DNA of 34,684 bases from a virus. Positions 1 to 34,684 of the stretch are shown piece after piece. A program made the position numbers and the translations under genes. Where the stretch lies: positions 1 to 34,684 of IMG/VR virus record IMGVR_UViG_3300032268_000050, one strand, 5' to 3'. The notes under the pieces were generated by a model, which worked only from the letters and a program-made list of their open reading frames with translations, searched no databases and had not been told where the DNA came from. Every line of letters starts with the position of its first letter. The first letter of the stretch is position 1.

Positions 1-645
1 GATGTCATGGCATTCTAAGCTGTTAAGCTTTCTCCCTGCTGCTTTTTTAAAAGTATGAACCGTAAATTGGAACAGGTCCTCGAGAGGCTTAGGGCCGCTC
101 GCTCTACCTCCAAAAGTTTTAAGCCTAGCTCCTGCAGGTCTGATTCCTGAAGTATCCCATTTTGGCAATCTTCCTGAATATAATAAGCTAATGAGTTCAC
201 GGTATGCACTAGCCCATCCAATTCGGCTGTCTTTAACTCTAATTGTTGTATCAGTGTCATAAAATTCCTCCGCAATAGTAGGTAGGTTATTAGTAAACTG
301 ACGTTCTACACTAAAGCCTACGCCAGTACCACACATTAAAACATACATTACTTCATCGAATGCTTTAGGGGAATCAATAGCAATAAAGCTACAATTGTAA
401 CCAGCTATTTCATCACGTTCTAAAGCAGTGCCCGCTGCCATTAAACATCTCATACTAGGCATTACATCTAAATTTTGTATTGCTTTGTTTACATCTTCTG
501 TAGGAAAAGTATCAGGGAATCTATTACTAAAGAATCCAGTGTATCTATCTACAGTTTCTTTCCATGTCTCTCTACGACTCTCTTCAGGCATCCATCTAGC
601 ATAGCGGCTTGCATGAATAAAACGTTGGTAGTCTGTTAATTCCAT
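1..645 (-). CDS. nrdJ: Class II (B12-dependent) ribonucleoside-triphosphate reductase, N-terminal part
   Basis: Reduces ribonucleotides to deoxyribonucleotides for phage DNA synthesis. The frame stays open for 215 codons from the ATG at 645 to the window edge, so the C-terminal part with the thiyl-radical cysteine lies outside. I recognise the monomeric adenosylcobalamin-dependent type from the N-terminal SRYARW motif (13-18), RRETWKETVDRY (24-35), PSMRCLMAAG (63-72), NCSF (84-87, where the family has its first redox cysteine), GTGVGFSVE and the cone-type RIGWASAYRELI segment. The start codon overlaps the upstream stop by one base (TAATG), so translation is probably coupled. An 86-codon open frame inside it (15..275) is a shadow. 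Class II enzymes need B12 but not oxygen or a second subunit, and are common in marine phages. The family call is strong. Confidence 0.93.
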   Translation of the reverse strand, partial: MELTDYQRFIHASRYARWMPEESRRETWKETVDRYTGFFSNRFPDTFPTEDVNKAIQNLDVMPSMRCLMAAGTALERDEIAGYNCSFIAIDSPKAFDEVMYVLMCGTGVGFSVERQFTNNLPTIAEEFYDTDTTIRVKDSRIGWASAYRELISLLYSGRLPKWDTSGIRPAGARLKTFGGRASGPKPLEDLFQFTVHTFKKAAGRKLNSLECHDI

Positions 646-821
646 TAGTCTAAATCTCCGTCCATGGATAGTTGTTTGTTAAAGAATTCGTATTTGTCTT
701 CAATACGATCAAAGAAAGCATCAACAAGATCAAAAGAATTTATATTTAAAACCTCTAATAAAGTTATTTCATCATACTCTTCAGCAAGTTTTATTTTAAT
801 TTCTTGCAATGTTAATGTCAT
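645..821 (-). CDS. Small acidic hypothetical protein upstream of nrdJ (58 aa)
   Basis: A 58-codon frame runs from the ATG at 821 to a TAA that shares one base with the nrdJ start. It begins MTLTLQEIKIKLAEEYDEIT and continues as an acidic, helical-looking protein rich in Asp, Glu, Leu and Phe, ending MDGDLD. It starts two bases after the stop of the DUF3310-like gene, so the three genes form one tightly coupled unit for nucleotide metabolism. I know no function. The position next to nrdJ suggests a link with dNTP supply or replication, which is inference. The opposite-strand frame at 664..846 is an antisense shadow. Confidence 0.75.
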   Translation of the reverse strand: MTLTLQEIKIKLAEEYDEITLLEVLNINSFDLVDAFFDRIEDKYEFFNKQLSMDGDLD

Positions 822-822
822 T

Positions 823-1047
823 TTATGTTTTAAGTTCTTTCAATAGTTCTACATAATGGATAATCTTATTAAGATCTTCCACTCCACCTTTGTCTTGCCA
901 TCGGCATATATATTTAATAATGTTTCCTTCAATATAAGAAAGATTATTTTTAGTAATAAATTCAACAGGTTGGATTACAAACTTCTTGTAATGTGTACCT
1001 GCCACTTGTTGTTCTATAGCTTTTTCTAATTTAGGAAATTTACTCAT
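823..1047 (-). CDS. DUF3310-like small protein (T7 gp1.7 nucleotide kinase-like family)
   Basis: 74 aa. The core has HYKKFVIQPVEFITKNNLSY (19-38), followed by EGNIIKYICRWQDKGGVEDL. This is the pattern of the widespread phage DUF3310 family: H-Y-x, P-x-E-F/Y-I, G-N-x-I-K-Y-x-x-R, then D-L-x-K. T7 gp1.7, reported as an unusual nucleotide kinase, is to my knowledge placed in the same family, so a role in nucleotide metabolism fits the position upstream of nrdJ. It has no visible Shine-Dalgarno. A sigma70-type promoter (1054..1082) is placed so that the transcript could start at or next to its ATG, which would make it leaderless. Confidence 0.8.
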   Translation of the reverse strand: MSKFPKLEKAIEQQVAGTHYKKFVIQPVEFITKNNLSYIEGNIIKYICRWQDKGGVEDLNKIIHYVELLKELKT

Positions 1048-1053
1048 GCTAAT

Positions 1054-1082
1054 ATTATATCATGCCTTTCTGAGATTTGCAA
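1054..1082 (-). promoter_or_regulatory. Sigma70-type extended -10 promoter for the nrdJ unit
   Basis: On the minus strand TTGCAA (1082..1077) is followed after 17 bases by TATAAT (1059..1054), with the extended -10 dinucleotide TG one base upstream (TGATATAAT). The expected start, about 7 bases after the -10, falls at about 1047, the first base of the ATG of the DUF3310-like gene. It overlaps the 39-codon ORF at 1055..1174. Seen by eye; not scored against background. Confidence 0.6.
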
Positions 1083-1174
1083 GACTTTTTAGAGGGGTTA
1101 TGATGATAGTAGTTACTACGTTTTTTATCTATGTAGCAAGCCAATGATAGGAATATAATTATTAATACAATCAT
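1055..1174 (-). CDS. Possible small membrane peptide (39 aa)
   Basis: This frame starts with an ATG overlapping the TGA of the upstream exonuclease gene (ATGA). It encodes a strongly hydrophobic N-terminus (MIVLIIIFLSLACYI) followed by a basic tail rich in Lys, Asn and Ser. It could be a one-pass membrane peptide, and the Cys at 13 after the hydrophobic stretch loosely recalls a lipobox. Against it, the frame is short and its second half coincides with the promoter for the next unit. The ATGA overlap is the main support. Confidence 0.4.
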   Translation of the reverse strand: MIVLIIIFLSLACYIDKKRSNYYHHNPSKKSCKSQKGMI

Positions 1175-1917
1175 ACGTTAACTAATTTCTGTGATCCTTT
1201 TGGTTTGAGATTTGTACCATCTCTGAACCAATTACCACATGTTCTACATTGATAACGTTGGTATCTGCTAGTTGTAGTAATATTAAATCCACGTTTCTGT
1301 ACGTTTTTAGATTGACAAGTAGGACAGCAATCAGTCGTACCATTAATTACATTGTTGTTAAGGTGATTTTTAATCCAAGGTTTAAATCGTTCATATACTT
1401 TCTCAAGAAGAATAACATCATTCTTGTTGTATGCTTCCATAATCTTCCATGCTTTAGGAATACCAGCCATACACTGTACCCATAACTCATGACCACTGTG
1501 TTCAGTCTTCTTACCTAATCCTAGTTGCTGTGCAACATAATCAAGCTTGTTAGATACAAATCTAAAGCGACCTTTAGCAACAGTAAGCAAATCAATTTCT
1601 TTAAATGGGGCAGGTGGGAACATGCCATGTAATAAGAATTCTTTATTAAGTGATGGAATATCAAATCGTTTACCGTTGTAATGAATGACGGCATCAGCCT
1701 CATCTAGTAATTTATGAATGCCTTCAAGCATTTTCTTATCACCAGATTTCTTAACAGAATCAAACATCATCTTTTTATCACCCAACCATTTGGCTGCATA
1801 ACACATAACATATGAAGATTCTTGTAATTGATTGATACCAATATTCTGATCCCATATTCCCCATACGTGTGCCACGTTGGGTGCCATTTCAATGTCTAAT
1901 AGAAGTATCTTACTCAT
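1171..1917 (-). CDS. DEDD-family 3'-5' exonuclease with C-terminal zinc ribbon
   Basis: 248 aa. An RNase H-like exonuclease fold is indicated by motif I LLLDIEM (D8, E10), motif II HYNGKRFD (D86) and motif III YNKND (Y163, D167), the DEDDy arrangement. The C-terminus (about 195-230) carries two Cys pairs (C198/C201 and C224/C227), forming a zinc ribbon that probably helps bind nucleic acid. The likely role is 3'-5' trimming of DNA or RNA in replication or recombination, with substrate unknown. It is separate from the polymerase, which has its own exonuclease domain. It sits between the 2OG oxygenase gene (9 bases upstream) and the small membrane ORF. Confidence 0.85.
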   Translation of the reverse strand: MSKILLLDIEMAPNVAHVWGIWDQNIGINQLQESSYVMCYAAKWLGDKKMMFDSVKKSGDKKMLEGIHKLLDEADAVIHYNGKRFDIPSLNKEFLLHGMFPPAPFKEIDLLTVAKGRFRFVSNKLDYVAQQLGLGKKTEHSGHELWVQCMAGIPKAWKIMEAYNKNDVILLEKVYERFKPWIKNHLNNNVINGTTDCCPTCQSKNVQKRGFNITTTSRYQRYQCRTCGNWFRDGTNLKPKGSQKLVNV

Positions 1918-1926
1918 ATAGCTCCT

Positions 1927-2541
1927 TTACCAATAGAGTTCCATCTTATTATTTCTTTTTATTAAATGCCCTTGAAGAGTAATACGATGTTCTCCTTGAA
2001 CAATTTGTTTTAGTCCTGCTATTCTATGTACACTTAAACCATCATGCCATACAATTTGTTTTTCTTGGTATTTTAAATGTTGTACATTACCTTTAGAGTC
2101 TAGCCAATCTATACCACCTCCTAATGTAGGAAGTTTAATTACAATAGTAACTGTTGAGTTGTTTGTACCAATTAAAGCTAACTTTTCTTGAGGTTTATCT
2201 GTATGCCAATTGCCTGCTATACCTTCAAACTTTAAATCAGATTCAAATATATGAAACCCAGGATAAGCTAAATCTTCTGTTAATGTAACAGGTTCATTTA
2301 ATTCTTTTGAAAGGTATGCTAAAATTGTATCATATAAATTTGAAAAGTTATCAAGTAATAGTTTATTAAACTTACCTTTGTTACCTTCATACTCAAGACC
2401 TCCACCATCTAAGTAAGCATTCTTACCTAATGTATAAAAAGGAAAATCACTAGATCTTAATTCCCAGTGACTTTTAAGTTCAAGTAATTTATTAGTAATA
2501 GCTTCATTATTAATATCTAATGTGCATACTTTAAAGTTCAT
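1927..2541 (-). CDS. 2OG-Fe(II) oxygenase family protein
   Basis: 204 aa. The double-stranded beta-helix iron site is visible as H113-x-D115 (NWHTDKP), distal H172 (VHRIAG) and the 2-oxoglutarate-binding R186 (EHRITLQGH). Members couple 2-oxoglutarate decarboxylation to hydroxylation or demethylation of a substrate, which the sequence does not reveal. It is the only one of five such genes in the window that lies in the replication arm, so a nucleic-acid or nucleotide substrate is a reasonable guess. Its ATG overlaps the TGA of the 58-aa gene upstream (ATGA). Confidence 0.85.
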   Translation of the reverse strand: MNFKVCTLDINNEAITNKLLELKSHWELRSSDFPFYTLGKNAYLDGGGLEYEGNKGKFNKLLLDNFSNLYDTILAYLSKELNEPVTLTEDLAYPGFHIFESDLKFEGIAGNWHTDKPQEKLALIGTNNSTVTIVIKLPTLGGGIDWLDSKGNVQHLKYQEKQIVWHDGLSVHRIAGLKQIVQGEHRITLQGHLIKRNNKMELYW

Positions 2542-2714
2542 TTACGATCCTCAGAAGTTTCTACATGAATAATTCTTAAATCATTTGCATTAACATTAGG
2601 TAAAGCAGCAAGGAATAATTCCATTGCATGATCTTTAGCTACGTTTTCATTTGGACAATGAACCCGTATCTCTGTCTCATAACGAATCTTTACCCAGTAG
2701 TTTTGCTTATTCAT
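2538..2714 (-). CDS. Small hypothetical protein (58 aa)
   Basis: The frame is joined to both neighbours by ATGA overlaps: its start overlaps the stop of the gene at 2711..2914, and its stop overlaps the start of the 2OG oxygenase gene. It begins MNKQNYWVKIRYETEIRVHC and continues with an alternating beta-alpha pattern (predicted strands VKIRYETEIRVHC and DLRIIHVE around a helix KDHAMELFLAAL). This resembles a small single-domain alpha/beta protein. I recognise no function. Confidence 0.75.
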   Translation of the reverse strand: MNKQNYWVKIRYETEIRVHCPNENVAKDHAMELFLAALPNVNANDLRIIHVETSEDRK

Positions 2715-2914
2715 TTATAGTTCTGTCTTTCATCAAGCATTGCATCTGCAATTTTATAAGATTGTTCTGCAAACTTTTTAACATCTGCATAAGACTTAAC
2801 ACGCAATAAACTATTTAGTGCTTCTAATGCAAAGTAATCACGTAAGTTCATACCTGTATAGATTTGTTTGTTGTTATCTTGACACGGAAAAGCTGGTGAA
2901 TTTCCTTGACTCAT
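2711..2914 (-). CDS. Conserved small phage protein with GMxLRDYFA motif (67 aa)
   Basis: The sequence contains GMNLRDYFALEAL (about 21-33) and ends YKIADAML plus a charged tail. The LRDYFA...AxxIADAML pattern is typical of a very common small phage protein found in many unrelated tailed phages. No function is established to my knowledge. It lies in the tightly overlapped string of small genes between the resolvase and the 2OG oxygenase. Confidence 0.8.
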   Translation of the reverse strand: MSQGNSPAFPCQDNNKQIYTGMNLRDYFALEALNSLLRVKSYADVKKFAEQSYKIADAMLDERQNYK

Positions 2915-3105
2915 GATACCATACCTCCATCTTCTTTAAATAAATCTAGTTCTTGTTGGGCTACATCTGTAGCAATACTAAATACACCACGTCTTACTAA
3001 TTCTTTAATAGCTAAATCCATTAAGAACGAGGCTTCATTAGCATCAACATGGAAATCAAAATCTAAAGATCCATCAGAGTTTTGCACACAATTCTTTATA
3101 ATCAC
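2911..3105 (-). CDS. Small acidic hypothetical protein (64 aa)
   Basis: 64 aa with a predicted helix (EASFLMDLAIKELVRRGVF) and an acidic C-terminus (ELDLFKEDGG). Its TGA overlaps the ATG of the next gene, and its start lies 32 bases inside the end of the endonuclease I-like gene. No domain is recognised. The coupling on both sides supports a real gene. The opposite-strand frame at 2906..3109 is its antisense shadow. Confidence 0.7.
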   Translation of the reverse strand: MIIKNCVQNSDGSLDFDFHVDANEASFLMDLAIKELVRRGVFSIATDVAQQELDLFKEDGGMVS

Positions 3106-3460
3106 TTAACCAATCCTTTCTAAAGTCTAACCACTTAAAGCCGTTAGCATCTGCCCACATCCAATAAGTTGTTTTACTACGTTTGTTAATTTTATTATCA
3201 GGATTCATAAACAAAAAGATAACAGTTGTATCAGGATTACAATCTCTAAACCATACCATCTTTTGTCTTGTATCTAAATCCAGTTTACCTTTTGCTTCTA
3301 GATAAATCTTTCTACGTCCTGTTCTAAAGTCAGGGATATACGTTCGTTCCTTTTCAGGTTGTATATATTTAAACTTATCAGGTTCATATTTAACTGAAGG
3401 AAAGTTACTCTTCAGGATTTTCCATACTTGTTCCTCGAGTTTGCTCTTGAACGAGTTCAT
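3074..3460 (-). CDS. T7 endonuclease I-like Holliday junction resolvase
   Basis: I place the start at the ATG at 3460 (128 aa) because a Shine-Dalgarno-like AAGGA lies 8 bases upstream and because the T7 family begins with the segment seen here (FKSKLEEQVWKIL). The PD-(D/E)XK nuclease residues are visible: an N-terminal Glu (E9/E10), D44 in YIPDF, and E55-x-K57 in LEAKGK. Family members cut branched DNA and help degrade host DNA and resolve replication intermediates before packaging. The first 56 bases overlap the end of the 5'-3' exonuclease gene in another frame. A longer frame upstream to 3517 is possible but lacks family support. Confidence 0.85.
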   Translation of the reverse strand: MNSFKSKLEEQVWKILKSNFPSVKYEPDKFKYIQPEKERTYIPDFRTGRRKIYLEAKGKLDLDTRQKMVWFRDCNPDTTVIFLFMNPDNKINKRSKTTYWMWADANGFKWLDFRKDWLSDYKELCAKL

Positions 3461-4115
3461 TAAACCTATCCTTCCAGTCTTCATTTTCTTTACGTCTAAT
3501 CCATAACACACGACCATTCATTAAGAATTCTTCATCATTGCTGTATGCTTCACGAACAGCATTAAACATTTCTTGTTCTGTTACACAACCAGCTAGAATC
3601 TTTTCTGCTTTCTTAGGGCCAATCTTTTCAATACCTTTAATGTTATCAGAACGGTCTCCAGTTAAACATTGCATATAGAAATGAAGCATACCTGAATCAT
3701 TGGTAACTTCTTGAAACTCGTCTTTAACAAAGTTATAGTGCCGACCAGGAATCATAAGTAGGTCTTTGTCAATAGAGCATATGATTGTATCCTCTGTTTG
3801 AGCAATACCTAAAGCGTCATCAGCTTCTTGTCCATCAATTACTTCTGCATTAAATGTAGCAATAAGATACTGTCTACACTTTTCAAGCCAGAATGGTTTC
3901 TCTTTAGGACGATGAGCTTTATACTCAGGGTATATTGTATACCTAAAGTTATTCTTTCCTGTTAAGAAGAGACGATACTCAGTTGCTTCAGTATTGACTA
4001 GGATTTGATCTATTAGATCTTCTGCTCTAGCATATACAAAGTCTTCGGCATCGTCATCTTCTAACGTACAGGCAACCCTATACGCTACTATGTCAGCATC
4101 AATAAGAGCTTTCAT
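3405..4115 (-). CDS. 5'-3' exonuclease (FEN / T7 gp6-like)
   Basis: 236 aa. The PIN/FEN nuclease pattern includes the N-terminal MKALIDADIVAYR (D6, D8), the acidic cluster DGQEADDALG, the CSIDKDLLMIPG strand-loop, and LTGDRSDNIKGIEKIGPKKA. The last is the helix-hairpin-helix region with the GDxSDNIxGxxxIGxKKA signature. It should remove RNA primers and degrade DNA from 5' ends, as T7 gp6 does. The start codon shares one base with the SSB stop (TAATG). It is co-transcribed with SSB, polymerase and resolvase. Confidence 0.92.
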   Translation of the reverse strand: MKALIDADIVAYRVACTLEDDDAEDFVYARAEDLIDQILVNTEATEYRLFLTGKNNFRYTIYPEYKAHRPKEKPFWLEKCRQYLIATFNAEVIDGQEADDALGIAQTEDTIICSIDKDLLMIPGRHYNFVKDEFQEVTNDSGMLHFYMQCLTGDRSDNIKGIEKIGPKKAEKILAGCVTEQEMFNAVREAYSNDEEFLMNGRVLWIRRKENEDWKDRFNELVQEQTRGTSMENPEE

Positions 4116-4624
4116 TATAGAGGAAAGTCATCTTCCATTTCATTAATTGCATCAATGCCTGTTGATTTAGCAAAGACATAATCTTCGAATTGTTTAGCAA
4201 TAGCTAATACTTCTTCTACTGATTTACCTGGACCTAGTAACTCTACAGCACTAGATAAAGATGATTGACGAACGATTAGCACTTGACGTGCAGCACGTTC
4301 TTCTTTAGTTTCATAGTTGCTACCAGTTACACGACCACCAGTTTGAGGTGTTGTTTTAGTTTCAGTTGCCACAGTTTTATCTCCTTCAAGACCAATCCAC
4401 TGCCAATAACCAGCAGCATCTTTTTCAGTTCGTAGATTAATTTGATCACCTTTAGTCAAATCTTTAATGTGATTAAACACACTAGGATTACTAAAGGACA
4501 TTAACTTTTTATTTTTTACTTGACCTTGATCATCTTTGTAAGTTACTTCAATTGATTGATAAGATCTGCCATTCTTTGCGGCATGAGTATTTGGTGCACC
4601 AACATCTATAATATTAATTAACAT
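4115..4624 (-). CDS. Single-stranded DNA-binding protein (SSB-like)
   Basis: 169 aa. The first roughly 90 residues have the strand-rich look of an OB fold with aromatic residues (SYQSIEVTYKDD, YWQWIGLEG). A Thr/Gln-rich linker and a helical segment follow, then an acidic, hydrophobic-tipped C-terminus (EMEDDFPL). That tail is the hallmark of phage and bacterial SSBs, which use it to recruit partners such as polymerase and helicase. The position between polymerase and 5'-3' exonuclease supports the call. The fold assignment is by pattern only. Confidence 0.75.
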   Translation of the reverse strand: MLINIIDVGAPNTHAAKNGRSYQSIEVTYKDDQGQVKNKKLMSFSNPSVFNHIKDLTKGDQINLRTEKDAAGYWQWIGLEGDKTVATETKTTPQTGGRVTGSNYETKEERAARQVLIVRQSSLSSAVELLGPGKSVEEVLAIAKQFEDYVFAKSTGIDAINEMEDDFPL

Positions 4625-5330
4625 TTACTATCTCCATATTGCCCCAGTTAGGTCCTACTTGACACTCGACCCTCATGGGAAGATTAAAATCTACTCCAAA
4701 CAATCTTTTAAAGTTTGCTGGAATATCCGTAAAACACTTATCAACAATCTTTACCATACTAGTATTATCGCATACTTCTTCATCAAAGTCAACAATAATT
4801 GAATCATGTACAGTATTGATTAGTTTAACATTTTTAATACCCTTAAGTCTGTTACTCAAAGATACTCTTGCAATTGCCATTAGGTCTGCACCTAGTCCTT
4901 GCACAGGGTAATTTAATATCTTTGTTCTAGGCCATTTAACTTGCCCTCCTCTAACATCAGGTTCATAGTAATAGATTCGTCCTGTTGGCATTGTGAGTTT
5001 TCTATCTCTTTTAGCGTCATTGACAATGTCAACATGCCACTCTCCGAGTCGTACATATTTTGCATAGAATTGATCAATAACACCTTGCCAAAACTTCTCT
5101 CCACCAATCCCTTTAAAGTCTGGATCTCTTGCATAACTCCAGGCTGACCCCCCATATATAAGTCTGAAGACGAAAGTCTTTGCGACCAATCTACTTGGTA
5201 ATCCAAATCTTTCTTGGTTATCGCTATGTTGATCGACATTATTTAATATCTCCTTAATTGCTATTAGATCTTGACTTAAGTATGCAGCACAAACCCATTC
5301 CAAAGCTTTTGCATCAGCTTGTAACAGCAT
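4614..5330 (-). CDS. Family A DNA polymerase, C-terminal (palm/fingers) part in a second frame
   Basis: This frame holds the catalytic part: motif A as LLQADAKALEWV (metal-binding Asp 6 from my start), a finger-helix segment RLVAKTFVFRLIYGG in the place of motif B, and motif C as NTVHDSIIVDF. The N-terminal part with the exonuclease domain is in another frame and ends at 5314. Joining needs a net +1 shift. The best independent start is the ATG at 5330, which has AGGAG (5340..5336) five bases upstream and overlaps the stop of the first part by 17 bases. A two-chain polymerase made by coupled initiation, a programmed +1 shift, and a sequencing or assembly indel are all possible. The open frame extends up to 5366. 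Confidence 0.88.
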   Translation of the reverse strand: MLLQADAKALEWVCAAYLSQDLIAIKEILNNVDQHSDNQERFGLPSRLVAKTFVFRLIYGGSAWSYARDPDFKGIGGEKFWQGVIDQFYAKYVRLGEWHVDIVNDAKRDRKLTMPTGRIYYYEPDVRGGQVKWPRTKILNYPVQGLGADLMAIARVSLSNRLKGIKNVKLINTVHDSIIVDFDEEVCDNTSMVKIVDKCFTDIPANFKRLFGVDFNLPMRVECQVGPNWGNMEIVNVN

Positions 5331-6483
5331 ACCTACTCCTAAATAATTGTTTAATTTCTCCATCAAAGTTCTGCAAGTTAGGTTTACTAGATGACAGTCT
5401 ACCTGTTCTTGCTACACATTGATTAAGTTGACCATATAGTTTATCTACAGGCCAGTTCATAGATGTTCTAAGTTCAACCAATCCTCTATAATAAGTTGTT
5501 AATCGTTTTTCTAGAGTTGCTCGGTCTAGTATTAACCTTACTAGTTCTTTAGCTTCTGCAGATCCACGTAAACTTTTAAGAGTTGATTCATCAGTTGAGA
5601 ACAATCCTTCTTTATCTAACTCAGATCCTTTTAATGGAGTAATACGTCTATCAAAGTTTATTAGATGTTCTACCCATTTTTCTTTTGCCTGTCCTTTGCG
5701 ATCTCCCGTTTTAAACAGGCCAATAACTTCTCTACGTTTTACTTTTATAATACCTCCGTAAAGTAAACAAGAGAGCTGCTCATTACTGGAAGGATTAAAC
5801 TCAGGAAGATTATGATAGGAAACCAAAGCATTATCAAGATATTTAATTTGTTGTTCCAATTCTTTAGCAAGAATATTAGCTTTTGTTTCATCAAATAAAA
5901 GTCCATTGTATTCCATTTCTTCTAAGATTAGTAAGTCTTGGTTATGTAAACTGATTAACCTTTGCATAGATTTTGTGCATAACGCAAATTCTTCCATTTG
6001 TTTATCAAATACTTTATGCGTAAGATGCAAATCACCAATTAGATATTCTTCTAGAATTTCTTTAGGGATATTAGGAGTGTCTATCTTGTTGCCCCAATAC
6101 TCTGTAGCAACAACATCAAGCTTGCTACCCAGATCATAGTACTCAGAGACACCATTAAGACTTGGATAGGAATCTTGTTGTCCACGCAATATAAAATGTA
6201 CCAACTGACAATCCCAAACACGCTTACCCACAAAGTTAATTCCATATTTGCGAAGCCAATGCAAATCAAACTTAATGTTAAAGCCAACCAGTATCTCAGC
6301 TTGATCAATTTCTTTTTGGATCTCCTCTAGTTTATGTCGATAAGGTTCATCACCATACTCGATAGCATAGCATTGAGTTTTGTCAGCATTGGATAACCCA
6401 ACGTAACAAAGTTTATTAGACTCGTCAAATGGGTTACCCTTGTTACTGATTGTTGTTTCTACGTCTAAGACTAAGCTCCGCAT
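5314..6483 (-). CDS. Family A DNA polymerase, N-terminal part (3'-5' exonuclease and thumb)
   Basis: I place the start at the ATG at 6483 (389 aa) because GGAGG sits just upstream. A TTG at 6495 is an alternative. Exonuclease motifs are MRSLVLDVET (D7, E9) and LVGFNIKFDLHWLRKYG. A later YLIGDLHLTHKVFD supplies the third motif. The frame runs through the polymerase segment VARTGRLSSSKPNLQN and stops 13 codons after NLQN, before motif A. The protein therefore lacks the catalytic aspartates, which are in the overlapping next frame. T7-type polymerases are normally one chain of about 600-700 aa, and the two parts together match that length. Confidence 0.9.
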   Translation of the reverse strand: MRSLVLDVETTISNKGNPFDESNKLCYVGLSNADKTQCYAIEYGDEPYRHKLEEIQKEIDQAEILVGFNIKFDLHWLRKYGINFVGKRVWDCQLVHFILRGQQDSYPSLNGVSEYYDLGSKLDVVATEYWGNKIDTPNIPKEILEEYLIGDLHLTHKVFDKQMEEFALCTKSMQRLISLHNQDLLILEEMEYNGLLFDETKANILAKELEQQIKYLDNALVSYHNLPEFNPSSNEQLSCLLYGGIIKVKRREVIGLFKTGDRKGQAKEKWVEHLINFDRRITPLKGSELDKEGLFSTDESTLKSLRGSAEAKELVRLILDRATLEKRLTTYYRGLVELRTSMNWPVDKLYGQLNQCVARTGRLSSSKPNLQNFDGEIKQLFRSRYAVTS

Positions 6484-6629
6484 TCGCCTCCACAACCACT
6501 TAATTTTTCAATTGTTTCTTCAATAGTATCATTAGGATTACCTAATGTCAATACATCTTCTACTTCGAATGGTGATAATTGTGGGTTTACATTTAATACA
6601 TCTGCTGCTGTTGCATTAATAACTAACAT
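6471..6629 (-). CDS. Small hypothetical protein ending in a Cys/Gly motif (52 aa)
   Basis: The ATG at 6629 is preceded by a strong AAGGAG. The product is acidic and helical in the middle (SPFEVEDVLTLGNPNDTIEE) and ends SGCGGECGA. It overlaps the start of the polymerase gene by 13 bases, so its translation is probably coupled to the polymerase. The CGGEC ending could bind metal, but that is only a guess. No family is recognised. Confidence 0.7.
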   Translation of the reverse strand: MLVINATAADVLNVNPQLSPFEVEDVLTLGNPNDTIEETIEKLSGCGGECGA

Positions 6630-6640
6630 TCTTTCTCCTT

Positions 6641-7882
6641 TTATAAGTCCTCATAACGAGCAATTTCAGGTTTGATTAGAACCTGTGTTGAACCATGCCT
6701 AAGATCAGGCATAGTATCTTCATCACCTATAAGTTTATTCTTACAGATGTTGAAGTATCTAGTGCGGGATGTGTTATCTTGTTCTTTACCAATCCCTAGA
6801 ATCCAATCAGCTTCACCTTGTTTAGCTGTTTTAGATCCATCTACCATATCCATTGTTAGAAAAAGTTTCCCTTCCGCTTCGCCACTTGCTTGTGACACCG
6901 CGATGACGGGAGCGTACGTTTTAGATATTTCACGAGCCCATTGATATATTTGTTTAAGTTCAAGGTCATTACGATCTCCTTTGAATCCACGAATTTTATC
7001 TATCTGGTCGAAGATAATTAACGCAGGGTTATATTGTTTAAGTACAGATTCAATTCTATTTTTACTACTTGAATCCTCAAAGTCTAGAATTTTAATTCTA
7101 TTTCCTGTTAACTCTGAATAATCTTGTTTGTTTTTTGTTTTGTTTCTAAATAACTCCTGCGTTGTAAGACCAAGGGAAGCTTGATAAACCCTAATACCAA
7201 CTTTATTTCCTTGTTCTTCGTTGTTAAACCACAACACATCTCCATCAGTTTGGCTGACCATATGAGTAATTTCAGACGCAAGAAATGTAGTCTTACCAGT
7301 CTCAGGCCGAGCAAAGATAAACCCAAAGTCACCTTTACGCAAGCTACCAAGAGCTTTGTTAAGCCATCTATTACGCCACCGTAAACCTGGTGTGGCAACC
7401 TGGCTAGCGTACAATGTATCCAAGTCCATATCAACTGGAGTAATTTCATCAGCCTCTACCTCCTGGTGTTCAAAGTTATTAAATAATTCTAGCAGCTCGG
7501 CTGTTGTTTTTTTACCTGATTCTACATCTAATGCCATCAATGCTACTTGTCCTGCTAGAGAACGTCTTCGATGTTCTTCTAACAGTCCAATGATTACTTC
7601 AGGATTAGAAACATCTTGATTGTAGACATCTTCTAACAGTGCTATTAATTCTTTTCTTTCATTATCTTTTAATAAATAATTACTATTATAAAATAAATCT
7701 AATTCATTAATATTAATTATATTATTATTATTATATTTAATATAATATAAATCTATAATATTAAATAATTTATATAAATCATTATAATTAATCTTAATAT
7801 AATTTATGTTAACATACTTGTAATATTTTGTAAAGAGATTCCTGTCTGTACAAAATAACTTAGCTATTTGTTTCTCAACCAT
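6641..7882 (-). CDS. Replicative DNA helicase (DnaB / T7 gp4 helicase-like)
   Basis: 413 aa. RecA-like ATPase features are Walker A ARPETGKTT (191-199), a catalytic Glu region WFNNEEQGNK, Walker B LIIFDQID (288-295), and a glutamine motif before the C-terminal hairpin (ISKTYAPVIAVSQASG). It should unwind DNA as a hexamer at the fork. In T7 primase and helicase are one protein; here they are separate genes overlapping by 19 bases. Residues about 20-70 (about 7675..7825) are a striking Asn/Tyr/Ile-rich low-complexity stretch. A Shine-Dalgarno (AGGAG) lies 10 bases before the ATG. Confidence 0.92.
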   Translation of the reverse strand: MVEKQIAKLFCTDRNLFTKYYKYVNINYIKINYNDLYKLFNIIDLYYIKYNNNNIININELDLFYNSNYLLKDNERKELIALLEDVYNQDVSNPEVIIGLLEEHRRRSLAGQVALMALDVESGKKTTAELLELFNNFEHQEVEADEITPVDMDLDTLYASQVATPGLRWRNRWLNKALGSLRKGDFGFIFARPETGKTTFLASEITHMVSQTDGDVLWFNNEEQGNKVGIRVYQASLGLTTQELFRNKTKNKQDYSELTGNRIKILDFEDSSSKNRIESVLKQYNPALIIFDQIDKIRGFKGDRNDLELKQIYQWAREISKTYAPVIAVSQASGEAEGKLFLTMDMVDGSKTAKQGEADWILGIGKEQDNTSRTRYFNICKNKLIGDEDTMPDLRHGSTQVLIKPEIARYEDL

Positions 7883-8553
7883 TCGTTGATTTCTCCTGTT
7901 GAATATTCTTTAGGATCTTTGGGTGTAATTATTACATCCGAATCAATACCCTTTTGTTTTAAATTTCTAGCCTGTTTAACAGCTTCAATTGCTTTATCCC
8001 TATCCAACCATATAAAAACTTTATTAAAGCGTTTAAGGATAGTTTCTGTAAGTTCTAGGGGTATTATAGAACCCAACAAAGGTATTACACATACATTTTT
8101 ATTTGATTTAGCAATTTTAATAGCAGAAATTACATCTTCTACACATACAAGTGTATCACCTAAGCCATAGAATATCAAGGGTTTTTTACCTTTAGATATA
8201 TATTTAGGGCCATAGCCACTAAAGTTTCTACCTTGATGGTATTGAGGTGTGTTAACTAACACCAACATTTCTTTTCTAGATTCCCAACCAATGTGACTTA
8301 ACTTTACATCGTCTTGAGTAATACCATATTGCAGTAGCCATTGCATTGCTTTTAATGGTATGTTATAATCTAATACTAACTCATCAGATTGCATCGCATC
8401 CTCACGGGGCTCTGACAATCTGCTTCGTATACTATTTAGATCATTCTTTTGTTTTTTATATCCACAACCAAAGCAATAGAATCCATCAGTATATTCTGCT
8501 AGATTATCACGGCTACCACATTTAGGACAGTTAGTATGTTGGATAAAAGACAT
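7864..8553 (-). CDS. DNA primase (T7 gp4 primase-like, zinc-binding and TOPRIM)
   Basis: 229 aa. The N-terminal zinc-binding domain has C9, C12, C27 and C30 (CPKCGSRDN and CFGCGY), as in T7 gp4. A TOPRIM core follows with VCVEDVISAIKIA (E139, D140) and the metal-binding FIWLDRDKA (D184, D186). It makes RNA primers for lagging-strand synthesis. Its end overlaps the helicase start, so the two are probably made in a fixed ratio. AAGGA lies just upstream of the ATG. On its 5' side is the short intergenic region holding the oppositely directed pqqA promoter. Confidence 0.92.
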   Translation of the reverse strand: MSFIQHTNCPKCGSRDNLAEYTDGFYCFGCGYKKQKNDLNSIRSRLSEPREDAMQSDELVLDYNIPLKAMQWLLQYGITQDDVKLSHIGWESRKEMLVLVNTPQYHQGRNFSGYGPKYISKGKKPLIFYGLGDTLVCVEDVISAIKIAKSNKNVCVIPLLGSIIPLELTETILKRFNKVFIWLDRDKAIEAVKQARNLKQKGIDSDVIITPKDPKEYSTGEINEWLRNK

Positions 8554-8610
8554 TACAGATTTTCCTTAGGTAAGGTTAGGTGTTATATGCATGATTGTTT
8601 TCATTCATTA

Positions 8611-8619
8611 TGTTATAAT
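8611..8619 (+). promoter_or_regulatory. Extended -10 promoter for pqqA
   Basis: TGTTATAAT is a perfect extended -10 element (TG, one base, TATAAT at 8614..8619). No good -35 lies 16-18 bases upstream, as is usual for extended -10 promoters. The expected start, about 8626, falls at the 5' foot of the leader hairpin at 8625..8644. Confidence 0.6.
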
Positions 8620-8624
8620 AGTTG

Positions 8625-8644
8625 TATAGAATGAAAATTCTATA
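8625..8644 (+). promoter_or_regulatory. pqqA leader stem-loop with GAAA tetraloop
   Basis: An 8-bp perfect inverted repeat (TATAGAAT / ATTCTATA) encloses the loop GAAA, a GNRA tetraloop. It begins where the transcript is expected to start and ends 11 bases before the Shine-Dalgarno. A hairpin at the extreme 5' end typically protects mRNA from 5'-dependent decay. It could instead be a dyad operator site. Confidence 0.55.
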
Positions 8645-8668
8645 TTAACTTTCATAAAGGAAAATATT

Positions 8669-8740
8669 ATGTGGACAACTCCAGCAGCTACAGAAATGCG
8701 TTTTGGCTTTGAAGTAACAATGTATGTAATGAATAAATAA
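8669..8740 (+). CDS. pqqA: PqqA: pyrroloquinoline quinone precursor peptide
   Basis: A 23-codon gene read from the plus strand inside the minus-strand arm. The peptide begins MWTTPAATEMR and ends FGFEVTMYVMNK. It has the PqqA length (23 aa), the N-terminal MW-x-x-PA, R11-x-G13, and the E15-V-T-x-Y19 motif whose Glu and Tyr are cross-linked by PqqE to build PQQ, with Asn at 22. From memory, Klebsiella PqqA is also 23 aa and shares MW, PA, R, G, EVT, Y and N at the same positions. AAAGGA lies 7 bases upstream, and the gene has its own promoter and leader hairpin. No pqqB-E is present, so host enzymes would be needed. PQQ is the cofactor of methanol and other dehydrogenases, so the gene probably raises host oxidation capacity during infection. 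Gene finders usually miss a gene this short. Confidence 0.9.
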   Translation: MWTTPAATEMRFGFEVTMYVMNK

Positions 8741-8781
8741 TGATTATTGTAACAGATTGTTATTAAGTCACTCCATAGATA

Positions 8782-8806
8782 GCAGACGCCCTAACAAGGG
8801 CTCTGC
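8782..8806. terminator. Stem-loop between the convergent pqqA and 54-aa gene
   Basis: GCAGA-C-GCCC pairs with GGGC-TCTGC around the loop TAACAA, giving nine pairs with one bulged C. It starts 2 bases after the stop of the minus-strand gene at 8809..8973 and 41 bases after the pqqA stop. Neither strand has a T-tract, so it may act as a processing or protection hairpin, or a weak terminator for both directions, rather than a classical intrinsic terminator. Confidence 0.45.
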
Positions 8807-8808
8807 AA

Positions 8809-8973
8809 TCATATGTCGTCAACTTTTTGTACTTCACCAGTAGATTTATTAAGTTCATACTCAGGTAATTCTTTTTTCTTTTTAGGAAATATTAAATCCC
8901 AATTATCTTGACCTTCTTTAGATAGTTTTTTATTAATAATTTTATTTCCTGTAATATCATTTCTATTCGACAT
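8809..8973 (-). CDS. Small Lys-rich hypothetical protein (54 aa)
   Basis: The ATG at 8973 lies inside the last codons of the zinc-ribbon gene and has AAGGAG upstream (8 bases). The product is Lys- and Asn-rich, with a central DNWDLIFPKKKKELPEYELN and an acidic end. It looks like a small nucleic-acid-associated or unstructured protein. No family is recognised. It is the last gene before the pqqA insertion, so minus-strand transcription must pass the 8782..8806 hairpin to reach the primase gene, unless the primase has its own promoter. Confidence 0.7.
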   Translation of the reverse strand: MSNRNDITGNKIINKKLSKEGQDNWDLIFPKKKKELPEYELNKSTGEVQKVDDI

Positions 8974-9175
8974 TAAATAGATCTCCTTCTAAATCATCTA
9001 GTTCTAGAACCTCATCGTCACATTCATCCCGTAAGTCTTCTCGTACTACAGTTTCTATATCATTTTCTACATCATGAAAGCAATGATTACATAAGTCTAC
9101 ATATTCACCAGTGGTTACTGATTTTCTAGTAGATTCAAAATCATTTAACGCTTTATTACAGGCTTGGCACCGCAT
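8963..9175 (-). CDS. Small zinc-ribbon protein (70 aa)
   Basis: The N-terminus MRCQACNKALNDFE and the later VDLCNHCFHDVE give two CxxC pairs about 25 residues apart, a treble-clef or zinc-ribbon pattern. A long acidic C-terminus follows (DECDDEVLELDDLEGDLF). Proteins starting RCQACN...LCNHCF are common in phages with T7-like replication modules. They may be DNA- or RNAP-binding, but no function is established that I know of. AAAGGG lies upstream, and it overlaps the gene before it by 31 bases. Confidence 0.8.
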   Translation of the reverse strand: MRCQACNKALNDFESTRKSVTTGEYVDLCNHCFHDVENDIETVVREDLRDECDDEVLELDDLEGDLFNVE

Positions 9176-9294
9176 TTTATACTACCCTTTTTTACTATAG
9201 TTTGTAAAGTGTAGTTAAATAATACCCATTTTTGTTTACGTTTGTCAATACGCATTTCAAATTCTTGATTGCCAATCCAAAAAACGGTAGTCAT
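9145..9294 (-). CDS. Small basic hypothetical protein (49 aa)
   Basis: The ATG at 9294 directly follows the ATP-grasp stop and has GGAG 7 bases upstream. The product starts MTTVFWIGNQEFEMRIDKRK and is basic, with several aromatics. It overlaps the zinc-ribbon gene by 31 bases. No domain is recognised. The good ribosome-binding site and packing argue for a real gene. Confidence 0.6.
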   Translation of the reverse strand: MTTVFWIGNQEFEMRIDKRKQKWVLFNYTLQTIVKKGSIKCGAKPVIKR

Positions 9295-10044
9295 TTAATT
9301 ACTCCTATAATAATTGTATATTGCTTTTTGATATTTGTCAAGTGTTGTTCCTTCTAATCCTGGTGCAGTATTAACTTCGAACACGAAGAATTTGTTATCG
9401 ATTAGTCTGTGCCCGATGTCAACGGCACCAAAATCAAGGCCCAATAATTTAACGGCTTGGATTGATGATAGTAGTAGCTCTTCGGACGGAGCTATTTCTG
9501 CCCTTGTATATACCCATCCATTACTGTAGTTCCTAATGCCTGATCCCCCAAGGGATCCATTACGCTTACGCTTCATTTGAACATCAATAACTTTGTCTTT
9601 AAATACATGTACACGATACTCATGTTTATGTTTAGTATGCAATGTATATAGTGGTGCATATGTAAGTCTATCACCATTATTACATATAACTATACCACGA
9701 CCACTATGTCCCATAAGATTTGTACGACAGTATACCTTTAGTCCTAAGTCAAGCCATTGTTGTGCTTCACTAGGATTAGTAGTCCAGTCTGGTACATCTT
9801 TAAAAGATTTAGTACGGTATTCTAAAAAAGTATTTAGTTTATTACTAGCCAAAGCAATAGCTTGTGGTTTATTAAGATCTTGTTCCATCCACCTAAAGTG
9901 TGGTGGTGCAGAGTTACCCCAATTAACAATGACATCATTGCGTCTAGCATTGTATGTAGGAGTAACCCGTAACACACCAAGTGCACGGGCTAATCGTTTA
10001 GCGGATACGCTACTAGATTTGTAAGGAAATATTTTAAGACTCAT
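9295..10044 (-). CDS. ATP-grasp ligase-like protein
   Basis: 249 aa. The ATP-grasp fold is indicated by KVYCRTNLMGHSGRGIVI (nucleotide-binding loop region), HEYRVHVFKDKVIDVQMKRK, and the metal site VFEVNTAPGLEG with its E-x-N pair near the C-terminus. Such enzymes activate a carboxylate with ATP and join it to an amine or thiol. It overlaps the amidotransferase gene by ATGA and lies in a three-gene cluster with an amidoligase. Clusters of this type have been predicted from comparative genomics to make or modify peptides or cell-wall material. The substrate is unknown. Confidence 0.85.
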   Translation of the reverse strand: MSLKIFPYKSSSVSAKRLARALGVLRVTPTYNARRNDVIVNWGNSAPPHFRWMEQDLNKPQAIALASNKLNTFLEYRTKSFKDVPDWTTNPSEAQQWLDLGLKVYCRTNLMGHSGRGIVICNNGDRLTYAPLYTLHTKHKHEYRVHVFKDKVIDVQMKRKRNGSLGGSGIRNYSNGWVYTRAEIAPSEELLLSSIQAVKLLGLDFGAVDIGHRLIDNKFFVFEVNTAPGLEGTTLDKYQKAIYNYYRSN

Positions 10045-10967
10045 TTAGTTTTTTTCCTTAATAAAGTAGGTGATGCATAGTTATGATATGCAGGTATACC
10101 TACAGGATCTATTGAGTCATCTTCAAAGTCATCTACATAGTTAAGAACATTATAAGGAACATTGTATAAGAACCCAGCATTACCATCAAAACCATCAATC
10201 ATTAGATCACATGAGAAGTCTTGGTTGATTGCACATACTTCTGCTATCTCACCTGATTCATAAGTTTTAAGTGTAGCTGGATCGGCTATGTCTTCTAGTA
10301 ATTCTACCATGTCACCTACTTTTAATCCTATATTTTTAGAAGCAGGTACTTTAGCTTTGTAAGTAGCTACTGGTTTACGCCAGTTACCATAGCTATAGTC
10401 TGTATCTTTCCAAGTAGTTACAGGTGCTACATATGGCTTGTAACTGTTGTTACTATACCATACACCATCATCCCATACACCTTTACCTTCATTCATAATC
10501 TTGTGATTGCCATGTCTATCAAGGAACACAAGTTTACTGTATCCAATACGACCTTCGATAAGGTCTATGATTGGATCTTGGAAGAGAGCCAAGTTACCCC
10601 ATTTGTGTACAAGTGGTTGAAGAATTGCATTATTAAATCCAATGGTATCACTATGATTAGTATCACCGAAACCATTGATAATGCCATTATGGACAAAGCC
10701 AATTGAATTATTAACTGCAAAGGGATGACAATTTGTTGTATCAATTTTACCATGAGTCTTGATCCTAAAGTGAATGACTGTTTGTTTGTGTTCATGTTCT
10801 TTGTATGCTTTGTAAAAAGAATCATAGCTAAAGAAACCTTTTTCTATATGAAGCTTTTTATTTTGAGCATACATGAATCCAGCACCATCTGGGTTGGAAT
10901 CATAACATTCTTTAAGTGTTGCTTGAGATAAGATTTTATCTTGAGGTTTATAAATTGCAATACACAT
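10041..10967 (-). CDS. Class II glutamine amidotransferase
   Basis: 308 aa. The Ntn-hydrolase glutaminase domain starts with catalytic Cys2 (MCIAIYKP), so the N-terminal Met must be removed. It continues with NPDGAGFMY, HFRIKTHG, NCHPF and FVHNGII, all diagnostic of class II glutaminases. After about 190 residues a separate domain follows, with LKVGDMVELLEDI and SGEIAEVCAI, resembling a small SH3-like barrel. It should release ammonia from glutamine for the neighbouring ligases. AAAGGAG lies before the ATG, and the ATG overlaps the amidoligase stop (TAATG). Confidence 0.88.
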   Translation of the reverse strand: MCIAIYKPQDKILSQATLKECYDSNPDGAGFMYAQNKKLHIEKGFFSYDSFYKAYKEHEHKQTVIHFRIKTHGKIDTTNCHPFAVNNSIGFVHNGIINGFGDTNHSDTIGFNNAILQPLVHKWGNLALFQDPIIDLIEGRIGYSKLVFLDRHGNHKIMNEGKGVWDDGVWYSNNSYKPYVAPVTTWKDTDYSYGNWRKPVATYKAKVPASKNIGLKVGDMVELLEDIADPATLKTYESGEIAEVCAINQDFSCDLMIDGFDGNAGFLYNVPYNVLNYVDDFEDDSIDPVGIPAYHNYASPTLLRKKTK

Positions 10968-12529
10968 TATACATACTCCTTTAAATGATAGCTAAGTTCT
11001 GGGAACATACGTCTTCTACTAGATAACCAATGCATAAATGACTCATAGTGAGTCTGTTTCTTTAGTGCTTGATTGGATTGAGCTGGGCTACAATAGTCTA
11101 CTAATGCTTGAACAAACTGTAAGCGACTAGCAAATTCTTTGTAGTTCATAGGTGTTGCAAACAATCTTACTTCAATTGTTTTTTCATTGTTAAGATTGAG
11201 TGCATTGTATCTGTTACTACCACTCCTATGTTTTCTTAAGAATGTAATGGTACGATCACTCTCCATACGAGCATACTGATTGTCTATACGACCTGCAATA
11301 TGATGTATAAAATCTTTATTATCTAAACGATTTAAGAATTCAATCAGCTTTCCAATTGTCAACTGCGACAAAGGTTTGCGACTGATATGCACATGCATAC
11401 CCACATTGTTTGCTATCTTAAGATCAGGTGGTATATTATCGTAGAAGTTTTTGAAGATGTCAAGATGTATATCTAATGTAGCTGGACATGTAACAATCTC
11501 AAAACCATTACGAATAGAACCATCAGATTTCATAAGAGCATGACCATGCATTAGTTTACCAACACCTAGTTGTGCACGATTACGATTGTTTGTTTCGTAT
11601 TCTAACTCACAACCTAGATACACAGTATTAGGTCTAACACGCGTAGCCTTGAATTTAAGCATTTGTTCTACACGAGTAGAATAATTATGTATCTTGAATG
11701 ATGCATCAAGACAGTGATGACATACTTTGTCAATCATAAGTTCTGTAACAGTTTCGTTACCACAGTTATTACAGGTATCAATGCTTACTTCATTACGATT
11801 ATATACATGACCATCATGAAAGAATTGTTCAGGAGTAAGCCATATATCATAGCGGTCATTGAATAGATAACCATAGTTTATTGGATCAGTGCGTTTATGT
11901 ATGTGTTCCCATGCTGTAGAGCCTAGTCTTACACGCTTTTGAGTACCATCTACATGATAAACTTCTGTTAAGACGTCTTTGTAATAAGACCATGAAGGTA
12001 TAACTTTACTTTCAAGAAAGGTTTCAATAGATTCTTCAAACCCATCACTAGTTACATCAGATGCTATGCTAACAGCTTCATTAAGCATGTGTTGTGTAAC
12101 CCATGATGGTCGTAATGCATTAGAGCGTAAGCGTCTACGCAATGCACCCCAGAATCCTTTTTTTTGAGTTCCATTTTTATTATTGAATTGCATTGGATTA
12201 ACAAGATAGTATAAAGCATCAATAATAGTAGAGCCATTAGCTCTATAACTTGCATGAGTTAACAGTCCTGTTTCTACACAAGCATCACGATACATATTAT
12301 ATATTGTGAGTGCTCTAGATTTATTGTTTGGATCATTTGTATAGAATTGTAATACACGCTGATCTTTATACCAAATGGTAGATAAAGTAGAGTTACTACG
12401 AACAGTTGCTTGTTGTTCATAGTCCCAATTGTTTTCTTCTTTAGTCCAAAATGTTTGTCGTATGTCTGGATGTTCCCATCTAAACATATTGAATACTTTT
12501 TGGAAATCACTAAAACTATATGGTTTCAT
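10967..12529 (-). CDS. Amidoligase-family protein with N-terminal extension and zinc ribbon
   Basis: 520 aa. The C-terminal part (about 303-460) matches the amidoligase family, relatives of glutamine synthetase: YLGCELEYE, LMKSDGSI..GFEIVTCPA, GMHVHISR, RYNALNLNNEKTIEVRLF. It is preceded by a zinc ribbon (C253, C256, C270, C273) and a roughly 240-residue N-terminal region I do not recognise. Together with the class II amidotransferase and ATP-grasp genes it forms a coupled trio. Related trios are known from other phage lineages, such as phiEco32-like phages. The product could modify a peptide, peptidoglycan or host protein. AAGGAG lies 6 bases before the start. Confidence 0.85.
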   Translation of the reverse strand: MKPYSFSDFQKVFNMFRWEHPDIRQTFWTKEENNWDYEQQATVRSNSTLSTIWYKDQRVLQFYTNDPNNKSRALTIYNMYRDACVETGLLTHASYRANGSTIIDALYYLVNPMQFNNKNGTQKKGFWGALRRRLRSNALRPSWVTQHMLNEAVSIASDVTSDGFEESIETFLESKVIPSWSYYKDVLTEVYHVDGTQKRVRLGSTAWEHIHKRTDPINYGYLFNDRYDIWLTPEQFFHDGHVYNRNEVSIDTCNNCGNETVTELMIDKVCHHCLDASFKIHNYSTRVEQMLKFKATRVRPNTVYLGCELEYETNNRNRAQLGVGKLMHGHALMKSDGSIRNGFEIVTCPATLDIHLDIFKNFYDNIPPDLKIANNVGMHVHISRKPLSQLTIGKLIEFLNRLDNKDFIHHIAGRIDNQYARMESDRTITFLRKHRSGSNRYNALNLNNEKTIEVRLFATPMNYKEFASRLQFVQALVDYCSPAQSNQALKKQTHYESFMHWLSSRRRMFPELSYHLKEYV

Positions 12530-12547
12530 AATTGACTCCTTGGTTGG

Positions 12548-12715
12548 TTACATATGGCACAACAAATACAATGGATGAAATACTCCATACAACATAAAGC
12601 CTAAGCAGATAAAGATAATTAAGAACACAAGGCCCATAATTATTTTGTCATATAAACTATATTTGACATTATGTTTTGTAAAAAGGTCTTGATAATCATG
12701 ATTAGGATCAAGCAT
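12548..12715 (-). CDS. Small one-pass membrane protein (55 aa)
   Basis: AAGGAG lies 6 bases upstream of the ATG at 12715. The peptide has a charged N-terminus (MLDPNHDYQDLFTKHN) and one long hydrophobic segment from about residue 25 (IIMGLVFLIIFICLGFML). It overlaps the end of the upstream gene by 8 bases. It is probably inserted in the inner membrane. Its function is unknown; an early host-takeover role is conceivable. Confidence 0.65.
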   Translation of the reverse strand: MLDPNHDYQDLFTKHNVKYSLYDKIIMGLVFLIIFICLGFMLYGVFHPLYLLCHM

Positions 12716-12890
12716 TTATTTTCTCCTTGATAATAGAACGATGTTCATTACTAAGTTTACTTAACACGAATGCACAACCATACTTGTCGATGCAGTCTTG
12801 AAACTCAGCAACAACATGATAGAACCACGCTTCTTCTTGGTCTATTTGTGCATCTACTTCATTACCATCAAACATGTCTAACTGTTCCAT
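12708..12890 (-). CDS. Small acidic hypothetical protein (60 aa)
   Basis: 60 aa, starting MEQLDMFDGNEVDAQIDQEE, with a helical middle (WFYHVVAEFQDCIDKYGCAFVLSKL when read in two pieces). CAGGAG lies 8 bases upstream of the ATG. It is packed between two other small genes. No family is recognised. Confidence 0.65.
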   Translation of the reverse strand: MEQLDMFDGNEVDAQIDQEEAWFYHVVAEFQDCIDKYGCAFVLSKLSNEHRSIIKEKINA

Positions 12891-12891
12891 T

Positions 12892-13062
12892 TTATGACTC
12901 CTGTAGTTTAGTTGATAGATTTTGTATGTCTTTAATTAAGTCTTGTTTAGAACGCTTAATAACACTATTAGCTCTAGGCCAGACTTTGTATGCCTTCCAG
13001 AATGATACAGCATAAAGTTCTTGCAGTGTATCATAATTATAAATAGCTAGATCATTATCCAT
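12892..13062 (-). CDS. Small hypothetical protein (56 aa)
   Basis: The ATG at 13062 has AAGGAAA upstream. The peptide begins MDNDLAIYNYDTLQELYAVS and is basic in its second half (ANSVIKRSKQDLIKDI), with a helical look. Its stop lies one base before the next ATG. No function is recognised. The plus-strand frame at 12770..13015 is an antisense shadow. Confidence 0.65.
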   Translation of the reverse strand: MDNDLAIYNYDTLQELYAVSFWKAYKVWPRANSVIKRSKQDLIKDIQNLSTKLQES

Positions 13063-13148
13063 TTGATTTCCTTATTGATGATGTAAATAAGATTAGGCAA
13101 CACACCATACGATGATAGTAGTTGGGTTGCTCTAATATAAAAGTATGA

Positions 13149-13155
13149 GCGAAGC
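13149..13155. other. GCGAAGC mini-hairpin motif
   Basis: GCGAAGC forms an unusually stable single-stranded DNA mini-hairpin in published work. It recurs inside the structured block at 14048..14054, where it is extended by a longer stem. Here the repeated context is GCGAAGCGAATAC. The function is unknown, and a 7-mer can recur by chance. Confidence 0.25.
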
Positions 13156-13175
13156 GAATACAGTTTAAGGTCACG

Positions 13176-13206
13176 AAAAAAAAGCCCCAAGATTTCTCTC
13201 AGGGCT
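13176..13206 (-). terminator. Rho-independent terminator after the early 165-aa gene
   Basis: On the minus strand AGCCCTGAGA pairs with TCTTGGGGCT (two G-U pairs) around a GAAA loop. It is followed by eight T residues (13183..13176, the first of them also closing the stem). It lies 19 bases after the stop of the gene at 13225..13722. This is a textbook intrinsic terminator, implying that this gene is largely its own transcription unit. Confidence 0.9.
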
Positions 13207-13224
13207 AATTAATCACTTAGATTA

Positions 13225-13722
13225 TTAAGCTAGTTTAAGTCTAGCTAATACAGTTGCTACTTCTGAAGCTGTTGCTGTTTCTTTAGATGTTTTGCTTGGT
13301 GGAGTATAAGGTTTCCAAGCGTCACCAGTTGCTTGTTCGTATAACTCTTTTACTTTGTGAAACACTTGTTCAAGTGCATCTAAGTTATGCTCACAAACTG
13401 CAAGACGCTCAAGTAATGACTCAGCTTTGACATTCCAGAACTCAGTGCCATTATTAACTTTGTTATGTTCCATTAAGTCATCACCAATTTTACCGATTTG
13501 TTTAGTTTGATTCTTTACGGCATAGTCTATACCATTTGCAATAGCATTGAATGTTAATGCTTGGCAAGTGTAAGAGAACTGACCATTCTCTTTAGACCAT
13601 TGTGTAAGATTGTCAGCAGGTAAAGATTCGAACACTAACCCGAAACCTTCTGCTAATTTATCTACATCTGTGTATGTGAATTGATGTGCAATTGCTGATA
13701 TTAACTCTGATTGATTACTCAT
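13225..13722 (-). CDS. Early hypothetical protein (165 aa), single-gene unit
   Basis: I place the start at the ATG at 13722 because AAAGGA lies 9 bases upstream and the product then begins MSNQSELISAIAHQFTY. The open frame extends to 13785 without support. The protein is mostly helical, with a Pro/Thr/Ser-rich linker near the end (PYTPPSKTSKETATAS) and a final helix. The strong terminator directly behind it and its place at the promoter-proximal end of the arm suggest an abundant early product. No family is recognised. Confidence 0.8.
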   Translation of the reverse strand: MSNQSELISAIAHQFTYTDVDKLAEGFGLVFESLPADNLTQWSKENGQFSYTCQALTFNAIANGIDYAVKNQTKQIGKIGDDLMEHNKVNNGTEFWNVKAESLLERLAVCEHNLDALEQVFHKVKELYEQATGDAWKPYTPPSKTSKETATASEVATVLARLKLA

Positions 13723-13784
13723 TTTGATTTCCTTTATATTAAGATTGAAAAATTTACTACACTTACATTTTACTACATAAAACA

Positions 13785-13865
13785 CTATTTGTATCTATTT
13801 AATACATACAGTGCATATACAAATAATACAACAGATTGTATTACTAAATAAGTTGTAATTGACAT
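13785..13865 (-). CDS. Tiny membrane peptide (26 aa)
   Basis: MSITTYLVIQSVVLFVYALY is followed by a short basic end (VLNRYK), a single hydrophobic helix with a positive tail. AAAGG lies about 9 bases before the ATG. It is too short for routine gene finders, and similar tiny hydrophobic ORFs lead early operons of many phages. Support is the ribosome-binding site, hydrophobic pattern and position. Confidence 0.45.
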   Translation of the reverse strand: MSITTYLVIQSVVLFVYALYVLNRYK

Positions 13866-13948
13866 GATATATACCTTTCTTTTAATTTACATTGTTTATA
13901 TTTTCTTGATTGATTTATTGCTTTGAATACTAAGTAATGATAAGACAT
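13844..13948 (-). CDS. Possible tiny basic leader ORF (34 aa)
   Basis: The ATG at 13948 has AAAGG 5 bases upstream. The product begins MSYHYLVFKAINQSRKYKQC and is basic. It overlaps the 26-aa membrane peptide by 22 bases in another frame. It is the first candidate gene of the left arm. Coding is uncertain, since only the ribosome-binding site and position support it. Confidence 0.3.
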   Translation of the reverse strand: MSYHYLVFKAINQSRKYKQCKLKERYISCQLQLI

Positions 13949-13982
13949 ATAAACCTTTCTAATAATATTATGTTAAGTTTGT

Positions 13983-14185
13983 GTGGTGATAAGAGCATTG
14001 CCAACACCACGATGTCGAACATCTCATGCGAGTCAAGGTGGAGATTTGCGAAGCAAATACTACCTTTACCGCATGGTAAGATGAAGACTCGTGTGTGAGG
14101 CCCTAGCGGCCTTGGAGCGTTGGTGAATACGAAGAGGAATGTTGGATCGAAGAGCGGATAAAGCAGGGTGAAACCGAATGGTTTT
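13983..14185. ncRNA. Candidate structured RNA (or DNA cruciform block)
   Basis: In a genome of about one third G+C this block is near half G+C and folds on itself repeatedly. Pairings I can trace: 13983-13988 with 14005-14010; 14011-14015 with 14019-14023; 14025-14034 with 14086-14095 (10 bp, two G-U), enclosing 14035-14041 with 14060-14066, 14044-14049 with 14053-14058, and 14068-14070 with 14075-14077; 14096-14102 with 14108-14114; 14071-14075 excluded as loop; and 14171-14175 with 14180-14184. The centre is a three-way junction. No open frame explains it. The direction of any transcript is unknown, and I do not recognise a known RNA family. Confidence 0.45.
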
Positions 14186-14300
14186 AAGAAGGTATTACAG
14201 ATAGGATATACATTACCATTAGAAGATAAAGATAATGAGTTTAAGGTAGGTTTGTGTGTGTTACAGAGGTATACTTAGTAAGGGATTACAGTCGTGTAAG

Positions 14301-14340
14301 TAATTGATAGATATGATTGGTGATATACACTAATCAATTA
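14301..14340. repeat. Nested inverted repeat (40 bp)
   Basis: TAATTGAT (14301..14308) is the exact reverse complement of ATCAATTA (14333..14340). Inside them GATTGGTG (14315..14322) pairs with CACTAATC (14328..14335) with one G-U. The two pairings share bases and are therefore alternative folds. This may be a protein-binding dyad or origin element. Confidence 0.5.
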
Positions 14341-14619
14341 TGTGTGTGTAATAATTAATAATATATATATTTATACTCGATGTGATGATTGATTATGTGT
14401 GTATGGGGTTAGGTCTGGGCTATCTACCCCCAGGGGGGGAGCAATATTAATGTATAGTATCTAGTATGTAGGCACTTAACTAGATTTATTATAGATTTTA
14501 CAATTAAGCCTAGTAGATTATGTACTCCCTAACGGGGGATTACTGAATATGGTCCTCGTCTTAACTAAGTTCGGATTCTTAGACTTCGGACTTACGTCCT
14601 CAGTCAATTAGGTACCCTC

Positions 14620-14755
14620 TCTATTAATTAATAATTACTAATTAATAATTACTAATTAATAATTATTATTATTATATTATTATATTAATATTATTATATT
14701 ATAAATTAATATAATTAATAATTAATATTAATTAATAATTAATAGATTTTAACAC
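14620..14755. repeat. A+T-only tract with 14-bp tandem repeat, candidate origin
   Basis: TAATTAATAATTAC occurs at 14625..14638 and 14639..14652 and again, without its last two bases, from 14653. From 14653 to about 14752 the sequence is pure A and T, built of TTA/TAAT units. Such easily melted DNA next to a divergent promoter region is typical of a DNA unwinding element. No DnaA boxes or primase sites were confirmed. Confidence 0.5.
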
Positions 14756-14813
14756 AAATGTATATTCGTGTCAAGAAAAATATAAAATATTTACGAACAA
14801 GGCCTATTAGCTA

Positions 14814-14842
14814 TTGACATTCAAATTAAACTGTGGTATACT
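14814..14842 (+). promoter_or_regulatory. Consensus sigma70 promoter for the late/virion operon
   Basis: TTGACA (14814..14819), a 17-base spacer and TATACT (14837..14842) form a near-perfect host sigma70 promoter. The expected start is near 14849, giving a leader of about 20 bases before the ATG at 14870. It is the only clear promoter seen in front of the virion genes, so host RNA polymerase probably transcribes them. Confidence 0.8.
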
Positions 14843-14869
14843 ATTACCATACGAGTGAGAATTTACCCA

Positions 14870-15541
14870 ATGATTAGAGACGAACTACCTGAAGATACTA
14901 ATCCAGACAAGCTGTCTGGTTATAAGCTAGATGACCATGAGATCATACTAAGCAAGAAGAGAGGTCCAGGGTTTAAGTTTAACAATCCTAGTTACTTTAA
15001 CCTAGAACAGAAGACTGATGCTTGTGCATTGTATTGTGTTTATGGTGATGTAGATCAAGTTTCAGAAATGACAGGCATTGATCCTAAATTTTTAAGACAA
15101 TGGAAAGATGAACCTTGGTGGTCTGAAATTCAAAAGAAAGTTTTTGTAGAGCAAAATGAAAAACTGGCATCTAGAATTAGTGGTGTGCTTGATAAGTCTC
15201 TTGAGCATCTGGTCGATAGACTGGACAATGGGGATTATCTTTGGGATGTAAGAAAGTCTAAGCTAGTTCGTAAACCTGTAGACACAAAAGTATTATCAAA
15301 TCTATTTAACAATCTTGTAACTCGACGTCAGCTTATTAGAGGCGAGCCTACGAGTATCACATCTCAAGTAGCTGTTGATGACAGACTAAAGTTATTAGCT
15401 GCTCAATTTGAGAAATTCGCTAACGCAACAGAAATTCAAGGGGAAACTTATGGCAACGACAATGAAAAAAGCAACAATGAAGAAACCAATGAAGGCAAAG
15501 GTAACAAAGAAGGCATCAGACAAGATGCACAAAATGCCTAA
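14870..15541 (+). CDS. Terminase small subunit-like DNA-binding protein
   Basis: 223 aa from the ATG at 14870. A GTG at 14855 would add five residues but sits only a few bases from the predicted transcript start. A helix-turn-helix-like segment (ACALYCVYGDVDQVSEMTGI, then DPKFLRQWKDEPWW) resembles the DNA-recognition part of phage small terminases. A helical middle and an acidic, Asn/Glu-rich C-terminal tail follow. First place in the virion operon, a little upstream of the large terminase, fits. The last 90 bases overlap the next gene in another frame. The Shine-Dalgarno is weak. Confidence 0.7.
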   Translation: MIRDELPEDTNPDKLSGYKLDDHEIILSKKRGPGFKFNNPSYFNLEQKTDACALYCVYGDVDQVSEMTGIDPKFLRQWKDEPWWSEIQKKVFVEQNEKLASRISGVLDKSLEHLVDRLDNGDYLWDVRKSKLVRKPVDTKVLSNLFNNLVTRRQLIRGEPTSITSQVAVDDRLKLLAAQFEKFANATEIQGETYGNDNEKSNNEETNEGKGNKEGIRQDAQNA

Positions 15542-15596
15542 TGGTATGATGATGGCTAATTCTAAAATGAAGTCAATGAAAAAGGCTAAGTGCTAA
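15450..15596 (+). CDS. Lys/Met-rich small basic protein (48 aa)
   Basis: I place the start at the ATG at 15450 (GGGGAAA upstream), inside the end of the small terminase-like gene. It is almost wholly Lys, Met, Ala and Thr (MATTMKKATMKKPMKAKVTK at the start, SKMKSMKKAKC at the end). Similar tiny Lys-rich proteins occur beside terminase genes of many aquatic phages. It may bind DNA and may be packaged. The function is unknown. Confidence 0.65.
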   Translation: MATTMKKATMKKPMKAKVTKKASDKMHKMPNGMMMANSKMKSMKKAKC

Positions 15597-15598
15597 TC

Positions 15599-15772
15599 AT
15601 GGCCTCAAAGGTTAATGCTGCTAAAAACTATACTAAACCAAGCTTACGTAAGAAGATAGTATCTCAAGTTAAAGCATCAGCCACTCATGGAACTAAAGCA
15701 GGACAATGGAGTGCTCGTAAAGCCCAACTAGTAGCTAAGAAGTATAAAGCCGCTGGTGGTGGTTATAAATGA
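15599..15772 (+). CDS. Small basic conserved phage protein (57 aa)
   Basis: Start at the ATG at 15599; an ATG at 15590 in the same frame is an alternative. Features are PSLRKKIVSQVKA and the C-terminal pattern GQWSARKAQLVAKKYKAAGG, ending GYK. This WSARKAQ...Y...GGGY pattern recurs in small proteins of many environmental phages. No function is known. The stop overlaps the next ATG by ATGA. Confidence 0.75.
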   Translation: MASKVNAAKNYTKPSLRKKIVSQVKASATHGTKAGQWSARKAQLVAKKYKAAGGGYK

Positions 15773-16020
15773 GTCACTTAGCGAAGCCACAACGTTCACT
15801 AAAAGCTTGGGGTGAACAGAAGTGGACAACTAAGTCAGGTAAGAAATCCAGTGTAACTGGTGAAAGATATTTACCTGAGAAAGCAATTAAAGCTTTATCT
15901 CCACAAGAATATGCAGCAACTACAAAAGCTAAACGAATAGGTAAAGCTAAGGGTAAACAGTTTGTAGCACAGCCTAAAAGTATTAAAGCTAAAACTAAAA
16001 CGTATAGGAAAGTAACTTAA
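15769..16020 (+). CDS. Small basic conserved protein (83 aa, DUF5872-like)
   Basis: The motif series SLKAWGEQKWTTKSGKKSS, TGERYLPEKAIKALS and EYAATTKAKRIGKAKGKQF matches a family I recall as DUF5872, seen in many phages, some larger viruses and bacteria. The family name is from memory. It is highly basic and probably binds nucleic acid. It is linked by ATGA overlap to the gene before it and by one base to the next. Confidence 0.75.
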   Translation: MSHLAKPQRSLKAWGEQKWTTKSGKKSSVTGERYLPEKAIKALSPQEYAATTKAKRIGKAKGKQFVAQPKSIKAKTKTYRKVT

Positions 16021-16021
16021 T

Positions 16022-16288
16022 ATGGCAACTAAAGCTAAAAAGAAGGGCGTAAGCCTATCTATTGGGCGTGGTGAGAAGCTTCCTGTATCTAAAGGAGCTG
16101 GACTTACGGCTAAAGGCCGTGCTAAATACAATGCAGCTACAGGAAGTAACTTAAAAGCTCCACAACCAGGGGGTGGTGCTCGTAAAAAATCATTCTGTGC
16201 ACGTATGGGTGGTATGCCTGGGCCTATGAAAGACAGTAAAGGGAGACCTACTCGTAAGGCTGCAGCACTAGCCCGTTGGAAATGCTAA
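16022..16288 (+). CDS. Small basic conserved protein (88 aa, DUF6321-like)
   Basis: It contains GLTAKGRAKYNAATGSNLKA, KSFCARMGGMPGPMKDSKGR and PTRKAAALARWKC. These are signature segments of a family I recall as DUF6321, common in marine phage genomes (name from memory). It has two conserved Cys (in SFCAR and at the C-terminus) and many basic residues. Its role is unknown. It sits with its three Lys-rich neighbours in front of the large terminase. Confidence 0.75.
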   Translation: MATKAKKKGVSLSIGRGEKLPVSKGAGLTAKGRAKYNAATGSNLKAPQPGGGARKKSFCARMGGMPGPMKDSKGRPTRKAAALARWKC

Positions 16289-16297
16289 TAAATAGTC

Positions 16298-17326
16298 ATG
16301 CAAAACTATTTAAGTACATTTTTAAACTACGTAAGTGGATTAACAGATGGTAATAACCCTCAAATTACGGGTTATGCACCACAACCTGCTCCAGGTACTA
16401 ACCCACCAGCAGTAAATCCTAATGCACCTAACCCTTATAACTATAGGATGGTTAATGGAAAGCCTGTAGCAGACTTACCAGAACCAGGTGAAAGAACTTT
16501 AGATGTATTTCCTACTGTTCATTCATTAGAGCCTACTAAATTAAATAAAGGTACCCCTTGGGCAGGTCAAAAGGTACCTGAAGAGTATCTAGGTGGTCTA
16601 GCCTATGCACAAGCTAAAGCTAAAAGCATTGGTTTATTAGATGATCAAACACTTAATCAGATGTTACCTCTTGCTACTAGAGAGAGTAGATACAAAGATT
16701 ATGGAAACAATGGTGTTCTTGTTGATTATAAAACACCTCCTCCTAAAGAATTAGAAGCAACTATCTCTGAGTCTAATAAATTAAGATCTCAAGAACTTAA
16801 ATTAGAATCTCAAATAGATAAAGCTTATAGATTAAAAAATATGCCTTTATTTGGAGATCTTGTACTTAAACGAAAACAACTTGAAACCCAAAGAGAAAAG
16901 CTAGATTCTAAAATTTTAGCTAATCCTACTTGGATATCTAGAGCTGAATCTTATAATGATATTAGTGATAAAGTAGAGAAGCTCGGTTTACAAAGATCTA
17001 CTAATCAAGAATTAATTAGAGACCAACAAGGTCGTATTGTATCAAAAGCTGATGTGTATAGAGCTCATGAGTTAGATACATATGAAACAAAAGCGTTACA
17101 TGTTCCACTAGCTCTTTACAATAAAAAGTTTGAGAATCCTGGAGCAAAAGGTTTAGACCTTACTAAAAAGTTTGTAGGTGGTGGTAAAGAAGCTGAAGCT
17201 AGAAATAGACAAGAAGCTGAAATAGGTAATAATATCTATACACACAAAAAGAATAAACCTGTAATGGATTACTATACAAACCAATATAATAAATACTATA
17301 CAGAAATGTCAAAAGGTAAACGATAA
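16298..17326 (+). CDS. Hypothetical protein (342 aa) in the packaging region
   Basis: The N-terminus has a Pro/Asn-rich stretch (about 20-50), then a segment LLDDQTLNQMLPLATRESRY that recurs in proteins near phage terminases. A long charged helical region (about 150-230, many Glu/Lys/Leu) may be a coiled coil. The C-terminus is rich in Asn, Tyr and Lys. I saw no catalytic motif. It may be virion-associated or injected with the DNA, which is a guess from position. Its last base is the first base of the next ATG (TAATG). Confidence 0.75.
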   Translation: MQNYLSTFLNYVSGLTDGNNPQITGYAPQPAPGTNPPAVNPNAPNPYNYRMVNGKPVADLPEPGERTLDVFPTVHSLEPTKLNKGTPWAGQKVPEEYLGGLAYAQAKAKSIGLLDDQTLNQMLPLATRESRYKDYGNNGVLVDYKTPPPKELEATISESNKLRSQELKLESQIDKAYRLKNMPLFGDLVLKRKQLETQREKLDSKILANPTWISRAESYNDISDKVEKLGLQRSTNQELIRDQQGRIVSKADVYRAHELDTYETKALHVPLALYNKKFENPGAKGLDLTKKFVGGGKEAEARNRQEAEIGNNIYTHKKNKPVMDYYTNQYNKYYTEMSKGKR

Positions 17327-17586
17327 TGCCTAGCTCACCAAATTATAAACGTAACTATAAGCAAGAGTATGATTTATTTGCTGACTCTACTAAAGCTAAG
17401 AAAGAAAGAGCTGCACGTAACAAAGCCTCTAGAGCTAAAGGTGCAGGCCCTACTGATGTAGATCATAAGAAACCTTTACGTTCTGGTGGATCTAAAGCTT
17501 TAAGTAATACACGAACACGTTCAGTATCAGCTAATCGTGCTGACAACGGACATAAACCTGGTGAGAAACAAAAAAGACATAAATGA
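17326..17586 (+). CDS. HNH-endonuclease-like small protein (86 aa)
   Basis: The second half reads TDVDHKKPLRSGGSKALSNT followed by R-x-R-S-x-x-x-N-R. This resembles the beta-beta-metal HNH core (DH...L..GG...N...S..N). HNH proteins beside terminases assist DNA cutting during packaging in several phage groups. The N-terminus is basic. The first conserved His is present (DHKK), but the full triad cannot be proved by eye. ATGA overlap with the large terminase suggests coupled synthesis. Confidence 0.7.
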   Translation: MPSSPNYKRNYKQEYDLFADSTKAKKERAARNKASRAKGAGPTDVDHKKPLRSGGSKALSNTRTRSVSANRADNGHKPGEKQKRHK

Positions 17587-19091
17587 AATTAACACCTGAC
17601 CTAATACATGGGTTTGCAGGTTCGATTTTAGCAAAGAGGTACGATGGTTCAACCCCTACTCCGCAGTGTCATTTAGAGTGGTGGGATCTTTGTTGCAGCG
17701 AAAACCCTTTAGTAGCAATTGCAGCACCCCGAGCCCACGGGAAGTCAACTGCAATTACTCATGCCTACTTACTCGCTGCTCTTTTATTTAGGGATAGAAG
17801 ATTTGTACTAATTGTATCTGATACTGAGAATCAGGCTATTAACTTCTTAGGTGATCTTACTAATGAGTTAAAAAACAATGAAGATTTAATTACTCTTTTT
17901 GGAATTAAATCATTTATTAAAGAATCTCAAACAGATATTATTGTAGAGTTTGATGATGGCGATCAGTTTCGTGTTCTAGTACGTGGTGCAGAACAACGAG
18001 TTCGGGGACTTAAGTGGGACCAACGTCGACCTGATTTAATTGTATGTGATGATTTGGAAGGCGATGAACAAGTACAATCAAAAGACCGTAGAGAAAAGTT
18101 TAGAAGGTGGTTTTATGCTGCACTTCTTCCTTGTAGGTCTCAGCATGGTATTGTACGTGTTGTGGGAACTGTGTTACATCTCGATTCCCTACTCAATCGT
18201 GTTATGCCTCCCGATTATGATGGCGATCATATTAAGGTTGAGTCTTTAAAGACTTATAGTACTCGTAAGAAAGTAGAGTGGAAGTCTGTACGATATAGAG
18301 CTCACTCAGAAGATTATAAAGATATTCTTTGGCCTGATAGATATACAGCACAGTTCTTTATAGATAAAAAAGATGATTACACTAAACAAGGTATTCCAGA
18401 AGTATATGCACAAGAGTTTCTTAACTATCCTGTTGACGAGTCTACTGCTTATTTTAAACGTACCGAATTTATTGAAATTCCTAAGTATACATTAGATGCT
18501 ATTAGACATAAAGAAAAAAGACTTACTTACTATGCTGCTGTTGATTTCGCCATTTCTACTAGAGAACGTAGCGATTACACTGTCATTGCTGTTGGTGGTA
18601 TTGATTCAGATGGCATAATGAACATAGTAGACATTCGACGAGGAAGATGGGATTCCTTAGAGATTGTTGAAGAGATGTTTGCAGTACAAAAGAAGTTTGA
18701 TCCTCAATACTTTGTAACTGAAAAGGGAGCTATTGAGAAAGCATTAGGTCCTATCTTAAGACGGGAACAAATTGCTAGACAAGAATATATGAGTCTTCAC
18801 CCAATGACTCCTACAAAAGATAAACAAACTAGAGCCCGATCTTTCCAAGCTAGATTTAAAGCAGGTGGTGTTAAGTTTGATAAGAGTAGTTCTTGGTATC
18901 CAGATTTAGAAGAGGAAATGGTTCGTTTTCCTAAAGCTAGACATGATGACCAAGTGGATGCTTTAAGTTGGTTAGGTTTAATTGTAGACCAAGTACATGA
19001 TGCTGAATCTCCCGCAGAGGAAGAAGAGTATGAATACTTAAAATCATTATCTCAACAACAAGATGGTAGATCTGCTATAACAGGATATTAA
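17583..19091 (+). CDS. Terminase large subunit
   Basis: 502 aa. The ATPase domain has Walker A APRAHGKST (about 48-56) and Walker B LIVCDDLEG, with a coupling segment RVVGTVLH. The C-terminal RNase H-like nuclease has YAAVDFAIS with the first metal Asp, and ARHDDQVDALSWLG with the last acidic pair. It powers DNA translocation into the prohead and cuts the concatemer. The length is usual for the family. It directly precedes the portal gene. Confidence 0.95.
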   Translation: MKLTPDLIHGFAGSILAKRYDGSTPTPQCHLEWWDLCCSENPLVAIAAPRAHGKSTAITHAYLLAALLFRDRRFVLIVSDTENQAINFLGDLTNELKNNEDLITLFGIKSFIKESQTDIIVEFDDGDQFRVLVRGAEQRVRGLKWDQRRPDLIVCDDLEGDEQVQSKDRREKFRRWFYAALLPCRSQHGIVRVVGTVLHLDSLLNRVMPPDYDGDHIKVESLKTYSTRKKVEWKSVRYRAHSEDYKDILWPDRYTAQFFIDKKDDYTKQGIPEVYAQEFLNYPVDESTAYFKRTEFIEIPKYTLDAIRHKEKRLTYYAAVDFAISTRERSDYTVIAVGGIDSDGIMNIVDIRRGRWDSLEIVEEMFAVQKKFDPQYFVTEKGAIEKALGPILRREQIARQEYMSLHPMTPTKDKQTRARSFQARFKAGGVKFDKSSSWYPDLEEEMVRFPKARHDDQVDALSWLGLIVDQVHDAESPAEEEEYEYLKSLSQQQDGRSAITGY

Positions 19092-19093
19092 AT

Positions 19094-21175
19094 ATGGAAT
19101 TAGATGTAAACCTTGACATAAATAAATTAGTTGCTTCGCCAAACATTGCAGAAATGTTAGACGAAAAAGCTCTAAATACATTAGGATCTAGAGTTGTATC
19201 TGAATTTGATACTGATAAAGAATCTCGTAGTGTATGGGAGCAACGCGTAGAAGAAGCTATGAAATTAGCTCTTCAAGTAGCAGAAGCTAAATCATTTCCA
19301 TGGTCAGGTGCCTCTAATGTTAAGTTTCCATTAATTACAATAGCAGCATTACAGTTTCATAGTCGTGCTTACCCTGCTTTAGTACCTGCTGGGGAACTTG
19401 TTAAGATTGATCATGATGTAACAACAAATACAGATCCTTTTGGTCAAGATGAAAACCAAGCTCGTAATAAACGTGTTCAAAGACACATGAGTTACCAGTT
19501 ACTAAAAGAAGATGAAGCTTGGGAATCTGAAATGGATAAGGTGCTTATTACAGTACCTATTGTTGGTTGTGCATTTAAGAAAACATATTGGGATTTTAAT
19601 GAAGATCATCCTAAATCAGAAAACGTATTAGCTAAAGATTTTGTTGTTTCATATTGGACAAAGAATTTACATGACTGTGATCGTCAAACGCACGTTTTAT
19701 ATTTATCTACAAATGATGTTATTAGTAGACAACGTAGAGGTCTATGGTTAGATGTTAAGTTAGGTCGTCCTATTTTACAACCACAAGATGATTTAACTGC
19801 CTCTCAAGATAAACAACAAGGTGTAGAAGATTATAATACAGATACAAGTACTCCTTACGAGTTTCTTGAGCAACATCGTTGGGAAGACTTAGATGGTGAT
19901 GGTTATAAAGAGCCATACATTATTACAGTACACAGACCTACTAAAAAAGTAGTTCGAGTTGTAGCTAACTATTTTGAATCATCTATTAAACGTAATATTA
20001 AAGATGAAGTTATTAATATTAAACCTGAAAGTTACTTTACTAAGTATTCTTTCATTCCTTCTCCAGATGGTGGTTATTATGACATCGGATTTGGTATTTT
20101 ACTAGGACCTTTAAATGAGTCTATTAATACTATTATTAATCAGCTTATCGATACAGGTACTATGGCTAATACAGCGGGAGGATTCCTTTCACGGGGAATT
20201 AAAGTCCGTGGAGGCAATTACAATTTTGCTCCTCTTGAGTGGAAGCATGTGGATTCTACTGGAGAAGACTTAAGTAAGGGTATTTACCCATTACCTGTTC
20301 GTGAACCTAGCCAAGTATTATATACACTATTAACAACATTAGTTAATTATGGTGAGCGTATTGTTGGATCAACAGACATTATGGTTGGTGAGAATGTAGG
20401 TCAAAATACACCTGCAGCTACAAGCCAAACAATGGTAGACCAGGGTATGAAAGTATTCTCAGGAATATTTAAACGTATCTATAGAGCTTTAAACTCAGAA
20501 CTTCGTAAAGTATATCGTTTAAACCAACTATATTTATCAGATGAATACAAGTTTGCTGGTAATGTTGTACTAGCTTCAGACTATAAAGACTCATCAGTTG
20601 ACTTACGTCCTGCAGCAGATGTACAAGTTATCTCTGATACACAACGTCTAATGCAAGCAGAAGCATTAAAACAAACAGCATTAGCTGTACCAGGATTTAA
20701 TGTTTACAAAGTAATGCGTAGATATTTAGAAGCACTTAAAGTACCAAACATTGAGGAAATCTTACCAGATCCTTCAGGTCCAAATGCATTACCACCTGCA
20801 GGTCCAGATGTTAAAGTTCAAGTTGAGCAAATTAAAGCTCAAGAACGTAAGCTTTCTCTTGAAACTAAATTTAAACTTGGCATCGCTAAATTACAAAACG
20901 AAGCTAAGCTTAATGAAGCTAAGATTATCAAAATGGAAGCAGAAGCAGCTAAAGCATTTGAGGAAGCTGGTGGTGTTACAGCAGGTCATAACATTGCTAT
21001 GTTACAAACTCAATTAGGTGCTGCTAAAGCTCACCAAGATGGTGTCTTAAGATCTATAGATATGTTAATGAAAGCAACCGAGGGAGCAGTAGAGTATGAT
21101 AATAACGCAGCAGGAGTTCTTGGATTGGGTGGAACATCCAGTAACCAAGGCACTGAAGAAGTCCCTACACAATGA
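19094..21175 (+). CDS. Portal protein
   Basis: 693 aa, the largest protein in the window, placed between large terminase and scaffold. Features are the N-terminal SVWEQRVEEAMKLALQVAEA and SFPWSGASNVKFPL, typical of long portals of podovirus-like aquatic phages, GFGILLGPLNESINTIINQL, and a Lys/Glu/Ala-rich helical C-terminus (KLNEAKIIKMEAEAAKAFEE) that matches a barrel or crown helix. It forms the dodecameric DNA channel and head-tail joint. AGGA lies upstream of the ATG. Confidence 0.92.
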   Translation: MELDVNLDINKLVASPNIAEMLDEKALNTLGSRVVSEFDTDKESRSVWEQRVEEAMKLALQVAEAKSFPWSGASNVKFPLITIAALQFHSRAYPALVPAGELVKIDHDVTTNTDPFGQDENQARNKRVQRHMSYQLLKEDEAWESEMDKVLITVPIVGCAFKKTYWDFNEDHPKSENVLAKDFVVSYWTKNLHDCDRQTHVLYLSTNDVISRQRRGLWLDVKLGRPILQPQDDLTASQDKQQGVEDYNTDTSTPYEFLEQHRWEDLDGDGYKEPYIITVHRPTKKVVRVVANYFESSIKRNIKDEVINIKPESYFTKYSFIPSPDGGYYDIGFGILLGPLNESINTIINQLIDTGTMANTAGGFLSRGIKVRGGNYNFAPLEWKHVDSTGEDLSKGIYPLPVREPSQVLYTLLTTLVNYGERIVGSTDIMVGENVGQNTPAATSQTMVDQGMKVFSGIFKRIYRALNSELRKVYRLNQLYLSDEYKFAGNVVLASDYKDSSVDLRPAADVQVISDTQRLMQAEALKQTALAVPGFNVYKVMRRYLEALKVPNIEEILPDPSGPNALPPAGPDVKVQVEQIKAQERKLSLETKFKLGIAKLQNEAKLNEAKIIKMEAEAAKAFEEAGGVTAGHNIAMLQTQLGAAKAHQDGVLRSIDMLMKATEGAVEYDNNAAGVLGLGGTSSNQGTEEVPTQ

Positions 21176-21320
21176 TAGGGAATATCTCAAAGAAATGATT
21201 GTTCGCGGTAACGTGGATAATGAAGAAGAAGTAAAAGGTAGATGTAATGCAGTTTTAAATATTCTTAATATTACATATGAGGATTTAACAGAGGGAGCAA
21301 GAGAAGATGCAAAATACTAG
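21096..21320 (+). CDS. Small conserved protein overlapping the portal end (74 aa)
   Basis: It begins MIITQQEFLDWVEHPVTKAL inside the last 80 bases of the portal gene in another frame. The W-x-x-x-PVTKA...L...RE..K pattern, followed by NEEEVKGRCNAVLNIL, is common in small proteins placed just after phage portals. It is acidic and helical. Its function is unknown, perhaps in head assembly. The stop overlaps the GroES-like gene by 14 bases. Confidence 0.75.
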   Translation: MIITQQEFLDWVEHPVTKALKKSLHNDREYLKEMIVRGNVDNEEEVKGRCNAVLNILNITYEDLTEGAREDAKY

Positions 21321-21615
21321 TGGGATTCACCCAAAGGGTCATCGAGTTTTAATACTCCCAGATCCAGTGGAAGAAGTAACACAAAGCGGTATTATTGTTT
21401 CAGTTGGTGAAAACCGAGATAGAGAAAGACTAGCACAACTAAAAGGTACTGTTGTCGAATTAGGCAATACAGCATGGTTAGACCAACCAAGCCCTTGGGC
21501 TCAAGTAGGTGACCATGTAATCTTTGGTAAGTACTCTGGATTAATCTATCAGGGAGATGATGCCAAAGAATACCGTATCATTAATGATTTAGATGTTGTA
21601 GCATTAGTCGACTAG
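21307..21615 (+). CDS. groES: GroES-like co-chaperonin
   Basis: 102 aa. The Cpn10 pattern is clear: HPKGHRVLILPDPVEEVTQS with the mobile-loop beginning SGIIV, then KGTVVELGN, VGDHVIFGKYSG and an end strand YRIINDLDVVALVD. The length matches GroES (about 95-100). It would cap host GroEL, as T4 gp31 does for its capsid protein, to fold a phage virion protein. It lies inside the head operon between the portal and scaffold genes, so its production is tied to capsid synthesis. Confidence 0.9.
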   Translation: MQNTSGIHPKGHRVLILPDPVEEVTQSGIIVSVGENRDRERLAQLKGTVVELGNTAWLDQPSPWAQVGDHVIFGKYSGLIYQGDDAKEYRIINDLDVVALVD

Positions 21616-21623
21616 GAGAAAAC

Positions 21624-22484
21624 ATGTCAGAAGAAAAAGAAGTACAGCAACAAGAAACAAGTGCAGATCAAGAGGCACAGGCAGTTAATGAACAAACTCA
21701 AAAAGAAGCCCGTATATTTGGTTGGGTTCCTAAAGAAGAGTTTAGAGGTTCTGAAGATGACTGGGTTGATGCAGAAGTATTTGTAAAACGAGGTAAGGAA
21801 ATTAATCCTATTCTCCGTAAGAATAATGAATTACTTATGAAGAAGTTGGATGAAAAAGCCAAAGAAATTGATAGCATAAAAGCATCCGTTGAAGAGTTTA
21901 AAAAGTTCCAAAAGGAATCATTTGAACGTAAGACTGCTGAGTATGATGTACAAATTGCTCAGTTAAAGTCACAAAAACGTGAAGCTATTGCAGAAGGAAA
22001 CGGTGATCTAGTTGTTGATATTGACGATCAACTTGATTCACTAAAGGAAGCACAGCGTGAGGCTAAGGAAGCTAGTAAAGCTAAACCAGAGCCAGAACAA
22101 CCTGCTCAAGTAAGTATTCCAGATGATCCAGAATTACAAAGTTGGTTAAATAAAAACAATTGGTTTGGTAATGATATTGAAATGACTGAACTAGCTAACA
22201 CTTTAGGATCCTCTGTAAGAAAACAATTTCCTCACCTTACTAGTCGTGCCTTTTTAGAAAAGCTTGATGATAAGATTCGAGAGTACATGCCCAATAAGTT
22301 CTTAGGTAATAAAGCTAAGGGCAGTGCAGTAGATTCCTCAGGTAGTGTTAGAGGAACAGGATCTTCTGGTAAAAAGTCTTATGACAACTTACCTGATGAT
22401 GCAAAACAAGCGTGTGATCGATTCATTAAACAAGGATGGATCAAATCTAAACAGGAATACATAGACAGTTACGACTGGAATTAA
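21624..22484 (+). CDS. Capsid scaffolding protein
   Basis: 286 aa. An acidic N-terminus is followed by FGWVPKEEFRGSEDDWVDAE, a signature of scaffolds in podovirus-like phages, then a long charged coiled-coil region (about 75-165) and a helical C-terminus (SYDNLPDDAKQACDRFIKQG) that may bind the capsid protein. It should guide prohead assembly and then leave. AGGAG lies before the ATG, and it is followed by the capsid genes. Confidence 0.85.
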   Translation: MSEEKEVQQQETSADQEAQAVNEQTQKEARIFGWVPKEEFRGSEDDWVDAEVFVKRGKEINPILRKNNELLMKKLDEKAKEIDSIKASVEEFKKFQKESFERKTAEYDVQIAQLKSQKREAIAEGNGDLVVDIDDQLDSLKEAQREAKEASKAKPEPEQPAQVSIPDDPELQSWLNKNNWFGNDIEMTELANTLGSSVRKQFPHLTSRAFLEKLDDKIREYMPNKFLGNKAKGSAVDSSGSVRGTGSSGKKSYDNLPDDAKQACDRFIKQGWIKSKQEYIDSYDWN

Positions 22485-22495
22485 GGAGAACAATT

Positions 22496-22987
22496 ATGGC
22501 TAAAGCATTAACAATTGAAGAGAAAAAAGAACAGGCACTTACTAGAACTACCACAGAACGTCCTTCACGTGAACGTCAAAGGAATTTATTTAATGGTACT
22601 CAAGCAAAGTTAACTGTAAATCATTTAATCCCTGGATACCACCTACACATCTTTAATGATGAACCAGGCAGAGTCCAGACCGCACTTGATGGAGGATGGG
22701 AGTTTGTCAGTCCTGATGAAGTGGGCGGTGTTAAAGATAGTGTAACGTCTGGTAATACAGATATAGGAGATAAGGTAAGATACCTCGTTGGTACAAGTGA
22801 GAAAGGTGATGGTCTTTATGCCTACTTGTTAAAGATTAAACAAGAATGGTTTGATGAAGATCAATCAGAGTTACAAAAACGTAATGATCGAGTAGATGCT
22901 GCAATCCGTGGTGGTGTAAACATTAAGGACGGAACAAGTTCTGATGGTTTCTATACTCCTAAGGGTGGCATTAACTACAAAACATAA
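22496..22987 (+). CDS. Head-region protein (163 aa)
   Basis: It contains KLTVNHLIPGYHLHIFNDEP, WEFVSPDEVGG and DKVRYLVGT, a pattern I have seen in proteins between the scaffold and major capsid genes of aquatic phages. It ends GFYTPKGGINYKT. It is probably a minor head or assembly protein. There is no enzymatic motif. GGAG lies before the ATG. Confidence 0.75.
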   Translation: MAKALTIEEKKEQALTRTTTERPSRERQRNLFNGTQAKLTVNHLIPGYHLHIFNDEPGRVQTALDGGWEFVSPDEVGGVKDSVTSGNTDIGDKVRYLVGTSEKGDGLYAYLLKIKQEWFDEDQSELQKRNDRVDAAIRGGVNIKDGTSSDGFYTPKGGINYKT

Positions 22988-23012
22988 ACTTAATTTCTAA
23001 AAGGAAATAAAA

Positions 23013-23636
23013 ATGGCTAACGCAAATACCCCTCGTGGACTTAGCCCAGTAGGAACAATTACTGGTGCTGCGTACAACGAACAGGGTCGCCTTTACGCTA
23101 TCGCTAACGACGCTTCTAACACTTATGCTATTGGCGACGTTGTTAAAGTTGCTGGTTCTAGCGATGCAAACGGTGTACCTTATGTAACAAAAGCTCTTAC
23201 TACTGATACACCAGTTGGTGTTATCGTTGGTATTCGTGTATCTGATCCAGGTGTATCTCTTGTAGGTACTACATTGGCTCTAAATACAATTTACTTACCA
23301 CTTAATTCTGGTACTCGCTACGTTTTCGTAGTTGATGATCCATCAATTATTATGCAAGTAACAGGTGACGCTACTGGCGTGGCTGCTGCTGACGTATTCA
23401 AGAATGCTGGTATGACTATTACAGCTAACCAAACATCTCTTGCTATGTCTGCTCCGCAATCAAGCACAGTATTAAATGCTTCTTCATTCTTAGCTATTGC
23501 GTCTTCTGGCTCATTAGCTTTACCATTACAAATCATTGGCCTAGTTCAAGCAGTTAATAATGCTCCTGGTGCTTATGCTCAAACATTGGTAAAATGGAAT
23601 AAGCATCAATTCCTCAACCCAGTTGGCACTGCTTAA
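23013..23636 (+). CDS. Structural protein, probable capsid decoration or accessory protein (207 aa)
   Basis: It starts MANANTPRGLSPVGTITGAA and is rich in Ala, Thr, Val and Ser with alternating strands. Proteins beginning MANANTPRG just before a major capsid gene are common in this phage type. It may be a cement or decoration protein. AAAGGAAA lies 6 bases before the ATG. Codon use is less AT-biased than its neighbours at the start, consistent with high expression. Confidence 0.75.
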   Translation: MANANTPRGLSPVGTITGAAYNEQGRLYAIANDASNTYAIGDVVKVAGSSDANGVPYVTKALTTDTPVGVIVGIRVSDPGVSLVGTTLALNTIYLPLNSGTRYVFVVDDPSIIMQVTGDATGVAAADVFKNAGMTITANQTSLAMSAPQSSTVLNASSFLAIASSGSLALPLQIIGLVQAVNNAPGAYAQTLVKWNKHQFLNPVGTA

Positions 23637-23654
23637 TAATTAGGAGAATATAAC

Positions 23655-24569
23655 ATGGCTGGTATTATTACAACTGCTTCACATCCAAAGGCTCTATGGC
23701 CTGGGATCAAAGCATGGTGGGGTCAAGTCTATGACGAACATGAAGAAGAATATTCTAAATTGTTCGATAGCGACACATCATCAATGAACTATGAAGAAGA
23801 TGTTCAACTTACAGGTTTCGGTTTAGCTCCAGTTAAATCCGAAGGTTCTGGCGTTGCATACGATTCAGAAATTCAAGGTTTCACAACACGTTATACACAC
23901 ATTGCTTACGCTTTGGGTTATATCGTAACAAAAGAAGAGTTAGATGACAACTTGTATGAACAAGTATCACGTCGTAGATCTGCTGCATTAGCAATGTCTT
24001 TCCGTCAAACGAAAGAAAACGTTGGTGCTAATATCTACAACCGTGCATTTAACAGTACATACTTAGGTGGTGACGGTGTTTCTTTATGTAATACAGCACA
24101 CCCTAATACAACAGGTGGTACTTTTGCTAATGCTCCTACAGTTGCAGCTGATTTATCAGAAGCTTCTTTAGAAGATGCACTAACAGCAATTATGGGTTTC
24201 CAAAATGACCGTGGTCTTTTGATCAATGTTATGCCGAAGTCTTTAGTTGTTGCTCGTCAAAACTTCTGGAATGCACATCGCATTCTTAAGTCAGCATACA
24301 CACCATCAACAGCAAACAATGCAGTGAACGTTTTAGTAGCGACAAATGCTTTACCAGAAGGTATTGTAATGAACCACTACTTAACTTCACCAAATGCTTG
24401 GTTTGTACGTACTAACATCCAAAACGGTCTCAAGTACTACTCACGTGTTGGTATTCAATTTGATCAAGACAATGATTTTGATACAATGAATGCTAAGGCT
24501 AAGGGTTACGAAAGATACTCATTTGGCTGGACAGATCCACGTGCAATCTACGGTGTTAACGGTCCTTAA
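23655..24569 (+). CDS. Major capsid protein
   Basis: 304 aa. Hallmarks are HPKALWPGIKAWWGQVYDEH near the start, YALGYIVTKEELDDNLYEQV, RRSAALAMSFRQTKENVGAN, SLCNTAHPNTTGG and SFGWTDPRAIYG at the end. This resembles the Mu gpT-type major head family and the capsid proteins of podovirus-like aquatic phages. Position after scaffold and a strong ribosome-binding site (TTAGGAG) agree. It is followed by a hairpin (24589..24611) that may set the level of downstream transcription. Confidence 0.88.
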   Translation: MAGIITTASHPKALWPGIKAWWGQVYDEHEEEYSKLFDSDTSSMNYEEDVQLTGFGLAPVKSEGSGVAYDSEIQGFTTRYTHIAYALGYIVTKEELDDNLYEQVSRRRSAALAMSFRQTKENVGANIYNRAFNSTYLGGDGVSLCNTAHPNTTGGTFANAPTVAADLSEASLEDALTAIMGFQNDRGLLINVMPKSLVVARQNFWNAHRILKSAYTPSTANNAVNVLVATNALPEGIVMNHYLTSPNAWFVRTNIQNGLKYYSRVGIQFDQDNDFDTMNAKAKGYERYSFGWTDPRAIYGVNGP

Positions 24570-24576
24570 TTAGGAC
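24562..24576 (+). repeat. Small inverted repeat at the capsid gene stop
   Basis: GTCCT pairs with AGGAC around TAATT, spanning the stop codon of the major capsid gene. It could form a minor hairpin upstream of the larger terminator-like stem. It has little weight on its own. Confidence 0.3.
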
Positions 24577-24588
24577 TTAATTAAAGGT

Positions 24589-24611
24589 AGAGGGGCTTAA
24601 AACGTCCCTCT
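24589..24611 (+). terminator. Hairpin after the major capsid gene, probable partial terminator
   Basis: AGAGGGGC pairs with GTCCCTCT, closing eight pairs (one G-U) around TTAAAAC. The downstream sequence is only moderately T-rich. A weak terminator or mRNA-stabilising hairpin behind the most abundant virion gene is common in phages. Confidence 0.55.
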
Positions 24612-24633
24612 CATCTTTATCTAAGGAGTTTAT

Positions 24634-24693
24634 ATGTCATATCCAATAGAAGAAAAAAAAGGTAAACGCCCACCTGTCAAAAAGGGTAAATAA
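24634..24693 (+). CDS. Tiny basic peptide (19 aa) after the capsid gene
   Basis: The ATG at 24634 has a perfect AAGGAG five bases upstream. The peptide is MSYPIEEKKGKRPPVKKGK, with seven Lys. It lies between two hairpins (24589..24611 and 24711..24728). The very good ribosome-binding site argues for translation; the size argues for caution. The function is unknown. Confidence 0.5.
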   Translation: MSYPIEEKKGKRPPVKKGK

Positions 24694-24710
24694 TTTATTG
24701 TTCTCTGATG

Positions 24711-24728
24711 ACGCTTAGAGATAAGCGT
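24711..24728 (+). promoter_or_regulatory. Hairpin with GAGA tetraloop upstream of the 235-aa structural gene
   Basis: ACGCTTA pairs perfectly with TAAGCGT around GAGA, a GNRA loop. A second weaker pairing (GTTGTT with AACAAC, about 24727..24747) partly overlaps it. It lies about 25 bases before a strong AAAGGAG. It may be an mRNA processing or stability element, or a terminator lacking a T-run. Confidence 0.45.
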
Positions 24729-24763
24729 TGTTAAAAAACATAACAACGTCAAAGGAGATTTTT

Positions 24764-25471
24764 ATGTCAAATCCAACAAGATTTTCAAATGGTGTGTCTA
24801 CAAATGATGCACAGTATTTAATGGGTGATTATCCATTACCAAGTCCATTTACTTCAAGTGGTTCACGTTCAACAGGTGTTGCTGAATATGCAAATGATTT
24901 TACAGAAACAGTTGCAGAATATACAGCAGCAGGTACTTCTTCAACATTTGCTTTAACAGATGGTAATGGAGGTCTTGCAATATTAACACCAGGTGGTGCA
25001 ACAACAGTATCAGCTGCTTATAAAACAGCAACTAATGTTGCTTTTGTTGCAGGTAATGCTATGTGGTTCCAATCTAGATTTAAAGTTTCAGCAGTATCAG
25101 GTACTAAAGCATTCTATGTAGGTTTAAGAAAAGGTTCAGCAACAACTGATGGTTTATGGTTTACTAAACCTGCTTCATCAACATCAGTTAATTTAGTTTC
25201 TACAGTAGGTTCTACAGCAACTACATTAGTAACAGGTGTTGCAACAGCAGTGGCTGATACATACCTTGAATTAGGTTTTTATTTTAATGGTGTAGATTTA
25301 TTAGTTTATAATAATAATCTTTTAGTAGCTAGAGTTGATGCTCCAACAATTGGTACTTCAGGTACAACTTTAACTAGTGTTGCTTTAGGCCCAACACTGC
25401 ACATTACTCCTACAGCTACAGATACATTAACTGTTGATTACATCCTAGCATCTACTGAAATTACAAGATAA
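24764..25471 (+). CDS. Virion-associated beta-rich protein (235 aa)
   Basis: I place the start at the ATG at 24764 because AAAGGAG is 8 bases upstream. The open frame extends upstream to 24728 without a ribosome-binding site. The N-terminus is Ser/Asn-rich (MSNPTRFSNGVST). The rest is rich in Thr, Ala, Val and Gly with strand patterns and WFQSRFKVSAV, LELGFYFNG and LLVARVDAP. This recalls a concanavalin/LamG-like jelly roll, as in capsid decoration or adhesin domains. The fold is inferred from pattern only. Confidence 0.65.
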   Translation: MSNPTRFSNGVSTNDAQYLMGDYPLPSPFTSSGSRSTGVAEYANDFTETVAEYTAAGTSSTFALTDGNGGLAILTPGGATTVSAAYKTATNVAFVAGNAMWFQSRFKVSAVSGTKAFYVGLRKGSATTDGLWFTKPASSTSVNLVSTVGSTATTLVTGVATAVADTYLELGFYFNGVDLLVYNNNLLVARVDAPTIGTSGTTLTSVALGPTLHITPTATDTLTVDYILASTEITR

Positions 25472-25483
25472 TAGGAGAATAAC

Positions 25484-25900
25484 ATGGCTAATTCAGTTCA
25501 GATTCAAACGTTAGTTGATAGTGAACGTAATTTAGTTGTTAAGTTAGTAGGTCTTTTAGATACAAGTAACGTAAGTTTAGCTACATTAATTGACCCAGCA
25601 CTTGTTGCTGCAGTTAATGCTTCAGGTTTAAACTCACAACAACCTACTAAAGTAGCAATTAAAAAAGTCACTTATGACGTAGAAGATGGCTTAGCTGTTA
25701 ACCTTTATTGGGATGCCACAGCAGATGTACCTATCTGGAGGTTTGTAGGTAGGGGATTTGTAATGGGAGAACATATTGGTTTCTTACAAAACAATGCTGG
25801 TGCAGGTGTGACTGGTAAAGTTTTATATGATACAGACGGTTATTCATCAGGCTCATTATCATTCAGTTTATTAATTGAATGTATTAAACAATGGAGTTAA
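25484..25900 (+). CDS. Structural-region hypothetical protein (138 aa)
   Basis: It starts MANSVQIQTLVDSERNLVVK and contains VTYDVEDGLAVNLYWDATAD, with many beta strands. Similar proteins follow capsid or fibre genes of aquatic phages and may be minor virion proteins. AGGAG lies before the ATG. No enzymatic motif is visible. Confidence 0.7.
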   Translation: MANSVQIQTLVDSERNLVVKLVGLLDTSNVSLATLIDPALVAAVNASGLNSQQPTKVAIKKVTYDVEDGLAVNLYWDATADVPIWRFVGRGFVMGEHIGFLQNNAGAGVTGKVLYDTDGYSSGSLSFSLLIECIKQWS

Positions 25901-25901
25901 C

Positions 25902-26252
25902 ATGGAAGATATCATAGGATTATTGTTCTTTGCACGTAATGTTACGCACATTGAACATTTAAAGACTAAGAGCTATGCTCAACACAAAGCTCTTGGTCAT
26001 TTCTATGATGACGTTATTGAGTTAGCAGATAAACTAGCAGAAGCATATCAGGGGGATCAAGGCCTTTTAGGAGAGATCCCTTTATATGCAAAAATGCCTA
26101 ATTACCCAATTGATGTATTTTTAGAAAAACAACTTACAACAATTGACGAGTTACGTAAAACTGCTACTACTAGATCAGCAATTCAAAACATCATTGATGA
26201 GATCGTTGAATTATATTTAAGCACACTTTATAAACTAAGGAACTTATCATGA
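25902..26252 (+). CDS. Helical protein (116 aa), DUF5856/ferritin-like fold candidate
   Basis: I choose the ATG at 25902 because GGAG lies 5 bases upstream. An earlier in-frame start (25875) would overlap the previous gene. Features are FFARNVTHIEHLKTKSYAQH, KALGHFYDDVIELADKLAEA and a final helix IIDEIVELYLSTLYKLRNL. This four-helix look with H-x-x-H and acidic pairs matches what I recall as DUF5856, sometimes compared with Dps/ferritin. Its role in the virion operon is unknown. Confidence 0.65.
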   Translation: MEDIIGLLFFARNVTHIEHLKTKSYAQHKALGHFYDDVIELADKLAEAYQGDQGLLGEIPLYAKMPNYPIDVFLEKQLTTIDELRKTATTRSAIQNIIDEIVELYLSTLYKLRNLS

Positions 26253-26404
26253 TAGCTTCTGATGCTAAAGTAAAACAAATGGAGATCTCTGCTATTATTA
26301 CAAGAGCAGATGGAACTATTGAAAATCTTGGAACAATTCAATATTGGCACAAGAACCCACTTAAACGTATTTTATGGAGAATTAAAAAATGGCTACACTA
26401 TTAG
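26249..26404 (+). CDS. Small hypothetical protein (51 aa)
   Basis: It is joined by ATGA to the gene before it and overlaps the next gene by 16 bases. It starts MIASDAKVKQMEISAIITRA and ends in a basic, Trp-rich tail (HKNPLKRILWRIKKWLHY). Too short for a confident family call, it is supported by gene packing. The tail could touch membrane or nucleic acid. Confidence 0.6.
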   Translation: MIASDAKVKQMEISAIITRADGTIENLGTIQYWHKNPLKRILWRIKKWLHY

Positions 26405-26754
26405 TAAACACAGGTAAAGCTGTTGTTACAAACCGTATCAAAGGCTCTGGAACTGAACCTTCCTACGTTGCTTGGGGTACTGGTGCAGGTACAACTGCTG
26501 CTACTGATACTACTTTATTTACAGAAGTTGGTACTAGAGTTTTAGGTACATCAACACAACAAACAACAACTACAACAAGTGATACATATCAAGTTGTAGG
26601 TACACAAACTGCAGGTGGTTCATTATCAATCACTAATGCTGGTTTGTTTGATGCTATTACAGCAGGTAACTTGTTTGTTAAAGGTGACTTTTCTACTATT
26701 AGCTTAACTTCTGGCGATAGTATTCAGTTTACAATTAAAGTACAATTTAGTTAA
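26389..26754 (+). CDS. Fibre-associated structural protein (121 aa)
   Basis: It has VAWGTGAGTTAATDTTLFTE followed by a Thr-rich repeat region, then GGSLSITNAGLFDAITAGN and a final SGDSIQFTIKVQFS. This pattern (WGTG..T...TTL..E...R) occurs in small tail-associated or fibre-chaperone-like proteins of many phages. It is probably a virion or assembly protein. Its start lies inside the end of the preceding 51-aa gene. Confidence 0.7.
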   Translation: MATLLVNTGKAVVTNRIKGSGTEPSYVAWGTGAGTTAATDTTLFTEVGTRVLGTSTQQTTTTTSDTYQVVGTQTAGGSLSITNAGLFDAITAGNLFVKGDFSTISLTSGDSIQFTIKVQFS

Positions 26755-26774
26755 CCTGATTAGGAGCCAATACT

Positions 26775-27566
26775 ATGGCTATTAATCAATCGGCAATTAA
26801 CGTAGCGGCTGTTAATGGTACTGCTAGTGTTTTTAACACTCAGCTGTTAACAGTCAATGCTACCGTTAGTCCTAGCATTGTTTATCAAGGTATTGTAACT
26901 TTACTTTTAAGTGTTATTGTATCAACTACTGCTAGTGTTTATAAAGGACTCTCTCAACTCTTAGTAGTTGCATCTAGGTTCTTTGTAGGTACAGGTGCTC
27001 TTAATGGTAATGCTTTAAATACAAGTACAATTAATGCTCAAGCTACGGGTGCAGTTTCAAGTAACTCAATAGTCTTTACTAACTTTTTCTTTTATAGATC
27101 TATTACGGCTGCATCATCAGTTTTAAATTCTATTAGAAAAGATGTGTTAGGGCCTAATGTATTTTTAGTTACTGTTAATTCTACTGTAACTATTACTAAA
27201 GCAATAGATAAACTAATAGACCTTGTTTTAAGTACAGCCACTGCTACTATGACAAGAGCTTTAATTTTATTTAAAGAACTATTAGCTTCAGTTACAAGCA
27301 GTGCAACTTTATTAGCTCAAAGACTTTACTATAGAACTTTAACTTATCTATCTGTTTCTGTATCTACTATAGTAAAATCTATTCAAAAACCATTGACAAT
27401 TCTGGTAAATTGTGGTATTATATTAGTTAAGGGTGCAAGAAAGATTCTTACAGTAATAGTTACTTCTACAGCTACAATGATTAGAAGTGCTATATCTTTT
27501 GTAAAATTCCCTTTAAATAGATTAATATATGCCGCTTCTAAAATTAGAAAAGTCTTTTATTCTTAA
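26775..27566 (+). CDS. Hydrophobic repeat protein (263 aa) near the fibre genes
   Basis: The N-terminus is Asn/Thr/Ala-rich (SAINVAAVNGTASVF). The second half is a string of segments of about 20 residues alternating hydrophobic beta-like runs (TVIVTSTATMIR, LASVTSSATLLAQ, LSVSVSTIVKSI) with Lys/Arg positions. It looks like a repetitive beta structure, perhaps fibre-like, rather than a set of membrane helices. AGGAG lies before the ATG. I know no family. Confidence 0.65.
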   Translation: MAINQSAINVAAVNGTASVFNTQLLTVNATVSPSIVYQGIVTLLLSVIVSTTASVYKGLSQLLVVASRFFVGTGALNGNALNTSTINAQATGAVSSNSIVFTNFFFYRSITAASSVLNSIRKDVLGPNVFLVTVNSTVTITKAIDKLIDLVLSTATATMTRALILFKELLASVTSSATLLAQRLYYRTLTYLSVSVSTIVKSIQKPLTILVNCGIILVKGARKILTVIVTSTATMIRSAISFVKFPLNRLIYAASKIRKVFYS

Positions 27567-27577
27567 GGATTTAGGGT

Positions 27578-27889
27578 ATGCCTACGGCTTTTTCATATAA
27601 AGTAATTACTGAAAACGAACAGTTTACTTTTGATTTTTCCCCAGCTATGGGTACAGGAGAGACTATTACAAGTGCTACTAGCACTGCATTAGTAGTTTCT
27701 GGTACAGATGCATCCCCTACTTCTATACTTCTTGGTAGTCCTGTAGTTAGTGGTCAACAAGCAGCTCAAAGAGTTTATGGTGGTGTAGATGGAGTAATCT
27801 ATCGTATTCAAATGACGGTAATTACGTCCTCTGCTAATACTTTAGTTCTTTTAGCTGATTTACAGATTCTTGCTCCACTTAGTGTCTAG
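27578..27889 (+). CDS. Small structural protein (103 aa) near the fibre genes
   Basis: Beta-rich: FSYKVITENEQFTFDFSPAM, TSTALVVSGTDASPTSILLG, YRIQMTVITSSANTLVLLAD. Similar short domains occur with phage fibres and baseplate-associated proteins, including the YGGVDGVIYRI motif. It may be a fibre-associated subunit. AAGGA lies upstream. Confidence 0.65.
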   Translation: MPTAFSYKVITENEQFTFDFSPAMGTGETITSATSTALVVSGTDASPTSILLGSPVVSGQQAAQRVYGGVDGVIYRIQMTVITSSANTLVLLADLQILAPLSV

Positions 27890-27898
27890 GAGACTCAA

Positions 27899-28306
27899 TT
27901 GAGTTATATACCTAGATATGATAAAGGCAACTGGATTGCCATGTGTGATGTGTGTGGACGTAAATACAAAGCGTCTACCCTTAAGAAACGTTGGGATGGT
28001 CTTATGTGTTGTGACCATGATTGGGAAATTAGACAACCACAAGACTTTGTAAGGGGTATTGCAGATACTCAAATAGCTCCATGGTTAAGATCAGAACCTT
28101 CAGATAGTTTTATAGCAGTAACACAAGCTTTATTAGGTCAGTATCTTTCAACAAGTATAGCAACTTTACTTTTAACTGTTGTAAGAGCCCCATACAATTT
28201 TTACATAACGAGCCCAGTAACAACAACCTTGAGTGCTGTATTACTCAGCCCCTCAACACCTGAGTCTATTAACGGTTCACCAATCAATACTATAACTATA
28301 GGATAA
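27899..28306 (+). CDS. Zinc-ribbon protein near the fibre genes (135 aa, TTG start)
   Basis: It starts with TTG at 27899, six bases after AGGAG. The N-terminus reads AMCDVCGRKYKAS, then RWDGLMCCDHDWEIRQPQDF. The CxxC and CC/H pairs make a zinc ribbon of a kind seen in many small phage proteins beside fibre genes. The C-terminal half is Ser/Thr/Leu-rich with beta character. It may help fibre folding or be part of the virion. Its function is unknown. Confidence 0.7.
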   Translation: MSYIPRYDKGNWIAMCDVCGRKYKASTLKKRWDGLMCCDHDWEIRQPQDFVRGIADTQIAPWLRSEPSDSFIAVTQALLGQYLSTSIATLLLTVVRAPYNFYITSPVTTTLSAVLLSPSTPESINGSPINTITIG

Positions 28307-28311
28307 TTTTT

Positions 28312-29907
28312 ATGGCATCACTTAATTTATTTACAAATAATGCATCAACTACCTTAGCTTCTGGTATCAATAGTTCTGTTACTTCATTAACAGTAGCTGG
28401 TGGTACAGGGGCTTTATTTCCAACATTAGCAGGATCAGAATACTTTTATACTACCTTAAGCAACATTGCTGGTACTATTATTGAAATTGTTAAAGTAACG
28501 GCAAGGTCAACAGACACATTTACTATTGTTCGTGGTCAAGACAATACTGCTGCTGCTTCATTTATTGCAGGTGATAAAGTAGAGTTACGAGTAACAGCTG
28601 CTGATCTTCAAAACTTTCCACAATTAGATTCTACTAATACTTTTGCACAAATTCAAACATTTACTAATGGTGTTTCTCTTGGTGTAGACTTACCAGTAGC
28701 TGAAGGTGGTACAGGGGCTTCTACTGCAGATACAGCTAGAAATAACTTAGTTGCTGCTAGATCAGGTTCTAATACAGATATTACATCTCTCTCTGGTTTA
28801 ACTACTCCATTATCAGCTGGTCAAGGTGGTACGGGTGCTACCTCATTAGTTAATGCTGGTATTGATTTAGTAACATTTACTTCAACACCTACTGCTGCAG
28901 CTACTACTACTTTACTTAGTACTAGTAACTCTGTTCAATTCTTTACAGGCACAACAACACAAACTGTAGTATTACCTTTAGCCTCTACAATGGTATTAGG
29001 TCAACGTTTTACAATCCATAATAATAGTACTGGTGCTTTAACTGTTAACTCTTCTGGAGCTAACTTAGTAGGAACTGTACAACCTAACACAACTGTTGTT
29101 ATTACTTGTATTAGTACATCAGGTACATCAGCTGCTTCTTGGGATTATGATTTTACTGGTTTTACTACAGCCCTCCCTACTGCTCGTGGTGGTACAGGCT
29201 TAACAACTATTGGTACAGCTAACCAAGTATTAGCAGTTAACTCTGGTGCAACAGCTCTTGAGTTTCAAACTGTTGCTGCTGGTGGTACTGGTACTCCATG
29301 GATTAATAGATATTTTACTTCATCAGGTACTTATACTCCTACAGCAACTACAAAATATGTAGTAGTATCAATAGGTGGAGGAGGCGGAGGCGGAGGCGGT
29401 GGTAGTGGTTATAATCAATATTGTGGTGGTCCAAATGGAAATGGATCTGCAGGTAATTCTGGACAAGCTTCTTCTTTTGGTAGCCATATAACTGCTAATC
29501 CTGGAAATGCTGGAAATGGTGCTTCAGGTGGTGTTACAGCAGGTAACAATGGTAATGCCGGTTCGGCTACTTCTCAAGGAGCAAATACTGTAGAAATTGT
29601 ACAAGGTTTTTCAAGTACTTCTGGTGCAGCAGGAATTGTTACTTATAATACTTATGGTGCAGGTGGTGGTGGTGGTGGTGGTGGTCAGTATGCTTCACAA
29701 GATGAATGTGGCGCCTCAGCAAGACCTGGTGGTTCTGGAGCTAGTGGAGGTGTTAAAACAGTTAAAATGACTGCTGCACAATTAGGAGCAAGTGTTGCTG
29801 TTACTCTTGGTAGTGGTGGTAATGGAGGTGCAGGAGGAGGTTGGCTGGCTAATAACGGAGCTGCCGGCGGTCAAGGAACTTTAGTAGTAACGGAGTTCTT
29901 TGCTTAA
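28312..29907 (+). CDS. Tail fibre / adhesin with glycine-rich C-terminal domain (531 aa)
   Basis: The N-terminal beta domain (LASGINSSVTSLTVAGGTG, with IVRGQDNTAAASFIAGDKVE) is typical of virion-attached fibre bases. The middle carries repeats of the fibre type (VAEGGTGASTADTARNNL, SAGQGGTGATS, TARGGTGLTTIG). From about residue 355 it becomes extremely Gly/Asn/Ser-rich, with two runs of eight or more Gly, then ends in strands (VTLGSGGNGG, TLVVTEFFA). Glycine-rich distal domains serve as receptor-binding adhesins in several phages. Its stop overlaps the first oxygenase gene (TAATG). Confidence 0.85.
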   Translation: MASLNLFTNNASTTLASGINSSVTSLTVAGGTGALFPTLAGSEYFYTTLSNIAGTIIEIVKVTARSTDTFTIVRGQDNTAAASFIAGDKVELRVTAADLQNFPQLDSTNTFAQIQTFTNGVSLGVDLPVAEGGTGASTADTARNNLVAARSGSNTDITSLSGLTTPLSAGQGGTGATSLVNAGIDLVTFTSTPTAAATTTLLSTSNSVQFFTGTTTQTVVLPLASTMVLGQRFTIHNNSTGALTVNSSGANLVGTVQPNTTVVITCISTSGTSAASWDYDFTGFTTALPTARGGTGLTTIGTANQVLAVNSGATALEFQTVAAGGTGTPWINRYFTSSGTYTPTATTKYVVVSIGGGGGGGGGGSGYNQYCGGPNGNGSAGNSGQASSFGSHITANPGNAGNGASGGVTAGNNGNAGSATSQGANTVEIVQGFSSTSGAAGIVTYNTYGAGGGGGGGGQYASQDECGASARPGGSGASGGVKTVKMTAAQLGASVAVTLGSGGNGGAGGGWLANNGAAGGQGTLVVTEFFA

Positions 29908-30539
29908 TGTCTGAACTAAAAATTGCTTTATTACAAGAGCCCTTTCCTCATGCAATTATTGATAACTTTTATAATGAAGATGAACTAAAGTTAATTTGGC
30001 AGGAACTTGATTACTATACGTATTCAAATAAACTTGTTCCTGCTAGTACTTTAGGAGGGGCTACACGTAATGGTGAGAAACTACCAAAACATAATGGTGT
30101 TTCTTTAGATGAAATTTATGGTGATAATAGACAAATATCTAATATTTTAAAGTGTAATAGAAAAGTATTTGATAAAAATATACTAGAAGCTTTTGCATCA
30201 CTTAGTCCTTTAATTTGGGATATTAAAGAAGTTGATCAGGATTATACAATAATTAAATATTATGAAGATAGTGACTATTATAAATTTCATAAAGATAAAG
30301 CAAGATTTACATGTTTAACTTATTTATATAAAGAACCTAAAAGTTTTACTGGCGGTGATTTACATTTTCATCAGTTTGATTATACTATTCCTATTGTTAA
30401 TAATAGACTTATATTTTTTACTGGATGTATAGATCATGCATCAACAATATTAAATATAAATGATAAGTATAAAGATAAAAAGTTTTCAGGATTTGGTAAG
30501 TATACAATTACACAATTTCTAGGAAATACGTATGGTTAA
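29907..30539 (+). CDS. 2OG-Fe(II) oxygenase (prolyl-4-hydroxylase-like), 210 aa
   Basis: It starts with FPHAIIDNFYNEDELKLIWQ, the usual beginning of phage prolyl-hydroxylase-like proteins. The iron site is H128-x-D130 (YYKFHKDKA) and H177 (CIDHAST), with K198 (GKYTITQF) in place of the usual Arg for 2-oxoglutarate. It directly follows the tail fibre with a one-base overlap, so the fibre or a surface glycan is a candidate substrate, which is inference. Confidence 0.85.
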   Translation: MSELKIALLQEPFPHAIIDNFYNEDELKLIWQELDYYTYSNKLVPASTLGGATRNGEKLPKHNGVSLDEIYGDNRQISNILKCNRKVFDKNILEAFASLSPLIWDIKEVDQDYTIIKYYEDSDYYKFHKDKARFTCLTYLYKEPKSFTGGDLHFHQFDYTIPIVNNRLIFFTGCIDHASTILNINDKYKDKKFSGFGKYTITQFLGNTYG

Positions 30540-31041
30540 TACGAAAATATTTAGAGAGTTTTTAACAATTGAAGATTTAGATTATATAGAAACAATAATT
30601 AGTACCCCAAACTGGTCTTGTTTTCATAAATCTAATATTCAAGATCCTAATGCTTCTCTTTTTTGGCAAATGGGTAAATTAGAAAATGATGAATTCTTTT
30701 CTGTTTATTTATTAAATAAAATTAAAGAAATTACAGGTGATAACTTTGAACTTGAACGTATTTATTTTAATGCTCATAATGCTTGTAGTCAAGGGTATCA
30801 ACATACAGATTCTAAAGATAAGAATGGTAGAACATTTTTAGTTTACTGTAATAGATTCTGGAGTTTTGAACATGGTGGTGGAACTTCTATTTTAAATGAA
30901 AATAGAGAAGTTGAAACATATTTTCCATATCCTAGATCTGCAATATACTTTCAAAATAATCTTGAACATTTAGCTACTCCTATTAGTAAAGATTTTAAGG
31001 GTGTACGAGTTACATTAGCATTTAAATTATTTAAAATTTAA
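30532..31041 (+). CDS. 2OG-Fe(II) oxygenase family protein (169 aa)
   Basis: Iron and cosubstrate residues are H91-x-D93 (GYQHTDSKDKNG), H146 (NNLEHLATPI) and R159 (GVRVTLAF). The GGGTSIL strand and FPYPRSAIYF are also typical of phage members. It overlaps the previous oxygenase gene by 8 bases, so the two are coupled and may act in sequence or as partners. The substrate is unknown. Confidence 0.85.
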   Translation: MVNTKIFREFLTIEDLDYIETIISTPNWSCFHKSNIQDPNASLFWQMGKLENDEFFSVYLLNKIKEITGDNFELERIYFNAHNACSQGYQHTDSKDKNGRTFLVYCNRFWSFEHGGGTSILNENREVETYFPYPRSAIYFQNNLEHLATPISKDFKGVRVTLAFKLFKI

Positions 31042-31043
31042 AT

Positions 31044-31211
31044 ATGAAAAAAGAAATAGTTTTACATAGAATAAATACCTGTAAGTCTTGTGAAAATATG
31101 TTTACAACTTTAGGTATTATAAGATGTAAACTTTGTGGTTGTGCTATGCAAGCTAAAGTATTATTAAAAGATAGTAAATGCCCAATAGATAAATGGAGTT
31201 CTGAAGAATAA
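31044..31211 (+). CDS. Small four-Cys-pair zinc protein (55 aa, DUF6171-like)
   Basis: It has NTCKSCENM, RCKLCGCAMQAKVLLKDSKC and PIDKW. The spacing CxxC...CxxCGCxM..K..L....CP..KW is a signature I recall as DUF6171, a tiny zinc-binding family scattered through phages beside fibre or glycan genes (name from memory). Its function is unknown. It lies between the second oxygenase and the sulfotransferase-like gene, sharing one base with the latter's ATG. Confidence 0.75.
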   Translation: MKKEIVLHRINTCKSCENMFTTLGIIRCKLCGCAMQAKVLLKDSKCPIDKWSSEE

Positions 31212-31732
31212 TGTATAGCATATTTCATACGTCACACTGTGGTTCAACCTTATTAGCTTGTAAATTAAGTAAATCAATACCTACAATAACAGAACCTGAT
31301 TGGTCTCATGATGCTAGAAATATAGAAGACCTTTGGGAAAAGGTTGACTTTCTAAAAAAACATCATCCTAAAGATACATTAGTAAAGTACTCTAGTTTAA
31401 TTTGTGATGTTATGCCACATTTAGAAGGTAGAAAAGTATTTTTATATAGTAACTTTGAAAAACATATTAAATCTTTATCTAAATACTTTACAGACAATTC
31501 AGCTTATGAAGCTCAAAGTGAAGCATTGTTTTGGACAAAAAGATTTACATGGGCTGTAATTTCTAATGATACTTTATATGTAGACTCTGATTACTTTTTA
31601 AATAATCAAGAAGAAGTTTGTAAAGTAATTTGTGAACATTTTGAAATTGAATATAAACCAGTTGAAGTTTTATTTAATGTAAAACGTTCTGGTTATAATC
31701 ATCATAATACTCCTATTAATGTAGGATATTAA
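31211..31732 (+). CDS. Sulfotransferase-like protein (173 aa)
   Basis: The N-terminus FHTSHCGSTLLACKLSKS resembles the 5'-phosphosulfate-binding loop of PAPS-dependent sulfotransferases (S/G-STLL), followed by the common TEP. The end DTLYVDSDYFLNNQEEVCKV, then FEIEY, matches the typical late helix pair (Y.D...D....V..I...). The usual 3'-phosphate-binding Arg/Ser segment is not obvious (YSNFEKHIKSL). It would transfer sulfate to a glycan or protein. An APS kinase-like gene two genes downstream could supply PAPS. Confidence 0.6.
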   Translation: MYSIFHTSHCGSTLLACKLSKSIPTITEPDWSHDARNIEDLWEKVDFLKKHHPKDTLVKYSSLICDVMPHLEGRKVFLYSNFEKHIKSLSKYFTDNSAYEAQSEALFWTKRFTWAVISNDTLYVDSDYFLNNQEEVCKVICEHFEIEYKPVEVLFNVKRSGYNHHNTPINVGY

Positions 31733-31734
31733 TT

Positions 31735-31755
31735 TTGTATAATAATATTATACAA
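31735..31755 (+). repeat. Perfect inverted repeat covering a TTG start codon
   Basis: TTGTATAAT, a three-base centre AAT, and ATTATACAA form nine pairs. The first three bases are the TTG start of the following oxygenase gene. In RNA this hairpin would hide the start codon. Confidence 0.6.
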
Positions 31756-32277
31756 GGTGAGGTTAATAAAGAACTTTCTGACTATATTTATAATACTATA
31801 ATTTCTGATAATTTTGGTTGGTATTGGAATGAACTTCAAATTAATCCTAACAAACTTGTAGATCAAATAAGTGGATTTACACATGTTTTTTATAAAAAAG
31901 ACGGATTTGTAAATTCAGCTTTTAATGTAGTTATACCATACTTATTAGATGAATTAAAAAATGTAATAGATGTAGACCATGTTGTTAGAGGACAAGCAAA
32001 TTTACTATGTAATATAAATGTTTCAGAAGAAGAAAATATTAATAGTTTACATACAGACTCTCCTGATGATAATACTTTTAGTATTTTATATTATGTTATA
32101 ACATCAGATGGAAATACTGTTATATATAATAAAGAGGGATCTAATATTAAAGTAAGTCCTATTAAAGGTAACTACGTTATATTTCCTTCAAATCTTTTAC
32201 ATAAAGCAAGTCCTCCTAAAGACAATAAAAGAAGAGTGGTAATTAATATTATTGTTAAGGGCAAATTAAAAAAATGA
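31735..32277 (+). CDS. 2OG-Fe(II) oxygenase family protein (180 aa, TTG start)
   Basis: Iron-site residues are H106-x-D108 (NSLHTDSPDDN), H156 (NLLHKASPP) and R167 (RRVVINIIVKG), with the usual GNYVIFPSN strand before the distal His. It begins with TTG, about nine bases after AGGA, and the start lies in a perfect hairpin. No other start codon lies nearby in frame. Its stop overlaps the kinase ATG by ATGA. Confidence 0.82.
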   Translation: MYNNIIQGEVNKELSDYIYNTIISDNFGWYWNELQINPNKLVDQISGFTHVFYKKDGFVNSAFNVVIPYLLDELKNVIDVDHVVRGQANLLCNINVSEEENINSLHTDSPDDNTFSILYYVITSDGNTVIYNKEGSNIKVSPIKGNYVIFPSNLLHKASPPKDNKRRVVINIIVKGKLKK

Positions 32278-32714
32278 AAATATTAATTATGGGTTTATCA
32301 GGATCTGGTAAATCTGAATTAGCAAAAGAACTTTATAGTTTGTTTCAAAGTAATGAAGAGTCCTCAGTAAGATTAAATGGGGATGAGGTTAGAGAAGCTT
32401 ATAATGACTGGGATTTTAGTACTGAAGGTCGTATTAGACAAGCAGAACGAATGTCAAAATTAGCTAAAAAGAGTGAAGCTAAATATGTTATAGCTGACTT
32501 TATAGCACCAACTAAAGTAACTAGAGATATATTTAATCCTGATTTACTTATATGGGTAGATACTATTAGGTCTAGTAAGTATACTAATACCGATGTTGTA
32601 TTTCAAAACCCTAAAAATTATAAATTTAAGATTACTAAAAAAGATGCTAAAAAAGAAGCATTAAGAATATTTAATTATTTAAAAGGAACTAAACATGAAA
32701 AATGCATTAATTAA
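32274..32714 (+). CDS. APS kinase-like P-loop kinase (146 aa)
   Basis: The Walker A loop is GLSGSGKSELAKEL (7-20), preceded by a hydrophobic strand. RLNGDEVREAYNDWDFSTEG then matches the adenylylsulfate kinase LDGDxVR...L.FS...R pattern, and RIRQAERMSKLAKKSE with VIADFIAPTK continues it. The protein is shorter than typical CysC (about 200 aa) at the C-terminus. It would phosphorylate APS to PAPS, the donor for sulfotransferases such as the neighbour at 31211. Other small-molecule kinases of the same fold are possible. Confidence 0.75.
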   Translation: MKILIMGLSGSGKSELAKELYSLFQSNEESSVRLNGDEVREAYNDWDFSTEGRIRQAERMSKLAKKSEAKYVIADFIAPTKVTRDIFNPDLLIWVDTIRSSKYTNTDVVFQNPKNYKFKITKKDAKKEALRIFNYLKGTKHEKCIN

Positions 32715-33111
32715 TCCAATTGATTTAACAGAAGGTTATCCTTCAGTTGTATCAGTAAGTGATACTAGATTTGAAACAGTACCTGAATACTATTGGGTAG
32801 AATGTCCTGATGATACAGTAACAGGTATGTATTATAATAATGGTACTTTTGTATTACCTGCACCTCCTACACCAGTACCTCCAACTCCTGTTCCTCCAAC
32901 AGCAGATGAAAACAAACAACTAGCGTTAACAAAACTAAAAAACTCTGATTGGGTAGAACTTCCTAGTGTTAGTGCTACTACATCAATTCCTCATTTAACA
33001 AATGCAAATGAATTTATAGTTTATAGAAATACATTAAGAGCTATAGCTGTAAATCCTGTAGCAGGTGATATGAATTGGCCTCTTAAACCAGTTGAGTTGT
33101 GGTCAGAATAA
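32695..33111 (+). CDS. Proline-linker protein, tail fibre assembly-like (138 aa)
   Basis: The N-terminal half is small and beta-rich (PEYYWVECPDDTVTGMYYNN). A Pro/Thr/Val linker with a repeated PPTPV unit follows at about 56-69, then a helical end (ENKQLALTKLKNSDWVELPS, NEFIVYRNTLRAIAVNP) and NWPLKP. Two-part proteins ending in this DUF4376/tail-fibre-assembly-like domain lie beside fibre genes in many phages. It is probably a fibre chaperone or accessory. It overlaps the kinase gene by 20 bases. Confidence 0.7.
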   Translation: MKNALINPIDLTEGYPSVVSVSDTRFETVPEYYWVECPDDTVTGMYYNNGTFVLPAPPTPVPPTPVPPTADENKQLALTKLKNSDWVELPSVSATTSIPHLTNANEFIVYRNTLRAIAVNPVAGDMNWPLKPVELWSE

Positions 33112-33720
33112 ATGGAGCAAGTAGACGAAACTACATATAAAGTAAAAGCATCTCATAAAGATTTTATTGGTATTTACGAAGATGTTCTTTCAAAAGAAAG
33201 ATGTCAAGAAATTATAGATAAAATGGAATCTCATATGGACTCTGATCCAGCTGAAATTGGTAAAGGATCTTCTCAATTTTCAAATGCAGATAATGGTAGA
33301 AAAGATTATCAAATATTTGCAAATAAAGTATTTAGTGGTGTTTCTAAAGAGATTAATAGTGTTTTAGATGTATGTGTTAAAGCCTACGCTGATGAGTTTT
33401 TTGTATTAAAAAACATAACAAAGATAAGATCAGAAGAAGTTAAATTACAGATGACACCTCCTCGTGGAGGGTATCATGTATGGCATGCTGAACAAGATAG
33501 TAAAGGTAACAGCGATAGAATATTAGCTTGGACATTATACTTAAATGACATACCTGATGGTGAAGGTGAAACTGAATTCTTATGGCAAGGTGTTAGAGTA
33601 AAACCTAAAACTGGCACTATGTGTATTTTTCCAGCAGCGTTTACACATACTCATAGAGGTAATCCTGTACATTCTTGCAATAAATATATAGCAACAGGTT
33701 GGTTTATTTTTAACGAATAG
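33112..33720 (+). CDS. 2OG-Fe(II) oxygenase family protein (202 aa, H-x-E type)
   Basis: Segments seen are FIGIYEDVLSKERCQEIIDK (start), then GGYHVWHAEQ with H125-x-E127, LAWTLYLNDIPDGEGETEFL, FPAAFTHTHRGN with the distal His (179 or 181), and K191 (KYIATGWF). The family usually has H-x-D; the H-x-E form occurs in some members. The wording around LNDIPDGEGETEF is typical of phage prolyl-hydroxylase-like oxygenases. It is the last of the oxygenase group before the release genes. Confidence 0.87.
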   Translation: MEQVDETTYKVKASHKDFIGIYEDVLSKERCQEIIDKMESHMDSDPAEIGKGSSQFSNADNGRKDYQIFANKVFSGVSKEINSVLDVCVKAYADEFFVLKNITKIRSEEVKLQMTPPRGGYHVWHAEQDSKGNSDRILAWTLYLNDIPDGEGETEFLWQGVRVKPKTGTMCIFPAAFTHTHRGNPVHSCNKYIATGWFIFNE

Positions 33721-33729
33721 GAGAGTAAT

Positions 33730-34095
33730 ATGGATCCAATAACTATATTATCAGCATTTTTACCAGTTGCTATGGACTTAGGTAAGTCTCTTATTAATAA
33801 GTTTGTAGCACCTGATCAATTTAAACCTGCAACCATCGAGCAGTATGCTCAAATGAAAAGCATAGACTTAGAGTTCTTTAAGGTTATGAATGACGCTGGG
33901 GCAGGTAATTCTTCTTACCCTTGGGTAGAAGCCATTGTTAGATTAATGAGACCTCTAATAGGCCTTCTTGTGCTTTCTACATGGGTATATATGCATGTAA
34001 CTGGTATAGGAACTCCTGAGGTAGATAACTTTGCTAGTGCTGTAGGTTTCTACTTATTTGGTGAGAGAAGCTTATTTTATATTAAAAAGAAATGA
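33730..34095 (+). CDS. Holin-like membrane protein (121 aa, 3TM GTA-holin type)
   Basis: The N-terminus DPITILSAFLPVAMDLGKSL is followed by a central soluble segment and hydrophobic stretches RPLIGLLVLSTWVYMHVTG (about 73-91) and FASAVGFYLFGERSLFY. The sequence resembles the small 3TM holin family also found in gene-transfer-agent release modules. It probably takes part in lysis by opening the inner membrane. AGGAG lies before the ATG, and the gene overlaps the metalloprotease gene by ATGA. Confidence 0.7.
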   Translation: MDPITILSAFLPVAMDLGKSLINKFVAPDQFKPATIEQYAQMKSIDLEFFKVMNDAGAGNSSYPWVEAIVRLMRPLIGLLVLSTWVYMHVTGIGTPEVDNFASAVGFYLFGERSLFYIKKK

Positions 34096-34430
34096 ACCTT
34101 ATAACAGTTGAATCGTGTAAAGCAGTTTACAGAATGTTATGTAGACTGCCACCATTTAACAAATATAAATTACCAAGACCTTCAGAGATAGAATTTTTAG
34201 TAGTAGACGATCCTACTATGTATGGTCAATATCAACCTGAACCTCATTGTATTACAATTAGTTCAGCTAAGATGAGTCAACTACAAACCCTTGAGAAAAC
34301 AATGGCACATGAAATGGTGCATCTTATTTTATACCTTCAGGGTAAACGATATGAACTCCATAACAAAAACTTCTATAACTTAACATATCAAATAGCCGCT
34401 ATCTATGGCTGGGAACCTAAGGATTTATAA
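34092..34430 (+). CDS. SprT-like zinc metalloprotease (112 aa)
   Basis: The zinc site is HEMVH (73-77) with a likely third ligand at H90 (YELHNKNF), preceded by HCITISSAKM. This is the SprT/zincin-like pattern found in short phage proteins near holin genes. It may act in release or in processing of a virion or host protein. It is too short for a full SprT protein. No endolysin is identifiable elsewhere in the window, so a lytic role is possible but unproven. Confidence 0.75.
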   Translation: MNLITVESCKAVYRMLCRLPPFNKYKLPRPSEIEFLVVDDPTMYGQYQPEPHCITISSAKMSQLQTLEKTMAHEMVHLILYLQGKRYELHNKNFYNLTYQIAAIYGWEPKDL

Positions 34431-34609
34431 TGGAACATTTACAAGAATCAACTAAACACATATTAGATACAGCATCAATAGCTACTGCAGTAGGAACCAT
34501 AATGCAAGTATTGCCAGCTATTGCTGCTTTATTTACAATTATTTGGACTTTAATTCGTATCTACGAAACTAAGACAATACAAAAACTATTAGGTAAAACT
34601 AAGGGATAA
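34430..34609 (+). CDS. Small one-TM holin-like peptide (59 aa)
   Basis: The ATG shares its first base with the stop of the metalloprotease gene. The peptide has a polar start (MEHLQESTKHILDTASIATA), a long hydrophobic segment (about 21-44, with LPAIAALFTIIWTLIRIYE) and a basic tail. Short proteins of this form are widespread in aquatic phages next to release genes. A holin or spanin-like membrane role is the best guess. Confidence 0.7.
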   Translation: MEHLQESTKHILDTASIATAVGTIMQVLPAIAALFTIIWTLIRIYETKTIQKLLGKTKG

Positions 34610-34610
34610 C

Positions 34611-34684
34611 ATGGCTACTTCAGGTACTACTACATTTACAGTTACCAGAGATCAAATTATTGAGGCTGCACTACGTAGTTTAGC
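34611..34684 (+). CDS. Head-tail / tail accessory protein (gp4-like), 5' end only
   Basis: Twenty-four full codons are visible before the window ends, reading MATSGTTTFTVTRDQ and then IIEAALRSL. This start is typical of the P22 gp4-like packaged-DNA-stabilisation or tail accessory proteins of podovirus-like phages. It suggests that short-tail genes continue beyond the window. Confidence 0.6.
   Translation, partial: MATSGTTTFTVTRDQIIEAALRSL

What the first reader, a model, noticed from the sequence alone, without database searches (positions are those of the whole stretch)
8669..8740. A phage-borne pqqA: a 23-codon metabolic gene inserted against the grain of the replication arm
Seen: a 23-aa frame with MW at 1-2, PA at 5-6, R11, G13, EVT-x-Y at 15-19 and Asn22, on the strand opposite to all flanking genes, with its own ribosome-binding site, promoter and hairpin. 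Known: PqqA is a ribosomal peptide whose Glu and Tyr are fused by PqqE and matured by PqqB-D into PQQ, the cofactor of methanol and glucose dehydrogenases. Inferred: the phage supplies only the consumed substrate peptide and relies on host PqqB-E to raise PQQ and keep methanol (XoxF/MxaF) or similar oxidation running for energy during infection. It also predicts a methylotrophic or PQQ-using host. Its size explains why such a gene would be overlooked. I cannot check whether it has been described.
Basis: partly seen in the sequence, partly recalled or inferred. Interest (0 to 1): 0.93.

Follow-up and report, generated by a model that had tools for sequence, protein, structure and literature searches.

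The report
Phage-borne PQQ precursor gene cassette
A virus of (most likely) methanol-eating bacteria carries, as a tiny self-contained gene unit, only the short peptide that the host's own enzymes turn into the cofactor PQQ, and many other viruses of these bacteria carry the same overlooked gene, which suggests they keep methanol oxidation running during infection.

Summary
The finding is real. Window 8669-8740(+) encodes MWTTPAATEMRFGFEVTMYVMNK, a full PqqA (Pfam and NCBIfam well above cut-off), identical to Methylophilaceae PqqA. The same gene, mostly unannotated, is in nine records of cultured methylophages (five lineages) and at least 120 IMG/VR contigs. In the window's lineage all nine IMG/VR relatives of 38 kb or more carry exactly one copy, against 0/10 in sister clades; one complete relative inside the clade lacks it. 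Glu15 and Tyr19 are kept in 120/120 contigs where they were not selected for; dN/dS is 0.035; no pqqB-E accompanies it. Within one conserved backbone pqqA sits at four or more sites, as a cassette: TATAAT, a 5'-terminal mRNA hairpin conserved in place but not in sequence, and a ribosome-binding site. Many phage copies (not this window's) share with host pqqA genes a TCATGA-N31-YATAAT promoter. Best reading: a consumable-substrate auxiliary metabolic gene that tops up PqqA for host PqqB-E. Phage pqqA was reported once with methanol dehydrogenase (Lake Baikal, 2020); the near-universality, mobility, hairpin leader and shared promoter were not found in the papers searched. Expression and function are untested.

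The parts
8669..8740 (+). pqqA, 23 aa, orphan PQQ precursor peptide
   Evidence: PF08042 and TIGR02107 above cut-off; dN/dS 0.035 in the lineage; Glu15 and Tyr19 kept in 120/120 contigs
8657..8661 (+). ribosome-binding site AAGGA, 7 nt before the start codon
   Evidence: sequence; AGGA/GGAG-type site in the last 20 nt before the start in 142 of 148 phage leaders
8624..8645 (+). 5'-terminal mRNA hairpin GTATAGAAT-GAAA-ATTCTATAT
   Evidence: folding; enriched at this place in phage pqqA leaders, 30/56 against 2.9 in shuffles, 3/41 at other genes; compensatory changes (set chosen for pairing)
8611..8619 (+). extended -10 promoter element TG-T-TATAAT, no consensus -35
   Evidence: TATAAT invariant in a seven-sequence leader alignment; scanner did not call it for lack of -35
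8597..8609 (+). GTTTTCATTCATT element shared with cassettes at other genomic sites
   Evidence: same stretch upstream of pqqA at sites A, B and D of relatives
8577..8582 (+). degenerate position (TAGGTG) of the T(C/A)ATG(A/G) box found 31 nt before the -10 in other phage and host pqqA promoters
   Evidence: spacing analysis; the window copy does not match the box
8782..8806 (.). GC-rich stem between pqqA and the convergent small ORF; possible terminator without U-run
   Evidence: sequence; not called as terminator; same stem in relative G005
7864..8553 (-). flanking primase (Toprim), marks insertion site A
   Evidence: PF01751, phrog_47; colinear in relatives
8809..8973 (-). flanking small conserved ORF, other side of site A
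   Evidence: colinear in relatives

Best explanation
The gene is a functional pqqA kept by the phage as a consumable-substrate auxiliary metabolic gene. The phage makes only the 23-residue precursor; host PqqE-PqqD would cross-link its Glu15 and Tyr19, and host PqqB, PqqC and proteases would finish PQQ for methanol dehydrogenase (XoxF/MxaF). High output is favoured by a stand-alone unit with a strong -10, a 5' hairpin of the type that slows mRNA decay, and a strong ribosome-binding site. Shown: identity, conservation, orphan state, cassette anatomy, relocation within the lineage, association with methylotroph phages. Inferred: expression, host of this phage, rise in PQQ, benefit to the phage.
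For: Family membership. Peptide identical to Methylotenera/Methylophilaceae copies. Cultured methylophages P19250A, MEP301, Venkman, MEP401/402 and Melnitz carry it. In the lineage 9/9 records of 38 kb or more have exactly one copy, sister clades 0/10, and carriers form one supported clade. At least four genome sites on one backbone, with near-identical promoter-leader cassettes at sites A, B and D. dN/dS 0.035 with synonymous sites near saturation. Glu15/Tyr19 120/120. No PqqE in 10 phage records and no PqqB-E in about 147 viral loci. Hosts themselves hold a median of 4 pqqA copies, 97/100 genomes have two or more, as expected if PqqA dosage matters. Phage-specific 5' hairpin. Promoter box and spacing shared with host pqqA. 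Published: raising single pqq genes including pqqA raises PQQ in Gluconobacter (cited in PMC7936290); xoxF is the top transcript of an OM43 methylotroph (PMC5120137).
Against: No expression, infection or PQQ data. A complete relative inside the clade, MW202796, lacks the gene. The window's host is inferred, not shown. Neither the window nor 40 of 41 other pqqA-bearing phage records carries a methanol dehydrogenase (window search by Pfam covered 20 proteins only). Whether PqqA limits PQQ within one infection cycle is unknown.
Confidence: 0.72

Rival explanations
1. Phage PQQ boosting serves something other than methanol oxidation, for example other PQQ dehydrogenases, redox protection, or an effect after lysis. 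The gene still works as PqqA.
For: Only one of 41 pqqA-bearing phage records carries a PQQ alcohol dehydrogenase; a few viral peptides resemble those of other gammaproteobacterial groups rather than Methylophilaceae.
Against: Cultured carriers all infect methylotrophs whose dominant PQQ enzyme is XoxF (PMC5120137).
Confidence: 0.13
2. The peptide is a decoy that binds PqqE/PqqD and blocks or diverts PQQ synthesis to shut down host metabolism.
For: It would use the same recognition residues, and no phage pqqB-E exists.
Against: The cross-linked residues Glu15 and Tyr19 never vary and the peptide can be identical to the host's own; an inhibitor would be expected to lose reactivity.
Confidence: 0.06
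3. The DNA or RNA, not the peptide, is what matters: an attachment site, a homology arm, a small RNA or a decoy target.
For: A 91-bp stretch is 93.5% identical to phage P19250A while nothing else in 13 kb matches in megablast.
Against: Synonymous differences are near saturation across the lineage with dN/dS 0.035; other frames are mostly closed (16 of 264 open); flanking DNA differs; no integrase was seen among the annotated window proteins.
Confidence: 0.03
4. A neutral host fragment picked up by chance.
For: The host family has many scattered copies to capture.
Against: Retention in all nine long relatives, repeated relocation and strong purifying selection.
Confidence: 0.03

Closest known systems
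Lake Baikal T4-like methylophage population VP_266 with pqqA and methanol dehydrogenase (PMC7678222)
   Same: pqqA in a phage predicted to infect Methylophilaceae; same proposed benefit.
   Different: There a single large T4-like contig with its own methanol dehydrogenase; here a small phage with pqqA alone, in a lineage where the gene is near universal and moves between sites. Isolates and cassette structure were not described there.
Host orphan pqqA genes of Methylophilaceae
   Same: Same peptide, stand-alone transcription unit, TCATGA box 31-32 nt before a -10 in many copies.
   Different: Host copies show no excess of the 5'-terminal hairpin (4/28 against 2.8), have weaker -10 elements and often a clear terminator.
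Cyanophage psbA (photosystem D1) auxiliary metabolic gene (own knowledge)
   Different: PqqA is a consumed peptide substrate (a RiPP precursor), not a protein subunit or enzyme.
5'-terminal stem-loops that stabilise bacterial mRNA, such as ompA (cited in PMC3997798)
   Same: Hairpin at or within a few nucleotides of the predicted transcript start.
   Different: Here predicted only; its effect on mRNA decay is untested.

Membership tests
PqqA (PF08042, TIGR02107) | score above curated cut-offs over the full profile | tested here: met
   40.3 against 21.1 bits, positions 1-19/19; 38.8 against 20 bits, 1-21/21
PqqA (PF08042, TIGR02107) | Glu-x-x-x-Tyr, the residues fused by PqqE | tested here: met
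   E15, Y19 in the window; 120/120 contigs with these residues left free in the search pattern
PqqA (PF08042, TIGR02107) | substrate of PqqD/PqqE | not testable with these tools
   needs biochemistry; some host copies are identical in sequence
PQQ biosynthesis operon pqqABCDE | pqqB-E present with pqqA | tested here: not met
   no PqqE in the window and nine relatives; no PqqB-E by tblastn in about 147 viral loci
phage auxiliary metabolic gene | host-type metabolic gene inside a genuine phage genome, under selection | tested here: met
   flanked by phage replication genes with colinear relatives; dN/dS 0.035
phage auxiliary metabolic gene | expressed and beneficial during infection | not testable with these tools
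   no infection transcriptome or mutant
moron-type stand-alone phage gene | own promoter and terminator, against or between the phage operons | tested here: inconclusive
   promoter and antisense setting supported (46/129 pqqA with both neighbours opposite against 121/2092 triplets); terminator not clear in the window

The most novel reading that the evidence does not exclude
A pqqA cassette is a near-universal, mobile accessory of methylophages that hijacks a pqqA-specific promoter class of Methylophilaceae and adds a phage-made 5' hairpin leader, so that the phage feeds a consumable substrate rather than an enzyme into host metabolism; the shared TCATGA-N31-YATAAT box would mark the still unknown regulator of pqqA.
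Probability: 0.45. Interest if true: 0.8.

Novelty: new variant of a known kind. Interest (0 to 1): 0.72.

Why it matters
Auxiliary metabolic genes are normally enzymes or photosystem proteins. Here the phage supplies only the consumed precursor peptide of a cofactor, in a gene too short for gene callers: it is unannotated, or hidden under an antisense ORF, in the public methylophage records examined. If it raises PQQ, these viruses directly tune methanol oxidation by OM43 and LD28 bacteria, abundant aquatic methanol users. Cultured phage-host pairs that carry the gene exist (P19250A, MEP301, Venkman, MEP401/402, Melnitz), so the idea can be tested now. The peptide is also a practical marker of phages of PQQ-using methylotrophs, and the shared promoter box gives a handle on an unidentified host regulator.

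Tried and rejected
The search for related loci refuses a 23-aa query, so IUPAC DNA patterns were used; the first pattern had a wrong gap and was corrected. Attachment site or RNA-only function: rejected on synonymous divergence. Host contamination: rejected, colinear relatives carry it at the same place. 'Acinetobacter phage MD-2021a' as a non-methylotroph carrier: rejected, the record shows a bacterial pqqABCDE operon. A consensus -35 and an intrinsic terminator at the window gene: not found. The T(C/A)ATG(A/G) box was sought in the window and is degenerate. Two of the four leader folds (L319, L332) used wrong coordinates (inside the ORF) and are ignored. First dN/dS script failed on a regular expression and was fixed.

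Full report
Observation. It scores 40.3 bits against Pfam PqqA (cut-off 21.1) and 38.8 bits against NCBIfam TIGR02107 (cut-off 20), over the whole profile in both cases. Its neighbours, a primase and a small conserved ORF, are on the other strand. The window is an IMG/VR virus record of 34,684 bases, with DnaB, family A DNA polymerase, terminase, SU10-type portal and major head protein.

It is widespread and overlooked. tblastn against 50,697 phage records found it in P19250A (identical peptide), MEP301, Venkman, MEP401, MEP402 and four Melnitz records, all isolates on Methylophilales, plus one environmental podovirus; the remaining two hits are a bacterial pqqABCDE region filed as a phage. 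Where annotation was inspected no record names it; Melnitz and the podovirus carry an antisense ORF over it instead. Papers on these isolates do not mention a pqq gene. Other named methylophages (MEP431-434, HIM624-A, MG-MTP1) could not be checked, so universality among isolates is not claimed.

Presence tracks a clade. Forty-eight IMG/VR relatives were collected with the window's terminase. All nine records of 38 kb or more have exactly one PqqA; most fragments lack it. In sister clades (terminase roughly 43-56% identical to the MW202796 query; including an Alcaligenes phage at 44.5% to the window) 0 of 10 such records have it (Fisher P about 1e-5, not corrected for relatedness). The terminase tree puts all carriers in one fully supported clade. 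One complete member of that clade, MW202796, lacks it; its host is unknown.

It moves. On one colinear backbone pqqA sits at four or more places: A, between primase and the small ORF, antisense (window, G005, G014, G044, G073); B, at the start of the structural arm (nine records); C, after the major capsid gene (G040); D, at the far end of the structural arm (G008, G016, G025, G048). It is always on the structural-gene strand in the mapped records. The window and its nearest site-A relative group with a site-D phage (98/86 support), so the place changed recently. A very similar promoter-leader (TTTTCATTCATT, TATAAT, GAAA-capped hairpin) precedes the gene at sites A, B and D: the unit travels with its control region. 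Over the IMG/VR set pqqA has both neighbours on the opposite strand in 46 of 129 cases, against 121 of 2092 gene triplets in the same contigs (simple ORF calls).

Selection is on the peptide. In the lineage, taken by profile search, synonymous sites differ by 0.56 and non-synonymous by 0.035 on average, dN/dS 0.035. In 120 contigs found with a pattern that left residues 15-19 free, Glu15 and Tyr19 never vary and the stop follows in frame. The phages have no maturation enzymes: PqqE 0 of 10 records, while four of six host genomes pass the PqqE cut-off (the others may be incomplete); no PqqB-E in about 147 viral loci. Only one of 41 pqqA-bearing phage records also has a PQQ alcohol dehydrogenase.

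Host side. All of 100 Methylophilaceae genomes have pqqA, with a median of 4 copies and up to 12; 97 have two or more, mostly as scattered genes. The host amplifies the substrate gene, and the phage adds one more. Work cited in PMC7936290 reports that raising pqqA alone raises PQQ in Gluconobacter; PMC9851590 describes five pqqA copies in one methylotroph; xoxF is the most abundant transcript in an OM43 strain (PMC5120137).

Leader and promoter. Among 56 distinct phage leaders with an exact TATAAT, 30 have a strong stem starting 4-8 nt after it, that is about at the transcript start, against 2.9 in shuffles (maximum 6); other genes with TATAAT and a ribosome-binding site in the same contigs 3 of 41; host pqqA 4 of 28 against 2.8 at a looser threshold. 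Sequences and loops differ widely. In a small GAAA-loop subset four pairs change on both sides; that subset was chosen for pairing, so it is only illustrative. 5' stem-loops are known to protect mRNA (works cited in PMC3997798); that this one does so is inference.

A second, unexpected element is a T(C/A)ATG(A/G) box exactly 31 nt before a TATAAT or CATAAT in phage pqqA promoters (31 cases at spacing 31 against at most 4 at any other spacing; elsewhere in the contigs 4 at spacing 31, no peak), with the same spacing peak in host pqqA promoters (9 at 31, 3 at 32). TCATGA occurs at -130 to -60 of 17 of 28 host copies against 0.9 in shuffles. In host genomes the pattern also hits non-pqqA places at about background level. 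The motif was found after looking at these leaders, so it needs an independent set; the sharp spacing in two separate sets is the main support. The window's own copy has lost it (TAGGTG at 8577-8582).

Reading. The best explanation is a consumable-substrate auxiliary metabolic gene. PqqA is spent one per PQQ, the enzymes are not; after host shut-off the peptide is what runs out. The parallel with cyanophage psbA is from own knowledge. Steps shown: identity, selection, orphan state, cassette, distribution. Steps inferred: host, expression, PQQ rise, benefit.

Novelty. Phage pqqA was reported in a Lake Baikal T4-like population together with methanol dehydrogenase (PMC7678222) and listed among sediment viral genes (PMC13188868). 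The searched open library holds no description of it in isolates, of the orphan mobile cassette, the hairpin leader or the shared promoter box; subscription papers were not searched. Hence a new variant of a known kind.

Noticed in passing
window 29907-33720 (+): Four genes with 2OG-Fe(II) oxygenase similarity close together in one small phage (two below the Pfam cut-off).
   Followed up: no
window 4614-6495 (-): Family A DNA polymerase split into two overlapping genes; records of MW202796 and an Alcaligenes phage also list two polymerase genes.
   Followed up: partly
window 9295-12529 (-): Conserved ATP-grasp and amidoligase genes with a third gene between them, kept in relatives and similar to a cluster in an Alcaligenes phage; possibly a peptide-ligase modification system.
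   Followed up: no
L054 record IMGVR_UViG_3300025120_009955, 34049-35731: A 72-kb viral contig carries both pqqA and a PQQ-dependent alcohol dehydrogenase above cut-off, like the Lake Baikal case.
   Followed up: partly
L251 record IMGVR_UViG_3300023174_000036: A pqqA on a 356-kb viral contig, jumbo-phage size.
   Followed up: no
L384 (MW202796.1): Complete phage of the same clade without pqqA, a natural control if its host can be found.
   Followed up: partly
CAKLQF020000010.1 (L007): Record named Acinetobacter phage MD-2021a shows bacterial genes including pqqB-D and a radical SAM gene; looks like host DNA misfiled as phage.
   Followed up: partly
L006 4961-5056 and L008 2067-2195: Public annotations of Melnitz and ctXG6705 place an antisense hypothetical ORF over pqqA.
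   Followed up: yes
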